A stretch of 62,793 nucleotides of DNA from a virus, in IMG/VR virus record IMGVR_UViG_3300023096_000006, positions 1 through 62,793 of that record; one strand, 5' to 3'. Positions 1-62,793 of the stretch are shown here, piece by piece (positions within the stretch are counted from its first letter, which is position 1; every line of letters starts with the position of its first letter). A program made the position numbers and the translations under genes. The notes beneath the pieces were generated by a model. That model ran no database searches, had not been told where the DNA came from, and saw only the letters and a list, made by a program, of their open reading frames with translations.

Positions 1-138
1 TCCGATCTGGATTCCACTGTGGAGTTACTGGGGTCCAGTTGCCTGGGTCGTCCCGAAGTTCTTGTACTCAGGCCTTTCCGGTCCTCACCGCTGCTGGCCT
101 GGTACTTACATCTTACGTCTCTCGAACCAGATATGCAA

Positions 139-171
139 GAAGCCTCCGAACTTTTTCTGTTCAGAGGCTTC
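139..171. terminator. Bidirectional hairpin terminator candidate
   Basis: A 13-bp stem (GAAGCCTCCGAAC pairing with GTTCAGAGGCTTC, one G-T wobble) closes a 7-base loop. A short T-rich stretch follows on either strand. It lies just past the last small frame at 191-262, so it probably ends the leftward transcript. The uridine tract is weak. Confidence 0.55.
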
Positions 172-190
172 TTAAGTCTAGTTCTAGAGC

Positions 191-262
191 TTAGACATGC
201 CTCTTAAAGCCGGATACCCCATTCTGGGTTCCGCGCTTTGCGATGGCTGATGTCTTACTCAT
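191..262 (-). CDS. Possible 23-residue basic peptide
   Basis: Short frame MSKTSAIAKRG... ending in VSGFKRHV, rich in Lys/Arg. No Shine-Dalgarno sequence precedes the ATG. Instead the ATG lies six bases after TACACT inside the 19-bp repeat at 266-284, so a leaderless transcript is conceivable. I do not recognise the peptide. It may equally be non-coding sequence before the terminator at 139-171. Confidence 0.25.
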   Translation of the reverse strand: MSKTSAIAKRGTQNGVSGFKRHV

Positions 263-265
263 GCG

Positions 266-284
266 TCTAGTGTACACCATTTCT
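266..284 (-). repeat. 19-bp repeat with GTGTACAC palindrome, copy 1
   Basis: The minus strand reads AGAAATGGTGTACACTAGA, identical to 4747-4765. Its core GTGTACAC is a perfect palindrome. This copy overlaps the stop codon of the gene at 283-501. The exact duplication 4.5 kb away next to a tRNA gene suggests a protein-binding site or a promoter class without a -35 element. Function not established. Confidence 0.55.
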
Positions 285-501
285 AAGTCAGTTGGTCCCT
301 GGTGTCGAGAACGATGAAAGCTCCCAGTTCGGTCAGCTTGGCTTCGTGCTGCTCTCCGTGGTGCTTGCAGTACGACAGCAACCCGTCTCTGAAGAAGTAG
401 TGCATGCTGGAGCGGTGCCCACACTGGGTACAGGCGACAAACTCATCAGGGGCTGGCACATGGACGGTTACCTCTTCCTCAGTTTCCAGCACATCATTCA
501 T
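283..501 (-). CDS. Small zinc-ribbon-like protein, 72 aa
   Basis: The product has a CTQC pair near residues 24-27 and a YCKHHGEQH cluster near residues 43-52, which could bind one zinc ion in a treble-clef or ribbon arrangement. An acidic N-terminus (LETEEEV) precedes it. The ATG at 501 has GAGGAG about 11 bases upstream. A copy of the GCGATAGTA late motif lies about 45 bases upstream (546-555), so it may be expressed late, unlike its neighbours. The family is not recognised; a nucleic-acid- or protein-binding role is only a guess from the Cys/His pattern. Confidence 0.7.
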   Translation of the reverse strand: MNDVLETEEEVTVHVPAPDEFVACTQCGHRSSMHYFFRDGLLSYCKHHGEQHEAKLTELGAFIVLDTRDQLT

Positions 502-545
502 CAGTCGGCTCCTCTACCACTGGGTCTTCCTCGTAGGGCTCACTT

Positions 546-555
546 TTACTATCGC
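546..555 (-). promoter_or_regulatory. Late-promoter-like motif GCGATAGTAA
   Basis: GCGATAGTAA on the minus strand, between the DUF2283-like gene and the zinc-ribbon gene at 283-501. This is the only copy found in the left, early half; its last base differs from the common GCGATAGTAG. Confidence 0.5.
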
Positions 556-561
556 GTGAGC

Positions 562-723
562 CTAGAGAACTTCTACGCCAATGATGCGTCCATACGAATC
601 AATGTCCAAGATGACTTCCCTAGTGCCAAGGCTGATTTGCTTGACACTAGGGAAGTTTGTCTGCGCATGAAAGTAGTACGCGTCTACTTCCTGGTCCCAC
701 GTCGCTGTGAGTGCTTCAGGCAT
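562..723 (-). CDS. DUF2283-like protein, 53 aa
   Basis: The product begins MPEALTATWDQEVDAYYF and ends ILDIDSYGRIIGVEVL. That layout, an N-terminal strand with a D-x-E-x-DA(Y/A)Y pattern and a C-terminal D-x-D-x-x-G-x-I-x-G-(I/V)-E-(I/V)-L, is the signature of the small DUF2283 family found in bacteria and phages, whose function is unknown. The ATG overlaps the stop of the phosphoesterase gene (TAATG), indicating translational coupling. The middle of the gene contains a 16-bp near-perfect hairpin (615-655), unusual inside a coding region. Confidence 0.75.
   Translation of the reverse strand: MPEALTATWDQEVDAYYFHAQTNFPSVKQISLGTREVILDIDSYGRIIGVEVL
615..655 (-). repeat. 16-bp inverted repeat inside a coding region
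   Basis: Arms 615-630 and 640-655 pair over 16 bp with a single G-T wobble around a 9-base loop. The whole hairpin lies in codons 23-36 of the DUF2283-like gene. It may be an RNA-processing or transcript-end site. No uridine tract follows it on the minus strand. Confidence 0.7.
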
Positions 724-1937
724 TACCGGTTCGCCACCAATTCTTGTCCACCGTGGAAAGCTCGACCGGAGTCAATCTGCACTAGCTCCACGTAGAACTG
801 TCCATCGTCTCTGTATCGAATGACTGTCACGCCCTGCTGCCAGTTCTCCCAGTAGGTGGCCTTAGAGCCGTCTAGGTGGCGTGCCCCGTGAACAGAAGGC
901 ACCATACCGTCAACTCGGCAGAGACATCCGGGGTTGACGTTCATGGTACGAATCTTGCCAGCACGGTCGAAGATGGTCTTGGACTGTACTTCAAGTCGGT
1001 GGGAGTGCCCGAAGATGGTCGAAATGTGAGGCGTCTCGTTGGCGTACTGAGAGGCCGTAGAACCCTTAGCCACACTCTTGGTACCGTGGATGACTCTGAG
1101 GTCGTCACAAATCCAGTGAGCGCCTGCTGGATAGGCGTCTGTGTAGCCAGTGTCGAACTCGTCTAGTCCGATGAGGAACGGAAGACTCATGGCGGGCCAC
1201 TCGTCCGGGTACCCTGCTCGTCGTAGACCCATAGCGCTCTTGGCGTTAGCTTCCATGAAGCTCTGCATGCGCTTGTCGTGGTTTCCCTCAATCCACTGAA
1301 TGACGCCAGACGTTCGCGCACGTGTCTCAGCGGCGAATAGGCGTCCTCGTTCTAGTGAGGGCTGGGTAGTGCGAGCAAAGCGCTCTTCCTGAGCCCAGCG
1401 GCCTTGTTCTGTGAGGTCCAGGATGTCGCCAGCGATGATGGTCTGGTCAGGATTCTCCAGGCCTACAATCTGCTGGAAGAGGTCGATAGCTGCATCATCG
1501 TGGTAGGGAATCAAGTTCCCTGCGTTGTCCATGTCGAAGCCGATTTGAGTGTCGGCACCCACCACAGCCGTCTTGAACTTCGTCGCTCGTGGGGTTGGTG
1601 TAACGGGTCGGAGCTTGTAGACGGTAGCGGGCTTCTGGATGACGGGCCACTTGGGAAGCTCCTGGCCATCAACGAAATTCTTCTTCTTGACGTTGAGTAG
1701 CTTGTTCCAGTACCCACCGTTCGGACTCGACGTAACTCCGAAGGTGAAGGTAACTTCCTCAGGGTCGGTGCCCTTCTCAGCTAGCCATGCTCGCCAGTCG
1801 TCCTCACCCCAGGCCGTAGCCATCATGAGGCCTGCGGAAAGGACCATGCCGTCAGACGTGAAGACAATCTCCTCGTCAGCCTTGACAGCGGCTTCAGCTT
1901 TCGCCTGAGCGGCTGCTAGCTTGTCACTTAGACCCAT
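723..1937 (-). CDS. Calcineurin-like metallophosphoesterase
   Basis: A 404-residue protein with the metal-binding signatures of the calcineurin-like phosphoesterase superfamily: AGDILDL near residue 170 (GDxxD), GNHDKRM near 216 (GNHD), VIHGTK, and FGHSHRLEV near 308 (GHxH). The first motif, normally DxH, reads VVGADTQIGFD, so the usual histidine appears replaced. About 110 N-terminal residues precede the catalytic domain and include an AAAQAKAEAA helix. The ATG at 1937 is chosen because it overlaps the end of the preceding gene and has a GGAAGA upstream. Expected activity is hydrolysis of a phosphomono- or diester, perhaps of nucleic acid; substrate unknown. Confidence 0.85.
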   Translation of the reverse strand: MGLSDKLAAAQAKAEAAVKADEEIVFTSDGMVLSAGLMMATAWGEDDWRAWLAEKGTDPEEVTFTFGVTSSPNGGYWNKLLNVKKKNFVDGQELPKWPVIQKPATVYKLRPVTPTPRATKFKTAVVGADTQIGFDMDNAGNLIPYHDDAAIDLFQQIVGLENPDQTIIAGDILDLTEQGRWAQEERFARTTQPSLERGRLFAAETRARTSGVIQWIEGNHDKRMQSFMEANAKSAMGLRRAGYPDEWPAMSLPFLIGLDEFDTGYTDAYPAGAHWICDDLRVIHGTKSVAKGSTASQYANETPHISTIFGHSHRLEVQSKTIFDRAGKIRTMNVNPGCLCRVDGMVPSVHGARHLDGSKATYWENWQQGVTVIRYRDDGQFYVELVQIDSGRAFHGGQELVANR

Positions 1938-2184
1938 GAACGTCTTCTTCCTTGATGGTGCCAGCCTTGACCGCTTCACGGAAAGGGATGAACGTGGCCT
2001 TATCGAACTTAGCCCCATTGCTACGAAGGAAATTCAGGAGAGTGTAGTTTCTCCAGTTCTCGCTCCGAAGCGCGGCCCAGACAGCTTTGCGGTCAGTCTC
2101 ATCGAGCGTCTTCAACCACTTCTCGATGTTGGACTCTTTCTTGGCGGTAGCCGCCTCTTGCAACTTCTCGGCAAGTGTAGACAC
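1924..2184 (-). CDS. Small helical protein upstream of the phosphoesterase, 86 aa
   Basis: The sequence MSTLAEKLQEAATAKKES... is mostly helical, with a possible helix-turn-helix stretch (ETDRKAVWAALRS ... YTLLNFLRSNG). It is the first gene after the 2229-2257 promoter; the GTG start has AGGAG upstream. Its last 14 bases overlap the start of the phosphoesterase gene, so the two are probably made together. DNA-binding is possible from the helix pattern, but no family is recognised. Confidence 0.75.
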   Translation of the reverse strand: MSTLAEKLQEAATAKKESNIEKWLKTLDETDRKAVWAALRSENWRNYTLLNFLRSNGAKFDKATFIPFREAVKAGTIKEEDVHGSK

Positions 2185-2228
2185 GTGCGTCTCCTAAGGT
2201 TTGGCTGGTGTCGTAGTCCAGCTTACCT

Positions 2229-2257
2229 CATGTACGCCTTTAAGGTTCCATTGTCAA
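2229..2257 (-). promoter_or_regulatory. Promoter TTGACA-N17-TACATG
   Basis: Perfect -35 TTGACA (2252-2257), 17-base spacer ending AGGCG, and -10 TACATG (2229-2234). It follows directly on the T-run of the terminator at 2263-2306 and drives the gene pair starting at 2184. Confidence 0.8.
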
Positions 2258-2262
2258 GCAAA

Positions 2263-2306
2263 AAACCCCTGGCCTTCGGCCCGATTAGGGGCCTGACCAG
2301 GGGTTT
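2263..2306 (-). terminator. Strong terminator after the tRNA array
   Basis: Outer stem AAACCCCTGG / CCAGGGGTTT (10 bp) encloses an inner GGCCC / GGGCC stem, followed on the minus strand by TTTTTT. It ends transcription of the tRNA array three bases after the last tRNA and abuts the next promoter. Confidence 0.9.
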
Positions 2307-2311
2307 CTTTG

Positions 2312-2385
2312 TAGCGCAGACGGGATTCGAACCCGCAGCATCACTGGGTCTGAGCCAATGTGGTCGTCCTGTTGCCTACCGCGCC
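2312..2385 (-). tRNA. tRNA-Leu(CAG), class I variable loop
   Basis: Acceptor GGCGCGG pairs with CTGCGCT, T-arm GCGGG-TTCGAAT-CCCGT, anticodon arm ATTGG-CTCAGAC-CCAGT. The anticodon CAG predicts leucine. The variable loop is only about six bases, whereas bacterial tRNA-Leu normally has a long variable arm, and the D-arm (GGCAACAGGACGACC) is weak, so the amino-acid identity is uncertain. It is the last tRNA of the array. Confidence 0.75.
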
Positions 2386-2397
2386 ATATGAAGTTGT

Positions 2398-2411
2398 CAC
2401 AGAGAATCCAT
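2398..2411. repeat. 14-bp inverted repeat, left copy
   Basis: CACAGAGAATCCAT here is the exact reverse complement of 3909-3922. The two copies bracket the tRNA block from Leu(TAG) to the second Pro(TGG). Confidence 0.5.
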
Positions 2412-2414
2412 TTG

Positions 2415-2496
2415 TAGCCCTCACGGGACTCGAACCCGCACACCACGAAGGTACTAGTTCCTAAGACTAGCGCGTCTACCATTCCGCCAAAGAGCC
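2415..2496 (-). tRNA. tRNA-Leu(TAG), class II
   Basis: Acceptor GGCTCTT / GAGGGCT, anticodon arm CTAGT-CTTAGGA-ACTAG (anticodon TAG), a long variable arm with an ACC/GGT stem and a GCGGG-TTCGAGT-CCCGT T-arm. This is the only leucine tRNA in the array with the long variable arm expected for bacteria. One base separates its 5' end from the upstream tRNA. Confidence 0.93.
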
Positions 2497-2497
2497 G

Positions 2498-2571
2498 TAG
2501 CGTAGACGGGATTCGAACCCGTATTCATCTTAGTATCTCGGACTAAGTGGTCTACCGTTGCCTACTACGCT
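2498..2571 (-). tRNA. tRNA-Leu(GAG), class I variable loop, identity uncertain
   Basis: Acceptor AGCGTAG / CTACGCT and T-arm ACGGG-TTCGAAT-CCCGT are perfect. The anticodon arm TTAGT-CCGAGAT-ACTAA gives anticodon GAG but places C rather than T at position 33. The variable loop is short. The D-arm (GGCAACGGTAGACC) closely resembles that of the Leu(CAG) gene at 2312-2385, suggesting a common origin. Confidence 0.7.
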
Positions 2572-2825
2572 ATGCAGAGAGTAACTATTGGTCAGTGTGG
2601 TTCCTACTACTGCCGTTCTTTACTTGTCTCGGGTCCTGCGGCCTCTCGAAAGAAACCACCCGTACCATTGAGACGTTCTTTACTTGGGGTCGTATTCTCC
2701 ACACCTCCGCAAGCTACTCTCTTCCGTGCCATTGCCCTCAGCCGGGGGGAGGAGTGTGCTCGGTTTCACGGTCTGCGCGCTTACCGCTCCTATGCACCTA
2801 CTTTCGGGCCGCTAAACCCTTTGCG
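2572..2825 (-). other. Gene-poor spacer in the tRNA array
   Basis: About 250 bases between tRNA-Phe and tRNA-Leu(GAG). No tRNA signature was found. A 41-codon frame (2607-2732, MARKRVACGGV...) has only a weak GAGGG before its ATG. Two copies of a 13-bp sequence (2614-2626 and 2674-2686) encode SKER twice in this frame. It is either a small gene or tRNA-spacer sequence. Confidence 0.4.
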
Positions 2826-2897
2826 TGGGAAAACGGGGAATCGAACCCCGGACTTCTGTGCTTCAAACAGACGCTTTACCGACTAAGCTATAATCCC
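2826..2897 (-). tRNA. tRNA-Phe(GAA)
   Basis: Anticodon arm TCTGT-TTGAAGC-ACAGA and T-arm CGGGG-TTCGATT-CCCCG are clear. The acceptor GGGATTA / TTTTCCC has two T-T mismatches at positions 5 and 6, so activity may be reduced or depend on an unusual fold. Confidence 0.87.
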
Positions 2898-3027
2898 AAA
2901 ATCCCGCACAGCCTGTCAGAGCCTCAGTGCAGGTTGTCTGGCGCGTACGGGCTATTCCAGACTCGCAATGTGTCCCTGACAGGACATCCCGTGCCACCTG
3001 TTGAAGTACAGTGTAGCCAAACTTGAG

Positions 3028-3096
3028 TCCTGTAGGAGAGAATCGAACTCTCGTGCGGTCGATTTACAGTCGAGGCCAGCGCCACGCCACTACAGG
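3028..3096 (-). tRNA. tRNA-Tyr(GTA), short variable loop
   Basis: Acceptor CCTGTAG / CTACAGG and T-arm GAGAG-TTCGATT-CTCTC are perfect; the loop CTGTAAA gives anticodon GTA. The variable region is about six bases, although bacterial tRNA-Tyr is normally class II with a long arm. Confidence 0.85.
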
Positions 3097-3183
3097 GTAG
3101 TTTTGCCATCCGAATATCGCATGGATGGCACCGCGCCCGGACTGGACTTACCGGGTGGAAGGTTCATGACTTCTTCCAGCTTG
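3097..3183 (-). other. Inter-tRNA spacer with 8-bp hairpin
   Basis: TGCCATCC (3104-3111) pairs with GGATGGCA (3123-3130). A 25-codon frame (3090-3167, MNLPPGKSSPG...) preceded by GGAAG overlaps the spacer and the tRNA-Tyr 5' end. Nothing here is strong enough to call a gene. Confidence 0.35.
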
Positions 3184-3255
3184 TAGTGCGTACGGGATTC
3201 GAACCCGTGCTGTCCAGCTTGAAAGGCTAGAGTACTTCCTGTATACGAACGCACC
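3184..3255 (-). tRNA. tRNA-Glu(TTC)
   Basis: Acceptor GGTGCGT / ACGCACT, anticodon arm CTAGC-CTTTCAA-GCTGG, T-arm ACGGG-TTCGAAT-CCCGT. One base separates it from the upstream Glu(CTC) tRNA. Confidence 0.92.
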
Positions 3256-3256
3256 G

Positions 3257-3327
3257 TAGCCCGTAGGGGAATCGAACCCCTGCTACAAGGCTGAGAACCT
3301 TGCGACCTACCATTAATCGAACGGGCC
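3257..3327 (-). tRNA. tRNA-Glu(CTC)
   Basis: Acceptor GGCCCGT / ACGGGCT, anticodon arm CAAGG-TTCTCAG-CCTTG, T-arm AGGGG-TTCGATT-CCCCT. With the neighbouring TTC tRNA it covers both glutamate codons. Confidence 0.92.
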
Positions 3328-3351
3328 ATAATCTTCTATTCAGTTGTGTGG

Positions 3352-3426
3352 CGTCCAAGACGAGATTTGAACTCGCGTTCTCCACCTTGACAGGGTGGCG
3401 GGGACTCCTGACTCCCCCACAAGGAC
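3352..3426 (-). tRNA. tRNA-Asp(GTC)
   Basis: Anticodon arm CCACC-CTGTCAA-GGTGG and T-arm GCGAG-TTCAAAT-CTCGT. The acceptor GTCCTTG / CTTGGAC has T-T mismatches at positions 5 and 6, the same defect as in the tRNA-Phe gene. Confidence 0.88.
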
Positions 3427-3491
3427 ATAGGCTGGGTTATTCTTCCTCGTAGACGAACCTGCGTTCGCACCAGCATCACTACGATGTATCG

Positions 3492-3565
3492 GGTGATAGA
3501 CGGGACTCGAACCCGCACACATCTGCTCCACAGGCAGACCATCAGCCTTTGAAAGTACTATCACC
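3492..3565 (-). tRNA. tRNA-His(GTG)
   Basis: Anticodon arm TCTGC-CTGTGGA-GCAGA, acceptor GTGATAG / CTATCAC, and the extra G(-1) opposite C73 that marks histidine tRNAs. T-arm GCGGG-TTCGAGT-CCCGT. Confidence 0.93.
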
Positions 3566-3609
3566 ATAGCGGGATTCGCCCTGTGGTGCACCACCTGACG
3601 TTTCCCTCG

Positions 3610-3681
3610 TCGGAATGGGGGGAATCGAACCCCCTCCTTCTCGGTCCCAAGCCGAGCGACCTCCCACTAGCCCACATTCCG
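3610..3681 (-). tRNA. tRNA-Pro(TGG), copy 1
   Basis: Acceptor CGGAATG / CATTCCG, anticodon arm CTCGG-CTTGGGA-CCGAG, T-arm GGGGG-TTCGATT-CCCCC. It has the same anticodon as the gene at 3833-3906 but a different body sequence. Confidence 0.92.
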
Positions 3682-3803
3682 ATGTCCCCGATGCTGGGTC
3701 GCTACGCCCAGGTCTTCCCTCTCCCCGAGGGTGCACTGCTCTATGCTACATCGCGGTTTAATGACGACGACGCTATACACTTACGTCCAACGGCTTTCAC
3801 CGT

Positions 3804-3820
3804 ACGGGAATCTAACCCGT
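3804..3820 (-). other. Orphan T-arm, probable tRNA remnant
   Basis: ACGGG-TTAGATT-CCCGT on the minus strand folds as a perfect tRNA T-arm with a C-to-A change in the TTC loop. No matching acceptor, D-arm or anticodon arm is present, because an intact tRNA-Pro lies where they should be. It looks like a decayed tRNA. Confidence 0.5.
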
Positions 3821-3832
3821 GCTTCCGTCTCG

Positions 3833-3906
3833 TCGGGATAACAGGATTCGAACCTGCGACTTCACGCTCCCAAAGCGCGCGCTCTACCAAGCTGAGCTAT
3901 ATCCCG
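3833..3906 (-). tRNA. tRNA-Pro(TGG), copy 2
   Basis: Acceptor CGGGATA / TATCCCG, D-arm GCTC...GAGC, anticodon arm CGCGC-TTTGGGA-GCGTG, T-arm GCAGG-TTCGAAT-CCTGT. It is the most canonical, bacteria-like tRNA of the array, suggesting a separate, more recent capture from a host. Confidence 0.93.
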
Positions 3907-3908
3907 AT

Positions 3909-3922
3909 ATGGATTCTCTGTG
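3909..3922. repeat. 14-bp inverted repeat, right copy
   Basis: ATGGATTCTCTGTG is the reverse complement of 2398-2411. It lies between tRNA-Pro copy 2 and the endonuclease gene. Confidence 0.5.
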
Positions 3923-3928
3923 GAGTTA

Positions 3929-4321
3929 TCAATCTGCGTGCCTAGCTAGGTAGGCGATTGCTAGAAGCAGTCTGTCCGGGTCATCCTTGAAAAGTCCAAG
4001 CCCCATGTTACATGAGGAGCAAAGCACTTCGCGTAGCTTTCCCGTCGTGTGATTGTGGTCCCAATGACTTTTCAAGAGAGTAACACTGTCGCCGCAAAGA
4101 GCACACTTACCGTTCTGCTTGTTTAGTTGTTCTAGCTTTTCCTCGGGTGAAGAATCGTATCTCGTTCGGTAGTGATACCGTGCGTTAGACGCCTGCACCT
4201 TGTCTCGGTTCTTAGCCCGCCACTCTCGCTTGTATTCGTTGTAACACGGTACGCAGTAAGAGTAACTGGACTTGAAATCCTCAACTGGCTTCTCTTGCAA
4301 ACACTTGGCACACGTTCTCAT
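3929..4321 (-). CDS. Recombination endonuclease VII-like HNH nuclease, 130 aa
   Basis: The protein has an N-terminal C4/C7 pair (CAKC) and YCVPC, then the endonuclease VII core: GKCALCG, SHWDHNHTTGKLREVLCSSCN and a DDPDRLLLAIAYL tail. The family resolves branched DNA, as T4 gp49 does, or acts as a free-standing HNH homing nuclease. The core lies in residues 70-130 with all four zinc cysteines and the DHNH histidines. The gene sits inside the tRNA array, between Met and Pro(TGG), and its ATG has no good ribosome-binding site. That position is also typical of a mobile HNH gene, so Holliday-junction resolution for packaging and homing are both open. Confidence 0.88.
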   Translation of the reverse strand: MRTCAKCLQEKPVEDFKSSYSYCVPCYNEYKREWRAKNRDKVQASNARYHYRTRYDSSPEEKLEQLNKQNGKCALCGDSVTLLKSHWDHNHTTGKLREVLCSSCNMGLGLFKDDPDRLLLAIAYLARHAD

Positions 4322-4379
4322 GTACTAAGTCTACTAGGGAAACTAGAGAAAAAGCTCTGTGGAGTTGTAGGTACAAATA

Positions 4380-4408
4380 AAGCCTCAGACTTTTCGAGTC
4401 CAAGGCTT
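4380..4408 (-). terminator. Hairpin upstream of the endonuclease gene
   Basis: AAGCCT...AGGCTT with an internal GACT/AGTC extension, followed on the minus strand by TTTATTT. It would cut read-through from the tRNA-Met promoter before the endonuclease gene. Confidence 0.6.
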
Positions 4409-4431
4409 AGAGTAGAGCGAATTTGCGCACT

Positions 4432-4482
4432 CTAAGCCAACCTGGGGTCTTCCAGGTGTAGCTCATAGTCAAACTTGCTCAT
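4432..4482 (-). CDS. Possible 16-residue leader peptide
   Basis: The frame MSKFDYELHLEDPRLA ends about 20 bases before the terminator at 4380-4408. Only AAGG occurs as a ribosome-binding site. Its position between a promoter-driven tRNA and a terminator would suit a leader peptide, but chance is not excluded. Confidence 0.25.
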   Translation of the reverse strand: MSKFDYELHLEDPRLA

Positions 4483-4526
4483 GTCTTAAACCTTACATCA
4501 TGTAAACGCCTTGTGGCGCTTACTCG

Positions 4527-4600
4527 TTACGGGGGAGGGAATCGAACCCTCAGTCGCGCAGGATATGAGCCTGGCCAGTTACCGTTACTTGCACCCCGTG
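4527..4600 (-). tRNA. tRNA with CAT anticodon (Met or Ile2)
   Basis: Anticodon arm CCAGG-CTCATAT-CCTGC (outer pair mismatched), T-arm GAGGG-TTCGATT-CCCTC, acceptor CACGGGG / CCCCGTA. The C1-A72 mismatch is a hallmark of bacterial initiator tRNA, but the three G-C anticodon-stem pairs of initiators are absent. Elongator Met or lysidine-modified Ile are therefore at least as likely. Confidence 0.82.
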
Positions 4601-4622
4601 CCATTGTTTTCAGTTGTACTCA

Positions 4623-4651
4623 TTTTTACGTCTCAGAATCTGATTTGTCAA
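4623..4651 (-). promoter_or_regulatory. Promoter TTGACA-N17-TAAAAA
   Basis: -35 TTGACA (4646-4651), spacer of 17 ending GACG, -10 TAAAAA (4623-4628). It lies between tRNA-Gly and tRNA-Met, giving the lower part of the tRNA array its own start. Confidence 0.72.
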
Positions 4652-4662
4652 ACTGAGTTTCG

Positions 4663-4733
4663 CACCCCGTCGAGGAATCGAACCCCGGTCTGGCGGGTTG
4701 GAGCCGCACATGTTACCACTACACCAACGAGAT
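4663..4733 (-). tRNA. tRNA-Gly(TCC)
   Basis: Acceptor ATCTCGT / ACGGGGT (two G-T wobbles), D-arm GTGT...ACAT, loop CTCCAAC giving anticodon TCC, T-arm CGGGG-TTCGATT-CCTCG. The outer anticodon-stem pair is a T-C mismatch. Confidence 0.88.
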
Positions 4734-4746
4734 ATGTGTTGAATTA

Positions 4747-4765
4747 TCTAGTGTACACCATTTCT
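4747..4765 (-). repeat. 19-bp repeat with GTGTACAC palindrome, copy 2
   Basis: Identical to 266-284. Here it fills the gap between tRNA-Leu(CAA) and tRNA-Gly, ending 13 bases before the tRNA-Gly 5' end, a place suited to a promoter or operator. Confidence 0.55.
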
Positions 4766-4773
4766 GATGTCCG

Positions 4774-4848
4774 TGCCCTAGGTGGGAATCGAACCCACAA
4801 ACCCCAAGGTTTGAGCTTGGTCCATATACCGAATTCTGGTACTAGGGC
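4774..4848 (-). tRNA. tRNA-Leu(CAA), class I variable loop
   Basis: Acceptor GCCCTAG / CTAGGGC, anticodon arm CCAAG-CTCAAAC-CTTGG, T-arm GTGGG-TTCGATT-CCCAC, all perfect. The variable loop is only five bases, atypical for leucine. First tRNA of the array. Confidence 0.85.
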
Positions 4849-4853
4849 AAAAA

Positions 4854-4910
4854 GGCCAGCCTTCGTCCCTGCGAAAGCTACCAACCAAGAAAGGAGCTTG
4901 AAGGCTGGCC
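4854..4910 (-). terminator. Long hairpin with T5 tract in front of the tRNA array
   Basis: GGCCAGCCTTC (4854-4864) pairs perfectly with GAAGGCTGGCC (4900-4910); a nested AAGCT/AGCTT stem lies inside the 35-base loop. On the minus strand TTTTT follows at once, then tRNA-Leu(CAA). It stands between the promoter at 4978-5007 and the tRNAs, so it could act as an attenuator. Confidence 0.65.
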
Positions 4911-4911
4911 A

Positions 4912-4956
4912 TGAGAGTGGTTGTAAAAGGAACACCAGATAGGTGGACCACTCTCA
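4912..4956 (-). repeat. 9-bp inverted repeat in the tRNA leader
   Basis: TGAGAGTGG (4912-4920) pairs with CCACTCTCA (4948-4956) around 27 bases. It is the first of two consecutive hairpins in the transcript from the 4978-5007 promoter, one base before the terminator-like hairpin. Confidence 0.6.
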
Positions 4957-4977
4957 GTCTGTGAAGTTGTTAGTTAC

Positions 4978-5007
4978 ATCATACGCCCTAAGTGGCGAAA
5001 GTGTCAA
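4978..5007 (-). promoter_or_regulatory. tRNA-array promoter TTGACA-N18-TATGAT
   Basis: -35 TTGACA (5002-5007) inside the last codons of the gene at 4988-5170, an 18-base spacer ending GGGCG, and -10 TATGAT (4978-4983). It is the most upstream promoter for the tRNA array. Confidence 0.8.
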
Positions 5008-5170
5008 GCAATTCTTGATTCTCACTCACCGTATGAGTGCAGGAAGGTCCGTTGAACCCGTGTCCACACACAATGCATTTCTTGTCTGAGACAGAGAAAT
5101 CATGTGAGCCGCGAAGGCGAACCCTCTTGGCGATTTGTGCTTGCTGTCCGCGCGAGTAATGGTTCTTCAC
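4988..5170 (-). CDS. Small basic Cys-containing protein, 60 aa
   Basis: GTG start at 5170. The sequence is basic at the N-terminus (RGQQAQIAKRVRLRG) and then has CIVCGHGFNGPSCTHT, a likely zinc-binding knuckle near residues 33-46. No strong ribosome-binding site precedes the GTG and no in-frame ATG exists upstream, so the start is uncertain. A promoter of its own (5196-5224) lies over the end of the preceding gene. Nucleic-acid binding is plausible from charge and Cys/His content, but no family is recognised. Confidence 0.6.
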   Translation of the reverse strand: MKNHYSRGQQAQIAKRVRLRGSHDFSVSDKKCIVCGHGFNGPSCTHTVSENQELLDTFAT

Positions 5171-5186
5171 TCGTTCTTGCCAATCG

Positions 5187-5411
5187 TCATAGTCCTGTAT
5201 ACGGCTCTACTTCTGATTCGTCAAGAAACTCATCGAACGAATTGTGCGTTGTCTGCCAAACAAATGTACCCGCGTCGTGGTTAAAGATAGCCTCAACCGT
5301 GGGATTACATGGACATGTGAATTTGTGCTTGTGCTCGATAACGTCGTTCTCAGGCCACACCTCACACGTATTGTCGGAGGTCCAGTTTTGCAACCATTTG
5401 GCTTTCTGCAC
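5187..5411 (-). CDS. Unknown small protein, 74 aa
   Basis: The GTG start at 5411 follows a good GGAGG. The sequence has an HKHKFTCPCNP segment in the middle and an acidic C-terminus (FDEFLDESEVEPYTGL). The last codons overlap the -35 and -10 of the promoter at 5196-5224. It is the distal gene of the unit beginning at 6287. No family recognised. Confidence 0.6.
   Translation of the reverse strand: MQKAKWLQNWTSDNTCEVWPENDVIEHKHKFTCPCNPTVEAIFNHDAGTFVWQTTHNSFDEFLDESEVEPYTGL
5196..5224 (-). promoter_or_regulatory. Promoter TTGACG-N17-TATACA
   Basis: -35 TTGACG (5219-5224), spacer of 17 ending GCCG, -10 TATACA (5196-5201), embedded in the 3' end of the gene at 5187-5411. It would serve the gene starting at 5170. 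Confidence 0.68.
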
Positions 5412-5441
5412 TACTGGACCTCCAACATGAAACGTAGGAGA

Positions 5442-6287
5442 CTAGCTTACACTGGCATCCCGACGCGTGGCGGTGTTGGCCCGCTTGTTCTTCTTACGGA
5501 AGCTGCGGAGAGTCTTCTTGCTGAAGTTCTCCTTGAGCATCGGCTGGAGAAGAACGAACTCCGCAGGCGACGTGTAGTCAGCCCAGTCCCGCATGGGGAT
5601 GTTGGCCGAATCCAACTCTTCGATGACATCCAGCATGCGGCGCTCGTTCTCGGGCATCCAATCCATGCTCTCGTTGTAGAGGTCACCCAAGTCCTGCTCC
5701 AGGTACCCGTCCGTGTAGCCTTCGTCACCACGGTCAGCGAAGAACACATTGCTGTCTTCTTCACGGAGCCCAAAGGTGTCACCGGTACGGCGCGTGGCCG
5801 TGTCGTGACGGTTGGTGTAGAAGTCAGTGTCGTCATCGTCCCACCAGTGCTTGCTGGTGTAGCCGTAGGGGTTCTTGTCCGACTTGGGACCATAGAACCC
5901 GCCAGGCGTGTTCAGACGGCACAACGTGGCCCAGATGGAGTTGAGAGCCGTGTGGTACTTGTGGTTCCAGGAGTACCGCTCCGACGTGACCTTGAACTTC
6001 TCGTAGTCGATGGCGAGAGCGGCCTGCTTGATGCCCTCAGCGTACGCCTCACGGGTCGTGTAGAACCGGTAGTTGTAGTCCATCTGAGGAGTGTCGTGGA
6101 TGGTGGGGTTGAACGAACCCGGAACCATGTACGTGTCCATGAAGTAGCGAAGGTGCTCTTCCACACGACCACGAACCTGAAGCTCGTACTCACCATTGTT
6201 CGTCCACGCAAGAACGTCGGCGTCACCGGCGACCTTGGCCGGGACAAGGGCGGGCATGAGGAGCCCGAAGTCAAAGAATGCCCACAT
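5442..6287 (-). CDS. Conserved phage protein of unknown function, 281 aa
   Basis: The ATG at 6287 (MWAFFDFGLLMPAL...) is preceded by AAAGGA. The protein starts with a hydrophobic aromatic stretch, then is rich in Tyr, Trp and Asp, with a notable acidic patch (KHWWDDDDTDFYTNRHD) near residues 150-165 and a very basic tail (KKTLRSFRKKNKRANTATRRD). The basic tail and early promoter (6329-6357) point to an abundant early protein that could contact nucleic acid, but the family function is unknown to me. Confidence 0.75.
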   Translation of the reverse strand: MWAFFDFGLLMPALVPAKVAGDADVLAWTNNGEYELQVRGRVEEHLRYFMDTYMVPGSFNPTIHDTPQMDYNYRFYTTREAYAEGIKQAALAIDYEKFKVTSERYSWNHKYHTALNSIWATLCRLNTPGGFYGPKSDKNPYGYTSKHWWDDDDTDFYTNRHDTATRRTGDTFGLREEDSNVFFADRGDEGYTDGYLEQDLGDLYNESMDWMPENERRMLDVIEELDSANIPMRDWADYTSPAEFVLLQPMLKENFSKKTLRSFRKKNKRANTATRRDASVS

Positions 6288-6328
6288 GATGAATCCTTTC
6301 GTTGGTAGCTGCTGTAGCTGATACCTCA

Positions 6329-6357
6329 AAGATACAGGGTTAGTTGACGGATGTCAA
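6329..6357 (-). promoter_or_regulatory. Promoter TTGACA-N17-TATCTT with operator-like dyad
   Basis: -35 TTGACA (6352-6357), spacer 17, -10 TATCTT (6329-6334). The -35 is the left half of a dyad TTGACATCCGTCAA (6344-6357) that could be an operator. The leader to the ATG at 6287 is about 35 bases. Confidence 0.75.
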
Positions 6358-6669
6358 GCCCTCTCTAAGAACCCGGTCAAGCTCTTCGCGATTCAACGCC
6401 AAGTCGTGGTGCACACTGATGGTGAGGTCATCCGCCAACCCAAGTTCGAAAAGGCTCAACTCCAAACACTCAAACTTCCCGGCCTCGTCCCGCACGTAAA
6501 GATACAGGATTTCATCCTCCCAGTCGTCTTCGTACTCTACGACCTCAAAATCATCCACGTAGCCAACATAGGTGTGAAGGATGTCGTCAATATCGGTCCA
6601 GGAGACTTGCATGTACTGGCCAATCAAGGCAGTAGTCAGGTCGCGGTGAAGCAAGTCTGTCTTTGTCAT
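6340..6669 (-). CDS. Acidic early protein, 109 aa, probable leaderless mRNA
   Basis: The ATG at 6669 (MTKTDLLHRDL...) lies only six bases after the -10 TATACA, so the transcript probably begins at or next to the start codon. The product is strongly acidic (DDFEVVEYEDDWEDEILYLYV near residues 40-60). That composition resembles DNA-mimic or inhibitor proteins of phages, but no family is recognised and this remains speculation. Confidence 0.7.
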   Translation of the reverse strand: MTKTDLLHRDLTTALIGQYMQVSWTDIDDILHTYVGYVDDFEVVEYEDDWEDEILYLYVRDEAGKFECLELSLFELGLADDLTISVHHDLALNREELDRVLREGLTSVN

Positions 6670-6675
6670 ACTCCA

Positions 6676-6705
6676 TGTATACGGCGAAGGCCCGCCCTGT
6701 GTCAA
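6676..6705 (-). promoter_or_regulatory. Promoter TTGACA-N18-TATACA inside a hairpin
   Basis: -35 TTGACA (6700-6705), spacer 18 ending GCCG, -10 TATACA (6676-6681). The -35 sits in the loop of the 6686-6724 hairpin and the spacer forms one of its arms. Confidence 0.8.
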
Positions 6706-6724
6706 GCACTGTGGGCGGGCCTTC
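6686..6724. terminator. 12-bp GC-rich hairpin, terminator candidate overlapping a promoter
   Basis: GAAGGCCCGCCC (6686-6697) pairs perfectly with GGGCGGGCCTTC (6713-6724) around a 15-base loop. It ends the transcript of the gene at 6747-6938. No T-run follows on the minus strand, so termination may be partial. Confidence 0.6.
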
Positions 6725-6746
6725 TGTTGCCTAGGGTGTCGGGACG

Positions 6747-6938
6747 CTAGGCAGTCTCTGGGGTTTCAGCTTCTGTCTGGTCAGCAAACAGCATGTAGCG
6801 GGCGAGCTTATCAGCTTCCCCCTCAGCGACAAACACGATGGTACCGCCGACGTTGAAGATGTAGCCCTTTACATCGTCCTGCGTGTGATGGTACACAAGG
6901 ACTGCGGACTTGGTTGTGGTTTGAACTTGGATGGTCAT
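6747..6938 (-). CDS. Unknown small protein, 63 aa
   Basis: The sequence MTIQVQTTTKSAVLVYHH... is beta-rich, with an acidic tail (ADQTEAETPETA). It starts three bases after the DUF932-like gene and shares its promoter (8132-8160); the 6686-6724 hairpin follows it. Function not recognised. Confidence 0.65.
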   Translation of the reverse strand: MTIQVQTTTKSAVLVYHHTQDDVKGYIFNVGGTIVFVAEGEADKLARYMLFADQTEAETPETA

Positions 6939-6941
6939 GAC

Positions 6942-8108
6942 TTACTCGACAATCTGTGACAACTTGTAAGGGTTCACTGCTGGCTGTCCAGCGGTGTTGC
7001 CTTCATCCCAGATGCGGGCCTTCAGGCTGTTGAACGTGGCGCTAGGGATAGCTCCACCGATGCGCAAGAGCTTGTCCACCCGGTCTTCGGAGATTTCCGG
7101 GTCGTTGGCTGTCTGCGTAATGGCGTTCATCACGACGTACATGTTCAGGTCGTTCTCTGGATTTTCCAGAACCTCGTTGACACCACGGCGCTGAGTGACA
7201 GGAACGTTGTACGTGTCGTAGATTTCACTCACGACTTCACCCGTGTTCGAACCGAGCTTCAGAGAGGTAAGTCCCTGGATGAGGTCAAACTGGCTCTCCA
7301 TGCCCCCCAGAACGCTGTCTACGGCGTTCTGTGCCCAGGCGTACACATCCTGCTCGTCGTGCTCTCCACGGCGGCTGAAGACGTTGCTTACAGCGTCCAG
7401 AGTGGTCGTGGCACCGTTCGTGCACCACCAGCGGAACAAGTAGGTTTCAATCTTCGTCTGGCTCTTACCGATGAGAGAGTTCGTCAGGTGAATACCACCG
7501 GCCCACTCGTCAGACTCACCCGATGGAACATCGCTCATGCCGCCGCCCGAAATGTTGCGAGCGGCCTCGGGAATGATGAAACGTACATCCGTGCGAGCCA
7601 GGGAGTGATTGAACTTGTAGTCCGCATAGATGTTCGCTGAGCCGTAACGCTCTACGATTCCCTGCACTACCTCTCCCACCAACAGAGAGTTGGAGAAAGG
7701 GTTGATGGTCGGGCGTGTGAATGCCGCTACTGCCTGGTTGTCTCCCGTGGCGAGCATGTTGTAGGCGTTGTCACCCATGCCACCGGAGTACCAGTAGTTC
7801 AAGTGCTGCTCCAGAAGATTGTTCGGGAGCTTGGCTGCGTACTTGCCAGGAAGGCCGAAGGCTGCGCCAGCCTGTAGAGCGGCGTCCTTTGTCAGTGGAC
7901 GTTCTACACCGTTGACACGAATCACGGCGTCTACAGGTACCGTACCGTCCTTGTCCTCCAGACCGATGGCCCATGAAGGCTCAAAGGCAAAGAGAATCTT
8001 GTCGTCGGAAGAAATGAATGTCTGTTCCAGAGGCTCTGTCGAAGAAAGTCGAGCCTGAACCTGCTCCAGCGTAAGGAGCTTGCTCTTCATGGTGTCAAAA
8101 GCTACCAC
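6942..8108 (-). CDS. DUF932-like phage protein, 388 aa
   Basis: The protein resembles the DUF932 / phage-plasmid-like family common in phages and plasmids, with function unknown. Support comes from overall layout: an N-terminal beta region with KLPNNLLEQHLNYW, a central SLARTDVRF segment, and GGIHLTNSLIGKSQTKIETYLFRWWCTNGA near residues 200-235, the sort of GI-x-NSEVG-x-x-(S/A) block and Cys/Asn motif the family uses. The GTG start has GAGGAGG upstream, part of a small GACCT/AGGTC hairpin that could limit initiation. It is the first gene after a near-consensus promoter (8132-8160), so it is probably highly expressed early. Confidence 0.7.
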   Translation of the reverse strand: MVAFDTMKSKLLTLEQVQARLSSTEPLEQTFISSDDKILFAFEPSWAIGLEDKDGTVPVDAVIRVNGVERPLTKDAALQAGAAFGLPGKYAAKLPNNLLEQHLNYWYSGGMGDNAYNMLATGDNQAVAAFTRPTINPFSNSLLVGEVVQGIVERYGSANIYADYKFNHSLARTDVRFIIPEAARNISGGGMSDVPSGESDEWAGGIHLTNSLIGKSQTKIETYLFRWWCTNGATTTLDAVSNVFSRRGEHDEQDVYAWAQNAVDSVLGGMESQFDLIQGLTSLKLGSNTGEVVSEIYDTYNVPVTQRRGVNEVLENPENDLNMYVVMNAITQTANDPEISEDRVDKLLRIGGAIPSATFNSLKARIWDEGNTAGQPAVNPYKLSQIVE

Positions 8109-8131
8109 TGTAGACCTCCTCAGGTCACATG

Positions 8132-8160
8132 CTTATACGGCACAAGAACAAGAAAGTCAA
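8132..8160 (-). promoter_or_regulatory. Promoter TTGACT-N17-TATAAG
   Basis: -35 TTGACT (8155-8160), spacer 17 ending GCCG, -10 TATAAG (8132-8137). It starts just past the recA stop codon and drives the DUF932-like gene with a leader of about 17 bases. Confidence 0.85.
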
Positions 8161-8161
8161 C

Positions 8162-9415
8162 TTACAGGTCAACTCGGTTGCCTGCACCTGCTGTGGGAAG
8201 TAGTTCCTTGAACTCTTCTTCTTCAGCCTCAGAGATTTCCTGCTCCTCAGGAGTTGTGACTGCTTGGAGTGCAAGGTCATTGTCCTTGACGTACTGAGCG
8301 GCGTGCGCAATGACGGCATCCCGCCACTCAGGGTGAGCGTCAGCGGCTGCATTCAGAGCCTTGTCACTACGGATATTGGCACGCTGATGTCCGGTCTTCG
8401 TGCGCTCCATCCACTCAGGAGCAAGACCCTTGTCCTCCACCTTGTGGAAGTAGTAGTAGCCCTGGGAGTACATGACTTCCTTGGCGGCAAGAAGAATTTG
8501 CATGGCTGTCCAGAAGTTGTCGAAGCCCCTACCGAAGCGCACACGCACAACTGCCTTGCGGAACGGGCGTGCCACCTTGTTCTTGGTGACCTTGACTTCC
8601 ACGTTGGTAGCACCAGGAGTTTCTACTTCTTCCCCAGAGAGAGGGTCAATGCTCTTCTCCTTGATGTTTCCTACCTGCTTGTACTCCAGGCGCACGGACT
8701 CGTAGAACTTCAGAGCCACCCCACCGGGAGTACTCATCTTCGGCCCCAGGTGAGCGGGACGACGGCCAGACATGTCCAGAACCTCACGAAGGTGGTTCAC
8801 GAAGATGTTCAAGGTCTGGTGCCTGTAGAGAAGAGGAACCAGCTTCTGACCCAGGTCGGACATGAGCTTTGCCTGCACGGCAGGAAGGCTCTTACCAATC
8901 TCGGCAGAGGCCTTAGCAGAAGGCATCATGGAAGCTACGGAGTCCCAGATGACCATGCGGATGCGGCCAGTTTCGATTAGCTCTACGGCGATGTTCGCGC
9001 CGTCTTCCAGAGTGTCAGGCTGAACCAGCAAGAAGGAGTCGTCGTCAATGTCCAGACCCAGGCTCTTGCAATAGTCCTGGTCAATGGTGGCCTCGTAGTC
9101 CAAGTACAGAATCTTGTCTGTAGGGAGAATCTTGAAGACTGTTCCGTCAGTACCGGCAACTTCTCCACCCCCGGACAGGATGACCTTCTGCAAGGCTGCT
9201 GCGGTCTGGAGAGCGGTCGTGGTCTTACCGGAGGAGGGGGGTCCCGCAAGCTCCACGAGACGGCCTAGCGGTAGTCCTCCACCGATGATGTGGTCTAGAG
9301 CGATGTTTCCAGTCGTGATGAAGTAAGAGGGCTGCGCAATCTTAGAAACTGCGCCGATACCCGTCTTGAACTTCTTCTGGACCTGGAGCAACTTTGCGTC
9401 AAAGTCGTCGGCCAT
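8162..9415 (-). CDS. recA: RecA/UvsX-type recombinase
   Basis: A 417-residue RecA-fold ATPase. Walker A is GPPSSGKTT near residues 58-66, Walker B is MVIWDSVASMMP, and a PKMSTPGGVALKFYESVRLEY segment matches the RecA L2 and following strand. The C-terminal region is acidic (EEQEISEAEEEEFKELL). It should coat ssDNA and drive strand exchange in phage recombination-dependent replication. ATG at 9415 is chosen over upstream starts because of GGAGAA nine bases before it. It is the distal gene of a run RuvC-like, ssDNA-binding protein, polymerase, all closely spaced. Confidence 0.93.
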   Translation of the reverse strand: MADDFDAKLLQVQKKFKTGIGAVSKIAQPSYFITTGNIALDHIIGGGLPLGRLVELAGPPSSGKTTTALQTAAALQKVILSGGGEVAGTDGTVFKILPTDKILYLDYEATIDQDYCKSLGLDIDDDSFLLVQPDTLEDGANIAVELIETGRIRMVIWDSVASMMPSAKASAEIGKSLPAVQAKLMSDLGQKLVPLLYRHQTLNIFVNHLREVLDMSGRRPAHLGPKMSTPGGVALKFYESVRLEYKQVGNIKEKSIDPLSGEEVETPGATNVEVKVTKNKVARPFRKAVVRVRFGRGFDNFWTAMQILLAAKEVMYSQGYYYFHKVEDKGLAPEWMERTKTGHQRANIRSDKALNAAADAHPEWRDAVIAHAAQYVKDNDLALQAVTTPEEQEISEAEEEEFKELLPTAGAGNRVDL

Positions 9416-9425
9416 TAGAGTTCTC

Positions 9426-10019
9426 CTAGATGTACGCGGGCTGTACGCCCGTAAGCGTTGTGTACTCGTCCTGGTGACGGACAAGCCAATCGTTGATGAG
9501 GAAAGCCATAACGTAGTCGGTCATGGACTTTTCAAGAGGGTTCGTGTTCTTCTTCAGAACCTTGGTTCCCTCGGGGAGAGAGTCGATGTACTGCTGCACA
9601 AGGTCGGGAGGGTTGTATCCCAACTGTGCGGCGTGCTCTAGAGCTTTGGCGTCTCGGTACAGCAAGCTTTCCGCTTTGCTGAGGCCCTTAGGGGCTCGTG
9701 CTACACCCTCGTAGTCTTTCATCCACGTGCTGGGATTGACGAAGTAAAACGAGAAATCTTGCAAGGCGAGCATGAGCATGCCCTGTAGGCGGGTCACTGG
9801 CTTTGTCATAGCTTGTGAAGAAACCCCGTAAGGTACGTCCTCAACAAGAATGTGAAGCGTGTGACCCCGAAGTCGGTTGCATACCTCAAAGAGCGTGTTG
9901 ACCCACTCGACGGGTGACCTACCGGCAGAGTCGCCCTGCCAGCGGACCTGACCGTCCTCGTCCCGCAAGACTGCTGCTGAGAACTTAGAGGCCAGGTCCA
10001 CTGACAGGTAGAAAATCAC
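9426..10019 (-). CDS. RuvC-like Holliday junction endonuclease, 197 aa
   Basis: The fold pattern of RuvC/RNase H is visible: SVDLASK with Asp8 in the first strand, LVEDVPYG with a catalytic Glu near residue 60, and KSMTDYVMAFLIND near 165 with a C-terminal Asp. Acidic residues of this type hold two metal ions for strand cleavage. The gene ends ten bases before recA and starts three bases after the ssDNA-binding protein gene. It should cut four-way junctions during recombination or packaging; the endonuclease VII-like gene at 3929-4321 could share that role. Confidence 0.83.
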   Translation of the reverse strand: MIFYLSVDLASKFSAAVLRDEDGQVRWQGDSAGRSPVEWVNTLFEVCNRLRGHTLHILVEDVPYGVSSQAMTKPVTRLQGMLMLALQDFSFYFVNPSTWMKDYEGVARAPKGLSKAESLLYRDAKALEHAAQLGYNPPDLVQQYIDSLPEGTKVLKKNTNPLEKSMTDYVMAFLINDWLVRHQDEYTTLTGVQPAYI

Positions 10020-10022
10020 GGC

Positions 10023-11003
10023 TTAGATGCCGTTCAGGAGAGCGTCAATGTCGTCATCCGAAGAAGCTCCACCGGAAGAGGCCTCAGGCTGACCGGCGTC
10101 GATACCTAGGTCTGCCAGGCTTGTGGCAGGCTCAGGAGTAGCGATGGCCCAGCCGTCTGCATCCTTGTCCTGAGTAGAGCCACTGTTCAGGAGGTCGTCA
10201 AGACCTTCCTGAAGAGAAGCACCAGAGCCGATGTTGCTCATAGCCGCGTCCGTGGCAGAGATTGTCTGCACACCCGTAGCGATGGCCCACGCCTCGTTGA
10301 TGGCCTTGATGTCGAACTCAATCTGCTTCTCGCTCTTCTTGGAGCCACAGAAGATAGACAGGTCAGGAGCCAGGTTTTCCTTGGCCATGAGAGCCTGCAC
10401 GTACTTCTTGCGCTCGTCGTTGGCGAGCCATGCACCATCCATGGAAATGGAAATGTCGTAGCCGTGGAACGCAGGGTTCTCGGCCTTGAAGATGACATCG
10501 TGCTTGCGGAGGTCGAAGCCCTGCTGCTTGAACTCGTAGAGCTTGGAGAACACCTTGTCAGTGAAGGAGTAGACAAGAGTCTGAGCACCAAACGGGTCCT
10601 TGACTTCCAAGCTGTTTGGCTTGGTGTCGTACTTCAGAAGGTGAAGCGCGAATCGGCGCTGAGGAGCGTAGAAGCGGTCGGAGCGCTTAGCTTCTGCACA
10701 CAGAGGGCAGTGCTCAGGGTCGGACCCATCTTCGGAAAGGACTCCGTAGTCGCCCAAGCAGATAGGGCGGGAAACGAACTCGTATACGTAGTCCTCGTAC
10801 TGCGTGCCGTCGCGGCGAGACTTGGTTTCCTTCTGAGGAAGACCGCCTACCAGCTTTGGCTTTCGCAGGTTGTGAACGAACTCAGCTACCGGTGCCTCTA
10901 GGACAGCTACACGGGCGATTTCGCCCTTCTTGTCTAGCTTGAACTTGGGGTAGTCGTAATCGTTCTTCTTGATGTTCTCTTCGGTAAATTCTACGCGAGG
11001 CAT
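10023..11003 (-). CDS. Single-stranded DNA-binding protein, gp32-like
   Basis: A 326-residue protein with an EHCPLCAEAKRSDRFY zinc-knuckle region near residues 95-115 inside an OB-fold-like core, then a long Gly/Ser/Asp-rich tail ending SSDDDIDALLNGI. An acidic, flexible C-terminus that docks replication proteins is the hallmark of phage SSBs such as T4 gp32. Its position between the RuvC-like nuclease and polymerase region supports this. The leader has a strong hairpin (11038-11070) that could bind the protein itself for autoregulation, as in T4; that is inference. Confidence 0.78.
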   Translation of the reverse strand: MPRVEFTEENIKKNDYDYPKFKLDKKGEIARVAVLEAPVAEFVHNLRKPKLVGGLPQKETKSRRDGTQYEDYVYEFVSRPICLGDYGVLSEDGSDPEHCPLCAEAKRSDRFYAPQRRFALHLLKYDTKPNSLEVKDPFGAQTLVYSFTDKVFSKLYEFKQQGFDLRKHDVIFKAENPAFHGYDISISMDGAWLANDERKKYVQALMAKENLAPDLSIFCGSKKSEKQIEFDIKAINEAWAIATGVQTISATDAAMSNIGSGASLQEGLDDLLNSGSTQDKDADGWAIATPEPATSLADLGIDAGQPEASSGGASSDDDIDALLNGI

Positions 11004-11037
11004 TTTCGTTCCTATCAGGTGTTTTTAATAGTGGGAG

Positions 11038-11070
11038 CCTAGTAGCGGCTCAAGTACAAGCCTACTAGGT
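11038..11070 (-). promoter_or_regulatory. Leader hairpin before the ssDNA-binding protein gene
   Basis: CCTAGTA and TACTAGG pair, extended by GGCT/AGCC after a two-base bulge, about 35 bases before the ATG at 11003. No T-run follows, so it is more likely an RNA control element or operator than a terminator. No convincing promoter was found beside it. Confidence 0.5.
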
Positions 11071-11088
11071 TTCATAGGCGCGTGGCGC

Positions 11089-11604
11089 TTATGTTTGTAC
11101 CTCTTGCGAGGTCACAAATTGCTGAATTCGAAGCATCTGAAGTACGTCCTCACGTAGCTTCTCCAGTCCCCAATAGCACTGGCTGATGACATCAAGAGTT
11201 TCAGATGCTTGGGACTCTGCGTTCTTCATACGGTGAGCTTCCCGCTTCTCCTGCAAGGAAGCAAGAGACGCTGCGGAATTCTTCTCAGCGGCACTGACGA
11301 ATTCTTGTACACGGGTTGTACGGGCAGAGTCCATGGCCTCGTCATATCGCACGGTGGCATCGAACTCTGCCTGCTCACGCATTCTCATGATGCGTCCCTT
11401 AGCCTGGCGTGCCTTGGACTGTAGTTCTTCTACCCGGTCCAGACGAACACGAACTCTCTGAAGCATGTCCAAGGCGGCAGACTGTCCTAGCTCGTAAGCC
11501 GGTAGCTGTACCTTGCCCTTGGGGTCTTCAGCCTCGCCGTGACGTAGCTCTAGCGCCTCGCTGGCCCATTCCAGTAGGACTTTCTCTAGGCTTCCATCAC
11601 TCAT
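11089..11604 (-). CDS. Coiled-coil protein, 171 aa
   Basis: ATG at 11604 (MSDGSLEKVLLEW...) overlaps the stop of the preceding gene. Residues 50-150 are almost all helix-forming with regular Leu/Ala/charged spacing, predicting a long coiled coil. There are no catalytic motifs. It lies between the polymerase and ssDNA-binding genes, so a structural or mediator role in replication is possible, but no family is recognised. Confidence 0.7.
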   Translation of the reverse strand: MSDGSLEKVLLEWASEALELRHGEAEDPKGKVQLPAYELGQSAALDMLQRVRVRLDRVEELQSKARQAKGRIMRMREQAEFDATVRYDEAMDSARTTRVQEFVSAAEKNSAASLASLQEKREAHRMKNAESQASETLDVISQCYWGLEKLREDVLQMLRIQQFVTSQEVQT

Positions 11605-11899
11605 TCTGACCCACAATCTTTTCCGTGAGAGCGTTGCGCTTGTTCACAACCTGAGAAAGCTGTTCGGCAACGGCAGAGCCGGGTCCGTAAATGTGAGGGA
11701 AGTGCTGCACCTTGTAAAGCAGAATGAAGGATTCAGCAATGAGTTGCAAGAGACGGTACTTATCCGTCAGCTTCATCTTGGTAATGACCTTATCTGAGTG
11801 CTCTGCGAAGTGAAGAGCCAAATCGGCCTCGTCAACTTCCACATCCTGCTTCACCCAAATGCCCTGGATTTCCTCAGAAGCCCCTAGTCGTACATGCAT
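11597..11899 (-). CDS. Unknown protein between polymerase and coiled-coil genes, 100 aa
   Basis: The product MHVRLGASEEIQG... has an acidic N-terminal half and a helical C-terminal half (KYRLLQLIAESFILLYKVQHF). Its start is eight bases after the polymerase stop, with AAAGAGA before it, and its end overlaps the next gene. Probably translated together with its neighbours. No function assigned. Confidence 0.68.
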   Translation of the reverse strand: MHVRLGASEEIQGIWVKQDVEVDEADLALHFAEHSDKVITKMKLTDKYRLLQLIAESFILLYKVQHFPHIYGPGSAVAEQLSQVVNKRNALTEKIVGQNE

Positions 11900-11907
11900 A
11901 GTCTCTT

Positions 11908-14373
11908 TTACGCCTCAATCTTTCGAAGTTCGAGAGTACCGGTAAGAAGTGCATCCTGAATCAGGTCCCATGGCGTGCTCGTGATGGAGTACAGCCCTGG
12001 CAGAGTCTTTGTCTGTCCCTCAAGGGAAATGGTGATGCGCAGACCTGTAGCTGACTCGCACTGGTTGATGATGTCCTTAGCACGGGACCACTGTTCGCCT
12101 GTCGGAGGTGTGAGGAATTCAAGGTAGTACTCAGCCTCGTTCTCCTTCACCTCTACTAGCGGAGCAACTTCCTCTACTGGAGTTGGCTCTTCAGTAGGAA
12201 TACCCTTCTTCGGGTCGAAGTTGGGGTACTTGTCCTGGAAGGCGTAAGCCTCCTCAACCGTGTGGAAGTCCTGCTTGCGCCACTCGTAGCCGACAATTTT
12301 CTTGTCCTTGTCTACGTTGACCTCAATCACGTCTCCCCAGCGGCGTCCCTCGTGCCACTCAGCAAGAATCTCTGGAAGTCCCTCCACCGGGAAGGAAACC
12401 ATGGGGTTGATGAGGTCAATGACCTCCTGAGTAGATACAGACTCGTGGACGTAGAACTCAAGAGCGTCATGGATAGTCATGACAAGGCGAATCTTGTCTT
12501 GAAGTCCTGCCGCCTTGATAGCCCGCTGAGCGCGCACCATACCCAACTTGATGTAGTCAGCGGCACCTCCCTGAACAGGAGCGTTGACGCACATACGGTC
12601 ACCCTTGGAGCGCATGTTGCGCGCCCACTTCTCCAGGTCCTTACGCTCTTCACCAGTGAGTCTGGAAGCCTTCTCCATGAGGCGTTCAACCTCGTTGTAC
12701 TCCCAGATGTGGAAGCGGCGTCCGAACATGGTAGAGACTTCCCAGGTGGTCTGTCCCTCAATGACTCGGGCGTCCATCCAAGACTTCAGTCCTGAGAACG
12801 TGTCGAAGTACTGAGCAAGAAGTACTTCTGCCTCTTCGGTAGAGATACCTAGGCCCTCACCGATAGCTTGCGCACCAGAACCATAGACGATAGCGAAGTT
12901 CAGCGTCTTACCCTTGGCACGGTCCTTCTCTGTCAGTTCATCCAGAGGGATGCCCAGCATGGTCGAAGCCGTAGCCTTGTGAATGTCCGTGCCGTCAGCG
13001 AAGGCCTGCAACAGTGCTGTCTCGTTAGCCATACCGGCAAGCACTCGAAGCTCAACCTGGCTGAAGTCGAATCCAATGATGCGGAACCCGTCAGGAGCGA
13101 TGAGGAAGTTCCTGTAGTTCAGGTCTAGGGCAGTACCGTCCTTCAACTCGAAGTGGTAAGGCTTTGGCCACTGCTGGTAGGAGACGCCATCAACAGAGAA
13201 TCGTCCCGTACCCGCACCTAGCTGGTTGTGGTTAGGACGGGCTCTACCTGTAGGGTCGTAGCTCAGTTCGTTCCGGTACTTGTCGATGTAGCTGGACAGG
13301 AGCTTAGAGACTCCTCGCCATTCCAGAATCTTGTTCAGGCCTGGGTCCTTGCGGGCAAGAACCTGCATGGCCTTCTCATCCGTAGTCGGCTTCTGCGTCT
13401 TACGGTTGTACTGGATAGGCAGTTCAAGCTTCTCGTACAGGAGTTCCTGTACCTGCTTCGGGGAGTTGAAGTTGACCGATACCAGTTCACCCAAGCGCTC
13501 GGAGAGTTCAGCCTGAATCTCCTCGTTGAGCGCGGCCTTGAAGCCCGTAATCTCAGTGGAGCGTCGGTCGTACTCGGCCCAGTCGAGAGCCAAGCCCTCC
13601 TGCTCCATTTCGCACAGCACCGGCAGAAGAAGAATCTCCGTCTTGAACATCAGACGGTCCTTGACTTCTGCGTAGTGGTGCTCGTGCAGAGCTAGCGTCC
13701 ATGCGGAGTCCTCGCAGGCGTACTCAACCACCTCGGGAGATAGCAAGCGAGTGTTGAATCGCACCATGGAGCGCTTTGTCTTTGGAGTTCCTGGTCCCAA
13801 CTCAGAATCTTCCTCGGGGAAGAGGCTCATGAACTCGGTCATCTGATGTCCGAAGATGTGCTTCGTTAGACCCTTCAAACCCACACCGACGCCTGCACCG
13901 GAAGCGAGAGGCTGGTAGCGCTGGACCATGTTGGCTTCAATCATGGTGTCGGAAAGGATGGGGTACAGACCATTGGTCGCCCGGACAGCGGATGCGAAGA
14001 AGGTGTCATCCCATAGCACTTCTCGGAACCATCGGGACAAGCCCTGAAGTTCGTACATGGCGTTGTGAGGTACACCACGGCCCGTCTGAAGGAGAGTCCA
14101 CACGAGACGGGCTGCTGCTACGGGATTGACGTTCTGACCCTTGTCGTGAGCGACAGGGACGTAGCGTGCCCAGGAGGTGTCATCGGTGAAAGAGATTCCA
14201 ACCATGAGCCAGTTCGGGTGGAACGGCATGACGGAAATGTCCTTGGCATCAGGTCCGGTGTAACCGGCCTCGATGTCGAAGGCGAAGTCCTTGCCACCGT
14301 CAATGACTTTCTTGATGTAAGTCTTCAGCCCGTCAACGGTGTCTAGTAGGCCGTAGTTCTTATTCGTCGTCAT
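11908..14373 (-). CDS. polA: Family A DNA polymerase with 3'-5' exonuclease domain
   Basis: An 821-residue replicative polymerase. The N-terminal exonuclease has Asp33/Glu35 (FDIEAG), PHNAMYELQ and a YACEDSAW motif near 220. The polymerase domain has motif A DFSQVELR near 434, motif B KDRAKGKTLNFAIVYG near 476 and motif C MTIHDALEF near 630. There is no 5' nuclease domain. About 150 C-terminal residues extend beyond the usual end (after ILAEWHEGRRWGDVIEVN) and are of unknown role. Exo II, normally NxxxD, reads NAMYELQ, so proofreading strength is uncertain. ATG 14373 follows GGAGG and overlaps the small membrane gene upstream. Confidence 0.93.
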   Translation of the reverse strand: MTTNKNYGLLDTVDGLKTYIKKVIDGGKDFAFDIEAGYTGPDAKDISVMPFHPNWLMVGISFTDDTSWARYVPVAHDKGQNVNPVAAARLVWTLLQTGRGVPHNAMYELQGLSRWFREVLWDDTFFASAVRATNGLYPILSDTMIEANMVQRYQPLASGAGVGVGLKGLTKHIFGHQMTEFMSLFPEEDSELGPGTPKTKRSMVRFNTRLLSPEVVEYACEDSAWTLALHEHHYAEVKDRLMFKTEILLLPVLCEMEQEGLALDWAEYDRRSTEITGFKAALNEEIQAELSERLGELVSVNFNSPKQVQELLYEKLELPIQYNRKTQKPTTDEKAMQVLARKDPGLNKILEWRGVSKLLSSYIDKYRNELSYDPTGRARPNHNQLGAGTGRFSVDGVSYQQWPKPYHFELKDGTALDLNYRNFLIAPDGFRIIGFDFSQVELRVLAGMANETALLQAFADGTDIHKATASTMLGIPLDELTEKDRAKGKTLNFAIVYGSGAQAIGEGLGISTEEAEVLLAQYFDTFSGLKSWMDARVIEGQTTWEVSTMFGRRFHIWEYNEVERLMEKASRLTGEERKDLEKWARNMRSKGDRMCVNAPVQGGAADYIKLGMVRAQRAIKAAGLQDKIRLVMTIHDALEFYVHESVSTQEVIDLINPMVSFPVEGLPEILAEWHEGRRWGDVIEVNVDKDKKIVGYEWRKQDFHTVEEAYAFQDKYPNFDPKKGIPTEEPTPVEEVAPLVEVKENEAEYYLEFLTPPTGEQWSRAKDIINQCESATGLRITISLEGQTKTLPGLYSITSTPWDLIQDALLTGTLELRKIEA

Positions 14374-14545
14374 TTGCCGAACCTCCGTAGAAGACTTGCT
14401 GGTATTCCTGACGACGTGGGAGTGCTCGCGCCACACCGTACGTCAGGTTGCTGAGGGCATACCTCAGGAAGAGCGAGAGAATCGAGAAAGCTACGACAGC
14501 GATACCGACCTGAGCCAGCACTGTCCAGAAAAATGACCATTCCAT
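14360..14545 (-). CDS. Small single-pass membrane protein, 61 aa
   Basis: The sequence MEWSFFWTVLAQVGIAVVAFSILSLFLRYALS has one clear transmembrane helix (residues 5-28), then a basic patch (RALPRRQ) and an acidic end. It has AGGAGAG before the ATG and overlaps the polymerase start by 14 bases. A role in attaching replication to the membrane or in superinfection exclusion could be imagined, but nothing in the sequence proves it. Confidence 0.72.
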   Translation of the reverse strand: MEWSFFWTVLAQVGIAVVAFSILSLFLRYALSNLTYGVARALPRRQEYQQVFYGGSANDDE

Positions 14546-14564
14546 TAGACTCTCCTATACGCCT

Positions 14565-15539
14565 CTACCACAGAACTACCAAAGCTTCAAGAGCCCCGTC
14601 TGGAACTCCGTACGTCGTGTACCCGTCCACTGTCGCCAGGTACTGACGGATTCTCAGCCTCCGCTTCTTGTCGTAGTGCTTAGCCACGGGGAGCATGTCA
14701 GGAACAAGAAACCCCTTGTTGCCCGCTGCTCGTGCAATCTCGCCGGAAGTCTTGTGCTGGATGAGCAAGTCATGCACCAGGCCAGCCAGTTCTAGGCGTG
14801 CATCAACCAGGCCCAGAGTTTTACTGTACTCCTCGCGAGGAAGCTCCTTGAGAGCGTCCATAGCGGTCTTGCGGTCCAGAGCAAAAAGTGCACCCAGGAA
14901 AGTATCATCAGGTTTAGCCTCGAACATTTCGTTTACAACTCGGAGAGTAACTTCACCTGGAAAGACAGAGAGCTTGCCTAGTGTATCTCTCACAAGTCGA
15001 AGGTCCCCCGTGGCTTGGTTCAAGACGTACTCAGCTACACGGCCTCGGATGTCTGCCTTCTCTTTGACCCAGGAGACAGCGTGCTTGGCGGTGGCTGCGG
15101 TGAAAGGCCTGCACTCGATAAGAGCCCCACGCGTCTTCAGATACTCCAGAGGTGCCCAAAGGTCACGGGTGGTGTCATCCTTCTTTCGAAGAGCCTCCTC
15201 ATGAGACACAAAGATGACGTAGTTGCGAGGTAGTACGCCTCGGTCCTTGATGTACTGGATGAAGTCCTCGTCACCAGAAATCTTCTCTGCGTTGGCCACC
15301 AGCGTCACTCTGGTTGCGTTCGTGCCGAAAGGAAGCTGGCGAAGCTCGTTCCAGATGAGGCGTTCTGACATTTCAGAAGCATCCAAGTAGACCATGTTGA
15401 TGGGGTCTGGGGAAAGAGTGCTTTTGATGAGGTCTACAACCTCGTCTACCAACACAGGCTCAGAGCCGCACACCCAGGTAATCTGACGGGGCGTCTGGTT
15501 TTTCTTGAAAGAGAGCCACCACCCACTGAAGGTACTCAC
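14565..15539 (-). CDS. DNA polymerase III delta-like clamp-loader subunit
   Basis: A 324-residue protein with the HolA layout: an early WVCGSEPVLVDEVVDLIK (the delta (Y/L)G-x-E-x-x-L-x-x-E block), a mid region LPRNYVIFVSHEEALRKKD, and helical domains II-III with YVLNQATGDLRLVRDTLGKL near 185-205. HolA-type proteins open the sliding clamp without a Walker A motif, which is also missing here. Its partner is likely the delta-prime-like protein at 15866-16657. The GTG start overlaps the preceding small gene (GTGA). Confidence 0.78.
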   Translation of the reverse strand: MSTFSGWWLSFKKNQTPRQITWVCGSEPVLVDEVVDLIKSTLSPDPINMVYLDASEMSERLIWNELRQLPFGTNATRVTLVANAEKISGDEDFIQYIKDRGVLPRNYVIFVSHEEALRKKDDTTRDLWAPLEYLKTRGALIECRPFTAATAKHAVSWVKEKADIRGRVAEYVLNQATGDLRLVRDTLGKLSVFPGEVTLRVVNEMFEAKPDDTFLGALFALDRKTAMDALKELPREEYSKTLGLVDARLELAGLVHDLLIQHKTSGEIARAAGNKGFLVPDMLPVAKHYDKKRRLRIRQYLATVDGYTTYGVPDGALEALVVLW

Positions 15540-15628
15540 CAGCCTACTTTCTTGATGACGATAACCATAACCACAGCGATGACAACGACCGCCGCTGCTG
15601 CGCCTACCAACAATGCCCAGCCGCCCAT
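15536..15628 (-). CDS. 30-residue single-span membrane peptide
   Basis: MGGWALLVGAAAAVVV... is almost entirely one hydrophobic helix, ending KKVGW. AGGAG lies seven bases before the ATG, inside the end of the upstream gene, and the stop overlaps the delta-like gene start. The tight coupling and good ribosome-binding site make this a credible micro-gene despite its length. Function unknown. Confidence 0.65.
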   Translation of the reverse strand: MGGWALLVGAAAAVVVIAVVMVIVIKKVGW

Positions 15629-15629
15629 G

Positions 15630-15863
15630 TCAACTCCTAGCCCTGGGAAGGTCCATGGCGCATAGCGAGCACGCAACTCCAGGGATAGTCACCATAGGAT
15701 TGTCGGCACGACGAATCTTAGCTACCCGGTCACCCTTGCGGAACCTATGCATGTCGAAGGTGTTGCAGTACCCCGCGTACTGTGAAGGGAACAGCGCCAC
15801 AATCTCATACTCGTGGTCAGGAATGATGTCAGAATCGTCCATGTCTTCTCTATACGTTTCCAT
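15630..15863 (-). CDS. Unknown protein, 77 aa
   Basis: ATG at 15863 has AGGAG nine bases before it, within the end of the clamp-loader gene. The acidic N-terminus (METYREDMDDSD) is followed by a compact beta-rich part that ends VACSLCAMDLPRARS, so one CxxC pair is present. Translationally coupled to both neighbours. No family recognised. Confidence 0.7.
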   Translation of the reverse strand: METYREDMDDSDIIPDHEYEIVALFPSQYAGYCNTFDMHRFRKGDRVAKIRRADNPMVTIPGVACSLCAMDLPRARS

Positions 15864-15865
15864 GT

Positions 15866-16657
15866 CTACTCCTGCAAAACGGTCGCGAGTGCTGCCCTCA
15901 CCACCAGGCGGGGCCGCAGTTCTTCTCTCACAGCCATGAGGATTCTCAGCGGAATCTTCGTGCCCGTGATGTTGGACTCTTCGGGAATGAAGTAGGTCCA
16001 CTTCTTGGTCAACGCTTCGTAGCACCAACGGATAAGAAGGTCCGTGTGGTCCTGCTGCCAGCGAGAGGCCAAGGACTCCAGGTCGGACAAGTCCTTCCTG
16101 TGGAGAGCGTCAAGCGCCTTCAGTACAACTACCTTACTCTCCTGAGCTTGACCGTAGGCCAGTGCGGGTCTGATTTGACCTCCCGACACTTTGGCAAGGT
16201 CTGCTGCGCGCTCGTCAGAAAAGTTCTTCCTGTTCGTCAGTACTTGCGCAACTTCTTGTTCTGAGAGAAGTCCGAACGTAAACACCTCAGCACGGGACCG
16301 AATAGTCGCCAAAGGCTCTTCCTCCGTGATGAGGATGAAGCGAGCCGTAGAAGAGTCCTCCAGCGTCTTCAGAAGGGTGTTCTGAGCGCCTTTCGTGGCC
16401 TTCTGGTCCAGCCGTACGATAACGAGCCTTGCGAAGCCCTGAGGGCGTTCTGACGCGAACTTGGTGACGAAGCGTGCGTTCTCCTGAGTCAGCCGCTTAA
16501 TCCTCAGTACGTCGCCTCCCTTGAACTTCCAGTGCGCGCGCAAGTACTCAGCAAGCTCCCACTTGCCGACTGAAGACGGGCCAATAAAGAGAGAAACGGC
16601 GGGCAGACTCTTAGTGAGCGCCCGCACGTTTCTCTCATGCCCGAAGTAGGGCGTCAC
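15866..16657 (-). CDS. DNA polymerase III delta-prime/gamma-like clamp-loader ATPase
   Basis: AAA+ protein of about 263 residues. A modified P-loop FIGPSSVGKWELAEYLR lies near residues 25-41 and FARLVIVRLDQKATKGAQNTLLKTLEDSSTARFILITEE near 85-125 matches the Walker B, sensor 1 region of delta-prime (NALLKTLEEP...FIL-T). The P-loop has W where T/S should follow the lysine, so ATP hydrolysis may be lost, as in E. coli delta-prime. Start GTG at 16657 (ATGTGA overlap) is preferred; GTG at 16663 is an alternative. No sliding clamp gene was found here, so it may load the host clamp. Confidence 0.78.
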   Translation of the reverse strand: MTPYFGHERNVRALTKSLPAVSLFIGPSSVGKWELAEYLRAHWKFKGGDVLRIKRLTQENARFVTKFASERPQGFARLVIVRLDQKATKGAQNTLLKTLEDSSTARFILITEEEPLATIRSRAEVFTFGLLSEQEVAQVLTNRKNFSDERAADLAKVSGGQIRPALAYGQAQESKVVVLKALDALHRKDLSDLESLASRWQQDHTDLLIRWCYEALTKKWTYFIPEESNITGTKIPLRILMAVREELRPRLVVRAALATVLQE

Positions 16658-17232
16658 ATGCACTGCTCGAAAACCTCCCGGAGCTTCTTCCTCCAGTTGT
16701 AGATGGAAGACCGGGTGACCCCGAACAGAACGGTCAACTCTTCCACATCCACCTGACCGTGCTCTTCCATCTGGAGAAGCACCATTTCGTAGAAGAGGCA
16801 CATCTTCTTGTTGCCCTCAGCCTCCAGAGCTTTGCGCACCTTTGTGACAAGCTCACTGACCTCTACCTCCTCGGTCGAGTCCTCAATGACCTTGCCCAGG
16901 TAGTCCATGAGCGGCACGTCCTGGTGCTCTCCGACACGCATGTCAGTGGACATACGGGAGCGGTAGGCATTGATAGCGTCCCGCTCAGAGAAGTGACGCA
17001 GGTAAGCGTTCACGAAGTTGGAGAGGAAGGTCTTGAAGTTAGCACCCGACTCGTGGTTGGGGTCGTAGTCAGTCAGCACACCCTTTTCGATGAACTTTGC
17101 CATGAGGGTCATGGCATAGTCCTCTACGTTCTCAGAACGAATGTGTGCCCGCTGCACCAGGAACTTGACATGAGGGTAGTACGTGGCGAAGACTTCAGCG
17201 TTCGATACAGGAACAGCAACGGTAGTGCTCAA
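16654..17232 (-). CDS. Sigma-factor-like transcription regulator with C-terminal HTH, 192 aa
   Basis: The protein has a region-2-like helical part (VEDYAMTLMAKFIEKGVLTDYDPNH...FKTFLSNFVNAYLRHFSERD, residues 30-95) followed by an acidic linker and a C-terminal helix-turn-helix, VDVEELTVLFGVTRSSIYNWRKKLREVF. This order resembles a sigma-70 family protein without region 3. I choose the TTG at 17232 because TGGAG stands correctly before it; upstream codons overlap the HAD gene. If real, the phage has two sigma-like proteins (see 24599-25366). It could also be a plain DNA-binding activator. Confidence 0.65.
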   Translation of the reverse strand: MSTTVAVPVSNAEVFATYYPHVKFLVQRAHIRSENVEDYAMTLMAKFIEKGVLTDYDPNHESGANFKTFLSNFVNAYLRHFSERDAINAYRSRMSTDMRVGEHQDVPLMDYLGKVIEDSTEEVEVSELVTKVRKALEAEGNKKMCLFYEMVLLQMEEHGQVDVEELTVLFGVTRSSIYNWRKKLREVFEQCM

Positions 17233-17272
17233 TGTGACTCCAGTGTTGGTGGCGACGGTGGTGTTGTTGGTT

Positions 17273-17752
17273 TCAGGCCTTAGCGGACTTAACCATACCA
17301 GCGTTCTTGTTGGCCCAGGGCACAAGCGTGGCAGTTCCAGGCCAGATGCTGTTGATGTGTTCCACCACAGCCGGGTCGTCCTCAAACAGGTGCACCGACT
17401 CGAACTCTCCACCCTCCAGAGCGTTCTTGATGACACCCGCCTTGTACTTGGCCAGGATGTCCCGGTCAGCAAAGCCACGCATTGTGATGCGCTCAGGATT
17501 CGGGAATCCGTTCTTGCTCAGCCACTTCTTGGAAGCCTCGTAAAGGTCAACGCGGCGTCCGGTGAGGTACTGAATCTCGTGCTGGTCATCATTGAAAATG
17601 GCAACCGCGATACGACCATCAGCAATCACTGAATCATCACTCAAGCGCCAGAAATACCCTGCCCAGTTACCCTCCAGGGCGTACTTAACGCGCCAAGAGT
17701 CGTCGGCCAGAACGCCGTCCAGGTCGAAAAGAATGAGGGCCTTACCTGTCAT
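17273..17752 (-). CDS. HAD-superfamily phosphatase, 159 aa
   Basis: LFDLDGVLADD with Asp10 and Asp12 is HAD motif I; YLTGRR near residue 60 gives motif II (T); a Lys (KYKAGVIK) and VHLFEDDP near 125 provide motifs III and IV. The size fits a capless phosphatase such as the 3'-phosphatase domain of polynucleotide kinase or a 5'-nucleotidase. ATG 17752 follows AAAGGAG; the upstream in-frame start lacks this. It has its own promoter (17782-17810) and an unusual inverted repeat around its start region. Confidence 0.83.
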   Translation of the reverse strand: MTGKALILFDLDGVLADDSWRVKYALEGNWAGYFWRLSDDSVIADGRIAVAIFNDDQHEIQYLTGRRVDLYEASKKWLSKNGFPNPERITMRGFADRDILAKYKAGVIKNALEGGEFESVHLFEDDPAVVEHINSIWPGTATLVPWANKNAGMVKSAKA

Positions 17753-17799
17753 GATGTCTCCTTTGTTGGTGGTGACTTCAAGTTTAGGTAAGGCCCTCA
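17734..17799 (-). repeat. 13-bp inverted repeat spanning the HAD gene start
   Basis: TGAGGGCCTTACC (17734-17746, codons 3-7) pairs perfectly with GGTAAGGCCCTCA (17787-17799, promoter spacer). The loop holds the ribosome-binding site and ATG. Only transcripts entering from upstream contain both arms. Confidence 0.65.
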
Positions 17800-17810
17800 C
17801 GGGTTGTCAA
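17782..17810 (-). promoter_or_regulatory. Promoter TTGACA-N17-CTAAAC
   Basis: Perfect -35 (17805-17810) and a weak -10 CTAAAC (17782-17787). It lies just past the stop of the gene at 17814-18206 and drives the HAD gene. Confidence 0.68.
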
Positions 17811-17813
17811 GCT

Positions 17814-18206
17814 CTAGAACACACGTCCTGTAAATCTCGCCTGCAAGTTGGGACGCACTACGCTGGCAATCCACATCTGTGCACGGTACGAACTGGCCAG
17901 GAACTCCAAGCTCACCGTGTTCTGCTGAAACTGCCCCTGGTCCACGTAGGAATTGGACCACCGCATGTCGATACCACGAGGTGCCAACTCTTGAAGAATC
18001 AGCCACAGGATGGCTGCGGCGTGAAGGTCGAAGATGGTCTGCCCATCGTTTCCGACATAGTGGTGGTCGGCTTCCAAGTCGTAAGAAGATTCTCCGACCC
18101 GCTTCATGGTGATGGGATACTGACCAAGCTGCGTATTGAGCCAGTTCGTCAGTCCATCCTGGTCAGGGTGCGGGCTCGCCAGAAGGATGTTGGTGGTAAT
18201 CAGCAT
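17814..18206 (-). CDS. Unknown protein, 130 aa
   Basis: The protein MLITTNILLASPHPDQDGL... has mixed alpha/beta character, with hydrophobic FDLHAAAILWLILQEL near residues 60-75. No signal peptide or Cys cluster. Its ATG is next to the stop of the upstream gene, so both are expressed from the 18508-18536 promoter. Function not recognised. Confidence 0.65.
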   Translation of the reverse strand: MLITTNILLASPHPDQDGLTNWLNTQLGQYPITMKRVGESSYDLEADHHYVGNDGQTIFDLHAAAILWLILQELAPRGIDMRWSNSYVDQGQFQQNTVSLEFLASSYRAQMWIASVVRPNLQARFTGRVF

Positions 18207-18475
18207 CAGTTGAACACCTCCACGTAGCCCACCAGCTTGCCCTCAATCGTGTAGTCGGGAATCGTCTCGGCTGTCGCCTTCAAAGGAATATCCAGACGAC
18301 CGTAGACGCCTGTGATACCAAAGACAATGATGTGGATGTGACCCTCACCGGGACGGGGGAGAGGTGACGTGTCATCTTCTGCGATGGTGTCACGGGTAGC
18401 AAGCACCTGAGCAGGCTGCGGGCGACCCTCGGTTGAAACGTACTGTGCGGCCATACCGACCTTGACATCAGTCAT
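18206..18475 (-). CDS. Unknown beta-rich protein, 89 aa
   Basis: The sequence MTDVKVGMAAQYVSTEGRP... has many alternating hydrophobic residues (GHIHIIVFGITGVYG), suggesting a small beta-barrel or SH3-like fold. AAAGGA precedes the ATG. First gene after a near-consensus promoter, so probably abundant early. No family recognised. Confidence 0.68.
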   Translation of the reverse strand: MTDVKVGMAAQYVSTEGRPQPAQVLATRDTIAEDDTSPLPRPGEGHIHIIVFGITGVYGRLDIPLKATAETIPDYTIEGKLVGYVEVFN

Positions 18476-18507
18476 GTTCTTTTCCTTTCAGGCTGGTGTG
18501 CTACAAC

Positions 18508-18536
18508 ACTATACGCCTGGTTGGTCATCCTGTCCA
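18508..18536 (-). promoter_or_regulatory. Promoter TGGACA-N17-TATAGT
   Basis: -35 TGGACA (18531-18536), spacer 17 ending GGCG, -10 TATAGT (18508-18513), overlapping the end of the HTH gene. Leader about 25 bases before the ATG at 18475. Confidence 0.8.
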
Positions 18537-18724
18537 GCCATGTCGCCAACTTCCCACACGTTGACCACGAACGTGGTACCGATACGGGACAAACTCTTGA
18601 ACTTACCCTGGACAGCAAGACGGTGAACATACTGACGAGAGACTTTCATGCGCTCAGCCGCCTGCGGCAAAGTGCACCAACCCCAGACCTCGGGAACAGC
18701 TTCCAGATTCAGGCCGTTAGGCAT
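18509..18724 (-). CDS. MerR/excisionase-type HTH DNA-binding protein, 71 aa
   Basis: The core WCTLPQAAERMKVSRQYVHRLAVQGKFKSLSRIGTTFVV (residues 16-54) is a winged-helix of the helix_turn_helix_17 / excisionase class: a recognition helix SRQYVHRL, then a wing with RIG. Such proteins bind operators or act as recombination directionality factors. No integrase was found, so a transcription role is more likely. The gene ends inside the promoter for the next transcription unit, making that promoter a candidate target. Confidence 0.8.
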   Translation of the reverse strand: MPNGLNLEAVPEVWGWCTLPQAAERMKVSRQYVHRLAVQGKFKSLSRIGTTFVVNVWEVGDMAGQDDQPGV

Positions 18725-19277
18725 TGAGCACCCTCTCCATAACTTGTTTCGTAGCCGTGCGCCACTTCTCTACATCTGCCACAGTAGCGATGCTCTGAAG
18801 AAGATTCAAGCAGGCTGAGAACTTGGCAGACACTTCAGGTTCAAACTGCCGCTCTTCCCAACGAGGTTCGATGCGCGCGCAGTACATCTTTAGCGCTTCG
18901 GCAAGCTCTGCGGTGTTGAGAACAAAAGTAGGTGAGGCTGTAAGAGCCTTCCAGCGGTCTTCTACGTTCTCCGTTGTGATGCCGAAGTGCTCCAAGAGAG
19001 CTAGAGCCGCGTCCTGGTATCCCACGTCCGCGTGGTCCATGTAAAGCGTCACAGGGTTCCATGTCTTGGAGCACGCGAAGCAGTGTGCTGTGTTGGATGC
19101 AGAGTATGCACGGAAGGCTTTACTAGCGCCACCGTCACTGTGAGTGAACTCTCCAAAGGGGCAGTACATCTTTGGACTGTCCATGTAATCCAGGTCTGGC
19201 ATAGACATACCCAAGAGGCGACAGACAGCGGCAATGCTGATTTCCTCATTGGCAATCTGTCCTGGAGAGCGTGTCAT
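18717..19277 (-). CDS. Primase-type CHC2 zinc finger protein, 186 aa
   Basis: Residues 5-85 resemble the N-terminal zinc-binding domain of DnaG primases: an N-terminal helix with AAVCRLLGM, then MYCPFGEFTHSDGG (Cys39, His46) and HCFACSK (Cys66, Cys69), then WNPVTLYM. No TOPRIM catalytic motifs follow, so it is a stand-alone zinc domain that could recognise priming sites and cooperate with a catalytic primase not seen here or with the host's. ATG 19277 overlaps the upstream stop and follows AGGAAG. Confidence 0.78.
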   Translation of the reverse strand: MTRSPGQIANEEISIAAVCRLLGMSMPDLDYMDSPKMYCPFGEFTHSDGGASKAFRAYSASNTAHCFACSKTWNPVTLYMDHADVGYQDAALALLEHFGITTENVEDRWKALTASPTFVLNTAELAEALKMYCARIEPRWEERQFEPEVSAKFSACLNLLQSIATVADVEKWRTATKQVMERVLNA

Positions 19278-19693
19278 TTTAGCTTCCTGAACCACCCGTA
19301 GGTTGGCTTGGTATTTTCTTCTTTTGTCTTCTGTACGCCTGGAATACGAACGAAGCTAGCGCCTCGGCGTAGGGTCCACACGAAGTGACCTAGCTCAATG
19401 ACACCAGCGAAGTACAGAGCCCACAGGAGTACGAAGAGTCGAAGCCGACTCATTTCCACGTCGATGTACAGGTGAGAGTGGCCCGATGTCGTGGACTGCT
19501 CGAAGTGGTGCGGAAAGTCTAGGTCGATGATGGGCATGTGAGTGCCCTCATCCGTCAGTGACGAAATCAGATTAGCCTCGTCACCCTTAGTCAGCACACG
19601 GTCATTTTCCTGTCTATACTCCCACAGGCTCTTGACTAGTGGCTCGTCCTTGATGGTTAGGCTTGAGGCGTACCAGCGCGTTCGCTCTGCCAT
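19274..19693 (-). CDS. Membrane-associated protein of unknown function, 139 aa
   Basis: Residues 1-85 are hydrophilic and include TKGDEANLISSLTDEGTHMPIIDLDFPHHFEQSTTSGHSHLYIDVEM, with several His and Asp residues. Then comes one hydrophobic helix (LRLFVLLWALYFAGVIELGHFVWTL, about 86-110) and a basic tail. A His/Asp cluster before a membrane anchor could be a metal site, but no known family is recognised. The start overlaps the preceding gene by 37 bases. Confidence 0.65.
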   Translation of the reverse strand: MAERTRWYASSLTIKDEPLVKSLWEYRQENDRVLTKGDEANLISSLTDEGTHMPIIDLDFPHHFEQSTTSGHSHLYIDVEMSRLRLFVLLWALYFAGVIELGHFVWTLRRGASFVRIPGVQKTKEENTKPTYGWFRKLK

Positions 19694-19890
19694 GCTTTAC
19701 TCATTTCCTTGAAGTCTAGGACAGAGAACTTGAAGCTCTTGTCACAGCGACTGCAATCAAACTCTACTGTGGAGTCTTGCAATATCATCCGGTATCGGTG
19801 CCCCACAGTGTGACAAACCAGCCACGTCACAGGAATCCATACGCCAAAGAAGAAGATAGTACCAAGCGTGTCGTGTACCCAGAACTTCAT
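19657..19890 (-). CDS. Membrane-anchored zinc-knuckle protein, 77 aa
   Basis: An N-terminal hydrophobic helix (LGTIFFFGVWIPVTWLVCHTV, residues 9-29) is followed by FDCSRCDKSFKF, a CxxC pair that with the His/Cys in HTVGHR could bind zinc. It overlaps both neighbours: ATGA with the upstream gene, and 37 bases with the downstream gene. It belongs to a run of four very small, tightly coupled genes. Function unknown. Confidence 0.65.
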   Translation of the reverse strand: MKFWVHDTLGTIFFFGVWIPVTWLVCHTVGHRYRMILQDSTVEFDCSRCDKSFKFSVLDFKEMSKAWQSERAGTPQA

Positions 19891-20030
19891 TTCTTCCTAA
19901 AGACGTAGAGGATGAGACGAACAACGCCCCGAAGGAGCAAAAAGCATCCCATCAAGAATGTACCGGGTTCGAAGGAGCCATAGTCCCTCTCGTGAACCCA
20001 GTAATCTCCTCTGTTGTCAGGATTGCTCAT
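19887..20030 (-). CDS. Small membrane protein, 47 aa
   Basis: MSNPDNRGDYWVHERDYG... has a hydrophilic N-terminus and a C-terminal hydrophobic helix (TFLMGCFLLLRGVVRLILYVF) ending RKK. The stop overlaps the next ATG (ATGA) and the start overlaps the preceding gene. Coupling on both sides supports a real gene. Function unknown. Confidence 0.65.
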   Translation of the reverse strand: MSNPDNRGDYWVHERDYGSFEPGTFLMGCFLLLRGVVRLILYVFRKK

Positions 20031-20145
20031 CTTTTACCTTCACATGAGATACAACACACTTCCAGGAGTCTTCCCAAGAATCATAGGAATCACTAGCATA
20101 GTAGCCTCCGAGCTTCATGAAGCGTCCGCATACAGGGCAGTTCAT
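20017..20145 (-). CDS. Small Cys-rich protein, 42 aa
   Basis: MNCPVCGRFMKLGGYY... carries CPVC and, later, WKCVVSHVKVKDE, giving three Cys and one His that could form a zinc knuckle. AGAGG precedes the ATG, which overlaps the stop of the DUF6011-type gene. Function unknown. Confidence 0.65.
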   Translation of the reverse strand: MNCPVCGRFMKLGGYYASDSYDSWEDSWKCVVSHVKVKDEQS

Positions 20146-20624
20146 CAGAACCTCTTTGCACAGACCGGACCCAGGCCGGTTTCCATCGACACCGGGTCAG
20201 TGAGAGGGGAGCCGCAGACAGCGCACACGGTGTACTCGCGGGAGAAGCGAACGGCTGCACCCTTGGCATCCTGAGCGATGAGGTTCAGGACAGCCTTACG
20301 GTTAGCCCCACGAACAGGCGTGTGCAGGAAGTCTCCGGGGTGACCAATGAGACGGTCCACGAACTGGAAGTTTGCCCACTTACCCTTACCGGTCTTTACA
20401 CGGTAGAAGTGAAGTCCAGCGGGCGTTTCGAGGGCGTAGTGCGAGTCCGGGACGAACTCAGATGCTCCGAGAGCCATTGGGCGGAAGTCAAGGGACTCCA
20501 CGTAATCACGTGCAAACCCGGAGACGGCTTCCTGGACAAGCGTGCCTCCGCTTGCCGCTGCGTAGCATCCTCGGATGTGCTCAATTGTCTGTCCTTCGGT
20601 CTTGCACTTTCCACAAGTAGGCAT
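20145..20624 (-). CDS. DUF6011-type zinc-ribbon protein, 159 aa
   Basis: The C-terminus CAVCGSPLTDPVSMETGLGPVCAKRF is the short domain DUF6011, which ends many phage and actinobacterial proteins and looks like a zinc ribbon. The N-terminus has a second CGKC...HIRGC knuckle. The middle part (SHYALETPAGLHFYRVKTGKGKWANFQFVDRLIG) is beta-rich. Such proteins may bind nucleic acid, but no role is established. Its ribosome-binding site lies in one arm of a hairpin that only forms on transcripts from upstream (20631-20670). Confidence 0.78.
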   Translation of the reverse strand: MPTCGKCKTEGQTIEHIRGCYAAASGGTLVQEAVSGFARDYVESLDFRPMALGASEFVPDSHYALETPAGLHFYRVKTGKGKWANFQFVDRLIGHPGDFLHTPVRGANRKAVLNLIAQDAKGAAVRFSREYTVCAVCGSPLTDPVSMETGLGPVCAKRF

Positions 20625-20630
20625 TCTGTA

Positions 20631-20670
20631 CTCCTGAGGGTTGGTACTTCTATTTGTACGCCCTCAGGAG
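20631..20670 (-). promoter_or_regulatory. 10-bp hairpin hiding a ribosome-binding site
   Basis: CTCCTGAGGG (20631-20640) pairs perfectly with CCCTCAGGAG (20661-20670). The downstream arm contains the AGGAG for the ATG at 20624. The -10 of the promoter lies in the loop, so promoter-made mRNA lacks the upstream arm and keeps the site free. Confidence 0.7.
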
Positions 20671-20681
20671 ACAGATGTCAA
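20653..20681 (-). promoter_or_regulatory. Promoter TTGACA-N17-TACAAA
   Basis: Perfect -35 (20676-20681), spacer 17 ending GGGCG, -10 TACAAA (20653-20658), five bases after the VWA gene's end. It drives the DUF6011-type gene. Confidence 0.82.
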
Positions 20682-20685
20682 CTAC

Positions 20686-21297
20686 TTAGCGAGAAGAAGT
20701 CTCGAAAGCTCCCGCACCAGTAAGACGTGAGGTCGTGACGTACTCGCCAGCGGAGCGCAAAGCAGATGCAACACCGGCAGCGGACGCCGTGTAGTTCAGC
20801 GTTCCGCCTGCGTTGATGCCGTAACCGCCACCCACAGCGAAAGCGTCGATGTTGGCACCCAGGAAGACGAACTCCCAGTCCCACTCATCCTGCTGCTTAG
20901 TAACCAGTTCCTTTACCTGCTCGGCGCTGAACTCACGAGAAGAATTCTCGTAGCCGTCAGTGATGACCAGAACAAGAACCTTGCCAGGGCGAGAATCCTC
21001 ATCCAGTGCCGCGAAGCGCTCACCCAGCTTGACGATGGTTTCTCCCAGTGCGTCATTGAGGGCAGTACCGCCGCGTGGAACGATGACAGGGAAAGTCACA
21101 TCAGAAACAGTGCCGTCAATGACAGGAGTTTCTACGGTCGTGTCGAAGGTAACAATGTCCACCTTCAGCTTTCCCGCAAGAGCATCCTGCTCCGTCAAGA
21201 ACGTTTCCAAACCACCATTCATGTCCTTGGCGATGTTAGCCATGGAGCCAGAACGGTCAGCTACTACGGCCAGGTGTGTATATGTTGCGTCAGTCAT
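20686..21297 (-). CDS. Von Willebrand factor A domain protein, 203 aa
   Basis: Almost the whole protein is one VWA domain. The metal-binding MIDAS is intact: DRSGSM (Asp14, Ser16, Ser18), a Thr in PRGGTALNDAL near residue 77, and VITDGYENS near 112. VWA domains hold partners through a Mg2+ ion, often with AAA+ ATPases; no MoxR-like ATPase is adjacent. GGAGG precedes the ATG. In bacteria such proteins also occur in TerY-type stress and defence systems. Here it may trap or scaffold a host protein; this is inference. Confidence 0.88.
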   Translation of the reverse strand: MTDATYTHLAVVADRSGSMANIAKDMNGGLETFLTEQDALAGKLKVDIVTFDTTVETPVIDGTVSDVTFPVIVPRGGTALNDALGETIVKLGERFAALDEDSRPGKVLVLVITDGYENSSREFSAEQVKELVTKQQDEWDWEFVFLGANIDAFAVGGGYGINAGGTLNYTASAAGVASALRSAGEYVTTSRLTGAGAFETSSR

Positions 21298-21315
21298 GTT
21301 GTCCTCCAGGGACTA

Positions 21316-22014
21316 TTAGGGAGCCACACGTCCGTTGGAGTGCCAGGACTCCCAGGTGTGCGGCATAAGGGTTTTGAAGTCCTCTTCCATCTTCTGAGCC
21401 ACAAGCTGAATCTCATGCTGTGGTCGTGAGCGCACTGCGGACTCCTCGTGGTCAATGCGCAATGACAGGAAGTTCATAAGAGCACGTGCGTTCATAGTCA
21501 CGTACATCTGCGAGAAGATACCTACGGGCAGCACAGCGCGCGCTACCTCGTTAGCAATGCCCGCTTCCAACATGATTTCGTACTTCTCCCAGGCAAGCTC
21601 ATAGGTTTCCAGGAAGGACTCCACCATGAGGTCGTACTGGGACTCTGTTCCTGGTGCGAACTCGGGGCGGGCAGAAGAGCCCACGTTAACCAAAGGACGC
21701 TCCGCGTTAGGAACGTAGAACTCTGGCAATAGCTGAGTGTACCGACCGCTCATTTCGTTGTACGAAGCGATGCGGTGACGCTGGAACTCTCGGAAGACGA
21801 AGATGGGAGCCTTCACGAACCACGTCATCGTCGCATGTTCGAAAGGAGAACCGTGGCGAGCCGACAGGAGATAGTTGATGAGACGTGGTGTGTCCGTCTC
21901 GGGCTTATTCTCGCCCTTCACAGAAACCTGAGCGCTTCGGGTAACGGATAGGTCAGATGCCATAGAGTCAATCAGCTTGACTTCAACGTCATCTAGGTAG
22001 CTTAGCTCAGCCAT
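21316..22014 (-). CDS. thyX: Flavin-dependent thymidylate synthase ThyX
   Basis: Makes dTMP from dUMP using FAD, NADPH and methylene-tetrahydrofolate. The ThyX signature RHRIASYNEMSGRY (RHR-x7-S) lies near residues 78-91 and the C-terminal NARALMNFLSLR segment matches the substrate-binding helix. The length of 232 is typical. It supplies thymidylate for phage DNA synthesis and is common in actinobacterial phages. The start overlaps the upstream membrane gene by 13 bases. Confidence 0.95.
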   Translation of the reverse strand: MAELSYLDDVEVKLIDSMASDLSVTRSAQVSVKGENKPETDTPRLINYLLSARHGSPFEHATMTWFVKAPIFVFREFQRHRIASYNEMSGRYTQLLPEFYVPNAERPLVNVGSSARPEFAPGTESQYDLMVESFLETYELAWEKYEIMLEAGIANEVARAVLPVGIFSQMYVTMNARALMNFLSLRIDHEESAVRSRPQHEIQLVAQKMEEDFKTLMPHTWESWHSNGRVAP

Positions 22015-22247
22015 ACGGGTACTCCTATGATTTCCAAAACGTTATAAACGACTGCGCTTACCCAGAGCATAATCCAGAAGATACCCAGGAAAAGTGAGGC
22101 GTAGGACGCTAGACGTGCAATCCTTCTTCTGCTATACGCCGGTTCCCGCCGAAAACCAACAAAGGCCAGGAAAATGCCCCAGGTGATGAATAGGCCGATG
22201 ATTGCCCAGACAAGTAGCTGGACAATATCTCGTGCTGAGTCTTCCAT
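22002..22247 (-). CDS. Small two-span membrane protein, 81 aa
   Basis: Two hydrophobic helices, LLVWAIIGLFITWGIFLAFVGF (residues 11-32) and LASYASLFLGIFWIMLWVSAVVYNVL (46-71), separated by a basic loop (RREPAYSRRRIAR). The layout gives a hairpin with its loop inside the cell. It lies between the replicative helicase and thyX and is probably co-expressed. Function unknown. Confidence 0.7.
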   Translation of the reverse strand: MEDSARDIVQLLVWAIIGLFITWGIFLAFVGFRREPAYSRRRIARLASYASLFLGIFWIMLWVSAVVYNVLEIIGVPVWLS

Positions 22248-22260
22248 AGGTGGGCACCCC

Positions 22261-23745
22261 TTAGTTGAGTAGAGAATCTAGTCCACCGCCGAGGCCAAAG
22301 CCTCCACTAACGGCGGAAGAGAACGTATCCAGTGTACCTCTGCCGGTGAAATAGCACGTGGCGTAGTCCACTGTCAGTTGAATACCATCTGCTGTCTCCC
22401 CGTCCCTGTGCTTCAAAACCTGTGCCGCCAGTGAGGCTGTGCGGTCAGTGTTTCCTTCGGGAGCGAGAATGGAGACAATGAGGTCGGGTGTGTTCGTGGC
22501 CTCTGCGGTTTCGGCCAATCCGTTAGAAGAATAACGTCCCAGGGAACTTGCGGATTCCCATGCCGCTCGGCTTACCTGCCAGGGACTGACAAACGCAACA
22601 CCGTTTCCCTTGTTGAAGGTTACGGCTGTCTGCTTAGCCCCCTTGATGACTCCTGCAAGGGACTCACGGTCGGTATTGCGTGCTCGGGTTCCCTGGAGAA
22701 GCTGAAGGTAGTCACACACTACAAGGTCGATGTGGAACTTCTTCTGAACGTCATACATGATGCGCTCAATGTCTTCAATTCTCGAATTCCGAGGAACCTG
22801 ATAGATGTACAACTCTCCGTAGGCTTGACCTCTGTCGGAGAAGTCATCAACTACAGTGGTGAGGAATTCTTCCTCGTGAGGGTTGAGCGTACCGGCTTTC
22901 AAGTCCTTGGAGTTCAGTCCCTCAGGAAGGCCAAACTCCGCGAACTTAGGGTGACGGGAGTGACGTGCTGTGAGGCGACGACGCACAACAGTGTTGACCG
23001 TCTCCGTAGAAAGAAACAGAACGTTCTTTCCCTGCTCTACGGCAGCGCTCCAGGCAAGCTGAACACACAGGGTGGTCTTACCGTCGTTCGTGTACGCGGC
23101 AGAGAGCGCCAAGTCTCCTGGCTGGATGCCTCCGACCTTTGCGTCTAGCTCGGGGATGCCGAACTGGATGCCTGAGCGGATACCCTGCTCAAAGGCTTGC
23201 TTGGTGTAAGCGTACTCGTTGAGGATGATGGAGCGCTCATCACGCATGTTTCCATGTGGACTGTCTTGGTGCTCTACGACAGAGCCAATCTCTGCCAGCC
23301 GCTCATCTAGGAACTCACGAGCATCAGCCTGACCTTGAAGAAGTACCCCTCCGGGCTGCTCCAGGCCCTTCTGAAGAATCTCCATCGTGTCCGTCAGAAC
23401 GGTCTTGACTTGAGCTTCCGCGAAATCTTCTTTTAGCTCGTGGACAGACCAGATGAAGTCGGAATCATCTACGTGAAGAAGTTTGAAATCCTCGTACGTC
23501 TCCTCGTAGAGTGCTCGTCTACCGGGGTCAGCAGTACTGCGATTGAGGAGGTCGGAGAGCGCCCCCGAAGTAAGGACGCCCCCCGTCTTCTGGAAGTAGA
23601 AGTCTAGGAACTGAAAGAGCTTTCCCTGAATGGAGTCAACGAAATGGTCAGTCGTAAGCTCCTTCAGGGCCTCCTCTAGGAGGTCCAGGCGCGCGGGGAT
23701 AATCCCGCCCAGGACAAACCGTCCGTGCTCTTTAGTCGTTGTCAT
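22261..23745 (-). CDS. DnaB-type replicative DNA helicase, 494 aa
   Basis: The N-terminal 170 residues are helical, as in DnaB. The RecA-like core starts at FGIPELDAKVGGIQPGDLALSAAYTNDGKTT: the P-loop near residue 220 reads AYTNDGKTT rather than GxxxxGKT. Downstream are LFLSTET (Walker B-like region), HIDLVVCDYLQLLQG (motif H3) and FVSPWQVSRAAWESA. Hexameric helicases of this family unwind DNA at the phage fork and recruit primase. The missing first glycine of the P-loop is notable. ATG overlaps the preceding gene's stop. Confidence 0.9.
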   Translation of the reverse strand: MTTTKEHGRFVLGGIIPARLDLLEEALKELTTDHFVDSIQGKLFQFLDFYFQKTGGVLTSGALSDLLNRSTADPGRRALYEETYEDFKLLHVDDSDFIWSVHELKEDFAEAQVKTVLTDTMEILQKGLEQPGGVLLQGQADAREFLDERLAEIGSVVEHQDSPHGNMRDERSIILNEYAYTKQAFEQGIRSGIQFGIPELDAKVGGIQPGDLALSAAYTNDGKTTLCVQLAWSAAVEQGKNVLFLSTETVNTVVRRRLTARHSRHPKFAEFGLPEGLNSKDLKAGTLNPHEEEFLTTVVDDFSDRGQAYGELYIYQVPRNSRIEDIERIMYDVQKKFHIDLVVCDYLQLLQGTRARNTDRESLAGVIKGAKQTAVTFNKGNGVAFVSPWQVSRAAWESASSLGRYSSNGLAETAEATNTPDLIVSILAPEGNTDRTASLAAQVLKHRDGETADGIQLTVDYATCYFTGRGTLDTFSSAVSGGFGLGGGLDSLLN

Positions 23746-23959
23746 AGAGCGTCAATCTCCCTGTAGCCCGAACCTGCTCGGACAATTGGTGCGCGTATCT
23801 CGCTACGAGTTCCCATAAGCGAGCTTCCATTTCCAGCCTGTAGGCACTGCCTTCTGGATAGGAATTGATGTACTCCAGCAGAAGGGCGATTTGCTCGTTC
23901 TCTGTCGATGCACTTACTTTGATGTTTAGGTAGTCGGACTCAAAGCCTAACGAAGGCAT
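23732..23959 (-). CDS. Unknown helical protein, 75 aa
   Basis: I place the start at the ATG 23959 (MPSLGFESDYLNIK...), which has GAGGG upstream; an upstream start at 23992 would lengthen the overlap with the preceding gene. Residues 20-70 are helical with Leu/Ala/Glu repeats. It overlaps the helicase start by 14 bases, so coupling is likely; a helicase-loading role is possible only by position. Confidence 0.6.
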   Translation of the reverse strand: MPSLGFESDYLNIKVSASTENEQIALLLEYINSYPEGSAYRLEMEARLWELVARYAHQLSEQVRATGRLTLYDND

Positions 23960-24182
23960 AAACGGTGTCACCCTCGGAATAGTGGACGCCATTCCCGCTC
24001 TTGAAGCTCACAAAGATGCCCTCGGGATGGTCAGTAACCAGCGTTACAAGTCCTCTTCCTGCAACTGTGTCGCCTGCCAGAAGAGAGTAGACGGAGATTT
24101 CTCTCCAGTCTCTCTTCTCAGAGGTACCCAAGGATACAGAAGGACGCTGGAAAGGTGCTGGACGGCCCATCAGCCGTTCCAT
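23940..24182 (-). CDS. Unknown small protein, 80 aa
   Basis: MERLMGRPAPFQRPSV... is basic at the start and beta-rich later (GRGLVTLVTDHPEGIFVSFKSG), perhaps an SH3-like barrel. It overlaps both neighbours by 13-20 bases. No family recognised. Confidence 0.6.
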   Translation of the reverse strand: MERLMGRPAPFQRPSVSLGTSEKRDWREISVYSLLAGDTVAGRGLVTLVTDHPEGIFVSFKSGNGVHYSEGDTVYAFVRL

Positions 24183-24589
24183 CCCTGAGCACGAAGAACG
24201 GTAGCCAGGTCAGGCTTGAAGTAGTTCGGCCCCTTCAGTACCTTGCCTGCTGGCTCACCAGAGTCGTCGCCTTCAACTGCGTAGATGGGAAGACCATCCT
24301 CACCCAGCTTAGACATGTTGGATGCCTGTACAGCATCAAATCCTGGCTCGGCATCCATACCTGCATTGGACAGAAGCCCCAGGAGGAAATAGTTCACGTC
24401 TAGAACAGCATCGTAGATTTCAACTACGTCACCGGACTCCAGAGCCGGAACTAGCTCCTTTTCGAACTCATCACGAATGAGTCGAATGTGCAGTGCGGCC
24501 TCTTCGGGTGTGAGAGCACGTGGGGTGTTGGACACGGGTAGGTTGTAGGTCGTGCGAAATAGCTCGACGCCTTGTTGCATCTTTTCCAT
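24170..24589 (-). CDS. MazG/HisE-type nucleotide pyrophosphohydrolase, 139 aa
   Basis: The helical core has LHIRLIRDEFEKELVPAL (E-x-x-E type) and DAVLDVNYFLLGLL (D-x3-D type) near residues 30-75, the metal-binding pairs of all-alpha NTP pyrophosphohydrolases. FDAVQASNMSKLGEDG...GKVLKGPNYFKPDL is typical of the phage phosphoribosyl-ATP-pyrophosphohydrolase-like branch. It should split NTPs or modified nucleotides to NMP and pyrophosphate, for pool cleaning or for limiting alarmones. Located between the sigma factor and helicase-associated genes. Confidence 0.85.
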   Translation of the reverse strand: MEKMQQGVELFRTTYNLPVSNTPRALTPEEAALHIRLIRDEFEKELVPALESGDVVEIYDAVLDVNYFLLGLLSNAGMDAEPGFDAVQASNMSKLGEDGLPIYAVEGDDSGEPAGKVLKGPNYFKPDLATVLRAQGWNG

Positions 24590-24598
24590 GCTCTACTT

Positions 24599-25366
24599 CT
24601 ACGCCCCAAGCACGCGATATACCAAAGCTCCGTGGATGTCAAGAAGTGCCTCAGTATGAAGTCGGCGCACGCTCGTCAGGGTGTCGTTGACTTCTTCGGC
24701 AATCTCTGGTAGCTCCAGGCCGATGTAGTACTTCAACGCGATGATGACCTGTTGTTTCTCTGAGAGTAGGTCTACAGCCCCGACAAGGGCTTCTCTCAAT
24801 GATGCTTCGAGAGCGGATGACTCAACGCTTCCCGATGTCTGAATCATGTCCCCGATAGTGGAGACGTTATCTGCATTGTAGTTGTGACCTACCACGGAGT
24901 CTTCCAGGTAAACCGGTCGAGAGTTGACTAGCTTGATGACCTTCTGTACCCGCGCGACGGGGAGATTGGCTACGTCTGCAAGTTCTTGTTCTGACTTTTC
25001 CGAAGAGCCATAGCCATGACTCTGAAGAATCTTGTAGTCCTTGCGGACTAGCTCATGAACGTGGTCCAGCTTTCTCAAGCTGCTGAGCATTTGACCGTTG
25101 ATGCTCTTTCTAGCGAAGACAGAGAAGAACTGACCTGAAGCAATGGATTCCTCAGAGTACCCATTCTCTTCCCCGTACTCCCGGTACCGCAGTGCCGCTC
25201 GAATGAGGCCGTGATATGCCTGCGATAGCAAATCATCTTGGTCAACGCCGAAGTCAGCCTTGCGCTTCAACCTACTCCACTGTCGGTGAAATAGGTACTG
25301 AGCGAGCGCATAGTTGTTCTTCACCAATGCGTACTGCTCAGGTGTCAGCTTCTCTGTCTTCTTCAC
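24599..25366 (-). CDS. Phage-encoded sigma-28/SigF-like RNA polymerase sigma factor
   Basis: A 255-residue sigma factor with all regions of the sigma-28 type. Region 2: DQDDLLSQAYHGLIRAALRYRE...FFSVFARKSINGQMLSSLRKLDHVHELVRK (residues 43-110). Region 3: EQELADVANLPVARVQKVIKLVNSRPVYLEDS (120-150). Region 4: LLSEKQQVIIALKYYIGLELPEIAEEVNDTLTSVRRLHTEALLDI (200-245). The SLRKLDHV piece matches the ELRKLDWVPRSVR segment of FliA/WhiG. It should redirect host core polymerase. Sigma-28 -10 elements read GCCGATAA, close to the GCGATAGTA motif before the late genes, so those are its probable targets. Confidence 0.88.
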   Translation of the reverse strand: MKKTEKLTPEQYALVKNNYALAQYLFHRQWSRLKRKADFGVDQDDLLSQAYHGLIRAALRYREYGEENGYSEESIASGQFFSVFARKSINGQMLSSLRKLDHVHELVRKDYKILQSHGYGSSEKSEQELADVANLPVARVQKVIKLVNSRPVYLEDSVVGHNYNADNVSTIGDMIQTSGSVESSALEASLREALVGAVDLLSEKQQVIIALKYYIGLELPEIAEEVNDTLTSVRRLHTEALLDIHGALVYRVLGA

Positions 25367-25368
25367 AC

Positions 25369-27039
25369 TTATCCCGTAATGAGCTTCATGAGGGACATCG
25401 GGTCCAATTGTGCAAACAGTTCGTTGTTCTCGTCCCAGATGTGGTCCGAAAGAGCCTGTTCACGTTCTAGCAATGGGAGATACCGCTGTTCCTGAGTATT
25501 GATTGTCAGAAGGTTGTGCACGAACACATGCTTATGTGCACTACCATCACGCCTAATTCTACCTGCTAGCTGCGCCATTCTGGACGGGTTCATAATCATG
25601 TCCATGTTGATGAGGTGTCGAGCGACCTGAAGGTTTAGAGACTGCTCAATAGCCTGTGTACCAATCAGAACTTTACAGTTTGGGTCGTCCCAGAATCTTT
25701 CCTGTGAACGCATGCGAGCGTCCTTGTTAGGGTTCTCTCCCCATACGGTTTCAAAGCCAATCCCAGCCTTGCGGAAGCGGTCCTGAAGGGTTCGCACAGA
25801 GTTCTTATAGTTGGCGAAGAGAACAACCTTCTCGTCTTCCAAGTCCCCCGTCAGTGTGTCTAGAATCCAGTCCATCTTGACGGAAGTGTTAGGACCGTCA
25901 GCTTCACCCAGAGTTGCAAGACCGCCACAGATTTGGGCACCGTAGTGAATCTTTGTCAGAGCGGTGATGTGCTTCAGTTCACTACCCTGCTCCTTCATGA
26001 TTTCTAGAACGCCACGACGTAGCTCGTTGTACTTGTTTCGCTGTGCGGGATAGAGGTCCAGGAAGACATCAGAAACGTTGACCTCGGGCAGGTTCACATC
26101 TACAAGGTCATCTACCTTGCGACGGAGTACCATCGGAGCCATCTTCTCTTTGACTTCCCGCATATTCATGTATGCCGGAACAGTCCTAGAGCCCGTCTTC
26201 AGTCCGGTTCTCTCGTCGTATTCGGAGATAGTGGTCGTCGTTACATGGCGCTTCAGGAATGCGTCTTCGGGTCCGAAAGCCTGACGGCCTCCGACCTCTT
26301 CCAGAGTGCTCCATAGCTCGGCTAGGCGCTTCTGTAGTGGGGTTCCTGTCATAACGAAGAAGCGGTCAGCTTCCCTGGCAAGCCTCTTGATGTTGACGGC
26401 GGTGTCCGTACTCCGGTTACGCATGGCATCAACGTCGTCTGTGAGCAACAAGGAGAAGTCAAAGTTGTGCCGAAGCACTTCATGGTCGTTGTTGAACGTC
26501 TGCGGCGAAATCAGCATGACATCCCACGGCTGAGCGTATAGCTCCATCCTCTTCTTACGGTCAGCTTGAGCCACAGCAAGATTCAAGTTGGGCATCATGC
26601 GAAGAAGCTCTGTGTTCCATTGCCCGATAGCAGGAGCGCGAGGGATGATGAGGGCTCGACCGACAGACCCTAGTTCTCCAGTCTGGTGAAGCATCGACAG
26701 CAATCCACCGGCATGAATGGTCTTACCCGTACCCATTGTATCTGCGAGGAGTCCTCGCTTCTTCATGTACATCCACATGATTCCGACACGCTGGTGCTGA
26801 CGGAAGAGAATGCCGCATTTTCTACATCCTGGTAGAGGTCGGTCATAGACCGTGCGGTGACGTTCCTCTTGCTTCTCCTCATCCCAGAACTTCTCTACCC
26901 AGCCGATGGCATGCTGACGGCAAGGGGAGTAGTTCCAGACATCTAGCTTAGGAAGAGCAAAGTCTGTGGATACACGTAGGCGAGCGGCCAGTTCTTCTCG
27001 CTTCTGGTCGCTGAAATTTCTAACGTCGTAGGACTGCAC
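25369..27039 (-). CDS. SNF2-type superfamily 2 helicase/ATPase
   Basis: 556 residues with both RecA-like lobes: ADTMGTGKT (Walker A, near 100), LTDDVDAM in place of DEAH, VMTGTPLQ (motif III), VVLFANYKNSVRTL, and LAGRIRRDGSAHKH (motif VI, near 488). A CRKCG knuckle precedes the P-loop. SNF2 proteins translocate on duplex DNA to remodel bound proteins or forks. The second lobe and TGTP are canonical; motif II has Asp-Asp-Val-Asp. The GTG start lies five bases after the -10 TATAAG, so the mRNA may begin at the start codon. Confidence 0.9.
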   Translation of the reverse strand: MQSYDVRNFSDQKREELAARLRVSTDFALPKLDVWNYSPCRQHAIGWVEKFWDEEKQEERHRTVYDRPLPGCRKCGILFRQHQRVGIMWMYMKKRGLLADTMGTGKTIHAGGLLSMLHQTGELGSVGRALIIPRAPAIGQWNTELLRMMPNLNLAVAQADRKKRMELYAQPWDVMLISPQTFNNDHEVLRHNFDFSLLLTDDVDAMRNRSTDTAVNIKRLAREADRFFVMTGTPLQKRLAELWSTLEEVGGRQAFGPEDAFLKRHVTTTTISEYDERTGLKTGSRTVPAYMNMREVKEKMAPMVLRRKVDDLVDVNLPEVNVSDVFLDLYPAQRNKYNELRRGVLEIMKEQGSELKHITALTKIHYGAQICGGLATLGEADGPNTSVKMDWILDTLTGDLEDEKVVLFANYKNSVRTLQDRFRKAGIGFETVWGENPNKDARMRSQERFWDDPNCKVLIGTQAIEQSLNLQVARHLINMDMIMNPSRMAQLAGRIRRDGSAHKHVFVHNLLTINTQEQRYLPLLEREQALSDHIWDENNELFAQLDPMSLMKLITG

Positions 27040-27044
27040 TGACT

Positions 27045-27074
27045 CTTATACGGCTGAGGTCGTCAACATGTCAG
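27045..27074 (-). promoter_or_regulatory. Promoter CTGACA-N18-TATAAG
   Basis: -35 CTGACA (27069-27074), spacer 18 ending GCCG, -10 TATAAG (27045-27050), over the end of the gene at 27046-27216. It appears to start the whole helicase to replication transcription unit with a leaderless mRNA. Confidence 0.7.
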
Positions 27075-27216
27075 GAGACTCCTTGTCCTTCCTGCGCGCG
27101 GCTAGCGCCCCAGCGGGTCGCGCTACAGCAATCGCGTAGGCAGAATCAGCTAGGAACGCCTTCCGTGCTTCTACAAGAAGGTCGCGGAACGGGGATACAT
27201 CAAAGTCTTTCGCCAC
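27046..27216 (-). CDS. Unknown protein, 56 aa
   Basis: The GTG at 27216 begins MAKDFDVSPFRDLLVEARKAFLADSAYAIAVARPAGALAA..., ending SPDMLTTSAV. It is an open frame with sensible composition and no other gene in the gap. The frame is the same as that of the preceding gene at 27262-27684, separated by one TAG, and remains open from that stop onward, so a TAG read-through extension is another reading. Only a weak AGAG precedes the GTG. Confidence 0.5.
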   Translation of the reverse strand: MAKDFDVSPFRDLLVEARKAFLADSAYAIAVARPAGALAARRKDKESPDMLTTSAV

Positions 27217-27261
27217 AAGCTCTAGTGTAGCACCTGTGTACGAAATCTTTGTTCGAATATC

Positions 27262-27684
27262 CTATACAGTGCGTCGAGAATACGGGTTATCGGTGTCGTC
27301 TAGAGAAGCGCCTGTAGCCAGAGTCGTGTACCTCAGAAGCTCCTGCTCCAGGTAAGCGATGCGGTCTTCCTTGTCCTTGATACGACGTTCAAGGTCCGCG
27401 ATACGCTCTTCCAGCTTGACGCGCAGAGCGAAGCCTTCACGAGAATTCTTCTCTAGCTGAGAAATGTATTCGCGCAAGTCCTTGGTAGTTTCTTCCAAGG
27501 CAGAGCGGTCAGCGCGGCTGTCAGCAATACCTTCCTTGAAGAATGTCAGGACGGCAGTGACCTCAGCGGTACGGTCAGCAGGCGTGCGTAGCTTCTTGTT
27601 GAGAATGACCTGTGTTACAACGGAAGCCGCCGTAACAATAGCTACACCGACTCCACTACCCAGGAGAAGGCTAAGTAGGTCCAT
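27262..27684 (-). CDS. Membrane-anchored coiled-coil protein, 140 aa
   Basis: One N-terminal transmembrane helix (LLLGSGVGVAIVTAASVVTQVIL, residues 5-27) is followed by a long coiled coil (ETTKDLREYISQLEKNS ... RIKDKEDRIAYLEQELL, 60-115). The layout of an inner-membrane anchor plus coiled coil resembles i-spanins or bitopic lysis accessory proteins. It is directly coupled (ATG next to stop) with the multi-span protein upstream and lies in the late region, so a lysis function is reasonable but unproven. Confidence 0.72.
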   Translation of the reverse strand: MDLLSLLLGSGVGVAIVTAASVVTQVILNKKLRTPADRTAEVTAVLTFFKEGIADSRADRSALEETTKDLREYISQLEKNSREGFALRVKLEERIADLERRIKDKEDRIAYLEQELLRYTTLATGASLDDTDNPYSRRTV

Positions 27685-28145
27685 TAGATTTCTTCCTCTG
27701 CTGTCTCATCCTTAGCCGTGTCGTGTGCTTCGAAGAAGAATCGAGGAACAATAATGATGGCGCGGTACAAGTACATGGCTAGAATTGCGATAGCAAAGAT
27801 AACAGCTGAGTTGAATCTAGCCTCGCCGTCTGCAATCAAAGCAAGACTGGACGCAATATAAGCAAACGGTCCAACCGCCGCCAGAATGAGTCCCACGAGT
27901 TCGACAGAAACACCCAATACCCCTACTCTGCCTGGGAATTGTGAGGCCAAGTAACCCAAGATTTTTGTGGCGGAGCCCACCACAGCAACCGACATGCAGA
28001 TATTCAGAATGAGTGTGTCAACACGACCCTGCACAAAAGACTCTGGTGGAGACGCGATGATGAATAGCGGCCACCAGATACCTGCGATACCCAGCACTAC
28101 TGACCAGGCGTAGTGCCTGACTCGTAGCCTTTTGAGATTCTTCAT
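27684..28145 (-). CDS. Four-span membrane protein, holin candidate, 153 aa
   Basis: Basic N-terminus (MKNLKRLRVRHY) then four hydrophobic stretches: AWSVVLGIAGIWWPLFIIA, TLILNICMSVAVVGSATKILGYLA, VSVELVGLILAAVGPFAYIASSLALI and AVIFAIAILAMYLYRAIIIV. The acidic C-terminus is hydrophilic. It has GAGGAGGG before the ATG and a late motif at 28188-28199. Membrane topology and late expression fit a holin or another lysis regulator. A second holin-like gene lies at 32578-33114. Confidence 0.65.
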   Translation of the reverse strand: MKNLKRLRVRHYAWSVVLGIAGIWWPLFIIASPPESFVQGRVDTLILNICMSVAVVGSATKILGYLASQFPGRVGVLGVSVELVGLILAAVGPFAYIASSLALIADGEARFNSAVIFAIAILAMYLYRAIIIVPRFFFEAHDTAKDETAEEEI

Positions 28146-28187
28146 GTCCCTCCTCAGAGAACGAGAGACGAATACGTTGCCCTCAAG

Positions 28188-28199
28188 TTCTACTATCGC
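28188..28199 (-). promoter_or_regulatory. Late motif GCGATAGTAGAA
   Basis: Copy upstream of the membrane/coiled-coil cassette starting at 28145. It sits in the loop between AAGTTC and GAACTT, a feature not seen at other copies. About 43 bases to the ATG. Confidence 0.7.
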
Positions 28200-28234
28200 T
28201 TGAACTTACACGCAGCGAGGGTTCGTAAGAGGGT

Positions 28235-31198
28235 TTAGGCAGGGTGACAAGCCTTCATGAATGGAGCAAAAGCCTTGCCGTGAAGCATGGAGCCCTCCTG
28301 TGACAGGTGGAGCCCGTCACTGGAAACGTAGGGACTCATGTCGAATGGAGTTAGGGTCGAAACAAGTGTGCCTGATGGGTTGTAGATTTGACCGTTCGCG
28401 ACTGTGGCGCTGTAGTACGGACGAACAAACCATGCCCCGTATGTCTGAGAGCTTGTCTTCAAAGCAGCGTCAACGGCTGGACCCTGAGTCCACTGTGTGC
28501 TAGGTCCGATACTGCTCGTGATGAGCAATGCGTTAGGAAGAGCGGCGCGTAGTGTGCTCAAAACTGTGTCACTTGCAGACCCAACAGTGGAAGCCGCGAC
28601 ATTGTTGTTCAGGTCGTTACCGGCAGAGCCGATGATTACCGTCTCAGGGTTTCTAGCAATGACATCTGCCAGACGTGTGGAGTTCGCATAGGGAACTGTG
28701 TCACCGTTACGAGCGTATCCAGAACCAGAAGAACCGGCGTTAAACCAGTTGTCGTACCCGAGAGAGTGGGCGATGTAGTTGATGTAGCTGTGTACACCAG
28801 AGTACGTAGCGTACGCCTCGTCTCCCTGAGGGGACGTATGTCCCCACTCACCAGTCATGTGGTTAAGACCGGAAGAACCAGACTCACCGATGAATGCAAT
28901 GGTGTGCCCGATTGCAGGAGGAGCCTGGAAAGAAGCGCCCGAGTTTACACGGATGCCTGCAAGCTCACACAGCACCGTGATTTCGATGGTGCGGTACACA
29001 GCAGTAGGGAAGACTAGTTTCAAGAAACCTGCGGTTCCCTGGCCAAGGATGAACGGGTCATTCTCCATGCCCAGCGTTCCATCATTCTTGATGTAGCCAT
29101 AGTTCTGGGTCCACTTGCCATCTACCTTTACACGAACAGGTACATGCAGAGATGTGTTACCGGTGGCGACCATATCGGCTCGTCCACGCAGCGCAATCTC
29201 AATCTCCGTGGCATTGGTACGGAACCTTGGCCCCCATGGGGAAAGCTGGCGCGGGTTAGAGCTAGAAGGTGTTCCTGTGTCAGCGACGAATGGAGGGCGG
29301 TAGTAACCACTGGAGACAAGCTCCAAGGACGTTCCCTTGCCTGAGCCCGTCAGAACGATATTCGAGTCTGTGATGGGGACAAGAGTCGTGCCCAGTGTTG
29401 CGGTGGTGCTCTTAGAGGCCGTAGGAGCCGTAGCCATCGTCCAAGCTGTCTCCATCGTAGGCATCTGAGACTGACGAAGAGAGCCGCCAAATCCTGCACC
29501 GTCTCTAGAGAAGACTAGCTTGGTGCCTACGTACAGGCGGTCCAACCTGTGGTTCTGATAGTACAGCCGGTCCAGTGGACCAACGGTTCCTTGGTAAAGA
29601 GGAGAAGGTGTCTCAACAGGAGGTGTTACTCCTGAGCCTGGCAGGTAGAACAAGAACGTATTTGATGTCGTAGAGCCACCAAAGTTACCCTGGAAGACTG
29701 CGTTGGATGCAGCCGTGGCAACGATGGTGCTTGTGATAGCTCGGTAGTTTCCACCCAGAGCAGGCTCAAAAGAGCGTTGAGTACCCGTGTAGGTAGCCGT
29801 ACCAGAGACTAGTCCAAATGTTCCTACTGACGTTACCGTGCTGAAAGCCAGCGCAACGTTAGCGTACATACCGGCACCATTGATAGGTGGGGTTGCATAC
29901 AGCGAAGAGCTTGTGTTGTTGTCAAAGTACGCAACGGTGACACCAGCAGTGTTGACTCCTCGGAAGACAAAGCCCTTAGAGAATCCCGTACCGGTACCAG
30001 CGGAAGCAGGTACCGTAAAGGTGACGGTGGAAGCTGAAGCATTTGACGTAGTGAATGTACGACGGAAGGTGCGGTAGAAAATCAAGTTCTCTTGCTGTTG
30101 AGAACCAATTTCAGTCCAGCCAGCAGGAGGTGTTACAGCCCCTGAGGCGAAGAATCCAATAACGGCTACGGCAGTGTCGTCAGTGTTGTACGGAGGAAGG
30201 TTCAGCGTCACTGAGGTTGAACTGGTGTCGCTGTTCTCCCACCACGCGCCTACACCAATGTAGGTCGGTACTGTAGGCGCGGTGTTGCTCAGCGTGACAG
30301 TGACCGTAGAGCTTGTTCCTACGTTTCCCGCCGCGTCGTAAGCCTTGGCTACCAGCGAAGTGGAACCATTGGTGTAAAGCGTTGTGTCCAGGGAGTAGCT
30401 GAAGGTGCCAGAGCCTAGTGTCGCGTCTCCTACCTCCGCGCCATTAACAAGAATTGCTACACGTGAGACGCCTACAGCATCCGTTGCCGTACCAGAAACA
30501 GTGATAGTCCCGGACTGGCTAGATGAGTTTGATGGAGCCGTGATGGCTACTGCTGGAGCAGTTGTGTCTCCACCGCCACCGGACTCTACTAGAGCGATAG
30601 AGCGCACCGTGGAGGTCGTGTTCGACCCGGAGAAGTCGGTGAGCATACGTCCAGAAGAAGCGGACGTAATAGCAGCGTCAAAGATGAACTGACGCATAGA
30701 AGCCAGTGGGATGGTTTCGTATGCACGAAGCGTCTGACTAGCTGTAATGGTACCGGACGTTAGCTGAGAGGCGTAGGTTCGAGCAGCGTAGATGGTTCCC
30801 CACGTGGCCACAAACATGGGAGAAGCTGTTGTGAAGGCAGCGCTCTGTGCCCAGCTAGCGGAAGTACCGTTGTGAGAATCGTAGGGGGAGCCGCTGACAT
30901 CTACGTTAGAACCCGAGTAAGAAACTGCCAGACCCCAAGCCTGAGCGACAGGCAGGGTCCACGCAACAGAGGCAGCAGACATGGGCGTCGTGCGCTTGTA
31001 AGAACGTGTCCAAGCAGAACCAGAAACAAGAGCGGTACCTACCTCAGTCCATCCCGAAGGAGGAGTAAGAGGGGTTCCCGTCTGAAGAAGAATCCAGACA
31101 AGTCCGATACCGCCTGATGGGATGGCAGGAGTATCTACGTTGAGAGTGGTGGTGCTTGTGTCACTGTTTACACCTACGCCGCTGAATGCGATGGCCAT
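28235..31198 (-). CDS. Adhesin-like tail protein with SGNH/GDSL-hydrolase domain, 987 aa
   Basis: Residues 1-200 and about 305-520 are two copies of one beta module (PPSGWTEVGT.../PPAGWTEIGS...). Between them lies an Ig-like domain (AVAITAPSNSSSQSGTITVSGTATDAVGVS). The C-terminal 220 residues form an SGNH hydrolase: FIGESGSSG (block I), SAGNDLN (block III) and SSDGLHLSQEG (block V, Asp-x-x-His). The central joining part carries a short PLYQGTVGPLDRLYYQNHRLDRLYVG piece. The protein probably binds host surface polymer and de-esterifies it. Last of the tail genes. Confidence 0.82.
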   Translation of the reverse strand: MAIAFSGVGVNSDTSTTTLNVDTPAIPSGGIGLVWILLQTGTPLTPPSGWTEVGTALVSGSAWTRSYKRTTPMSAASVAWTLPVAQAWGLAVSYSGSNVDVSGSPYDSHNGTSASWAQSAAFTTASPMFVATWGTIYAARTYASQLTSGTITASQTLRAYETIPLASMRQFIFDAAITSASSGRMLTDFSGSNTTSTVRSIALVESGGGGDTTAPAVAITAPSNSSSQSGTITVSGTATDAVGVSRVAILVNGAEVGDATLGSGTFSYSLDTTLYTNGSTSLVAKAYDAAGNVGTSSTVTVTLSNTAPTVPTYIGVGAWWENSDTSSTSVTLNLPPYNTDDTAVAVIGFFASGAVTPPAGWTEIGSQQQENLIFYRTFRRTFTTSNASASTVTFTVPASAGTGTGFSKGFVFRGVNTAGVTVAYFDNNTSSSLYATPPINGAGMYANVALAFSTVTSVGTFGLVSGTATYTGTQRSFEPALGGNYRAITSTIVATAASNAVFQGNFGGSTTSNTFLFYLPGSGVTPPVETPSPLYQGTVGPLDRLYYQNHRLDRLYVGTKLVFSRDGAGFGGSLRQSQMPTMETAWTMATAPTASKSTTATLGTTLVPITDSNIVLTGSGKGTSLELVSSGYYRPPFVADTGTPSSSNPRQLSPWGPRFRTNATEIEIALRGRADMVATGNTSLHVPVRVKVDGKWTQNYGYIKNDGTLGMENDPFILGQGTAGFLKLVFPTAVYRTIEITVLCELAGIRVNSGASFQAPPAIGHTIAFIGESGSSGLNHMTGEWGHTSPQGDEAYATYSGVHSYINYIAHSLGYDNWFNAGSSGSGYARNGDTVPYANSTRLADVIARNPETVIIGSAGNDLNNNVAASTVGSASDTVLSTLRAALPNALLITSSIGPSTQWTQGPAVDAALKTSSQTYGAWFVRPYYSATVANGQIYNPSGTLVSTLTPFDMSPYVSSDGLHLSQEGSMLHGKAFAPFMKACHPA

Positions 31199-31201
31199 AG
31201 G

Positions 31202-32548
31202 TTATCCCTCGATTGCGTAGAAAATGTATGCCGTGTAAGAGCCTAGAGCATCATACTGCGCCTGAGTACCCGTCCATACGCTGGCAGCAAGTGCAGCCTT
31301 GACAAAAGCTGTCGTAGCGATAGACGTGTCATTGTCGGAAGTTGCAGGAGTGGGGGCAGTCGGGTCACCTGTGAAAACTGGAGACGCCAAAGGAGCTAGC
31401 GTGGAGTGCGTGTGGTCACCAAGAGCAACCGTTGAGCTTGTTGTTCCGGTAGGAATCTGCGCAATAGGCAAGATTCCTGTGATATTGGCGTCAGTTAGCG
31501 CATGGCCATGAACCGTTGCAGCCTTACCCGCCAGGTCAGTGACAAGGTTTGTTACATCTGACTGCGCATGGGTATGAACCGTTGGGGCCTTACCGGCTAG
31601 GTCGGTAACAAGATTTGTTACATCTGACTGAGCAATAGCCGCGAAGGCGGCGAGCGCGGACGCTCCACCTGACCTAAGAAAGAAGCCTGCGGTTCCTGGA
31701 GCGATAGTTTGCTGAGCACTCGTGGCTGTCGTACCCGCAGCGATAAGTCCATAAGCCGTGGTTGCCGTTGTACGACCGCTTCCACCGTTAGCTACCGGAA
31801 TAGCTCCCGTGATAGAGATAGTCGGGTTACCTGCGGCACCTGAACCGTTAGAAACGGAAATGTACGTGGACCCGGTAATGGTACGGGTGGTGTATGTGTC
31901 GGTACCTGTACGGGTTACCATACCCGCAGTTGTAGCGGCCAGGAAGGCTGTCAAGGCAGCAGTCACTAGCTGACGGTTGTTGAGAGCCGTCTGAAGGTCT
32001 GTCTGAGACGACAGCGTTCCAGTAATGCCACCCCAGGCAGTCGAGCCACCTCCACCACTTCCACCAGCGGCAGAAATGGTCAACGTGTTAGACGTGTCGT
32101 TGTAGTCAACGGTGACGTTAGCACCGGCTACGACAAACGCGCCTACGATGTCCTGTACAGCCTCTGTGAGGTCCGTAACGCTCGCTGAGGTGTGAGTGTG
32201 GTCACCTAGAGCTACTGTCGAGCTTGTCGTTCCTGTAGGAATCTGTGCGAAAGGTAGGATTCCTGTGATGTTGGAGTCTGTCAGGGCGTGACCGTGAACG
32301 GTGTTTGCTTTCCCTGAGAGAAGAGAACTCACGCGAGTCTGAAAAGTGAGAGGTGTAAGAACCCTGGTCGCGTCAGTACCTGTGTTGACTTCAGTCTGTG
32401 TAGCAAGTTCAACGACACCTGGGGAGCTTGTAGAACCATTGTTCAGCAAGCCCCCCAGTTCGTTTAGGGCAGCACTTACAGCATTCGCCCACACCGTCTG
32501 CCCGGAATCACCAGGAGAGATTGTGGTTTCGAATGAGTAGGTTGGCAT
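31202..32548 (-). CDS. Tail fibre protein with internal repeats, 448 aa
   Basis: The N-terminus SFETTISPGDSGQTVWANAVSAALNELG is a typical phage fibre start, followed by GVVELATQTEVNTGTDATRVLTPLTF, a motif common to trimeric fibres. Two long repeats share GHALTD(S/A)NITGILP(F/I)AQIPTGTTSSTVALGDHTH, one near residues 85-125 and one near 340-390, with SDVTNLVTDLAGKA units between. Gly/Ser-rich hinges lie in the middle. It likely forms a trimeric fibre for receptor contact. Confidence 0.83.
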   Translation of the reverse strand: MPTYSFETTISPGDSGQTVWANAVSAALNELGGLLNNGSTSSPGVVELATQTEVNTGTDATRVLTPLTFQTRVSSLLSGKANTVHGHALTDSNITGILPFAQIPTGTTSSTVALGDHTHTSASVTDLTEAVQDIVGAFVVAGANVTVDYNDTSNTLTISAAGGSGGGGSTAWGGITGTLSSQTDLQTALNNRQLVTAALTAFLAATTAGMVTRTGTDTYTTRTITGSTYISVSNGSGAAGNPTISITGAIPVANGGSGRTTATTAYGLIAAGTTATSAQQTIAPGTAGFFLRSGGASALAAFAAIAQSDVTNLVTDLAGKAPTVHTHAQSDVTNLVTDLAGKAATVHGHALTDANITGILPIAQIPTGTTSSTVALGDHTHSTLAPLASPVFTGDPTAPTPATSDNDTSIATTAFVKAALAASVWTGTQAQYDALGSYTAYIFYAIEG

Positions 32549-32577
32549 AGTTGTTCCTTAGCCCTATTGGTGTGGAA

Positions 32578-33114
32578 TTAGATGTCGCGACCGTCGCCGT
32601 TGTGTCCTTCTTCTACTGCAACATCTTCGGTTGTCTTGACCTCAACCGTGACGGGCTCAGCCGTCTCGATAACAGCGTCGTTGACAACTACGGCGTCTGC
32701 AACAACAGGTGTTGCAATCTCGCTGGCGTCGAACTGTACTTCCTTAGGAGTGATGACAGCCAGTACAGCAGCAAAGGCAGTCAAACCGAAGGATGTGTAC
32801 TGTAGCGCCATGTTGGCCCAGTCACCAGAGACGATACCCAGAGCAACAACGGAAGCAGCTACCGTAGTAGCCAGACCGTAGATAGTTGCACGACCGGCAG
32901 TACCAAACCAGCGGGCAGCCTCAGTTGGCTTCAGGTTGAACAGAGCCAGAGCACCACCGAAGACCTGTAGGGCAGCGGCGACGATAGCCATGATTGGCTC
33001 AACCTGTCCGGGCAGGACTAGTCCTGCGGTGACAAGGATAGGAGCCAGTGCCGCGATGGCTGTATACAGCTTCTCACGAGTCGCTGGCGTAAACCAGTTT
33101 CTAATAACGTTCAT
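32578..33114 (-). CDS. Holin-like protein, 178 aa
   Basis: The first 130 residues have four hydrophobic segments: YTAIAALAPILVTAGLVLPG, IMAIVAAALQVFGGALALFNL, ATIYGLATTVAASVVALGIVS and YTSFGLTAFAAVLAVIT. The N-terminus WFTPATREKLYTAIAALAP resembles r1t-type phage holins. A long acidic tail (VEVKTTEDVAVEEGHNGDGRDI) follows. A late motif (33153-33164) precedes it. It is located between two fibre genes. No endolysin gene is adjacent, so pairing is unclear. Confidence 0.7.
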   Translation of the reverse strand: MNVIRNWFTPATREKLYTAIAALAPILVTAGLVLPGQVEPIMAIVAAALQVFGGALALFNLKPTEAARWFGTAGRATIYGLATTVAASVVALGIVSGDWANMALQYTSFGLTAFAAVLAVITPKEVQFDASEIATPVVADAVVVNDAVIETAEPVTVEVKTTEDVAVEEGHNGDGRDI

Positions 33115-33152
33115 TGGGGACTCCTCGTATGGGGGGTAGACATGCCCCTGCC

Positions 33153-33164
33153 TTCTACTATCGC
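33153..33164 (-). promoter_or_regulatory. Late motif GCGATAGTAGAA
   Basis: Copy directly after the stop of the gene at 33167-35215 and 39 bases before the holin-like ATG at 33114. It would drive the holin-like gene and the two fibre genes that follow. Confidence 0.72.
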
Positions 33165-33166
33165 GC

Positions 33167-35215
33167 TTAGGCGAGGGCAGTCACGCTAATCCAGGCGGCA
33201 GACCCACTACCTACAGCGTTCATCGTAAGGTTAGACAAGCTAATGGTAAAGCCGTCATATGCCACGGTGTCGTTGTTTCCCAGCCACCCGGAACCAATGG
33301 TGTTTCCGGCGATACCAAAGTGTGTATCTCGCCACTCGAACCTCTTCTGGTTCTGGCTACCTTCCGTCGTCATAGGTTCAGACACTTCAATGTAACCGGA
33401 GTGACCTTGAGCACCCATAGAAGGGAATCCAATTTGCGGGATACCCATAGAAGTAGTTTGCGTCAGTGCGGTGGTGTTACTTCCGTAGATGCTGTGCTGG
33501 TTGTAGTTGTTACCTCCAGCAGTATCAGACCCTAGTCTCCGCAGCTTAATCCACGCACCGTTTTCGTCTCCGGTGTAGTAGCTGTAGTTGATTCGGTACC
33601 TTTTGAACTCTGGCGTGAAGATTCCATCGAAACTCCAAGACCGGGTACCCGGAGTTAGGTTGATGCGACCTGTTAGTGGGTCGAACGTCCAATCGGGACT
33701 CGTGTTCGTAGGCTTCATGAACTTGGTCGTCTTATCGTGGACCTTTAGCCCATTCTGGTAAATCTGCCCACCAACATCCAGGGCACCAAGTTCGTGGTAC
33801 TTATTCACGCCCAGACCAGCCGGTGCCCAGTGCATGAAGATAGCAGCAACGGTAATTGTAGAAATAGCGGCAGACGTGTTGTAACGGTCAATGACCTCCA
33901 TGCGAATGTCATAGGACTTATCAATGTCGAAAGGTCCGGGAATGACATCTACAGGGTCAGCACCGCCACCCATGCTGTTCCAGCTAATCTTTCCGGCAGC
34001 AGGAGTAATGGTCTTCTTCAGCGTCCACGCGGTCGTTCCACGAAGACGAGTGTAAATCTTCAACTGCATGATGTTGCGCTGTGTCGTGTTCATCAAAGAC
34101 TGCACAGCAGCGGCCATTTGAACCCTGAAGTAGGTGCCGTCATCTACGTCCACGGTTCCGTCAGAAAGGGCTCTTTGAACGAGGAAGTTAGACACAGAGG
34201 GAGAAGCATACGGCAGTACCGTGATGTTTCTTGTTTCTGTCTTTGTTCGGTTACGAGAGTCCTGAACAAGGAAGGTGACAGGAACTGTTCCAGAAGCCGC
34301 GATAGGTGCAGATGTTCCAGATGCGCCCTCAACGTTCTGCCCAGCGACAGACATGCGTTGAGTGTTGATAGTCGAGCCTAGAGCACCCGCAGCACCCGAA
34401 ATGGAATAGCTCAGAGTAGAGATACCCTGCACGTAAGCCCCAACGCTGGCAGCAACTCCCGCAGTACCTTCAGAAAGGGTGGGATTTCCTGACCATGTGG
34501 GAACAACCGAAGACGGAACGTAGACACGGTAAAGCTGGTCTACCCAGCCAATCAGGGTTCCGCCGTTGTAGGTGTGTGTACGCAGAGTTCCTACACCGGT
34601 ATCGGAGGTAGGGATTTGGTTCGCTAGAGAAAGCGGAGGAGTCCAGTTTGCATCATGACCAACACCTGTGAAGGCGCGGCCTGAAGCATTTCCAAAGTAG
34701 TAGTCAGCCGTGTGAGTGAAGCTCGCAGAGGCACGGTTCATCACCAGATAGGCATTAGAACCTAGCGTCAGATTGTCGTAGGCCGGATTAATCCACGAAG
34801 GAGAAGAAGTACGTGGAATTGTAGGGAAATCGTCAAACCAGGCAGTGTGCTGTTCGTTGATAGAACCGTACTGCAAATGCATACGGAGCGTTACGCCACC
34901 CCGACCACCATCGGCGTTGTGGCCGATGTTCATGTACCAGTCGCCGTCGTTCCATCGAACAGCGCCGTTACCATAGCCTGATGGAAGGAACGGGTTTCCG
35001 TAGTGCTCACCGAACTGGCCTGAGCCGTCTACAGAACCTCTCTGCCATCCCTGACCCGCGTAGTTAGAACCTGAGGTAGCACCTGGACCACTGACGTTAC
35101 GGAGACGGAACTTCAGCGTCGTGTAGTTACCGTTGATGTCCTGCCCTACCCGGTCGCACTCCAGGTAGAAAGATGTGGCTGGACCACTCTTAGATACGCC
35201 AATTCTGTCAGTCAT
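33167..35215 (-). CDS. DUF859-like minor tail/receptor-binding protein, 682 aa
   Basis: The layout matches the DUF859 family of siphophage minor structural proteins: N-terminal beta domain with repeated W and Y residues (GDWYMNIGHNADGGRGGVTLRMHL), a middle Ig-like part (PTWSGNPTLSEGTAGVAASVGAYVQGISTLSYSISG...GTVPVTFLVQDSRNRTKTETRNI), then FMHWAPAGLGVNKYHELGALDVGGQIYQNGLKV, a triple-strand turning point. The C-terminal 170 residues are a beta domain probably forming the tip. ATG overlaps the hub gene stop (TAATG). Confidence 0.75.
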   Translation of the reverse strand: MTDRIGVSKSGPATSFYLECDRVGQDINGNYTTLKFRLRNVSGPGATSGSNYAGQGWQRGSVDGSGQFGEHYGNPFLPSGYGNGAVRWNDGDWYMNIGHNADGGRGGVTLRMHLQYGSINEQHTAWFDDFPTIPRTSSPSWINPAYDNLTLGSNAYLVMNRASASFTHTADYYFGNASGRAFTGVGHDANWTPPLSLANQIPTSDTGVGTLRTHTYNGGTLIGWVDQLYRVYVPSSVVPTWSGNPTLSEGTAGVAASVGAYVQGISTLSYSISGAAGALGSTINTQRMSVAGQNVEGASGTSAPIAASGTVPVTFLVQDSRNRTKTETRNITVLPYASPSVSNFLVQRALSDGTVDVDDGTYFRVQMAAAVQSLMNTTQRNIMQLKIYTRLRGTTAWTLKKTITPAAGKISWNSMGGGADPVDVIPGPFDIDKSYDIRMEVIDRYNTSAAISTITVAAIFMHWAPAGLGVNKYHELGALDVGGQIYQNGLKVHDKTTKFMKPTNTSPDWTFDPLTGRINLTPGTRSWSFDGIFTPEFKRYRINYSYYTGDENGAWIKLRRLGSDTAGGNNYNQHSIYGSNTTALTQTTSMGIPQIGFPSMGAQGHSGYIEVSEPMTTEGSQNQKRFEWRDTHFGIAGNTIGSGWLGNNDTVAYDGFTISLSNLTMNAVGSGSAAWISVTALA

Positions 35216-38200
35216 TAAACAGCCTTTACTACAGTTCCGTTGCCATACTGCTCTAGCTTGTGCTTAGCCAAAACAACTTCCTGACCAACGAAGGAGGGAA
35301 CAACCATTCTCTGTGCTTCCCAGTAAGACACGATTACGCCGTCCTGGATAATCTCAATCCTATCGTTCTTCAAGAACAACTTGAAAGCACTATCGGTTTT
35401 ACCGATGATGGCACCTTCGGGACCGAAGGAATAGTACGTCTGAAGGTCGGTAACAGCCGTCTTGGTGTTGTTGAGGTCACCCTGAAGAGCATTGTCTCGC
35501 TGGATGAGAATGTTGACCGATTGGTTGCTGGAAATGTCCAAACTCTGGCCCACGTCAGCAGAAATCTCACGCGCAGTGATGGAGCCCGCAATGAAGTGGT
35601 CACCAGTGAAAGTCTCAGCCTTTACGTTGCGACCTTCAATAGTCTCACCCTGAATGTGGTTACCCGTAATGGAACCACCAGAAATGTTGACTCCGGTAAC
35701 CGCTTCCTCGCCCAGCATGGCCGTGGTGATAATCTCACGTGCCACAACGTCATCCACGCTGATAGTGGCACTAGCTGACGTTGCTGAAACAGCAATTCGC
35801 ATGAACTTAGCGTCAGAAGGTGGCACTGCCTTACCCACGAAAAGAGCGGGGGTCGTGGTTAGGTTAGACGCGGGCGCAACAATGTCATACGCCTCGGAAG
35901 CCGGTGTGGTCTTGTCACCCAGGAAGTAGTAAGCCACCAGGGAGAATCCACTAACCACCGACGCCGTGGCGTTGGCGCGAGCAGACACGTAGTACCCAGC
36001 GTTGATGCCCTGGGGTCCGATGGGGATGTACCGGTCAGAAGTCTGTCCGACTACGAGGTCGATTTCCAGACCGTCTGGCTCGAAGCCTCGGACAAGCTGA
36101 AGCGCCTTAGCTCCCGCAAGGGGGGAAGTGATGATGGACGCAGAGGCACCAGCAGAGTAGCGCTGGATAACCTGCCAACCGTTCAGGTCGTCCTCAAAGC
36201 TACCGTTGAAAACAAGATTGTTGCTAGGTAGCGCTCCAGTGATGTCTCCCGAAGCAACGCCGCTGACAACGATAGAAGAACTTGCCGAAGGAGTCGATGG
36301 TACGTCGTAAGGGTCCATACCGACTAGGCGGTAATCGTACGCCCCTCCTACTACGACAGACGTGTCAATCATCGAACCAGCGATGATAGAGCCTACTTCT
36401 ACCCAGGAGTCCGTAGATTCCACGACGGACGCAGAAGCCTGAGCCGTTCCCAGCCAGCGGTAGCGCGTCTTGGGGTCAGTAGATGTCGTAGCTCCAGAGA
36501 AGTAGTCGCCCTCGGCAACATTGACCTTCTCCACCAGTACTTCAGTGACGTCAATGGTGTAGCCAGTAGGTGCACCGCTCTTGACGACTGCCAGACCTGC
36601 CGACGTGGAAGGAGTAGTTGCACTTGTCGTGGCTACGAAGTCCACAACTGTCTCACCGGCAGGAAGGTCTACAGAAGCTCCCAGGACAGAACCTGTTGCA
36701 CTGGCAACCGCAGGACGTAGGTTTAGCGTTACTCCACCCAGAGCGTGGGAAGAGCGCACGCGGAACCGCCAACGGAAGGTTGTGCTAGCGGTCAGGGCTG
36801 TACCCAGACGAAGCTCAATGACACGAGAGTTCGAGTTGTCAACACGGGTAGCACGAACCGCTGTGTTGATGCTTCCAGGCATGTCGGTGACAGTGGAGAG
36901 CGTGAACGCAGCCGATGTACTGAAGTTGGTCGTTGTGCGAGCTTCAGGGTTGATGAAGAGGTTACGACGGGTTTCCTGCCATACACCGGATGTAACACCC
37001 GTGCGGATGCGGTCTACTCGTACTCTACGCAAGTAGCCTGGTGCGGGAGCGCCACCCATCAAGCCATCCCAGCGGATGTTTACAGTGCCCAGCTTGGAAG
37101 TCAGGATAGGAGCCGAAGGAGCTAGAAGAGGCGTAGCAGGCGCGGCAGCGACCAGTCCGACCTCCGTCGAGAAGGGACCTGGACCGCCTGTACGGGTGGT
37201 AGCACGAACCTTGAAGGCCCACTCGTCACCTGGACGGAAGCCTGACAGGTAGGCCATCGAGTCGAAGACGACAGCTAGAAGAGTGGATTCCGTGTTAGGT
37301 AGGAGACGGCCCCATACTTCATATTCTTGAATCTCGATAGTGCCATAGCCGGTACCCGTGATAACGGGGTTCCACACCAGGCCGTAGTCTGCGGACTCAG
37401 TACCCGCGTCGGTCCACTTACCCACGGACGATGCTACAAGGCCCGTAGGAGCGTCTGCAACGCTTCCTAGAGGGCTTCCTGGCGGCTGGTTGATGACAGT
37501 CGGGGGAAGGTTAGAACTGTTGGCAAATCCTCCACCGATGGCTGATGTACCAGATACGCGGGAAATCCACTTCTCTAGCTCAGCTTGACGGTCCTTGAAG
37601 ATTGTGTCGAACTCGATAGCAAAGATTGGACGACCAGTGTTCGAGTCCTCTGTGAAAGAAATCGACATGACCCGGCGAGATTCGAGAACCCCAGGCACTT
37701 CACCTGGAGCAGAAATGATGTCACCGACATTGAAGTCTAGGAAAGGAATCATTCCCTCTACAGGGATGATTTCGAACGTGGCGCTCTTCTCAGGAAGGGC
37801 TTTCTGACGGAACAGTTCATCAACCAGAGGCTTTGCACCTGAAGTCGATAGACCTGTGGCCATCTGTGACTCAATACGACCGTACTTTGCCACGGAAGCA
37901 GACTCAGCAGGGTTGACAATCTGCTCGCTCCAGCCCTCATTAGAGTTCAGAATGAGGGTGTTGACAATCTCAGCTTGCCCGGTTTCATCAGCAGAAAGAA
38001 GATTGTGACCAGCAGAGAGAATGATGGCAGGGCCACCGTTCGCAGCGGCAACACTACGGTCAACCCCGCGCTTTCTCCACGCATACATGTTGAGAGTGCC
38101 TGGGTCAACGTAAACGTCTGCGCCTAGCTCTTCTACGGCGTCAATAACATCTTCATAGGTCGAGCCCGTGCCAAAGGACCAGGGCACAGGGTCACCCCAC

Positions 38201-39300
38201 GGCTGACCAGAGGAGTCGACGGTGGCGCTGAACGTCAGAGTGAAGTTGTTCGCGAAGCGGACACCTCGGGCCTTGGCCTCATTCATCAGCGTAACGAGAA
38301 CGTCACCAGCAGTCCAGCCCGGTTCTACAGTCGGGTAAGCATTGATTTTCCAACCTGGCTGACCTGTGGTGTGAAGAAGCTGTGCCGATGTTGGCTGAGA
38401 CGGGTCGCCTACCTTGAACAACGCACCGATGAAAGCACCAGGGGCGTCACCTCGGTAGTTGTATGCCTTGACACCGATAACGTGATTACCAGGCTGTAGG
38501 TCAAAGTCTAGGCGGTTAGTACCCTCCCAGGAATGGTCGGCGGTGGTCATAAGAAGCTCACCGTCTACGTAAGCTTCACCCTTGTCATCTACCGTGAAGA
38601 AGAAAGAGTAAGATGCCGCTTCGGTCGTCGTGAACTCGTAGCGGAAGTAGCAGTAGCCCTGAGGCATAGGCGTACTGGCCTGGTTCCAAATCCAGTACGC
38701 ATTGGGAGCATCCGGCCAGTTAGCTGGAGCGGTTCCCCACCAGTGGAATCCACTGTTGTAGCGAGCGATGTTTGTAGCGTCCTGCCAGGCAGAGGGAACA
38801 TACCAGATGCCCTGCTCAGTCGCGAAGTTGAAGTAGCGAGTGTCCGCAGAAGTAGCTCGAAGACCATTGGCCGGATAGACAATAGCGTCCCTCGACCAAG
38901 AGCGTGGGCCTTCACCAGAAATCTCCCACATTTCTTCGGCCTCTTCACCCGCGCCGACAATGACACTCTTACGGGTGTAAATAACGAAGCCACCGATGAC
39001 TTGGCCGTTCAGTCGAATACGCACATAGTTGCGGTATTCGAGCAGGGAAGGGTTCTGAAGAATCTTGCTTTCGTACTTCCAGACCTTGAAGCTACCGGCA
39101 CCGTGCGCACGAATCTCAGATAGCGCCGTAGGGTCCACACGAGCGTGAATGATGTCCACAAGCGTGTTAGGAGCATTGTCCTTGTAAATCTCAACCTGAA
39201 CGTTGTAGTAGGTAGAGTCTTCTGCGAAAGTATCGGGAGCCTGGATACCCCAGTAGATGTCCCAGATACCCGACCAAATATCAAGCCATGTATCAGCCAT
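35215..39300 (-). CDS. Tail hub/tail-tip protein with carbohydrate-binding domains, 1361 aa
   Basis: Residues 1-140 and 300-600 form the hub (VRIRLNGQVIGGFVIYTRKS, then GWTAGDVLVTLMNEAKARG and FLDFNVGDIISAPGE), as in gp37-like/Tal proteins. Inserted at 150-300 is a PA14/galactose-binding-like domain (FRYEFTTTEAASYSFFFTVDDKGEAYVDGELL). Fibronectin III-like modules occupy 620-800, and NLVFNGSFEDDLNGWQVI near 1028 opens a CBM-like domain. The C-terminal GGSITGNHIQGETIEGRNVKAETF then DGVIVSYWEAQRMVVPSF is typical of tail-tip proteins. ATG 39300 is preferred over upstream GTG because it follows AGGTGG. Confidence 0.83.
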   Translation of the reverse strand: MADTWLDIWSGIWDIYWGIQAPDTFAEDSTYYNVQVEIYKDNAPNTLVDIIHARVDPTALSEIRAHGAGSFKVWKYESKILQNPSLLEYRNYVRIRLNGQVIGGFVIYTRKSVIVGAGEEAEEMWEISGEGPRSWSRDAIVYPANGLRATSADTRYFNFATEQGIWYVPSAWQDATNIARYNSGFHWWGTAPANWPDAPNAYWIWNQASTPMPQGYCYFRYEFTTTEAASYSFFFTVDDKGEAYVDGELLMTTADHSWEGTNRLDFDLQPGNHVIGVKAYNYRGDAPGAFIGALFKVGDPSQPTSAQLLHTTGQPGWKINAYPTVEPGWTAGDVLVTLMNEAKARGVRFANNFTLTFSATVDSSGQPWGDPVPWSFGTGSTYEDVIDAVEELGADVYVDPGTLNMYAWRKRGVDRSVAAANGGPAIILSAGHNLLSADETGQAEIVNTLILNSNEGWSEQIVNPAESASVAKYGRIESQMATGLSTSGAKPLVDELFRQKALPEKSATFEIIPVEGMIPFLDFNVGDIISAPGEVPGVLESRRVMSISFTEDSNTGRPIFAIEFDTIFKDRQAELEKWISRVSGTSAIGGGFANSSNLPPTVINQPPGSPLGSVADAPTGLVASSVGKWTDAGTESADYGLVWNPVITGTGYGTIEIQEYEVWGRLLPNTESTLLAVVFDSMAYLSGFRPGDEWAFKVRATTRTGGPGPFSTEVGLVAAAPATPLLAPSAPILTSKLGTVNIRWDGLMGGAPAPGYLRRVRVDRIRTGVTSGVWQETRRNLFINPEARTTTNFSTSAAFTLSTVTDMPGSINTAVRATRVDNSNSRVIELRLGTALTASTTFRWRFRVRSSHALGGVTLNLRPAVASATGSVLGASVDLPAGETVVDFVATTSATTPSTSAGLAVVKSGAPTGYTIDVTEVLVEKVNVAEGDYFSGATTSTDPKTRYRWLGTAQASASVVESTDSWVEVGSIIAGSMIDTSVVVGGAYDYRLVGMDPYDVPSTPSASSSIVVSGVASGDITGALPSNNLVFNGSFEDDLNGWQVIQRYSAGASASIITSPLAGAKALQLVRGFEPDGLEIDLVVGQTSDRYIPIGPQGINAGYYVSARANATASVVSGFSLVAYYFLGDKTTPASEAYDIVAPASNLTTTPALFVGKAVPPSDAKFMRIAVSATSASATISVDDVVAREIITTAMLGEEAVTGVNISGGSITGNHIQGETIEGRNVKAETFTGDHFIAGSITAREISADVGQSLDISSNQSVNILIQRDNALQGDLNNTKTAVTDLQTYYSFGPEGAIIGKTDSAFKLFLKNDRIEIIQDGVIVSYWEAQRMVVPSFVGQEVVLAKHKLEQYGNGTVVKAV

Positions 39301-40142
39301 TACAACCACCTAGGACGGTACTTCAACGTGGCCCCGGCTGAGCCAGAAGAGGACGTTAGGGTGAGGCTCTGCGGGCCTGGACGTAGGACGAACCAGAACG
39401 GGTGTCCTAGGTTGGTCACAGAGGAAATGACACTGGTGTTATCCGTAGCAGGGTTCTTACGGGCAGTCCAGTTGTCGATGTCAAGACGAATAATCTGACC
39501 AGAAGCCAAGCTCTGGTTCACGTTAACGTAAACGCCCTCACTGCTGTTTGTAAGCCGGAAGTTGTTTCGCGTTCCCTGAACATCAACAAGAATCTGCGTT
39601 GTCTCGTAGTCACCCTTGACAGTAGGGACCGCAGCAGAAGATGCACTGGATGGGAAGGTTACCGTGACCTCAGGTCCGTAGAAGAATGGGTCAGCCAGGT
39701 ATAGCTCTACGGAGAAGCTGGCGCGTAGACTGCCGTGCATCGTAGGCGAGATTCCACTGGAGAAGATGGCGCGTGCAGAGGCCGTCTGAAGAAGGCCTGT
39801 GTCATAATCCTGCCAGCGCTTTGTCACCGTGACGGGCTTGCCCTGGTTCCAGAAAAGGTTGCGGAGCATGCTGAAGTTCTTCTCGAACTCTGCCCGCATG
39901 GTGGCGTTTCCTGGAACGTTGCCGTCTAGGGTTGCACCGACAACCCACATGTTGAAACTGATGGAGCGACCATCAGGACGACGGGACTGCAAGACCTGAC
40001 CTGGACGATATGGAATCGTGAGGTCATCACCTCGAAGAGGAGGAGGAGCCTGAAGGTCGCCACCCCAGGTCGTGATGTTATAGGCATACGTCTGAAGAGG
40101 GACACCATTAATGTCCCAGTACGTTGCTGTAGATAGCGCCAC
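39300..40142 (-). CDS. Distal tail (Dit-like) protein, 280 aa
   Basis: Position directly after the tape measure and before the hub is the classic Dit slot. Residues 1-150 contain PLRGDDLTIPYRPGQVLQSRRPDGRSISFNMWV and ARAIFSSGISP...LRASFSVELYLADPFFYG, the belt-like N-terminal Dit domain with its YLADPFFYG end. The C-terminal half (VDVQGTRNNFRLTNSS...) is a beta sandwich. It should form a hexameric ring joining tube and hub. Confidence 0.82.
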   Translation of the reverse strand: MALSTATYWDINGVPLQTYAYNITTWGGDLQAPPPLRGDDLTIPYRPGQVLQSRRPDGRSISFNMWVVGATLDGNVPGNATMRAEFEKNFSMLRNLFWNQGKPVTVTKRWQDYDTGLLQTASARAIFSSGISPTMHGSLRASFSVELYLADPFFYGPEVTVTFPSSASSAAVPTVKGDYETTQILVDVQGTRNNFRLTNSSEGVYVNVNQSLASGQIIRLDIDNWTARKNPATDNTSVISSVTNLGHPFWFVLRPGPQSLTLTSSSGSAGATLKYRPRWL

Positions 40143-40173
40143 GGCTTCAAGCCTCCTCTTCTAGTGTACTTGC

Positions 40174-43100
40174 TTAGTTGCCAGAACGTGCCTGGTTCAT
40201 GTATGCCATTTGACGGATGCTCTTAGGCAGGGAAAGCGAAACCTTCTCAGGTACAGGGTTGTTGATTGTCAAGTTCTCAATCTTGACTGAGTAGTCCTGA
40301 AGAGCCGGGGCAGACTGGAACGCAGATGCTGCACTGGAGCCCAGAACGTTGGTTCCGGTGCTCAGGCCAGAGCCTGCAAGCAGAGCCTTCAGACCACGAG
40401 ATTCCTCGTTCGTCAGAACAGCTTCTGGCTTACCAGACTGGTTGTAGGCATAGCCACCGTGCGGTAGTACTCCACCGTTGTCATAGAGCTTCGGGAAGAT
40501 ACCACCCTGCTTCATGGCCCAGTGAACGTGGTCGAAGTGCTGACTACGAACTGGCTCGCCCCAGAACTTTGGAGCACCATTCTGAAGCTGGCGTCCGTTA
40601 GCTGGGGAGTAGATAAGCTCACGGGAGTTCGGGAAGTTAGAACGAATCCACTCGAAGATAGCCATGGAAGGCGTAACGTCGATGGCTCGACCCTGACCGT
40701 GGTAAGACTTGCTTCCCGTAGAGGTGATAGCACCTGGACGGAACGCAGAGTTTAGGCTGGCACCAGGGAACTGGCTCTTGACAATGGCCCACTGCTTCTG
40801 CCATCCGAGAGCGTTAGCGGCACCTCCGATTGCTCCACCGACAGAACCTAGCGAGTTCTTGACATAGCCACCGATGTTCTCAATGAACTTGCCAGGAACA
40901 GCGGCCATCATTCGACCGAACTCGTTGTTCTGAATACCACCTAGAAGTGGGTTGACAAGCTTACCAATCTGCTCCTTGGCCCATCCAACAGGGTCGGAGA
41001 ACATCTTGGCGACACCGCCGACAACATCCCAAACGTCTCCACCGACATCAGCCTTCTTGTTGGTGCCTGTGGACTTCTGGTTGGAGTTACGTAGGTTACC
41101 TGGCTTCAGGTAGTCAGTCGTACCACCCTTGGCGAATGCTCGCATGGAGCCGCGAATGGCGTCAGCGTTGAGGGCATCGACACCCTTCTTTCCACCCACA
41201 GCGCGCGTGAACTCTGGACGCATGATGGCCTCGCCACCAGAGAGGTCCAGAATACCGCCTGTGTTGGAGTAGAAACGGTGAACGTCTCGACCTGGAGTGT
41301 ACCCAGGAGTCACACCACTGTCTCCGTACACACCACCGCCAGCGAACGCCTGGCGTCCACTGCGAGGCGAAGCTACACGCTGAGGTGTGGCAGGCTGAGC
41401 CCCAATGAGTCCTGCGTATCCAAGCTGAGCGAAGCCGAGCTTAGAAGCAACACCGTTCCAGAACGGTACAACAGCACCATTCCAGACGTTCTGGATGACC
41501 CAGTTGACAGGCGTAGCGAAGATTTGCTGGATTCCGGCCCACGCGGTACCAATACCGTTGACGACCTGAGCGAATCCGTCACCCAATCCGTTCCAGAAGT
41601 TGTCCCATCCGGTGCGGAAAGTGTTTCCGAAGTTGGTCAGTTCGTTCTGAACGTTGGCCCACAGTTGACCTGTGGAAAGAAGATTCCAGAAGTTATCCCA
41701 GCCCATCTTCAGGCCGCCCCAGAATCCATTCCACTCGTTACTCAGCCACGTAGTGAAATTCGACCATCCGGTTGGGATTGTCTCTCCCCAGAACTGGTTC
41801 CAGGCCTCAGGAAGGGTAGTTCCCCAGAACAGGTTCCACCCGTCTTCGATACCGCCCCAGAAGTTGTTCCAGTTGGTGCCGATATCAAGGATGAACTGCC
41901 CTAGGCCCTCTCCGAGGCCGTTCCAGAATTCTGGGTCGCCCATGTTCTCCCAGAACGTAGCCCAGCCTTCGGAAATACCATTCCAGAAGTTGTCCCAGTT
42001 AGTGCCGACTTCTTCAACGAAGTTGGACAACTCAACCAGAGACTCATCAATGAACGTCTGAAGTTCTTCCTTCAGGTTCGTACCAAAGATGGAGTCAATG
42101 CCTCCAGCGATGTCTCGAATAACAGGAAGCGGGTTAGAGCCCGGAGAACCTGGCAGAGGAGAAAGAGGGTTCGCTGTGAAAGCAAGACCTGTGTCTACGT
42201 TCGTGATGTTCTTCTTGGCACCGCTTACGTCGCCTCGGTTGACGGCCTCGAAGGCGTCGAAGGACTTGCCTCCGACATCAATAAGCCCGCCGACGACAGT
42301 AGCGATAGCTCCAGCTACACCAGCGACCTTCAGAAGGGTGCCCAGGAATCCAAGGACACCAGAGAACGAAAGCCCGCTAATGCCTGGAATCTTTCCGAAG
42401 AGTCCCTTTAGGGCAGCAACGGCGGAAGCGTTCGTTCCCAGTCCCAGCAGAGCGCCAAGAAGATTTGTGAGTCCGGTGAACTTACCGATGAAGGAGATAG
42501 CGGCGAAGCCACCAACGGCCTTCAGGATGGCGCTAAGAACGTCAGGTGGAATCTTGCTGACGACATCAGCCAAGAACTGGAAGAAGCCTTCAACGACATC
42601 GAAGAACGTCTCTAGGGCTTCCCCTCCACCGTTCTCCATAATGGTGGTCAGAGACTCGATGATGCTTGCCAGAGTCTCAACGAACTTCTCATCAATGTTG
42701 GTCTCAGCAAGGGCATCCAGAAGACCGCCCAGAGCAGGGCCTAGGTCTTCACGAAGGATGCGTACCAGTTCGGTAGCGTCCTTGATGTTTGCTGGGTCCA
42801 TAGATTCTTCACGGAACCAAGAGAAGAAGGTACCAAAGAGGTCGTTGATTTCACCCAGCAGGGGCTTGATGTCCTCTAGCCACTTCTGGAATGGAGAACC
42901 ATCCTCACGAGCCTTCTGAGCGGACTCGGCCCAACCTGCCGTCATTTCGACAAGGTTGTCTAGAATCCAGTCACCGAAGCCCGAAGCGGCAGCGCTGTAG
43001 TTGAACAGCGTGGAGCCGATATTCTTGATTACCTGCCACCAGCGGTCCAGGCGTCCTGCAACCTTTTCCAGCCATCCAGCTAGCTCACCAGTCTCACGAC

Positions 43101-45321
43101 CTGTGTCAACAAGGTCACGAAGGTTCTCCACACCGTCAGCCAGCGAGCCGACAAGCCACTCAGTGAATGGACCGGCAGCAACTACCAAGTCCTTCAGGGC
43201 GTCAGCTAGTGCTAGACCACCACGACCCATTTCGTCAAGAACGCGACCGTTCTGCTCACCGATGGTTCCGAAGTCGGATGCCCACTCAGGGGAGTCAAGA
43301 AGAATCAAGAAGTTACGAGCGAAGCGGCCCATGGACTCAGCGGCAGGCTTCAGGAACTTCTCAATGCTCTGAAGGATGCGCGGCATGCGGTCAAGTTCAC
43401 TGACGAACTGACCGAAGAATGCTTCCTGAATGGTGCGCTGGAAAGCCTCCCACTGGTCCTTCATGCCGATGATGGCAAGAGCGAAGGCACGCGCAGATGG
43501 GGACAGCTTAGCTAGGGCGTCAGCGTACTCGTTGGTAGCTGTAGCGACAGCATCGGCAGCGGCAGCACCACCAGTCTGCTCCTGACGGAGAGACTTCTGA
43601 GCATCCCGCTCTGCCCACATGGCGTCAGTGAGGTCATCCTTGGCGTCTGTTACGCGCTCAGAGTTCTCAATTCCCTTGGCTTCAAGGTCGTTGAGTTCCT
43701 TCTGATTCTCGACATTGGTCTTGCGTACATCAGCAAGGTCAGCTTCAGCTTCCTTGATGGCTACAGCGGCGTCGAGCTTGTCTCCTGCCTGAGAAGCAGG
43801 GTCAGCCATGACGTTGTTGTAAGCGTCACGTGCCATTGCCAGGTTGGCAAGAGCGCGCTCCTCGTTGAGCGAAGCACGGGAAACTTCTTCACGAAGGTCA
43901 ATGAGGTCTTCAAGAGCCTGCTGGCGAGCCTTGTTTAGGTTCTCCTGAGCCTTCTGAACGTTCTTCTGAGCCTTGGCCAGGTTCCACTCAGCACGAGCTA
44001 GGTCGTACGCACGGTCGGCCTGAGAAGCCCCACCAGAACCACCGCCACGGGCGCTACTCTTACCCATTGCCTTCTGCATGGCACCGTAGGCCTTGAACAC
44101 GGCACCCACACCACCGAAGGATGCGATAACAGAAGCGATACCACCTACGACCGCAGACAGGATTCCCGGCAGCGCCAAGAAGGCACCAGACAGAGAACCG
44201 ATACTGCTAGCAACACCCAGGCTCAGAGGACCCAGAGTACCCAGGATGGATACCAGAGGGTTGATAGCCGCGATGACGGCACCAATGATGGGGATAAGGG
44301 CGATGAAGGGAGGTACAAGACGTGGACGCCAGTTTCCGAAACGCTGAAGCGAGCGGAACAGACGGTTACCACCGCCTTCAATATCCCGGAAGACTGGAGG
44401 AAGACGGTTGCCCTCGTTCTGAAGGCGACGAACAGCGTCAGTCACAGAGTCTGCGGATGCGGCAGCGGTACGGCGGGCCTTATCCAAACGAAGCTGTGCG
44501 GCAGCTACCTGAGAAGATTCTGCACCAGAACGCTTGAGAGCTTCAGCCAGACGCATTTCTGAGATACGAACTGTCTCAACTGCATCAGACTGACGAAGGC
44601 GAGCACGGTCTAGTGCACCCTGCGCTTCCGTTGTCTTCTGCATGTCGCGCTGGTAGCGCTGTAGGAACCCACTGGCGCGCGTGAGCATGTCGCCCCAACG
44701 GCTGGTGGACTCCGAAACCTTCTCAGTGGATTCGATGACCTCGCCAGTGGCCTCGTCTACCTGACCCACGTCCTCCACAAAGCGAACACTCGCCTTGCGG
44801 GTACGCTCGAACTGTGCCGCCTCTTCCTTGAGGGCTTCAGTCTTGTCGCGTGTGGAAGAAGCTACTTCCTTCTGCGCCTTAGTAACTTCTCGTTGTGTAC
44901 GAATGGCGTCAGAAGAGACACCTGTTGCACGACTAATGCGGCGCTGTGCCGTAGCGTACTCTCGGGCAGCTTCCCCGGCAGCACGTAGACGGCGGTCGTT
45001 AGTGAGCAGCGCTGTGTTCTGCGCCTTGATGGCCTTTGTGGCTGCAACAACAGCGGTAGCCGTGGAAGCCTGACGGTCACGGTACTTGGTCTGAAGAGCT
45101 AGTACACCCTTCAGTGCCGCTGTCTCGGCTGCAAGAGACTTGGAGCGGCCAGTAGAGGCGCGAGTAGAAGCGGCACGCTCCTTGGCAGAAGCCGCGTTGA
45201 ATGCCTTTTCAGCAGCCTGAGTCTTGGCAATTTCTTGACGAATATTGCGAAGGCTCTTGCTTACGTTTGCGAAATCGGAGAGTGCCTTGTAAAAGACCCG
45301 TGTCTCTCTAGCCTCTGCCAT
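40174..45321 (-). CDS. Tape measure protein with C-terminal M15-like peptidase, 1715 aa
   Basis: Sets tail length and probably enters the host envelope. The first 300 residues are coiled coil, then a hydrophobic central section (FIALIPIIGAVIAAINPLVSILGTLGPLSLGVASSIGSLSGAFLALPGILSAVVGGIASVIASFGG, 345-415). Residues 1130-1350 contain many NxFWxG(I/L)xxGWxxFW repeats. The C-terminus has a peptidase of the M15/VanY type: SYHGQGRAIDVTP near 1537 and HFDHVHWAM near 1597 (His, Asp, His-x-His). That enzyme would cut peptidoglycan peptides during DNA entry. GGAGG precedes the ATG; a late motif lies at 45344-45355. Confidence 0.93.
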   Translation of the reverse strand: MAEARETRVFYKALSDFANVSKSLRNIRQEIAKTQAAEKAFNAASAKERAASTRASTGRSKSLAAETAALKGVLALQTKYRDRQASTATAVVAATKAIKAQNTALLTNDRRLRAAGEAAREYATAQRRISRATGVSSDAIRTQREVTKAQKEVASSTRDKTEALKEEAAQFERTRKASVRFVEDVGQVDEATGEVIESTEKVSESTSRWGDMLTRASGFLQRYQRDMQKTTEAQGALDRARLRQSDAVETVRISEMRLAEALKRSGAESSQVAAAQLRLDKARRTAAASADSVTDAVRRLQNEGNRLPPVFRDIEGGGNRLFRSLQRFGNWRPRLVPPFIALIPIIGAVIAAINPLVSILGTLGPLSLGVASSIGSLSGAFLALPGILSAVVGGIASVIASFGGVGAVFKAYGAMQKAMGKSSARGGGSGGASQADRAYDLARAEWNLAKAQKNVQKAQENLNKARQQALEDLIDLREEVSRASLNEERALANLAMARDAYNNVMADPASQAGDKLDAAVAIKEAEADLADVRKTNVENQKELNDLEAKGIENSERVTDAKDDLTDAMWAERDAQKSLRQEQTGGAAAADAVATATNEYADALAKLSPSARAFALAIIGMKDQWEAFQRTIQEAFFGQFVSELDRMPRILQSIEKFLKPAAESMGRFARNFLILLDSPEWASDFGTIGEQNGRVLDEMGRGGLALADALKDLVVAAGPFTEWLVGSLADGVENLRDLVDTGRETGELAGWLEKVAGRLDRWWQVIKNIGSTLFNYSAAASGFGDWILDNLVEMTAGWAESAQKAREDGSPFQKWLEDIKPLLGEINDLFGTFFSWFREESMDPANIKDATELVRILREDLGPALGGLLDALAETNIDEKFVETLASIIESLTTIMENGGGEALETFFDVVEGFFQFLADVVSKIPPDVLSAILKAVGGFAAISFIGKFTGLTNLLGALLGLGTNASAVAALKGLFGKIPGISGLSFSGVLGFLGTLLKVAGVAGAIATVVGGLIDVGGKSFDAFEAVNRGDVSGAKKNITNVDTGLAFTANPLSPLPGSPGSNPLPVIRDIAGGIDSIFGTNLKEELQTFIDESLVELSNFVEEVGTNWDNFWNGISEGWATFWENMGDPEFWNGLGEGLGQFILDIGTNWNNFWGGIEDGWNLFWGTTLPEAWNQFWGETIPTGWSNFTTWLSNEWNGFWGGLKMGWDNFWNLLSTGQLWANVQNELTNFGNTFRTGWDNFWNGLGDGFAQVVNGIGTAWAGIQQIFATPVNWVIQNVWNGAVVPFWNGVASKLGFAQLGYAGLIGAQPATPQRVASPRSGRQAFAGGGVYGDSGVTPGYTPGRDVHRFYSNTGGILDLSGGEAIMRPEFTRAVGGKKGVDALNADAIRGSMRAFAKGGTTDYLKPGNLRNSNQKSTGTNKKADVGGDVWDVVGGVAKMFSDPVGWAKEQIGKLVNPLLGGIQNNEFGRMMAAVPGKFIENIGGYVKNSLGSVGGAIGGAANALGWQKQWAIVKSQFPGASLNSAFRPGAITSTGSKSYHGQGRAIDVTPSMAIFEWIRSNFPNSRELIYSPANGRQLQNGAPKFWGEPVRSQHFDHVHWAMKQGGIFPKLYDNGGVLPHGGYAYNQSGKPEAVLTNEESRGLKALLAGSGLSTGTNVLGSSAASAFQSAPALQDYSVKIENLTINNPVPEKVSLSLPKSIRQMAYMNQARSGN

Positions 45322-45343
45322 TTCGCCTCCTCGGCTGTCTTAC

Positions 45344-45355
45344 TTCTACTATCGC
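45344..45355 (-). promoter_or_regulatory. Late motif GCGATAGTAGAA before the tape measure gene
   Basis: The TAG inside this copy is the stop codon of the frameshifted chaperone extension. It lies 23 bases before the tape measure ATG. Confidence 0.72.
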
Positions 45356-46355
45356 GCTCTCCACTTGCCGGGGTCACCGAATGCGCCCATAACATCTAGT
45401 TCGGAGCGAACAGACGTGAGGTCAGGAACGATTTCAAGAACAACATCTTCGTTCTTTTCGTTCTTGCCCCATACGAGATTTCCACCCTTACCCGTGCGGG
45501 CTTCGGATTCTTCAATCTGTGCTTTTTCGATTTCATCGTAAGCAAGTCGCTGAGCGGCATCAAGGGCAGGATTACCCTTCTTGCCATCAACCCAGTAACC
45601 GCCTGCGGTGAAGGAAGCAAGCTGGCGCGTCTGCCAAGTGATAAGTGAAATCTGCTGGCGACGTTCCATGAACTGACGCCTCTGAATAGCGGCAGTAATT
45701 TGACGAAAGCGGCGAACGGTGAGGTCCATAATCTGGTCGTCCGTCCAGCCGTACTCTCTTGACACAAGGTCAAAGGCGATGCTGTATCCGCCTAGTAGGC
45801 TGTCAGGGTCCAGCTTACGGACCTCATCCAGAATCAGTTCTTGGCTGCGAGTGAACCCAACTGAGTCTTCAGAACCGCCGCTAGGCGTTTTCCCAGTGCC
45901 TGGATGTCGCCAGCTTCGTTCTCGACAATCTTCTCAATGATGGAGAAGGTGTCTGCGATGTCTGGGTCATCTAGCTCACGGGCCAGTCGCTCGAACAATT
46001 CAACGTTCTTCTGCTGACCGGCCTTGTCGTCCTTGCGGACATCAGGGTTGTACTCAGCGGGAGTGACCATTGCCTGGATGAATTCGAGGGCTTCCTGCTC
46101 AGCCTCAGGGATAGCCATGACGACAACTCCCAGTAGCTGACCAGAGAATGTTTCCTGATTGTCGAAATCAAGATTCATCTGCATGATGATTGGACCCGCA
46201 CCGCGAGTAACAATCTTCAGGAGCTTGAACATGCCACGGGTCTTTAGCTTGTCCACGCGCACGTCAAAGCCTGACGCAAGTGTAATCACGTCAGGCTCTG
46301 GCGATAGAGCTTCGACATCCTGAGGTACGTCAACGGATGTTTTCTTGGCCGTCAT
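45349..46355 (-). CDS. Tail assembly chaperone fusion made by -1 frameshift (GT-like)
   Basis: Ribosomes reading the 45834-46355 gene slip back one base at GGGAAAA (45888-45894) and continue in a frame that stays open for 179 codons to the TAG at 45349. The fusion is about 335 residues; the added part includes TRSQELILDEVRKLDPDSLLGGYSIAFDLV and YGWTDDQIMDLTVRRFRQITAAI. This matches lambda gpG/gpGT and equivalents in most siphophages, placed just before the tape measure gene. The fusion recruits tape measure and tube proteins. The frame beginning at 45765 is not an independent gene. Confidence 0.87.
45834..46355 (-). CDS. Tail assembly chaperone (G-like), 173 aa
   Basis: The unshifted product. 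It begins MTAKKTSVDVPQDVEALS, carries DVRVDKLKTRGMFKLLKIVTRGAGPII, and ends helical and acidic (LFERLARELDDPDIADTFSIIEKIV...). Chaperones of this type coat the tape measure before tube assembly and are absent from the mature tail. GGAGAAG precedes the ATG. The stop is at 45834-45836, 17 codons after the slip site. Confidence 0.85.
   Translation of the reverse strand: MTAKKTSVDVPQDVEALSPEPDVITLASGFDVRVDKLKTRGMFKLLKIVTRGAGPIIMQMNLDFDNQETFSGQLLGVVVMAIPEAEQEALEFIQAMVTPAEYNPDVRKDDKAGQQKNVELFERLARELDDPDIADTFSIIEKIVENEAGDIQALGKRLAAVLKTQLGSLAAKN
45888..45894 (-). other. -1 ribosomal frameshift site GGGAAAA
   Basis: In the zero frame this heptamer is split G GGA AAA, the classic X XXY YYZ slippery layout with all-A A-site codon. 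Sliding back gives GGG AAA and opens the T-like frame. This site lies 52 bases before the zero-frame stop. I did not identify a clear stimulatory pseudoknot by eye. Confidence 0.85.
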
Positions 46356-46385
46356 GCGACTCTTCTCCTTGTTGTTTGATTATGT

Positions 46386-46405
46386 CTAGTCTAAACCAGA
46401 CTTAG
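46386..46405 (-). terminator. Weak hairpin after the tail tube gene
   Basis: GTCTAA pairs with TTAGAC around six bases, starting at the tail tube stop codon. It has no T-run. It may reduce transcript flow from the abundant tube gene into the chaperone gene. Confidence 0.45.
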
Positions 46406-46983
46406 ACCTGAGGGCGGCTAACCAGTCGTCCGATGGCCTTGGAAGGAAGACCGGACTGGGAGTCTAGAACCTGAGCACCCTTTTCGTCCTTGTCCGACAT
46501 AAGAGCCGTTCCTGTGTAGTTCAGGAGAAGGCCGTCCTTGTAAGTAGGACCGTCGAAGGAAATTGGCTGGAACTGGACCTTGAAGAGAACGAAGTCCAGA
46601 GTACGGAGAATACCGTCCTTGTCCTTGGAAGGAACACGAATCAGAACTGGGCGTGGAGTCGTGTTCTGCTGGCGGTCTTCCCATAGAGGGAGGGTGTAGA
46701 AGTCGTTGTTTCCGGTACCGGAAGACGTGACCTTAGAACCCGAAAGGAGGGCGATGGTGTTGAAAGGAACGTAACCGGACTGAACCGTCAGGGTAGCCTT
46801 GTTGAACCAGTACCACGTGGAAAGAACAGCGTCATCACCAGTGTTGTCATAGGAATCCGTGTCTAGCTCGATAGAACCAGAGCGAATACCGTAAATGTCA
46901 CCGTTTACTGCCTCGGCACCCGTGGTACCGTCCAGAATCGCGGCGTGAGAAAGGCTAAAACCTTCTACGATTGGGGTAGCCAC
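46402..46983 (-). CDS. Major tail tube protein, 193 aa
   Basis: Beta-rich protein starting at a GTG with AAGGAGG (MATPIVEGFSLSHAAILDG...). Length, location directly before the frameshifted chaperones, its own late motif, and the DGTTGAEAVNGDIYGIRSGSIELDTDSYDNTGDD tube-like strand pattern all support the assignment. It would stack as hexameric rings to form the tail tube. A C-terminal Ig extension, present in some relatives, is absent. Confidence 0.85.
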   Translation of the reverse strand: MATPIVEGFSLSHAAILDGTTGAEAVNGDIYGIRSGSIELDTDSYDNTGDDAVLSTWYWFNKATLTVQSGYVPFNTIALLSGSKVTSSGTGNNDFYTLPLWEDRQQNTTPRPVLIRVPSKDKDGILRTLDFVLFKVQFQPISFDGPTYKDGLLLNYTGTALMSDKDEKGAQVLDSQSGLPSKAIGRLVSRPQV

Positions 46984-47030
46984 AGGGGCCTCCTTGGGAA
47001 AGTCAAAGATGTAGCAGGATTGCTACTGAC

Positions 47031-47042
47031 TTCTACTATCGC
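47031..47042 (-). promoter_or_regulatory. Late motif GCGATAGTAGAA before the tail tube gene
   Basis: This copy begins directly after the TGA of the gene at 47043-47267 and lies 48 bases before the tail tube GTG. Confidence 0.75.
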
Positions 47043-47267
47043 TCAGTACTCAAGATAGGTGTCTACAAAGCGACCAAGGAAGTCGTACTGGTGAAGTACA
47101 CGGATGACATTGATGCCGTCATTGCGCAAAGCCCTCTTACAATCCGAGCACGCGAATTCCATTACGTTGTCATCAGTGATGGTTGGGGTTGAGCCCTCCA
47201 TCTTCAATTTCATAAAAAGACGTTGTGGCCCATTAGGGCAACGTACTTCAATTGAGCGACTAGTCAT
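47043..47267 (-). CDS. Small Cys-containing protein, 74 aa
   Basis: MTSRSIEVRCPNGPQRLFMKLKMEG... has a first Cys with CPNGPQRLF, then FACSDCKRALR, so two cysteine pairs are nearly complete. The pattern resembles small zinc-ribbon proteins of the Com type that read a target RNA or bind DNA. The ATG overlaps the stop of the glycosyltransferase gene and the TGA is followed at once by a late motif. Function unknown. Confidence 0.65.
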   Translation of the reverse strand: MTSRSIEVRCPNGPQRLFMKLKMEGSTPTITDDNVMEFACSDCKRALRNDGINVIRVLHQYDFLGRFVDTYLEY

Positions 47268-48381
47268 CTTCTCGTCCTACTCTGCACGACTGAGCCGCCG
47301 CCCATAGCTTCTCTCCATTTGGCACAGAATCCTTCAGCCTAAGAAATAGCCTCTCCACAACAGCATCCCAAGAACACATTCTCGGAATGACCTGGGAAGC
47401 TACCATTCCCTTTAGCTGTGCTTCTGCACGATGCTGATACGTGTGCAACATGAGTTCCTTCATGTGCTCCACAGAAGCTCTAGCGTTGTACGTGTCTGGA
47501 CTGTTTTCATCTACCGGGTGGAGCGTGTAGTCCAGAGGGTAGTTGTAGTCCGAGTTCAGCCACTCCCGGTGACCGCCCCAGTTGGTAGCGATGACGGTTC
47601 CACCGGTGGACTGCATTTCCAGTGCTGGCATGTTCTTGCCCTCACCACGAGAAGGCGCAAGAAGAACGTGCTGAGTCTCGTAGAACTTGTAAAGCACCTC
47701 GTGAGGCCACATGGCGTAGTGGATGCGAAGCTTAGGGATGGCCTCCTCCATAGCACTGTGAAGTCCTGGAGTGGTCGTATGAAGGTGAAGCTCCGCGCCC
47801 TCGAACTCTACGTCAGGGTCATTCTTCAATTCAGAGAACGCCTGGATGGCTACAAAGGGGTCCTTGCGCATGTGTAGCTGTCCGTTCATGCAGAACCCAA
47901 ACCGCTCAGAATGCCAGTCGCGCTCCGATGACTCAGGCCAATCTTCTGGGTTGTACCCGCCCTGAAGAGTAAGCACAGACTGGTGTCTCCAGGCATAGTC
48001 CCGAAGGCAGTCCGAAGACACCTCGTCATAGCCAATGAGAGCGTCGTAGTACTTCAAGTCCTGCTTCAATTTAGAACGGCCTGGGAGGTTCCCGAAGTTA
48101 GAGTACTCCCACATTGTCCAAGCCACGGTGGTGTCTGCTGCAAGCTTGTACTCTTCCTCCAGGTGCAGAGCCGCAGGGTCATGGTGGTTGATTACAAGGT
48201 CAAAGGGTGGGAGGAGAGGCTTAGTCAGAAGCATGGCGATGTCCTCAGGAAGAGGAGCCTGCACTGAGGAAGGCGAGAGGTACACGTCAGCGCCCCAACG
48301 CACCAGAGCGCGGGTAAGACCTAGGCCGTCGTTTCCATAGCCTGAGAAAGGCGACAGTGGAATCTTGACAAGAACTTTCAT
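47260..48381 (-). CDS. GT4-type glycosyltransferase, 373 aa
   Basis: Two-domain GT-B layout: N-terminal SPFSGYGNDGLGLTRALVRWGADVYL, linker with FCMNGQLHMRKDPFVAIQAFSELK, and C-terminal VLLAPSRGEGKNMPALEMQSTGGTVIATNWGGHREWL, in which E-x7-E (EGKNMPALE) is the nucleotide-sugar site. It would transfer a sugar from a nucleotide donor, perhaps to the capsid, tail tube or DNA. Finding it in the tail module, just before the tube gene, suggests a virion protein as target; this is inference. GGAGGG precedes the ATG. Confidence 0.88.
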   Translation of the reverse strand: MKVLVKIPLSPFSGYGNDGLGLTRALVRWGADVYLSPSSVQAPLPEDIAMLLTKPLLPPFDLVINHHDPAALHLEEEYKLAADTTVAWTMWEYSNFGNLPGRSKLKQDLKYYDALIGYDEVSSDCLRDYAWRHQSVLTLQGGYNPEDWPESSERDWHSERFGFCMNGQLHMRKDPFVAIQAFSELKNDPDVEFEGAELHLHTTTPGLHSAMEEAIPKLRIHYAMWPHEVLYKFYETQHVLLAPSRGEGKNMPALEMQSTGGTVIATNWGGHREWLNSDYNYPLDYTLHPVDENSPDTYNARASVEHMKELMLHTYQHRAEAQLKGMVASQVIPRMCSWDAVVERLFLRLKDSVPNGEKLWAAAQSCRVGREDD

Positions 48382-48410
48382 GGTTGCCCTCCAGGGGTCA
48401 TTTTCATGTT

Positions 48411-48911
48411 TCAGATAGAAACGTCGTACCGAACCGTAGCGATGACAGCACCTTCATCATTGATGGCTGGGGATACGGACGGTTCGTTTGTGCGTTCGGA
48501 TGAGATAATCCGAACTCCTGTCTTAGTTGCAATCTCCCCAGCAGTTCCCCACACCACTGAGCCTCCACCGGGAACGTCAGCGTTGACAAGGTGCAAGAAC
48601 TTGTCAAGAGCCACGTAGACAGCTTCGGCCTTCAGGGCAGCGTCTGGACGCCGAACAGACATGTCGCTATTACGAGTAGGGTCGGTCCAGATGTCTACAA
48701 CTAGCTGAGGGAATCGCGCAGTGTTGTGACCATTAGAGCCCCAGCCGGATACAGAATTGATGACCACCATGGAAGTTCCGGTGTTCTCAATAGTGGCTTG
48801 TGGAGCCTGCCAGAAAATCCAGGGTCCAGCTTCATCCTCACCCACAAGGTCTGTGACAGACGATTGCTGGAGAAGATAGTTGGTGGCCGCTAGGGCTAGC
48901 TTTGCACTCAC
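48411..48911 (-). CDS. Tail terminator-like protein, 166 aa
   Basis: Third gene of a typical stopper, completion, terminator run. Strand pattern IFWQAPQATIENTGTSMVVINSV...FPQLVVDIWTDP...AEAVYVALDKFLHLV is that of gpU-like terminators, where the FPQLVVDIW strand forms the ring. It should cap the tail tube and join it to the head. The GTG overlaps the upstream stop. Confidence 0.75.
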   Translation of the reverse strand: MSAKLALAATNYLLQQSSVTDLVGEDEAGPWIFWQAPQATIENTGTSMVVINSVSGWGSNGHNTARFPQLVVDIWTDPTRNSDMSVRRPDAALKAEAVYVALDKFLHLVNADVPGGGSVVWGTAGEIATKTGVRIISSERTNEPSVSPAINDEGAVIATVRYDVSI

Positions 48912-49264
48912 GATAGAGCCTTCAGGATTGCTTTTACGTACAACGAGTCTAGCGCCTGTAGAGGGGCAAAGAAGTCGTGGTCTGCGTCTCTTGCCTTTTC
49001 GTAGATAGCGTAGGTAACAGGGTTATTCACCCCTAGGCTAATGCCACCATAAGAGATTTCACCTTCCCAGGTGTCGCCTCTCATTTCTGAAGAATGCTTA
49101 CCAGAAGCCTTCAAGGAACCAGTGATGACGTGAACTGCCGCTTGTGTTGACTTGAAGCCCGTGTCTAGCACTGCATCAAGATATAGCTTGGCCCGCATAG
49201 GAGCTTTCTCTAGACGGTCTAGCTCCTTGGTTACCTGAGTCCAGTTGCTTGTCAGTCGAATCAT
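48908..49264 (-). CDS. HK97 gp10-like tail completion/neck protein, 118 aa
   Basis: The sequence KAPMRAKLYLDAVLDTGFKSTQAAVHVITGSLKASGKHSS ... ISYGG...YAIYEKARDADHDFF has the gp10-type features: a helical start, ITGSLKAS motif, and a YAIYEKA(R)...HDFF C-terminal region. Family members act at the neck during head-tail joining. Coupled by ATGA to its neighbour. Confidence 0.83.
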   Translation of the reverse strand: MIRLTSNWTQVTKELDRLEKAPMRAKLYLDAVLDTGFKSTQAAVHVITGSLKASGKHSSEMRGDTWEGEISYGGISLGVNNPVTYAIYEKARDADHDFFAPLQALDSLYVKAILKALS

Positions 49265-49650
49265 TTCGGGAACTTCTCCTGAAGATTGCGCTGAACAGTT
49301 TCTACAATTTGAACTTCAATGTGATGACCGCTGGCGTAGTCGATAGCCACGTCAGGAATGGTCTTTAGGTCAAACACTCCCTCTACAGGGCCAGAGACGG
49401 TGACAATTCGGTCGCCCGCCTTAAGAGGAAGACCGGCTCGACAGAACATAACCCCAATTCGGTCAGGAGCTACCCCGGCGTTATCAGCCATAGGGATGTC
49501 CTTACCGGGACGCAGGAAGTTCAAGTCGAGTCGGCACTTGATGTAGCTAAGAGGAGCTTCAGCGTCCTGCCATGTAACCTCGGGCACGCCGTCGATGCGC
49601 GTCTTCAATTGACGCTGCACCTTGACAACACTCGAAAATAGATGGTCCAT
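49261..49650 (-). CDS. Head-tail stopper-like protein, 129 aa
   Basis: Beta-rich small protein (MDHLFSSVVKVQRQLK...) with RPGKDIPMADNAGVAPDRIGVMFC and LPLKAGDRIVTVSGPVEGVFDLKTIPDVAIDY, the strand order of head-closure proteins. The order stopper, gp10-like, terminator on consecutive overlapping genes supports it. It has its own late motif (49664-49675). Confidence 0.72.
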   Translation of the reverse strand: MDHLFSSVVKVQRQLKTRIDGVPEVTWQDAEAPLSYIKCRLDLNFLRPGKDIPMADNAGVAPDRIGVMFCRAGLPLKAGDRIVTVSGPVEGVFDLKTIPDVAIDYASGHHIEVQIVETVQRNLQEKFPK

Positions 49651-49663
49651 GTTAGCTCCTACC

Positions 49664-49675
49664 TTCTACTATCGC
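49664..49675 (-). promoter_or_regulatory. Late motif GCGATAGTAGAA before the stopper gene
   Basis: It directly follows the TGA of the glutaredoxin gene and is 14 bases from the stopper ATG, closer than at other copies. Confidence 0.7.
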
Positions 49676-49676
49676 G

Positions 49677-49949
49677 TCAGGCGGCGACAGCCTCTGAATG
49701 GTAAGAGCTAATGATGTTGTCTACCTTGGCAGGGTCATAGCCTGTGAAGTGCTCTCCTTTGAAGTAAACAACGGGCGCAGCCTTGTAGCCCCACGTTCCC
49801 TGAATGAGAGTTAGTGCGTCTGGAACCTCTGACGCATCAATCTCCTGGTACTCGACGCCCTTCTCCTTCAGCTTGCGCTTGACAGCATTACACTGTACGC
49901 AACCCGGTAGGGAGAAGATGGTGGGCTTGTCAATTTCGATATCTGGCAT
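49677..49949 (-). CDS. nrdH: NrdH-type glutaredoxin, 90 aa
   Basis: The thioredoxin fold is clear: PTIFSLPGCVQCNAVKRKLKEKGVEYQEIDASE, with redox pair Cys17-Val-Gln-Cys20, and later AAPVVYFKGEHFTGYDPAKVDNII. NrdH proteins reduce ribonucleotide reductase. No reductase gene is in this window, so it may serve the host enzyme or keep virion thiols reduced. It is out of place, between connector and fibre genes, and GGAGAA precedes the ATG. Confidence 0.9.
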   Translation of the reverse strand: MPDIEIDKPTIFSLPGCVQCNAVKRKLKEKGVEYQEIDASEVPDALTLIQGTWGYKAAPVVYFKGEHFTGYDPAKVDNIISSYHSEAVAA

Positions 49950-50004
49950 GCGCCATTCTCCTTATTTTGGGTGTGTAAAGCTCCAAGGCTTCCGTCTGGG
50001 GGAA

Positions 50005-50030
50005 CTTCCAAGTCTACTCTCTAGACCTGG
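50005..50030 (-). terminator. Hairpin between the small helical gene and glutaredoxin gene
   Basis: CCAAGTCTA pairs with TAGACCTGG (one mismatch) around CTCTC in the 99-base gap. There is no T-run. It may serve as a partial terminator or mRNA stabiliser. Confidence 0.4.
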
Positions 50031-50048
50031 GAAAACAGTCAAACGACG

Positions 50049-50246
50049 TTAGTCTACGACAGGACGAGCTTCTTCCAACACACCCATGATGACACTCTTG
50101 TCACCACCATCTTCCACATATTGCTTAGTCATTGCCGCAATTTGTGAAGGTACACGGGCCATACGCTGTCGCCTCTCTTGCTCACTCAGCACAGCGTTCA
50201 AAAGATTAGAAAGTTCGTCATCCGAAAGGTTGGCGAGTTCGGACAT
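50049..50246 (-). CDS. Small helical protein, 65 aa
   Basis: MSELANLSDDELSNLLNAVLSEQERRQRMARVPSQ... is almost all helix. It has the LSDDEL start seen in several small phage proteins that sit next to fibres or adaptors. GGAG precedes the ATG. Followed by a 99-base gap. A fibre-assembly chaperone is conceivable by position, but not shown. Confidence 0.65.
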   Translation of the reverse strand: MSELANLSDDELSNLLNAVLSEQERRQRMARVPSQIAAMTKQYVEDGGDKSVIMGVLEEARPVVD

Positions 50247-50257
50247 GATGTTGCTCC

Positions 50258-52732
50258 TTAGAGGTTAGGGATTGTGCCGGAAGCTACGCCCGGAAGAGCG
50301 GTAGGCCAAGCCTGAGCCGTCTGCCAGGAGATGGACCAGTAAGCGACCGACCCAACGACAAATCCAGTGGGAGTTGAGACGTTGCCGGTGGTCTGATTGG
50401 AGACACCGATTACTGCCACGTTGGTCCCATTGTCTCGGCTGACAAGGAACCTGTGTCCCCCACTCACAGGAAGGAATCCTGGCAGGTCGGCGGTCAGCAG
50501 GAAGCCCCCGGATGTAGCGGCAGTTCCGTCGAGGTTATATCCGATGAGGGTGACCAAATCATCCGTGCGGCGAATGAAGAGGCCTCCAGCGCTTCCGAGA
50601 ACCCAGCCGTTCTGCAACAGGCTGGAGATTCCCCTGAAACCGGTGTCTCCATAGATGCGCTGTTCACGACCGTTGATGTCATCGTAGGTGTAGATGGCGC
50701 GGCCAGCGGTCGTGTCTACGCGCTGTGTAGGAACGAATCGCCAGGGAGACCAAGGTGCCTGGGAAGCCAGGTCGTTACAACGACGCACCCACTCGCCAGT
50801 CACGCCAAGAGTTGTTCCACTCTGAGGCGTGAACCTCTGAACGAGGTACAGGGGGCTGGCGTTCACCGTGGTCACGTCGAGAACGCCACGAACAAGCGCA
50901 GGATAGTTCCTCTCGGGAAGTGCGCTTCCACCGACCGGCTGAATGTACTTGCCAGTGAGGGTAATGTCGTTCAGGTTGGCGGAACCCAAGACAATCGGGC
51001 CAGGCATGACCGACTGCTCGCGGTTGTTCACATCATCCCAGGTGAAGATTTCCAGGCCCGGTTGCTCGACAGGAGAATTGATTCTCTGAGGAGCGATGAA
51101 GCGCCAAGGCGTCCACTGATTATTGCTTCGGCTGGTTCGCTGGTAGATTCCTGGCGTACCACTCACGGTGTCGGCGTGGTAGGTCAATTCCTGAATGATG
51201 CGCCCGGTGCCTGGCTGAGCCAGAGAAACGTCAAGCGAACATGCGCCCGTGCGCGGGTAGTTGCGTCCGGTGGTAGCACTAGATGCAGTGTTCTGGTAGT
51301 ACCTGCCAGCTTGGGTAATAGAGTTTAGGTCATTGAGTCCAAGGGCGGTACCAATAGGCATAACGCCCTGGTATCTGTTATTTTGCTCATCCCACGTCTC
51401 TACCGTGATGCCAGGCTCGCCTACGGGGGAGGTCACGCGCTGATGAGGCATGAACTGCCACGCACCCCATGCCGTATTGCTGGTGTTTCGGTTACGCTGG
51501 AACATGCGTGAACCGTTAGTGTTGTTGAATCCAGTAGCTACCTGACGGCTGATGCTTCCACCCGTACCAACAACTTCTACGACACCATAGAAGCCTTCAT
51601 ATGGGTAACCTCGTGCAATCGTTCCGTTGGTCGAACTCGACTGGTAGTAATGACCAGGAAGGAACACGGCGTCAAGGCTAAAGATACCCAGGGCAGAACC
51701 AGTTGGCAGAACCTGACGCTCAACACTTGAAGTTGGGTCAGTCAGGGAAATCGAGACGCCTGGCTGGTCAGTCGGGTTGTTGAAAACGGTGCTTGGAATG
51801 AAGCGCCACCCGTGAGGGCTTCCAAAGGTGTTTGGCGCTCTCCTCATGAAAATGCCCGAAGCGGGCGCATTGTTGCCATAAGGATAGAAAATCTGCATAG
51901 CCGCGCCACCGGGCACAGTATTGAGGACATCTAGAATGCCAGCAGTGTGTCCAGGGGGCATGGCACTAGACGCAGTACCAGCGGCAGAGGAGAATCGGTA
52001 CCTACCGGGGGTCAGCAGTGTGTTGATATCAACACCAGCGCTGGAAATGGTAGTACCAACAAATTGACCGGCCAGAGAGAGTTCAGCAGCGGCTTCCGCA
52101 GCCGTACGTGACGCCTGAGCACCCGTCTGAGCAGCCTCTGAACCACTTCTAGCTGTCTCAGCACCAGTCCTTGCATCCTGAGCGGCTGTAGCGCTTCCTG
52201 ACGCCTCTGTGGCACTACTTGACGCAGAGGTTGCGCTGTCTGCGGCAGCAGTCTGAGCGGTTTGTGCTCCGGTTCTAGCTGTTTCAGCCAGCCCTTGGGC
52301 GGTTTGTGCTCCAGCCCTGGCTGTTTCAGCGAGCGAACGAGCCTGGGAAGCCCCTGCCCTTGCCGCCTCAGCCCATTCTTGTGAAGCGTCAGCGCTTTCC
52401 GCGTAACTCTGGGAACTTGCGCGTGCGGCCTCGGCATCCACCCGTGAAACATCAGCGGCGGATGCGGAAGCTGCGGCAGCATTCTTTGAAGAATCTGTCT
52501 GAGCTACTGCTTCTTCTGCTTCGGCTCTAACCGTCTGAACCGCAAGCAAAATGTCCGCTAGCTCATCAGGCTTGATGTTGATATCCGGGAGTTCACTCCA
52601 GGTAGAAGAGCCGTTACCAATCTTGAAAATGAAATTGGTCGTATCGAGTCCTGCTTCTCCAATAGCAAGAACAGGGTTGACCTCAGCCCAACGCTCGGCA
52701 GTTCCACGCTTGAACTGAATTGTGTCTGCCAT
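50258..52732 (-). CDS. Tail fibre with pyocin-knob-like repeats, 824 aa
   Basis: The N-terminus DTIQFKRGTAERWAEVNPVLAIGEAGLDTTNFIFKIGNGSSTWSELP is the common tail-fibre attachment domain. Residues 80-220 are an Ala-rich coiled coil with repeats of A-x-T-A-R-(A/T)-G-A-Q-T-A-Q. Then come about four knob-like modules of about 110 residues, each with L-x-x-(I/L)-x-x-x-G-(R/K)-Y and a W-(T/S)-P-W-R-F-(I/V) end. The last 110 residues are a different beta tip. Such fibres bind cell-surface sugars. The gene lies unusually between two connector genes; ATG 52732 overlaps the upstream stop and follows GGAGG. Confidence 0.85.
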   Translation of the reverse strand: MADTIQFKRGTAERWAEVNPVLAIGEAGLDTTNFIFKIGNGSSTWSELPDINIKPDELADILLAVQTVRAEAEEAVAQTDSSKNAAAASASAADVSRVDAEAARASSQSYAESADASQEWAEAARAGASQARSLAETARAGAQTAQGLAETARTGAQTAQTAAADSATSASSSATEASGSATAAQDARTGAETARSGSEAAQTGAQASRTAAEAAAELSLAGQFVGTTISSAGVDINTLLTPGRYRFSSAAGTASSAMPPGHTAGILDVLNTVPGGAAMQIFYPYGNNAPASGIFMRRAPNTFGSPHGWRFIPSTVFNNPTDQPGVSISLTDPTSSVERQVLPTGSALGIFSLDAVFLPGHYYQSSSTNGTIARGYPYEGFYGVVEVVGTGGSISRQVATGFNNTNGSRMFQRNRNTSNTAWGAWQFMPHQRVTSPVGEPGITVETWDEQNNRYQGVMPIGTALGLNDLNSITQAGRYYQNTASSATTGRNYPRTGACSLDVSLAQPGTGRIIQELTYHADTVSGTPGIYQRTSRSNNQWTPWRFIAPQRINSPVEQPGLEIFTWDDVNNREQSVMPGPIVLGSANLNDITLTGKYIQPVGGSALPERNYPALVRGVLDVTTVNASPLYLVQRFTPQSGTTLGVTGEWVRRCNDLASQAPWSPWRFVPTQRVDTTAGRAIYTYDDINGREQRIYGDTGFRGISSLLQNGWVLGSAGGLFIRRTDDLVTLIGYNLDGTAATSGGFLLTADLPGFLPVSGGHRFLVSRDNGTNVAVIGVSNQTTGNVSTPTGFVVGSVAYWSISWQTAQAWPTALPGVASGTIPNL

Positions 52733-53340
52733 TAAATCCATCCTCCATCTAGGCTTCCATCAGAGCCTAGGTCACCTACATTTCCGCCGTCATACTCAGA
52801 TTGATAACGACTTGGCGGGAATCCCTCGGAGGGGTCTTGCATAAAGTTGCTGTGAAGTCGCTGGTCAATAGGAGAAATAAGGCGAGTGTTACCCGGAATA
52901 CGACCGTCACCCATAGGCATATCCCACTCGAAGGCTTCAATGCCTCCACCCATGGGAATGTTGTCCAGGTCGCAGACACTGAGCTTATTGAGCGCTACGT
53001 CGAACCAGCCAATACCCGTTGGCAGTCCTCCCATGACAGCGCCAGAAACCTTGCTGTAGGAATAGCTACCGATGGTTTCAGAAGAGAACGGGTTGGAAAG
53101 AATCGTCTGGAAAGGTTGCACCAGATAGATAGCATCAGCCATCGACAGAATGGCCATGCGAGCTAGCTCAGCCATCGTAGGGTCATCTGGCCAGCGGTCA
53201 CCTAGACAAGTACCTAGCTTGAAAAGAAGAGTTGCCTGTGCAATAGCACTGGGAGCGTAGGCCGCGTTCACGTACTCCGAAGCAGACCTACCAGAAAAAT
53301 TTGACAGGTCTGTAATCGAGAAAGTAGGGAACGCGGCCAC
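52732..53340 (-). CDS. Head-tail adaptor-like protein, 202 aa
   Basis: Helical N-terminal two thirds (SITDLSNFSGRSASEYVNAAYAPSAIAQATLLFKLGTCLG... MAELARMAILSMADAIYLVQPFQ) suits adaptors of the gp15/gp6 class that sit on the portal. The C-terminal part is Gly/Asp-rich (SEYDGGNVGDLGSDGSLDGGW). The position between the capsid region and stopper supports it. Assignment is by context more than motif. Confidence 0.65.
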   Translation of the reverse strand: MAAFPTFSITDLSNFSGRSASEYVNAAYAPSAIAQATLLFKLGTCLGDRWPDDPTMAELARMAILSMADAIYLVQPFQTILSNPFSSETIGSYSYSKVSGAVMGGLPTGIGWFDVALNKLSVCDLDNIPMGGGIEAFEWDMPMGDGRIPGNTRLISPIDQRLHSNFMQDPSEGFPPSRYQSEYDGGNVGDLGSDGSLDGGWI

Positions 53341-53348
53341 GGCTAACC

Positions 53349-53963
53349 TCAGATTCGAACGGCTGGTGCCTGGAAGGAAACAGTCTTACCCGCAAGCTCG
53401 GGCTCAACATAAGCACGCTTACCCGGCCATGCTCCCTTGCGGAACTTGACGACTCCCCAACGCTCGAACTGCTCTTCGTCCGACAGGTGGAGCCAGGACT
53501 GTCCTGTGCGGTCCCGCGTGTTGGCATACGCTTCAGGTCCGAAGATGACCTCCTGGCCGCGATAGAACACCTGCTGGTTGGACGTGAATCCATCCTCCAG
53601 GAAGTGGACTAGGATTCCACCTTCTACGTTCTCCTCGAACTCCAGTTCACCCTCCTTGCGACCATTGGCCTTAGCAAGCTGGTCCTGGAGGTCGCGAATC
53701 TGCTTCTGCTCGGCAGTTTCCGCAGGAGCGGGACGGTGGTCAATGGTTCTAACAATCTGAGACTGAGCTTCTGCAAGCTGACGGCGTAGTTCCTTCAGTT
53801 CCTCAGATTCTTCTACGACAACAGAGCCATTGTCATGCTCTTCAGTCGTCTGCTCTTCACCCGGCTTGGGCTCATCGACAGCAGGAGCATTAGGAGTGCC
53901 CCCAATGTCAAGAAGCTCATCTAGCGTAGTGGCGGCTGTGTCGCTCTTTCGTGTTGCGGCCAT
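53349..53963 (-). CDS. Head-module coiled-coil protein, 204 aa
   Basis: An acidic, disordered start (VDEPKPGEEQTTEEHDNGSVVVEESEELK) leads into a coiled coil (LRRQLAEAQSQIVR..., EQKQIRDLQDQLAKANG, about 55-105), then a folded C-terminal beta part (GGILVHFLEDGFTSNQQVFYRGQEVIFG). It is the first gene after the capsid gene, with its own late motif 45 bases upstream. Role unknown; perhaps a capsid fibre/decoration or connector accessory. Confidence 0.7.
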   Translation of the reverse strand: MAATRKSDTAATTLDELLDIGGTPNAPAVDEPKPGEEQTTEEHDNGSVVVEESEELKELRRQLAEAQSQIVRTIDHRPAPAETAEQKQIRDLQDQLAKANGRKEGELEFEENVEGGILVHFLEDGFTSNQQVFYRGQEVIFGPEAYANTRDRTGQSWLHLSDEEQFERWGVVKFRKGAWPGKRAYVEPELAGKTVSFQAPAVRI

Positions 53964-54007
53964 GTTATAACTCCTCGTTTTCTAATGGCGTAGCGCGATG
54001 GCGTTAC

Positions 54008-54019
54008 TTCTACTATCGC
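54008..54019 (-). promoter_or_regulatory. Late motif GCGATAGTAGAA after the capsid gene
   Basis: This copy follows the capsid terminator (54057-54082) and restarts transcription 44 bases before the ATG at 53963. Confidence 0.75.
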
Positions 54020-54056
54020 GCTTTGTACACCAGTCTACCGGCTCGATAAACAGGGA

Positions 54057-54082
54057 AAGCCCCCACCCGAAGGTGAGGGCTT
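54057..54082 (-). terminator. Terminator after the major capsid gene
   Basis: AAGCCCTCACC and GGTGGGGGCTT pair around a TTCG tetraloop (one mismatch), followed on the minus strand by TTTCCC. A stable tetraloop hairpin directly after the capsid stop fits a terminator or 3'-end protector for an abundant mRNA. Confidence 0.8.
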
Positions 54083-54095
54083 CCGCTGGTAGAGC

Positions 54096-55133
54096 TTACG
54101 CGACGTTGGCGTAGACAATCTGCTCAGGCTTGTTCAGGACTGGCAGGAAGTGCCACTCTAGAAGGTACTGGCGAGCCGATGGGTCTGGCTCGAAGAAGGT
54201 CTTGGCGAACTTACCCGTGTAACCCTGAGGTGCAGCAAGGTCAGCGGTTGGTCCGACAACCATTTCGAACGGACGGCCATCGGTGAAGTTACCGAAGACA
54301 ATGCGGTTGTCCGCAAGGAACTTCTGCTCAGCGCCTGGGTCCGTTGGGTTTGGCCCGTAGGATGCGCCAGTAGCGTCGAAGACGGAATCCTGGATGTGCC
54401 AGTCAATTCCGAGGAAGTTAGGAAGCGTACCGTTACCGTAGTACTGGTCCTTCATGCGGTCAGACAGAAGGAACGCTGGGGTGCTTCCTGCCAGGGCGAA
54501 GGAGTCGAAGATGCGAGTAATGGTCTGCTCAGAAGCATAAGCCTCACGTGCAGGAACCTGTCCATCGCGGTCAACAAGGCGCTTCCAAGCGCGAACGTCA
54601 GCAATAATCTGCTGAGGCGTAGCGGTGGCCCAAGGGGTACCGGCGCTTGGCTTGTGGGAAGCTGGCAGCTTGTAGTCAACGTAAACGTCGGGGGAGTCAC
54701 CCTCGCCGTCCTTGGCCTTGACGTCGATGACACCGGTGAGCATCTGCCAGATGGCGTACTCAGCGAAGTTGTCGAAACGACGGTTGAGGTCTTCAAGCTC
54801 ACGCTTGACGGCCTTCTCAGCGTTGACCTTAGCAATCTCACCTGGAGTACGTACCCAGTAGAGAGTCGTTGGGCTGAAGACCTTCTTCTCACGCAGGTAG
54901 AGGAAGGCAGCAGTCAGCGTCTCGCGACCAAGCTGAGGCACGATGTGGGCCTCAGAGTTTGGAACGTTTGGTCGCGCGATAGCTCGGCTACCACGGGTTA
55001 CGTCCCACTGTGCTGTTGGGAACGGGTGCGGAGTCTTGTCGATGCGGTTAAGCATCGTTAGAGTCTCCGGTGCCGTGAACTTCTCAACGACACCCAGCAG
55101 CACCGTAGGCTGGAAGAGTGAAATGTCAGGCAC
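54096..55133 (-). CDS. Major capsid protein (lambda gpE family)
   Basis: 345 residues with gpE-type features: an N-terminal start ISLFQPTVLLGVVEKFTAPETLTMLNRI, PNSEAHIVPQLGRETLTAAFLYLREKKVFSPTTLYWVRTPGE (E-loop and spine helix region), then YAIWQMLTGVI and a C-terminal FAKTFFEPDPSARQYLLEWHFLPVLNKPEQIVYANV typical for this family. It follows the decoration gene, as in lambda D-E. The GTG start has AGGAG. Late motif 55251-55261 and a long leader precede it, and a strong terminator follows. Confidence 0.93.
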   Translation of the reverse strand: MPDISLFQPTVLLGVVEKFTAPETLTMLNRIDKTPHPFPTAQWDVTRGSRAIARPNVPNSEAHIVPQLGRETLTAAFLYLREKKVFSPTTLYWVRTPGEIAKVNAEKAVKRELEDLNRRFDNFAEYAIWQMLTGVIDVKAKDGEGDSPDVYVDYKLPASHKPSAGTPWATATPQQIIADVRAWKRLVDRDGQVPAREAYASEQTITRIFDSFALAGSTPAFLLSDRMKDQYYGNGTLPNFLGIDWHIQDSVFDATGASYGPNPTDPGAEQKFLADNRIVFGNFTDGRPFEMVVGPTADLAAPQGYTGKFAKTFFEPDPSARQYLLEWHFLPVLNKPEQIVYANVA

Positions 55134-55337
55134 TGGATTCTCCTATGGTAGGTATGCCTCTTACAAGGATTCAGCGACCTAACGGCCCGGTCTGCACCAC
55201 ATCCGAAGATGTCACTTGGTTGACCTGTTTTTGAGTTTTTACCTCTGTGGTCTACTATCGCTCATAGACCCTCGGGCTACTCAGGGATGGACTCAGAATT
55301 TCTCCTGAGTCGCACCCTCAGCGTCCCGAACTACTGC
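55134..55337 (-). promoter_or_regulatory. Capsid gene leader with hairpins
   Basis: The 204-base gap holds GACTCAG/CTGAGTC (7-bp hairpin, decoration-gene terminator candidate), the late motif, and after it an ACATC-TTCG-GATGT hairpin in a predicted leader of over 100 bases. No small gene is visible. Structured leaders of this kind often stabilise abundant mRNAs. Confidence 0.55.
55251..55261 (-). promoter_or_regulatory. Late motif GCGATAGTAGA before the capsid gene
   Basis: It differs from the common form only after the core (GCGATAGTAGACC). It lies about 118 bases before the capsid GTG. Confidence 0.75.
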
Positions 55338-55748
55338 TTAGAACTTGAAAGTTCCGAATACGTCGTTGGCTACAGCGCCCATAGGCGTCAGTAGGTTGGT
55401 AACTCCACCGTTGGCGGAAGAAACCTTAGACAGCTTCAGGATACCGGCGATAACGACGTTGCCCATGTAGGCCTGTCCGTTAACGTCATTTCCTGTTTCG
55501 ACGGACTTACGAAGTACGCCGATTGGAGTACCGGTTCCATCGCCACCACCGTTAGTCCACTTCTCGTACATACGAGTAGAGGTGCGGCGTGCGAGGACGG
55601 TTCCTCCTAGTAGGAGACCCTTACCCGGTGCTAGCTTGACGCCCTTCTGGGTGAAGCCAACGGTCGAGTACAGAATCTCGTCGTTCTGAATGTAGGCACC
55701 ACGACTAAATCCAGCGGCTGGAATGTCGTTACCAATCTGGTCTACCAT
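55338..55748 (-). CDS. Head decoration protein, lambda gpD-like, 136 aa
   Basis: Located between scaffold and capsid genes, the place of lambda D. Sequence features fit: an N-terminal AAGFSRGAYIQNDEILYSTVGFTQKGVKLAPGKGLLLGGTVLARR, GTPIGVLRKSVETGNDVNGQAYMGNVVIAGILKLSKV, and a short C-terminus. gpD trimers stabilise the expanded capsid at threefold points. GGAGAAG precedes the ATG. Confidence 0.83.
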   Translation of the reverse strand: MVDQIGNDIPAAGFSRGAYIQNDEILYSTVGFTQKGVKLAPGKGLLLGGTVLARRTSTRMYEKWTNGGGDGTGTPIGVLRKSVETGNDVNGQAYMGNVVIAGILKLSKVSSANGGVTNLLTPMGAVANDVFGTFKF

Positions 55749-55793
55749 TGTCTTCTCCTTTTAGGGCTGGTAGTAAAGGGACGTGAATTACGC

Positions 55794-56288
55794 TTATAGA
55801 GCGGAGAGGCGAGCGATTTCCTGGGAAACAGTCTCGTCGTGCGCCTCGTCCTTGATGTCTTCACCAAACTCAGCGGAGAGAGAAACAAATGGCTTCTCAG
55901 GCAGAAGCTCCTCGAACAGTTCAGAGTTCGAAAGCAGAAGCTTTAGCTGGGACTCACGCTTGGCTGGGGAAATGAATCCACCCTTAACCAGGCTGTCGAT
56001 ACGAGCCTCGGCCTTGGCAGTTGCGCTCTCCTGGACAAGTGTGTCTACCTTGGCAGATAGGTCAACTCGGTCCTGTGCTAGCTGAGAAACAGCAGATACG
56101 AGGTCTTCAGCCGTTGGGTTCTCACCCTCGGCAGCAGAAAGTCGCAGGACGCCGGTCTCGTTAAGAGCAGTCTGAAGGTCTGCGGAAAGCTTGGCAAGAG
56201 AACCTGCGCCAGCCGCCGCCTTCTGAAGCTCAGGAATGTTGATACCGTGCTCGTCACGTGCGACGGCAATCAGTTCATCGAGTTCCAT
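55794..56288 (-). CDS. Nested scaffold protein, 164 aa
   Basis: Within the protease gene an in-frame ATG at 56288 has a near-perfect AAAGGAGGG seven bases upstream and starts MELDELIAVARDEHG... The protein is helical with a coiled-coil middle (VSAVSQLAQDRVDLSAKVDTLVQESATAKAEARIDSL) and an acidic C-terminus, as scaffolds are. A late-motif copy (56345-56353) lies about 57 bases upstream, inside the protease coding region, so the scaffold has both its own transcript and its own start. The layout corresponds to lambda C/Nu3. Confidence 0.8.
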   Translation of the reverse strand: MELDELIAVARDEHGINIPELQKAAAGAGSLAKLSADLQTALNETGVLRLSAAEGENPTAEDLVSAVSQLAQDRVDLSAKVDTLVQESATAKAEARIDSLVKGGFISPAKRESQLKLLLSNSELFEELLPEKPFVSLSAEFGEDIKDEAHDETVSQEIARLSAL

Positions 56289-56870
56289 TTTGGAACCCTC
56301 CTTTGTGTTATTGGTTGCGGCAGTAAGCAATACGGCCTTAGTTGTACTATCGCTCATACCAGACGCGCTTGCTGCAAGTACTTCTTCAAAGTCATCAAGC
56401 TCAGTCAGGTGAGGTCTATTTGTGATAGCGACGTGAAGAAGCGCAGGACCGGCCTTCTTTCCCGTGCGAGTATCTGTGTAATCCAGGGACAACATGGCAG
56501 AAGCACCAATGAGGGTCTTACCCAGCTTCTCAGCCGCAGCCGCATCGCGTGCATCAATAACGGAGTACAGCTTTCCGTTATCAACTTCCAGTCCGACAAC
56601 CTCACCGATGTTACGGAAAGGGTCTTCGCTGTGAGCGTTGTTGTCTCCCACTACAGGAGTCTGAACGATAGGACAAACCTTGTTGTCGAAGTTCTCGGAA
56701 AGCTTGGCTAGGAATTCATCAGTGATTTCTACCTTGCCGCCCTTGACGCCAGGATAGTGAAGAGTTCCCTTAGACAGAATGTGCTTTCGGAATAGACGAC
56801 CAGACTTGGTGCGGGATAGCGGAATAAAGCTATCGTCCTCACCAGGCACGTAAACAAGTTCGTCGTTCAT
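55794..56870 (-). CDS. Prohead protease fused to scaffold, 358 aa
   Basis: Residues 1-165 resemble the Mu gpI-like prohead protease: SGRLFRKHILSKGTLHYPGVKGGKVEITDEFLAKLSENF, then VCPIVQTPVVGDNNAHSEDPFRNIGEVVGLEVDNGKLYSVIDARD and LLHVAITNRPHLTELDDFEEV (the ALT-x-x-P-like end). A linker (TTKAVLLTAATNNTKEGS) leads to the scaffold part. The protease should cut scaffold and itself before DNA filling. The start codon follows shortly after the late motif at 56874-56885. Confidence 0.83.
   Translation of the reverse strand: MNDELVYVPGEDDSFIPLSRTKSGRLFRKHILSKGTLHYPGVKGGKVEITDEFLAKLSENFDNKVCPIVQTPVVGDNNAHSEDPFRNIGEVVGLEVDNGKLYSVIDARDAAAAEKLGKTLIGASAMLSLDYTDTRTGKKAGPALLHVAITNRPHLTELDDFEEVLAASASGMSDSTTKAVLLTAATNNTKEGSKMELDELIAVARDEHGINIPELQKAAAGAGSLAKLSADLQTALNETGVLRLSAAEGENPTAEDLVSAVSQLAQDRVDLSAKVDTLVQESATAKAEARIDSLVKGGFISPAKRESQLKLLLSNSELFEELLPEKPFVSLSAEFGEDIKDEAHDETVSQEIARLSAL
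56345..56353 (-). promoter_or_regulatory. Internal late motif GCGATAGTA for the nested scaffold
   Basis: GCGATAGTAC inside the protease coding sequence, preceded by ATGA as at several other copies. It would produce a separate mRNA for the nested scaffold and decoration protein. Confidence 0.7.
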
Positions 56871-56873
56871 GTG

Positions 56874-56885
56874 TTCTACTATCGC
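56874..56885 (-). promoter_or_regulatory. Late motif GCGATAGTAGAA before the protease gene
   Basis: It directly follows the TGA of the gene at 56886-57170 and ends only three bases before the protease ATG, so mRNA from it might be leaderless or start slightly downstream. Confidence 0.68.
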
Positions 56886-57170
56886 TCAGTTTTCTTCATA
56901 CTCATCTAGCACGGACTCCAGAACTGCTTCCAGTGACTCTTCGTCACTTTCGAAGTCTGACCAACGTGCCGAGACGCCTGGCGTTCGTCCACTCCAAGTG
57001 TCAAGAACATCCTCCCAGCGAGAGAAGTCCACGTCCTTCAGAACTTTTTCGCCATACGAGCTTGCAATCTTGGCCTGTGGGGCGTAATAATGAGTACCGT
57101 CAGATGCCCAGACACCTACAGGAGCCCCATTCAGCGTGTGATGCACTAGGAACTTAGACACTGAAGCCAT
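56886..57170 (-). CDS. Unknown head-region protein, 94 aa
   Basis: The N-terminal half (MASVSKFLVHHTLNGAPVGVWASDGTHYYAPQAKIASSYG) is beta-rich; the C-terminus is strongly acidic (WSDFESDEESLEAVLESVLDEYEEN). AGAGGGG precedes the ATG, inside the end of the upstream gene. Located between the giant head protein and protease. Acidic tail suggests a small assembly or anti-nuclease factor, but no family recognised. Confidence 0.65.
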   Translation of the reverse strand: MASVSKFLVHHTLNGAPVGVWASDGTHYYAPQAKIASSYGEKVLKDVDFSRWEDVLDTWSGRTPGVSARWSDFESDEESLEAVLESVLDEYEEN

Positions 57171-57468
57171 CCCCTCTCATCTGCGCCTTGTAGGCAGATA
57201 GGTCAGCGGGGGCTAGCTTGCGAAATACCCAGCGTCCTCGGTTTACTGTGTTGACTAGCCAATAGTTGTCCTTTTCCTCAACATCAGTGATGTATAGCTC
57301 ATAGCTCATCGCTGGGTTCGGAAATAGCGTAGTGAAGACAGAGCCGTCTTCACGGTTGTCTGCTACACGTAGGACTGAGCGCGCGTCAATATCAGAGCGC
57401 TCACTGATGGCCTGGAATGCGCCACCAAAGAAGCTCTGGATTCTCTTCTTTAGGTCGTCTGCTTCCAT
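57154..57468 (-). CDS. Unknown head-region protein, 104 aa
   Basis: MEADDLKKRIQSFFGGAFQAISERSDIDARSVLRVADN... then beta strands (FTTLFPNPAMSYELYITDVEEKDNYWLVNTVNRGRWVFRKL). The start overlaps the giant gene's end by 19 bases and the end overlaps the next start, so the three are translated as a coupled set. No known family. Confidence 0.65.
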   Translation of the reverse strand: MEADDLKKRIQSFFGGAFQAISERSDIDARSVLRVADNREDGSVFTTLFPNPAMSYELYITDVEEKDNYWLVNTVNRGRWVFRKLAPADLSAYKAQMRGDGFSV

Positions 57469-60400
57469 GTCTCTTTCACCTTCTGAATGCTGGCCTGGAG
57501 ATTCATTCTCATGACCAAGCGCTCCTCAATAGGAAGTCCTCGAATTGTTTCCAGTCCAAGGGCCTTCAACTTCTGAATCTGTGCCTCACGCTTAGACTGG
57601 TCGCCTTCCTCGAAGACGATGAACTCAACGCCGTCCAGAACTGTAGCCATGTGAGGTGTCATCAACTCACCGCCTGCACCCATGTGATTGTCAATAAGGT
57701 CCATGAGGTCAGACTGTGTATCACTCTTACGAGAGTCAAGCTTACCGTACTGGTCACCTGTCAGAACGTATGTTCTAGTTCTGAGCATAAGACGTGGGCT
57801 GAGCACGTAGTTGTAGTGCTGCAATCCCGATGCGTCTACCAGACGGGTGTAAATCTGGTGGGACGCACCGTTGTTCTGGTCAGAGATTGGAGAGCTACTT
57901 CCGTATCCTCCACCAGTGAAAATCTTTCCAAGCTGGCGAATACGCTCTTCTCCACCAAGAAGTCCACCGTGCTCAATCTCATCCAGGTTTCCAGCCGTGT
58001 TACCGGAGGAGTGGCCCAGCCAGGCGTTACGCTCCATGAGTTCATCGAACGTCACATCAAAGCGCTCCCAGTAAGGCTTACCGGTCGAGAGGTCAGGGTC
58101 CTGAATGTTCTGGTGGTCAAACTTAGGCAAGTAGCCTTCGGTGTCCACAAGCTTGGTGACCTTCTCAGCGAACTGCGTAGACCACAGGTCACGCCAGTAT
58201 TGAACTTCCTCGTCGGGAGTCATGGAAGCTGACAGGTTCTCCAGGAACTGGTTCTCCTTGCCTCCTACTTCCTTGACCTTCTTCTTCATCTCGGAATAGA
58301 CCTTGAAGAACTTTTCGCTCTTCGCACCTTCGTGGTTACGGTTCTCCAGGATGGAGTACATTTCACGCCAGTAGGTAAGCTCAGCGTCCGTGTGGTCGGC
58401 TGCATGGTTGTCAATGCCCATGACTGACATGAACTCCTGAATGCGCGCCATAGAGGCGGCTACAGCCGTTGGCTCACCCGTGTTAGGGATGTGGAACGAC
58501 AGCTTTCCGTGCTGACCCCTAGACGTGTTTGTGTGGTCAGCGTTGCGCCAGTAAATCTTCTCTCCTGTAGGAAGAGTCGCCTGGAACTCCTGACCTTCCG
58601 CACCGGAGGAAACAGAGGCGTAGTTCACTACCTTGACGTTTGTCTTGGGGTCGTGGGTTCCGTGCTTCTCGTGCGTGTAGCTGTTCTTGGTAAAGACAGC
58701 GCCCAGCGGTGTACCATCCTCTTCAGGCGTGTCGATACCCAGACTGCTCGTGTATCCCTCAGACTTCAGCGCAGAAATCTCGTCGCCCGAAAGCTCCTGA
58801 AGTGAGACTCCGCTTTCGTTAGAGACAAGCCACTTACCTTGCGCCATTGATACCAGCTTGGTAGTACCGTCGCTACTCGTCAGAATCTCTGTCTGCGCCG
58901 CTGGAGCGATAGTCGTGTAAGCGTTGACGACAGGAGCCTTCTCCTGCTTGTCATACGCGTTCTTGACAAGCGTGTACTTCTCGCTGTAGTACTCCAGCAT
59001 GAGCTTGTACTGGGGCAAGTGCTCCATAGGTACGGTACGTCCGGTCTTGAACTTGTAGGCGTCCAGACCATTAGCAGACGAATTGGACTGAAGGGTTGAG
59101 GACCACTCCGCAAGCTCATTAGTAATGAACTCCATATTGGCATCGAATTCGCCAATGGTGCTCGCGTTGTAAGCCTTGTCGTCAAAGTGCTGGTTGACGG
59201 TCTTGGCAGCGGAGATAAGAGAGTTCTGGTATGTATCGTAGTTGGCGAAAGAAGTAGAAACCACCTGAGGCGCAGACTCTCCCGCGTACTTTGTGAAGAA
59301 CGCCAGAGCTTCTTCCTGAGCCTTAGGCGCAAGATAAGCCTCTCCCATTACCTGCTGAGAACCGGTTTCGTCCTGCTCATTCCAAACCAGAACCGTTCCA
59401 CCGATAACCTGTGAACCACCAATCATGGCGGTCTTACCAGATGCCTTGGACTGGAATACCTGCTCGTGAAGCTCAGGGCTGTCCATACCGGAGATAATGC
59501 CCTCAGCCAAGGCAGGAACAACTACCTCAGGTGGCTCTCCGTAGCCTGCCTTCTTGTAAAGCACGGCCCACTCGGACTCAACCTTTTCAACCAGCTTGCT
59601 CTTCTGGTCGGCAAAAGCGGCCTTCAATCCCTCGACATCCTGGGAAACGGTCTTCCCGTCAATCTGGTAGCCGATGGTCCAAGAAGGACGGTTAGCCGAA
59701 CCTTCCTCAATGAGCTTGAAGAACTTCTCGTTATCGGCCTTCTGCATCCGGCGAGCCGTCTTCAGGAGCTTGTTGTAGGCGGCATCCATCGTCTCCTTAG
59801 AAACGTCGCCATGGCTAATTGCGTCATACAGACGCGTGTAGATAGAGAGGTTTCCATCGGGAGCGTCGTGGTTCCAGTCCACAACACCGTAGTCCTTGAA
59901 AGAGCGGGCCTTGTCGATACCTACAACGTTTCCAAAAGAGGTCACAATGGCGTTATCAGCCTTCGTGTCATCATTCTGGAGAAGCCAATCCAGCATGTGC
60001 TCACCCTCGATGTCAGCAAGCATCGTTGGAGAGATTGTGGAGTAGTCGAACCCCGTAAGGTCGCCAATGCCGTCCACCTTGGACTGCAACTGCATGTAGT
60101 GACCGTCCTGGTTGACAAGCTTGCTGTTGGCCGTCTTAAAGCCAAAGGCACGACCAATCAGGTTACCGGCGTGCTCAATCTCCAGACGGTAGTTAGAAAG
60201 CTGGTCTTCGTAGTCCCACCACTTGGCGTAGAACTTGTTTCCGAACTGGTCGGTGTAGTACGCGCCAGGATGTGAACCCTTAGTCTGTCCAGCTTCCTTG
60301 GTGTAAACCGGAATCAGCTTCTCAGCCTCATAGGCTTCGTGCTTTACCTGGAAGTACTGCTTCACAACAGCCAGAGCAGTAGCCTTCTTGTAAGACTCTC

Positions 60401-62793
60401 CCCAGGATTCCCAGTCTTCCGTCATCCCCCAGGTGTCCTTACCGTACGTCTCGGCATTGGCCTGAAGTTCAGGGATGCTGTCCTTGTTGTCGTTGAACCA
60501 GTCGAAGGCAGCAACCTTTCCGCCATAGCCGTCCCACTGTGTGGGGAAGTCCGTGTCCTGGAAGTACTTGTCGTAAGACTTGACAGGCTTAACGTCATCT
60601 GTCCAGCTAAGTGGCGGGCTCTTTGGCTCTGCCCCCTGCGCGGCAAGCTGCTTCGCGTGTGAGGAGTAGGAGTCAACAGTCTCCTTGTCACCAGTAAGGT
60701 GAGCGATTGCCCAAGCGTGCTTCTGTGAACCGGTGAGATAAGTAGGATTTTGCATTTGCGCCTTGATGAGGTAGTTGTTTGTCTCGTCCATGGACCAATC
60801 AAGTCCAGGGTCCGACCATGTACCCTCTACCTTTACACCAGCGGGCAGTTCTCCCGCAACTGCTGCGCCCCACTTGACGTTGTGAGTTTCCGAATTGTCT
60901 GGGTAACCTGGGTGCGCGTAGCCCTGAGGAAGAGACTTTCCAGAAGACACAGCGGCGTTGAACTCGACGTTGTAGGCCTGCTTGAAGTTTCCGGCCTTCA
61001 CATAAGAAGCCCAGTTCAACTTCTGCTGCTTGTCCATCGTTCCAGGAAGCTGACCGATGACCTTACCGTCGCCAAACATCGCTGAAATTGTCTTTACGAC
61101 CTGTGTCGCTTCAGACGCTGACGCGTAGTAATAGTTGGGCACGGCAAAAGACACCAAGCCCTCAGGAGGAAGCGCGTACCCAAGCTCGTCATAGTTGAAG
61201 AGCTTCGTCGTATCTACATCAGGAACAGTCGTGTCCAGAGAATCCAACGTAGCGTCAATGTGCTCAGAGAAGTACTTCTTGACATTGGCAGGCGTGTACT
61301 CGTCATATACCTCTAGAAGCTTAGCCTTTCCAAGAACAGCATCCATGCCTCCCAGGCCAGCATTCTTCAACACAGTTCCAACAGACGTGTCACCAGTCTC
61401 CGAAAGGAACTTCTTTGCCTTCAAAAGCGTGATGGCATCTGTCCCGGCTCCGAACCAGTACAGGTTTCCTGAGTAGTTCTTAGGCAGCACAGAAGTACCC
61501 GTAGAGTCCAACAGCTTTCCCGTAAGGAATTTCGTCTTCAGAGAAGCCTTCGTGACCTTAACGGAATCTTCCTGGCCCAGACTTTCAATCCTGTACTTGT
61601 TCAAGTACCAGCCTTTTAGGTAACCTTCTGTTCCACTATCCGACTTCCAGGTACCATCTTCCTGCTTCGTAATAACGTCAGCAAAGTACTTAGACGAAAC
61701 TTGCGAGCCCACCGGTGCGGTATCTACAAAGGTGGAATCAGGCTTCTGGCCTAGCTTGTATTCTCCCCAAGAGGACTTAGGCTTCGTGTGAGAAACCTCA
61801 GCGCCAGCAACCTCGAATACCTGAGCCTTAGGACTTGTAGGAACGCCTAGGAAGTACTTACCATCAGGAAGCTGACTGATGTCTCCGACACTCTTCTTGG
61901 TAGAAGGAGATGTAGATAGGGATTCCTCAGTGCTGACCTTCGGTGGACCTACCTTGTCAATGGCATAGATGTTGAAGCCTTCGTCCCACTTCTTCTTGAC
62001 GCCAGCAACATCCAGTGCAGTCGTCTTACCGGCAAGGCCAGCGTAGACGCCCGTACCGTCTTCGTTGATGAAGAGAGCGGTCTTTCCACCCTTCAGGTAC
62101 TTTCCGGGCTGTAGCTTGTGTGGGTTCTGAGGTTCAGGGAAACTCTCATAGAGGTCTGGTACATCCTTGAGAGCATCAGCCATGTCTCCATCAGAAAGAA
62201 CCCAAGAAGAGTTGTCATTCAGAGCATATGCAGTGTAGGAGCCATTCGCCATTTTCTGGTAAACAATGACACCCGACTTGTGCTTGAAGACTGTCAAACC
62301 AGACATGCTGTTCAGGTCTTCAGCGGTCAGTGTCTTGCTCTGCTCAACACCTACCTGCTCAGCGGCAGACTCAGGAGCTTGCGTGTACTCCTGCTCGCTG
62401 TACTCAATGTCTGGAGATTCAGCCTCAACACCAGGAGCATCTTCCTTGTGCACTTCTCCTGGTGCAGCGTCGTACTTGACCGTTCCCATCTTGAAGAACG
62501 TCTTGAACTCGGGAGGTTCCCACGTGGAGTTCATATTAGGTTCGCCGTCAGGGTTGATGAAGTTCCAGTTCTCAGACTTCTTGATGAACTTAGTGCCATT
62601 TACACTGATGGTCGTGTCCAGGGGAAGGCTGTCTAGAGAATCTTCGTCTGGAAGATTATCTCCCTGCACGTAAGAAACCTCTGGAAGGTCTACTTCTGGA
62701 GTATCTTCAGGCCCACTCTTGTACGTAACGAACTTGCTCTTAATAGCGCCACCGAAAGAATTCGAACTGATTCCCTTGGCTCCATCCACAGCA
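57450..62793 (-). CDS. Giant head-associated protein with kinase-like and ADP-ribosyltransferase-like regions, 5' partial
   Basis: The frame is open to the window edge; at least 1779 residues are present, N-terminus missing. Residues 1-450 hold repeated small beta modules (LQPGKYLKGGKTALFINEDGTGVY; LPDGKYFLGVP). Near 836-965 is a kinase/HipA/PI3K-like pattern: GAYYTDQFGNKFYAKWW (Lys), LEIEHAGNLIGRAFG (Glu), LLQNDDTKADNAIV (catalytic D..N) and VVGIDKARSF (metal Asp). Near 1590-1685, HSSGNTAGNLDEIEHGGLL, NGASHQIYTRL and LMLRTRTYVLTGDQYGKL resemble ADP-ribosyltransferase/DarT-like folds. Position upstream of the protease suggests a virion head protein, possibly injected with DNA. Enzyme roles are inferences. 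Confidence 0.75.
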   Translation of the reverse strand, partial: AVDGAKGISSNSFGGAIKSKFVTYKSGPEDTPEVDLPEVSYVQGDNLPDEDSLDSLPLDTTISVNGTKFIKKSENWNFINPDGEPNMNSTWEPPEFKTFFKMGTVKYDAAPGEVHKEDAPGVEAESPDIEYSEQEYTQAPESAAEQVGVEQSKTLTAEDLNSMSGLTVFKHKSGVIVYQKMANGSYTAYALNDNSSWVLSDGDMADALKDVPDLYESFPEPQNPHKLQPGKYLKGGKTALFINEDGTGVYAGLAGKTTALDVAGVKKKWDEGFNIYAIDKVGPPKVSTEESLSTSPSTKKSVGDISQLPDGKYFLGVPTSPKAQVFEVAGAEVSHTKPKSSWGEYKLGQKPDSTFVDTAPVGSQVSSKYFADVITKQEDGTWKSDSGTEGYLKGWYLNKYRIESLGQEDSVKVTKASLKTKFLTGKLLDSTGTSVLPKNYSGNLYWFGAGTDAITLLKAKKFLSETGDTSVGTVLKNAGLGGMDAVLGKAKLLEVYDEYTPANVKKYFSEHIDATLDSLDTTVPDVDTTKLFNYDELGYALPPEGLVSFAVPNYYYASASEATQVVKTISAMFGDGKVIGQLPGTMDKQQKLNWASYVKAGNFKQAYNVEFNAAVSSGKSLPQGYAHPGYPDNSETHNVKWGAAVAGELPAGVKVEGTWSDPGLDWSMDETNNYLIKAQMQNPTYLTGSQKHAWAIAHLTGDKETVDSYSSHAKQLAAQGAEPKSPPLSWTDDVKPVKSYDKYFQDTDFPTQWDGYGGKVAAFDWFNDNKDSIPELQANAETYGKDTWGMTEDWESWGESYKKATALAVVKQYFQVKHEAYEAEKLIPVYTKEAGQTKGSHPGAYYTDQFGNKFYAKWWDYEDQLSNYRLEIEHAGNLIGRAFGFKTANSKLVNQDGHYMQLQSKVDGIGDLTGFDYSTISPTMLADIEGEHMLDWLLQNDDTKADNAIVTSFGNVVGIDKARSFKDYGVVDWNHDAPDGNLSIYTRLYDAISHGDVSKETMDAAYNKLLKTARRMQKADNEKFFKLIEEGSANRPSWTIGYQIDGKTVSQDVEGLKAAFADQKSKLVEKVESEWAVLYKKAGYGEPPEVVVPALAEGIISGMDSPELHEQVFQSKASGKTAMIGGSQVIGGTVLVWNEQDETGSQQVMGEAYLAPKAQEEALAFFTKYAGESAPQVVSTSFANYDTYQNSLISAAKTVNQHFDDKAYNASTIGEFDANMEFITNELAEWSSTLQSNSSANGLDAYKFKTGRTVPMEHLPQYKLMLEYYSEKYTLVKNAYDKQEKAPVVNAYTTIAPAAQTEILTSSDGTTKLVSMAQGKWLVSNESGVSLQELSGDEISALKSEGYTSSLGIDTPEEDGTPLGAVFTKNSYTHEKHGTHDPKTNVKVVNYASVSSGAEGQEFQATLPTGEKIYWRNADHTNTSRGQHGKLSFHIPNTGEPTAVAASMARIQEFMSVMGIDNHAADHTDAELTYWREMYSILENRNHEGAKSEKFFKVYSEMKKKVKEVGGKENQFLENLSASMTPDEEVQYWRDLWSTQFAEKVTKLVDTEGYLPKFDHQNIQDPDLSTGKPYWERFDVTFDELMERNAWLGHSSGNTAGNLDEIEHGGLLGGEERIRQLGKIFTGGGYGSSSPISDQNNGASHQIYTRLVDASGLQHYNYVLSPRLMLRTRTYVLTGDQYGKLDSRKSDTQSDLMDLIDNHMGAGGELMTPHMATVLDGVEFIVFEEGDQSKREAQIQKLKALGLETIRGLPIEERLVMRMNLQASIQKVKETWKQTT

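What the first reader, a model, noticed from the sequence alone, without database searches (positions are those of the whole stretch)
57450..62793. Giant head protein joining a kinase-like and an ADP-ribosyltransferase-like region
At least 1779 residues lie in one frame upstream of the protease. The middle shows a Lys / Glu / D..N / D-x-x-x-S-F arrangement like HipA or phosphatidylinositol kinase-type folds (YAKWW, IEHAG, DDTKADNAIV, GIDKARSF). The end shows H-SSGN, YTRL, LRTRTYV and DQYGKL as in ART/DarT-type proteins. A packaged protein carrying both enzyme types could modify host targets on entry or control capsid maturation. I know of no described system with this combination.
Basis: inference. 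Interest (0 to 1): 0.82.

Follow-up and report, generated by a model that had tools for sequence, protein, structure and literature searches.

The report
Giant phage head protein with two enzymes
This phage encodes a giant protein in its head-building gene block that combines a well-supported protein-kinase-type domain with a probable ADP-ribosyltransferase-type domain, and its relatives suggest it is loaded into the virus particle and delivered into the bacterium on infection.

Summary
One frame is open from 57450 to the contig end (1780 aa, 5' end cut off; relatives suggest about 2,850 aa in full), upstream of a head-maturation protease and the major capsid gene. The kinase half is well supported: AlphaFold2 pLDDT 92.7; Foldseek hits are kinases (CtkA, PI3K and HipA among them); one relative matches Pfam PI3_PI4_kinase (E=7e-6); Lys857, Asp942 and Asp960 are invariant in 29 domains, Asn947 is Asn in 22 and Gln in 7. 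The combination recurs: kinase plus ART or ART-like C-terminus in nearly all relatives with a complete 3' end, including M. abscessus/chelonae MabR prophage proteins already annotated 'minor capsid-ART fusion' (kinase unannotated). Two N-terminal docking modules alternate: MuF/VG15, or a ~30-aa motif (RxVRTxEGAxxYGxPIGxxI) that also occurs on unrelated head-region proteins of actinophages and resembles a capsid-targeting signal. Most likely a virion-packaged, injected dual-enzyme effector: a new variant of the MuF-toxin/polyvalent-protein theme.

The parts
57450..62792 (-). Giant head-locus protein, 1780 aa, 5' truncated at the contig end; roughly 1,080 N-terminal residues estimated missing from the alignment to L038 (2853 aa; window residue 156 aligns with L038 residue 1235)
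59553..60290 (-). Kinase-like domain, residues 835-1080 (PI3K/PI4K-HipA-CtkA type)
   Evidence: HMM of 29 domains; AF2 pLDDT 92.7, pTM 0.88; Foldseek
60222..60224 (-). Lys857 codon (ATP-binding Lys), invariant 29/29
59967..59969 (-). Asp942 codon (catalytic D of DxHxxN), invariant 29/29; the H position (944) is Lys here, His in 21 and Lys in 8 of 29
59952..59954 (-). Asn947 codon (metal-binding N), Asn in 22 and Gln in 7 of 29
59913..59915 (-). Asp960 codon (metal-binding D of GIDK), invariant 29/29
58113..58475 (-). Helical domain before the C-terminal domain, residues 1440-1560
   Evidence: AF2 model m33063b70b8ec
57453..58103 (-). C-terminal domain, residues 1564-1780; candidate DarT/HYE-type ART
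58011..58013 (-).
57942..57944 (-). Arg1617 codon, invariant 21/21; possible counterpart of DarT R51
   Evidence: DarT residues from PMC9967889
57666..57668 (-). Glu1709 codon, invariant 23/23, first residue of a predicted strand; possible catalytic Glu
55794..56870 (-). Head maturation protease (358 aa), next recognised gene downstream
   Evidence: PHROG phrog_976 E=3.8e-7
55338..55748 (-). 136-aa conserved head-block protein
   Evidence: tblastn to 10 relatives
54096..55133 (-). Major capsid protein
   Evidence: PHROG phrog_29 E=1.8e-30

Best explanation
The gene encodes a head-cargo effector of the polyvalent-protein kind. During head assembly its N-terminus (off this contig; in nearly all giant relatives where it was seen a ~30-residue motif, in one a MuF-like domain) docks it to the inside of the prohead near the portal or scaffold, possibly with trimming by the maturation protease. 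A few copies then leave with the DNA at infection. Inside the cell the kinase-like domain phosphorylates (or otherwise transfers a nucleotide-derived group to) a host target, and the C-terminal DarT/HYE-like domain ADP-ribosylates a protein or nucleic acid, to take over the cell or blunt its defences. Shown here: the gene, its head-block position in about 10 relatives, the kinase fold and conserved catalytic residues, the recurrent pairing with an ART or ART-like C-terminus, and the shared head motif. Inferred: packaging, injection, catalytic activity, targets.
For: Kinase: AF2 pLDDT 92.7; 1035 Foldseek PDB matches with E<=0.001, the listed top 50 essentially all kinases including CtkA (TM about 0.5), PI3Kgamma (0.45) and HipA (0.38); Pfam PI3_PI4_kinase in L002 (7e-6), L008 (4e-5), L061 (1e-5); K857/D942/D960 29/29. 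ART-like: three best PDB folds are all ARTs; R1617, E1709 invariant. Pairing: in the kinase-only scan 13 of 14 non-duplicate relatives with complete 3' ends carry an ART (PF03496 or its RSE motif) or the ART-like domain; in the C-terminus-only scan every relative with enough upstream sequence carries the kinase. Packaging: head-block position; VG15/MuF fusion in MuF-type relatives; head motif shared with portal and small head proteins.
Against: No virion proteomics or enzyme assay. The window lacks the N-terminus, so its own docking module is not seen. ART fold match is not significant (E>=0.2), no curated Pfam match in 23 members, no profile similarity to the PF03496 ART domains, and the H of the HYE motif is lost in most relatives. 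The window's catalytic loop has Lys where PI3K/HipA and most relatives have His. One relative (L024) has the kinase alone in what looks like a tail-gene block. The motif is not always N-terminal.
Confidence: 0.6

Rival explanations
1. Only the kinase is an enzyme; the C-terminal domain is an unrelated fold (docking, binding or anchoring) that replaced the ART at the same position.
For: No significant fold or family match for the C-terminal domain; no profile similarity to the PF03496 ARTs; His lost in most members.
Against: Top PDB folds are ARTs, invariant Arg and Glu with the Glu starting a predicted strand, same position as true ARTs in MuF-type relatives.
Confidence: 0.3
2. A structural giant: both domains are retained pseudo-enzymes acting as spacers or head-assembly modules near the portal.
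For: Great length and weakly conserved linkers; H-to-K in the catalytic loop; very large, likely processed virion proteins are known in Microbacterium phages (PMC7302621).
Against: Kinase Lys/Asp/Asp invariant across very divergent members; the two domains are more conserved than the rest against the closest relatives; true ARTs occupy the same slot in relatives.
Confidence: 0.15
3. An assembly-time modifier: the kinase or ART modifies portal, scaffold or capsid to time maturation.
For: Gene lies directly upstream of the maturation protease; the motif also occurs on portal proteins.
Against: MuF-fused ARTs are generally interpreted as delivered effectors (PMC5576092; PMC9503650); motif-bearing ARTs also occur away from head genes (ObLaDi).
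Confidence: 0.12
4. A prophage-expressed toxin used against competitors or superinfecting phages rather than a virion component.
For: MabR prophages carry separate polymorphic toxin systems (PMC9434293).
Against: Head-block position, MuF or motif docking modules, no candidate immunity gene recognised next to it.
Confidence: 0.08

Closest known systems
Minor capsid-ADP-ribosyltransferase fusion proteins of cluster MabR prophages (McProf, prophiFSQJ01-1 and others)
   Same: Same kinase domain (24-26% identity), between portal and scaffold/capsid genes, C-terminal ART
   Different: About 1,180 aa with VG15/MuF N-terminus and RSE-type PF03496 ART; kinase not annotated; Gln at the Asn position
MuF polymorphic toxins (PMC5576092)
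   Same: Head protein fused to a C-terminal toxin-like enzyme, ARTs among them
   Different: No MuF domain found in the motif-bearing giants (one giant, L049, has a MuF-like motif); two enzyme-like domains instead of one; the word kinase does not occur in that paper
Polyvalent proteins of phages and conjugative elements (PMC5512222)
   Same: Several effector-type domains in one long polypeptide encoded with virion genes; ARTs and protein kinases both reported
   Different: Their kinases are a truncated STYK group from Verrucomicrobia-Chlamydia and Bacteroidetes (pro)phages, not PI3K/HipA type; the typical partner domains (MPTase, ArdC) were not found here
CtkA / HipA / PI3-PI4 kinases
   Same: Fold, ATP Lys, DxHxxN and D motif
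   Different: No hipB-like neighbour recognised; His replaced by Lys in the window; fused in a head protein
DarT (DNA-thymidine ADP-ribosyltransferase)
   Same: Third-best PDB fold match; H-x-S start in the window, invariant Arg and Glu
   Different: Match not significant; H not conserved in homologues; DNA specificity unknown
T4 capsid-targeting sequence and P1 DarB N-terminal signal (PMC3012670, PMC9024508)
   Same: Short N-terminal sequence shared by otherwise different injected head proteins (T4), or sufficient to load a reporter (P1)
   Different: Unrelated sequence; here also on portal proteins and sometimes internal; sufficiency untested

Membership tests
PI3K/HipA/CtkA-type kinase superfamily | Kinase fold | tested here: met
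PI3K/HipA/CtkA-type kinase superfamily | ATP Lys, catalytic Asp, metal Asn and Asp | tested here: met
   K857, D942, D960 29/29; N947 Asn 22, Gln 7
PI3K/HipA/CtkA-type kinase superfamily | His in DxHxxN | tested here: not met
   Lys in the window; His in 21 of 29 domains
PI3K/HipA/CtkA-type kinase superfamily | Curated Pfam cut-off reached | tested here: not met
   No Pfam hit for the window protein; relatives score just below the cut-off: L002 26.5 and L061 26.0 against 27.1 bits
HipA toxin-antitoxin kinases | Adjacent antitoxin gene | tested here: not met
   Flanked by head genes downstream and, in L002, a small motif-bearing protein and the portal upstream
ART superfamily, DarT/HYE clade | ART fold | tested here: inconclusive
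   Top 3 PDB hits are ARTs, E 0.2-0.94, prob 0.09-0.21
ART superfamily, DarT/HYE clade | His of motif I | tested here: not met
   H1594 is present in the window but His in only 7 of 19 sequences
ART superfamily, DarT/HYE clade | Catalytic Glu (and Arg for DarT) | tested here: inconclusive
   E1709 23/23 and R1617 21/21 are invariant, but their equivalence to DarT E160/R51 was not shown by a structural alignment
ART superfamily, DarT/HYE clade | NAD+-dependent transfer | not testable with these tools
   needs biochemistry
MuF/VG15 minor capsid toxins | MuF or VG15 domain | tested here: inconclusive
   N-terminus missing in the window; no MuF Pfam hit in the full-length giants L002, L008 and L010; MuF-like Cys/His motif by eye in giant L049
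Polyvalent proteins | Two or more effector-type domains in one head-locus polypeptide | tested here: inconclusive
   One domain firm (kinase), second probable (ART-like); head locus met
Capsid-targeting sequence | Short sequence shared by otherwise unrelated head proteins of one phage | tested here: met
   For relatives, not for the window; two motif-bearing proteins each in Magritte, GMA2, DalanDe and L002
Capsid-targeting sequence | Sufficient to package a reporter | not testable with these tools
   needs an experiment

The most novel reading that the evidence does not exclude
Phages of actinobacteria and their uncultured kin share a general head-loading address: a ~30-residue motif, [RK]xVRTxEGAxxYGxPIGxxI(T), at or near the N-terminus of otherwise unrelated cargo (kinase plus ART-like giants, GNAT-like, metallopeptidase-like, ART and 2H-like proteins), on small head proteins and on portal C-termini. 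With it, kinase-ART pairs and other enzymes are swapped as injected effectors, interchangeably with MuF.
Probability: 0.45. Interest if true: 0.82.

Novelty: new variant of a known kind. Interest (0 to 1): 0.64.

Why it matters
If right, a phage injects one polypeptide carrying two chemically different modifying enzymes, a kinase and an ADP-ribosyltransferase; no paper found here describes a PI3K/HipA-type kinase and an ART together in a head protein (literature searches; open-access library only). The kinase half is unannotated in M. abscessus/chelonae prophage head proteins. The shared motif gives a simple, testable rule for spotting packaged effectors in a large group of phages, and a possible handle for loading reporter proteins into their heads.

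Tried and rejected
Direct DNA match in phages: none. Pfam on the window protein: nothing. PHROGs: only unknown-function families, weak. RcPutin/Rhodobacter ART hits to the N-terminal motif: antisense, rejected as chance. One of 52 pattern hits (L097, a short ORF whose following residues do not resemble the motif) also judged chance. Genome scan with the giant's kinase found no confirmed relative; with the MuF-type kinases only three MAG contigs. Fetching DarT sequences for a profile comparison failed. Profile comparison of the C-terminal domain with PF03496 ARTs: no similarity. Motif alignment A3 too degenerate for the protein scan, replaced by a DNA pattern scan. Capsid-maturation control: no supporting evidence.
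Full report
WHAT IS THERE. The window is a linear 62,793-base IMG/VR virus record, 54% G+C, with 14 tRNA genes. A single minus-strand frame runs from 57450 to the contig end: 1780 residues with no start inside the contig that can be called the true one. The next recognised genes downstream are a head maturation protease (55794-56870) and the major capsid protein (54096-55133).

RELATIVES. tblastn against 50,697 phage records gave five hits, all cluster MabR prophages of Mycobacterium abscessus or M. chelonae, matching only residues 828-1099 at 24-26% identity, in proteins annotated 'minor capsid and ADP-ribosyltransferase domain fusion'; in the two read in context the gene lies between portal and scaffold/capsid genes. 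IMG/VR scans gave full-length or nearly full-length relatives: L002 (3236 aa), L008 (2806), L010 (3361), L038 (2853; 59% identity), L037 (58%), L041, L044, L039, L045, and more distant ones. The alignment to L038 puts window residue 156 at L038 residue 1235, so about 1,080 residues are probably missing from the window protein. Protease, a 136-aa protein and capsid genes follow in the same order in 9-10 of these loci.

KINASE. An HMM built from residues 835-1080 collects 29 domains in 27 proteins. Lys857, Asp942 and Asp960 are invariant; Asn947 is Asn in 22 and Gln in 7; the His of DxHxxN is His in 21 and Lys in 8, Lys in the window. L002, L008 and L061 match Pfam PI3_PI4_kinase at 7e-6, 4e-5 and 1e-5, all below the curated cut-off, the nearest by 0.6 bits. 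AlphaFold2 gives pLDDT 92.7 and pTM 0.88. Foldseek returns 1035 PDB matches with E<=0.001, the 50 listed being essentially all kinases; the best TM-scores in that list are CtkA of Helicobacter (about 0.5) and PI3Kgamma (0.45), with HipA at 0.38.

C-TERMINAL DOMAIN. 23 sequences align. The model has pLDDT 86.6 and pTM 0.85. The three best PDB matches are SopF (twice) and DarT, all ADP-ribosyltransferases, but with E 0.2-0.94 and probability at most 0.21. In the viral library the best-supported matches (probability 0.97, E about 0.03) are uncharacterised proteins of Pithovirus LCPAC406 and Invertebrate iridescent virus 6 (422L). Pfam gives DarT for one of 23 members at E=0.13. DarT needs an Arg (R51) and a Glu (E160) (PMC9967889), so Arg1617 and Glu1709 are candidates for those roles; that equivalence is inference. 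There is no profile similarity to the PF03496 ARTs of the MuF-type relatives. I put the chance that this domain is an ART at about 0.65.

THE PAIR RECURS. Of the non-duplicate relatives from the kinase-only scan with a complete 3' end, 13 of 14 have an ART (PF03496 or its R-S-E motif) or this ART-like domain at the C-terminus; L024 is the exception. All relatives from the C-terminus-only scan with enough upstream sequence have the kinase. L018 and L019 have two kinase domains. PF03496 was not called on every MabR copy: it was called on the BK061312 and McProf proteins and on L013, L017 and L021, and read from the alignment for L012 and L014; L015 and L016 are taken as MabR copies by length and kinase similarity.

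DOCKING MODULES. MuF-type relatives start with VG15 or Phage_Mu_F; one giant, L049, has a MuF-like Cys/His motif by eye. The other giants whose N-terminus was seen start with RxVRTxxGAxxYGxPIGxxI or a close variant. The same motif begins or lies in other proteins, most of them in the portal-capsid interval: Magritte gp17 (GNAT-like, E=0.0012) and gp14, Cantare gp11 and DalanDe gp21/gp22 (metallopeptidase-like by their HEIGH motif), GMA2 gp10 (weak 2H/Acb1 Pfam matches; ART motifs by eye) and gp13, Forza gp80 (PF03496 ART) and gp85. It also occurs in ART proteins ObLaDi gp133, whose gene lies away from the head genes (a weak match, E=0.0027 with the motif HMM), and L078. An exact DNA pattern found 52 matches in 43 stretches of 2.9 million contigs; all but one lie in open frames with the motif kept, including what look like portal proteins (L062, which is on L038's own contig, L066, L085) and small ~120-aa proteins, one of them directly upstream of the giant in L002. 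Many of these contigs are near-duplicates of each other. Motif-bearing ORFs over 200 aa fall into 11 BLAST groups. The motif is not seen in the window because the N-terminus is missing. It is internal (about residue 480) in Chidieberevirus and GMA6 proteins, so it may be an assembly or processing motif and not only an address. The motif HMM was built from pattern-selected sequences, so its E-values are partly circular.

CONSTRAINT. Against L037 and L038 the kinase and C-terminal domains are 0.69-0.77 identical and other regions 0.49-0.55; dN/dS computed for these two lies between 0.11 and 0.30, with dS close to saturation and not computable in one region. Against more distant relatives the contrast is weaker.

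LITERATURE. MuF toxins with ARTs (PMC5576092), polyvalent proteins with ARTs and a different kinase group (PMC5512222), virion ARTs fused to MuF (PMC9503650), MuF-VIP2 fusions and giant head genes in Microbacterium phages (PMC7302621), capsid-targeting signals in T4 and P1 (PMC3012670, PMC9024508) were read in part. The searches returned no paper describing a PI3K/HipA-type kinase in a phage head protein; the library holds open-access papers only and was searched by words, so this is not proof of absence.

LIMITS. Only one kinase model and one C-terminal model were made; no coordinates could be inspected, so active-site geometry was not checked. Hosts are inferred from relatives (Mycobacterium, Gordonia, Microbacterium, Brevibacterium), not shown for this virus. 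Packaging, injection and catalysis are inference.

Noticed in passing
L002 4585-4944 and 5039-5180; L025, L026, L027, L028, L031, L036, L058-L100: A ~30-residue motif (RxVRTxEGAxxYGxPIGxxI) shared by otherwise unrelated head-region proteins, several copies per phage, including portal C-termini.
   Followed up: partly
L030 5950-8571 (Gordonia phage ObLaDi gp133): A PF03496 ART protein bearing a weak copy of the motif but encoded away from the head genes, among small hypothetical genes.
   Followed up: partly
L024 4490-5785: The kinase as a stand-alone 431-aa protein, apparently in a tail-gene block upstream of a likely tape measure gene; the only complete relative without an ART or ART-like C-terminus.
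   Followed up: partly
L018 8780-13504 and L019 8438-13276: Two tandem kinase domains plus the ART-like C-terminus, with neither a recognised MuF domain nor the motif at the N-terminus.
   Followed up: no
L061 3013-6837: Motif, a peptidoglycan-binding domain (PF01471) and a partial PI3/PI4-kinase match in one ORF.
   Followed up: no
window 2311-4848: Cluster of 14 tRNA genes on the minus strand.
   Followed up: no
window 57453-58475 (C-terminal domain model m33063b70b8ec): Structural resemblance (probability 0.97, E about 0.03) to uncharacterised proteins of Pithovirus LCPAC406 and Invertebrate iridescent virus 6 (422L).
   Followed up: no
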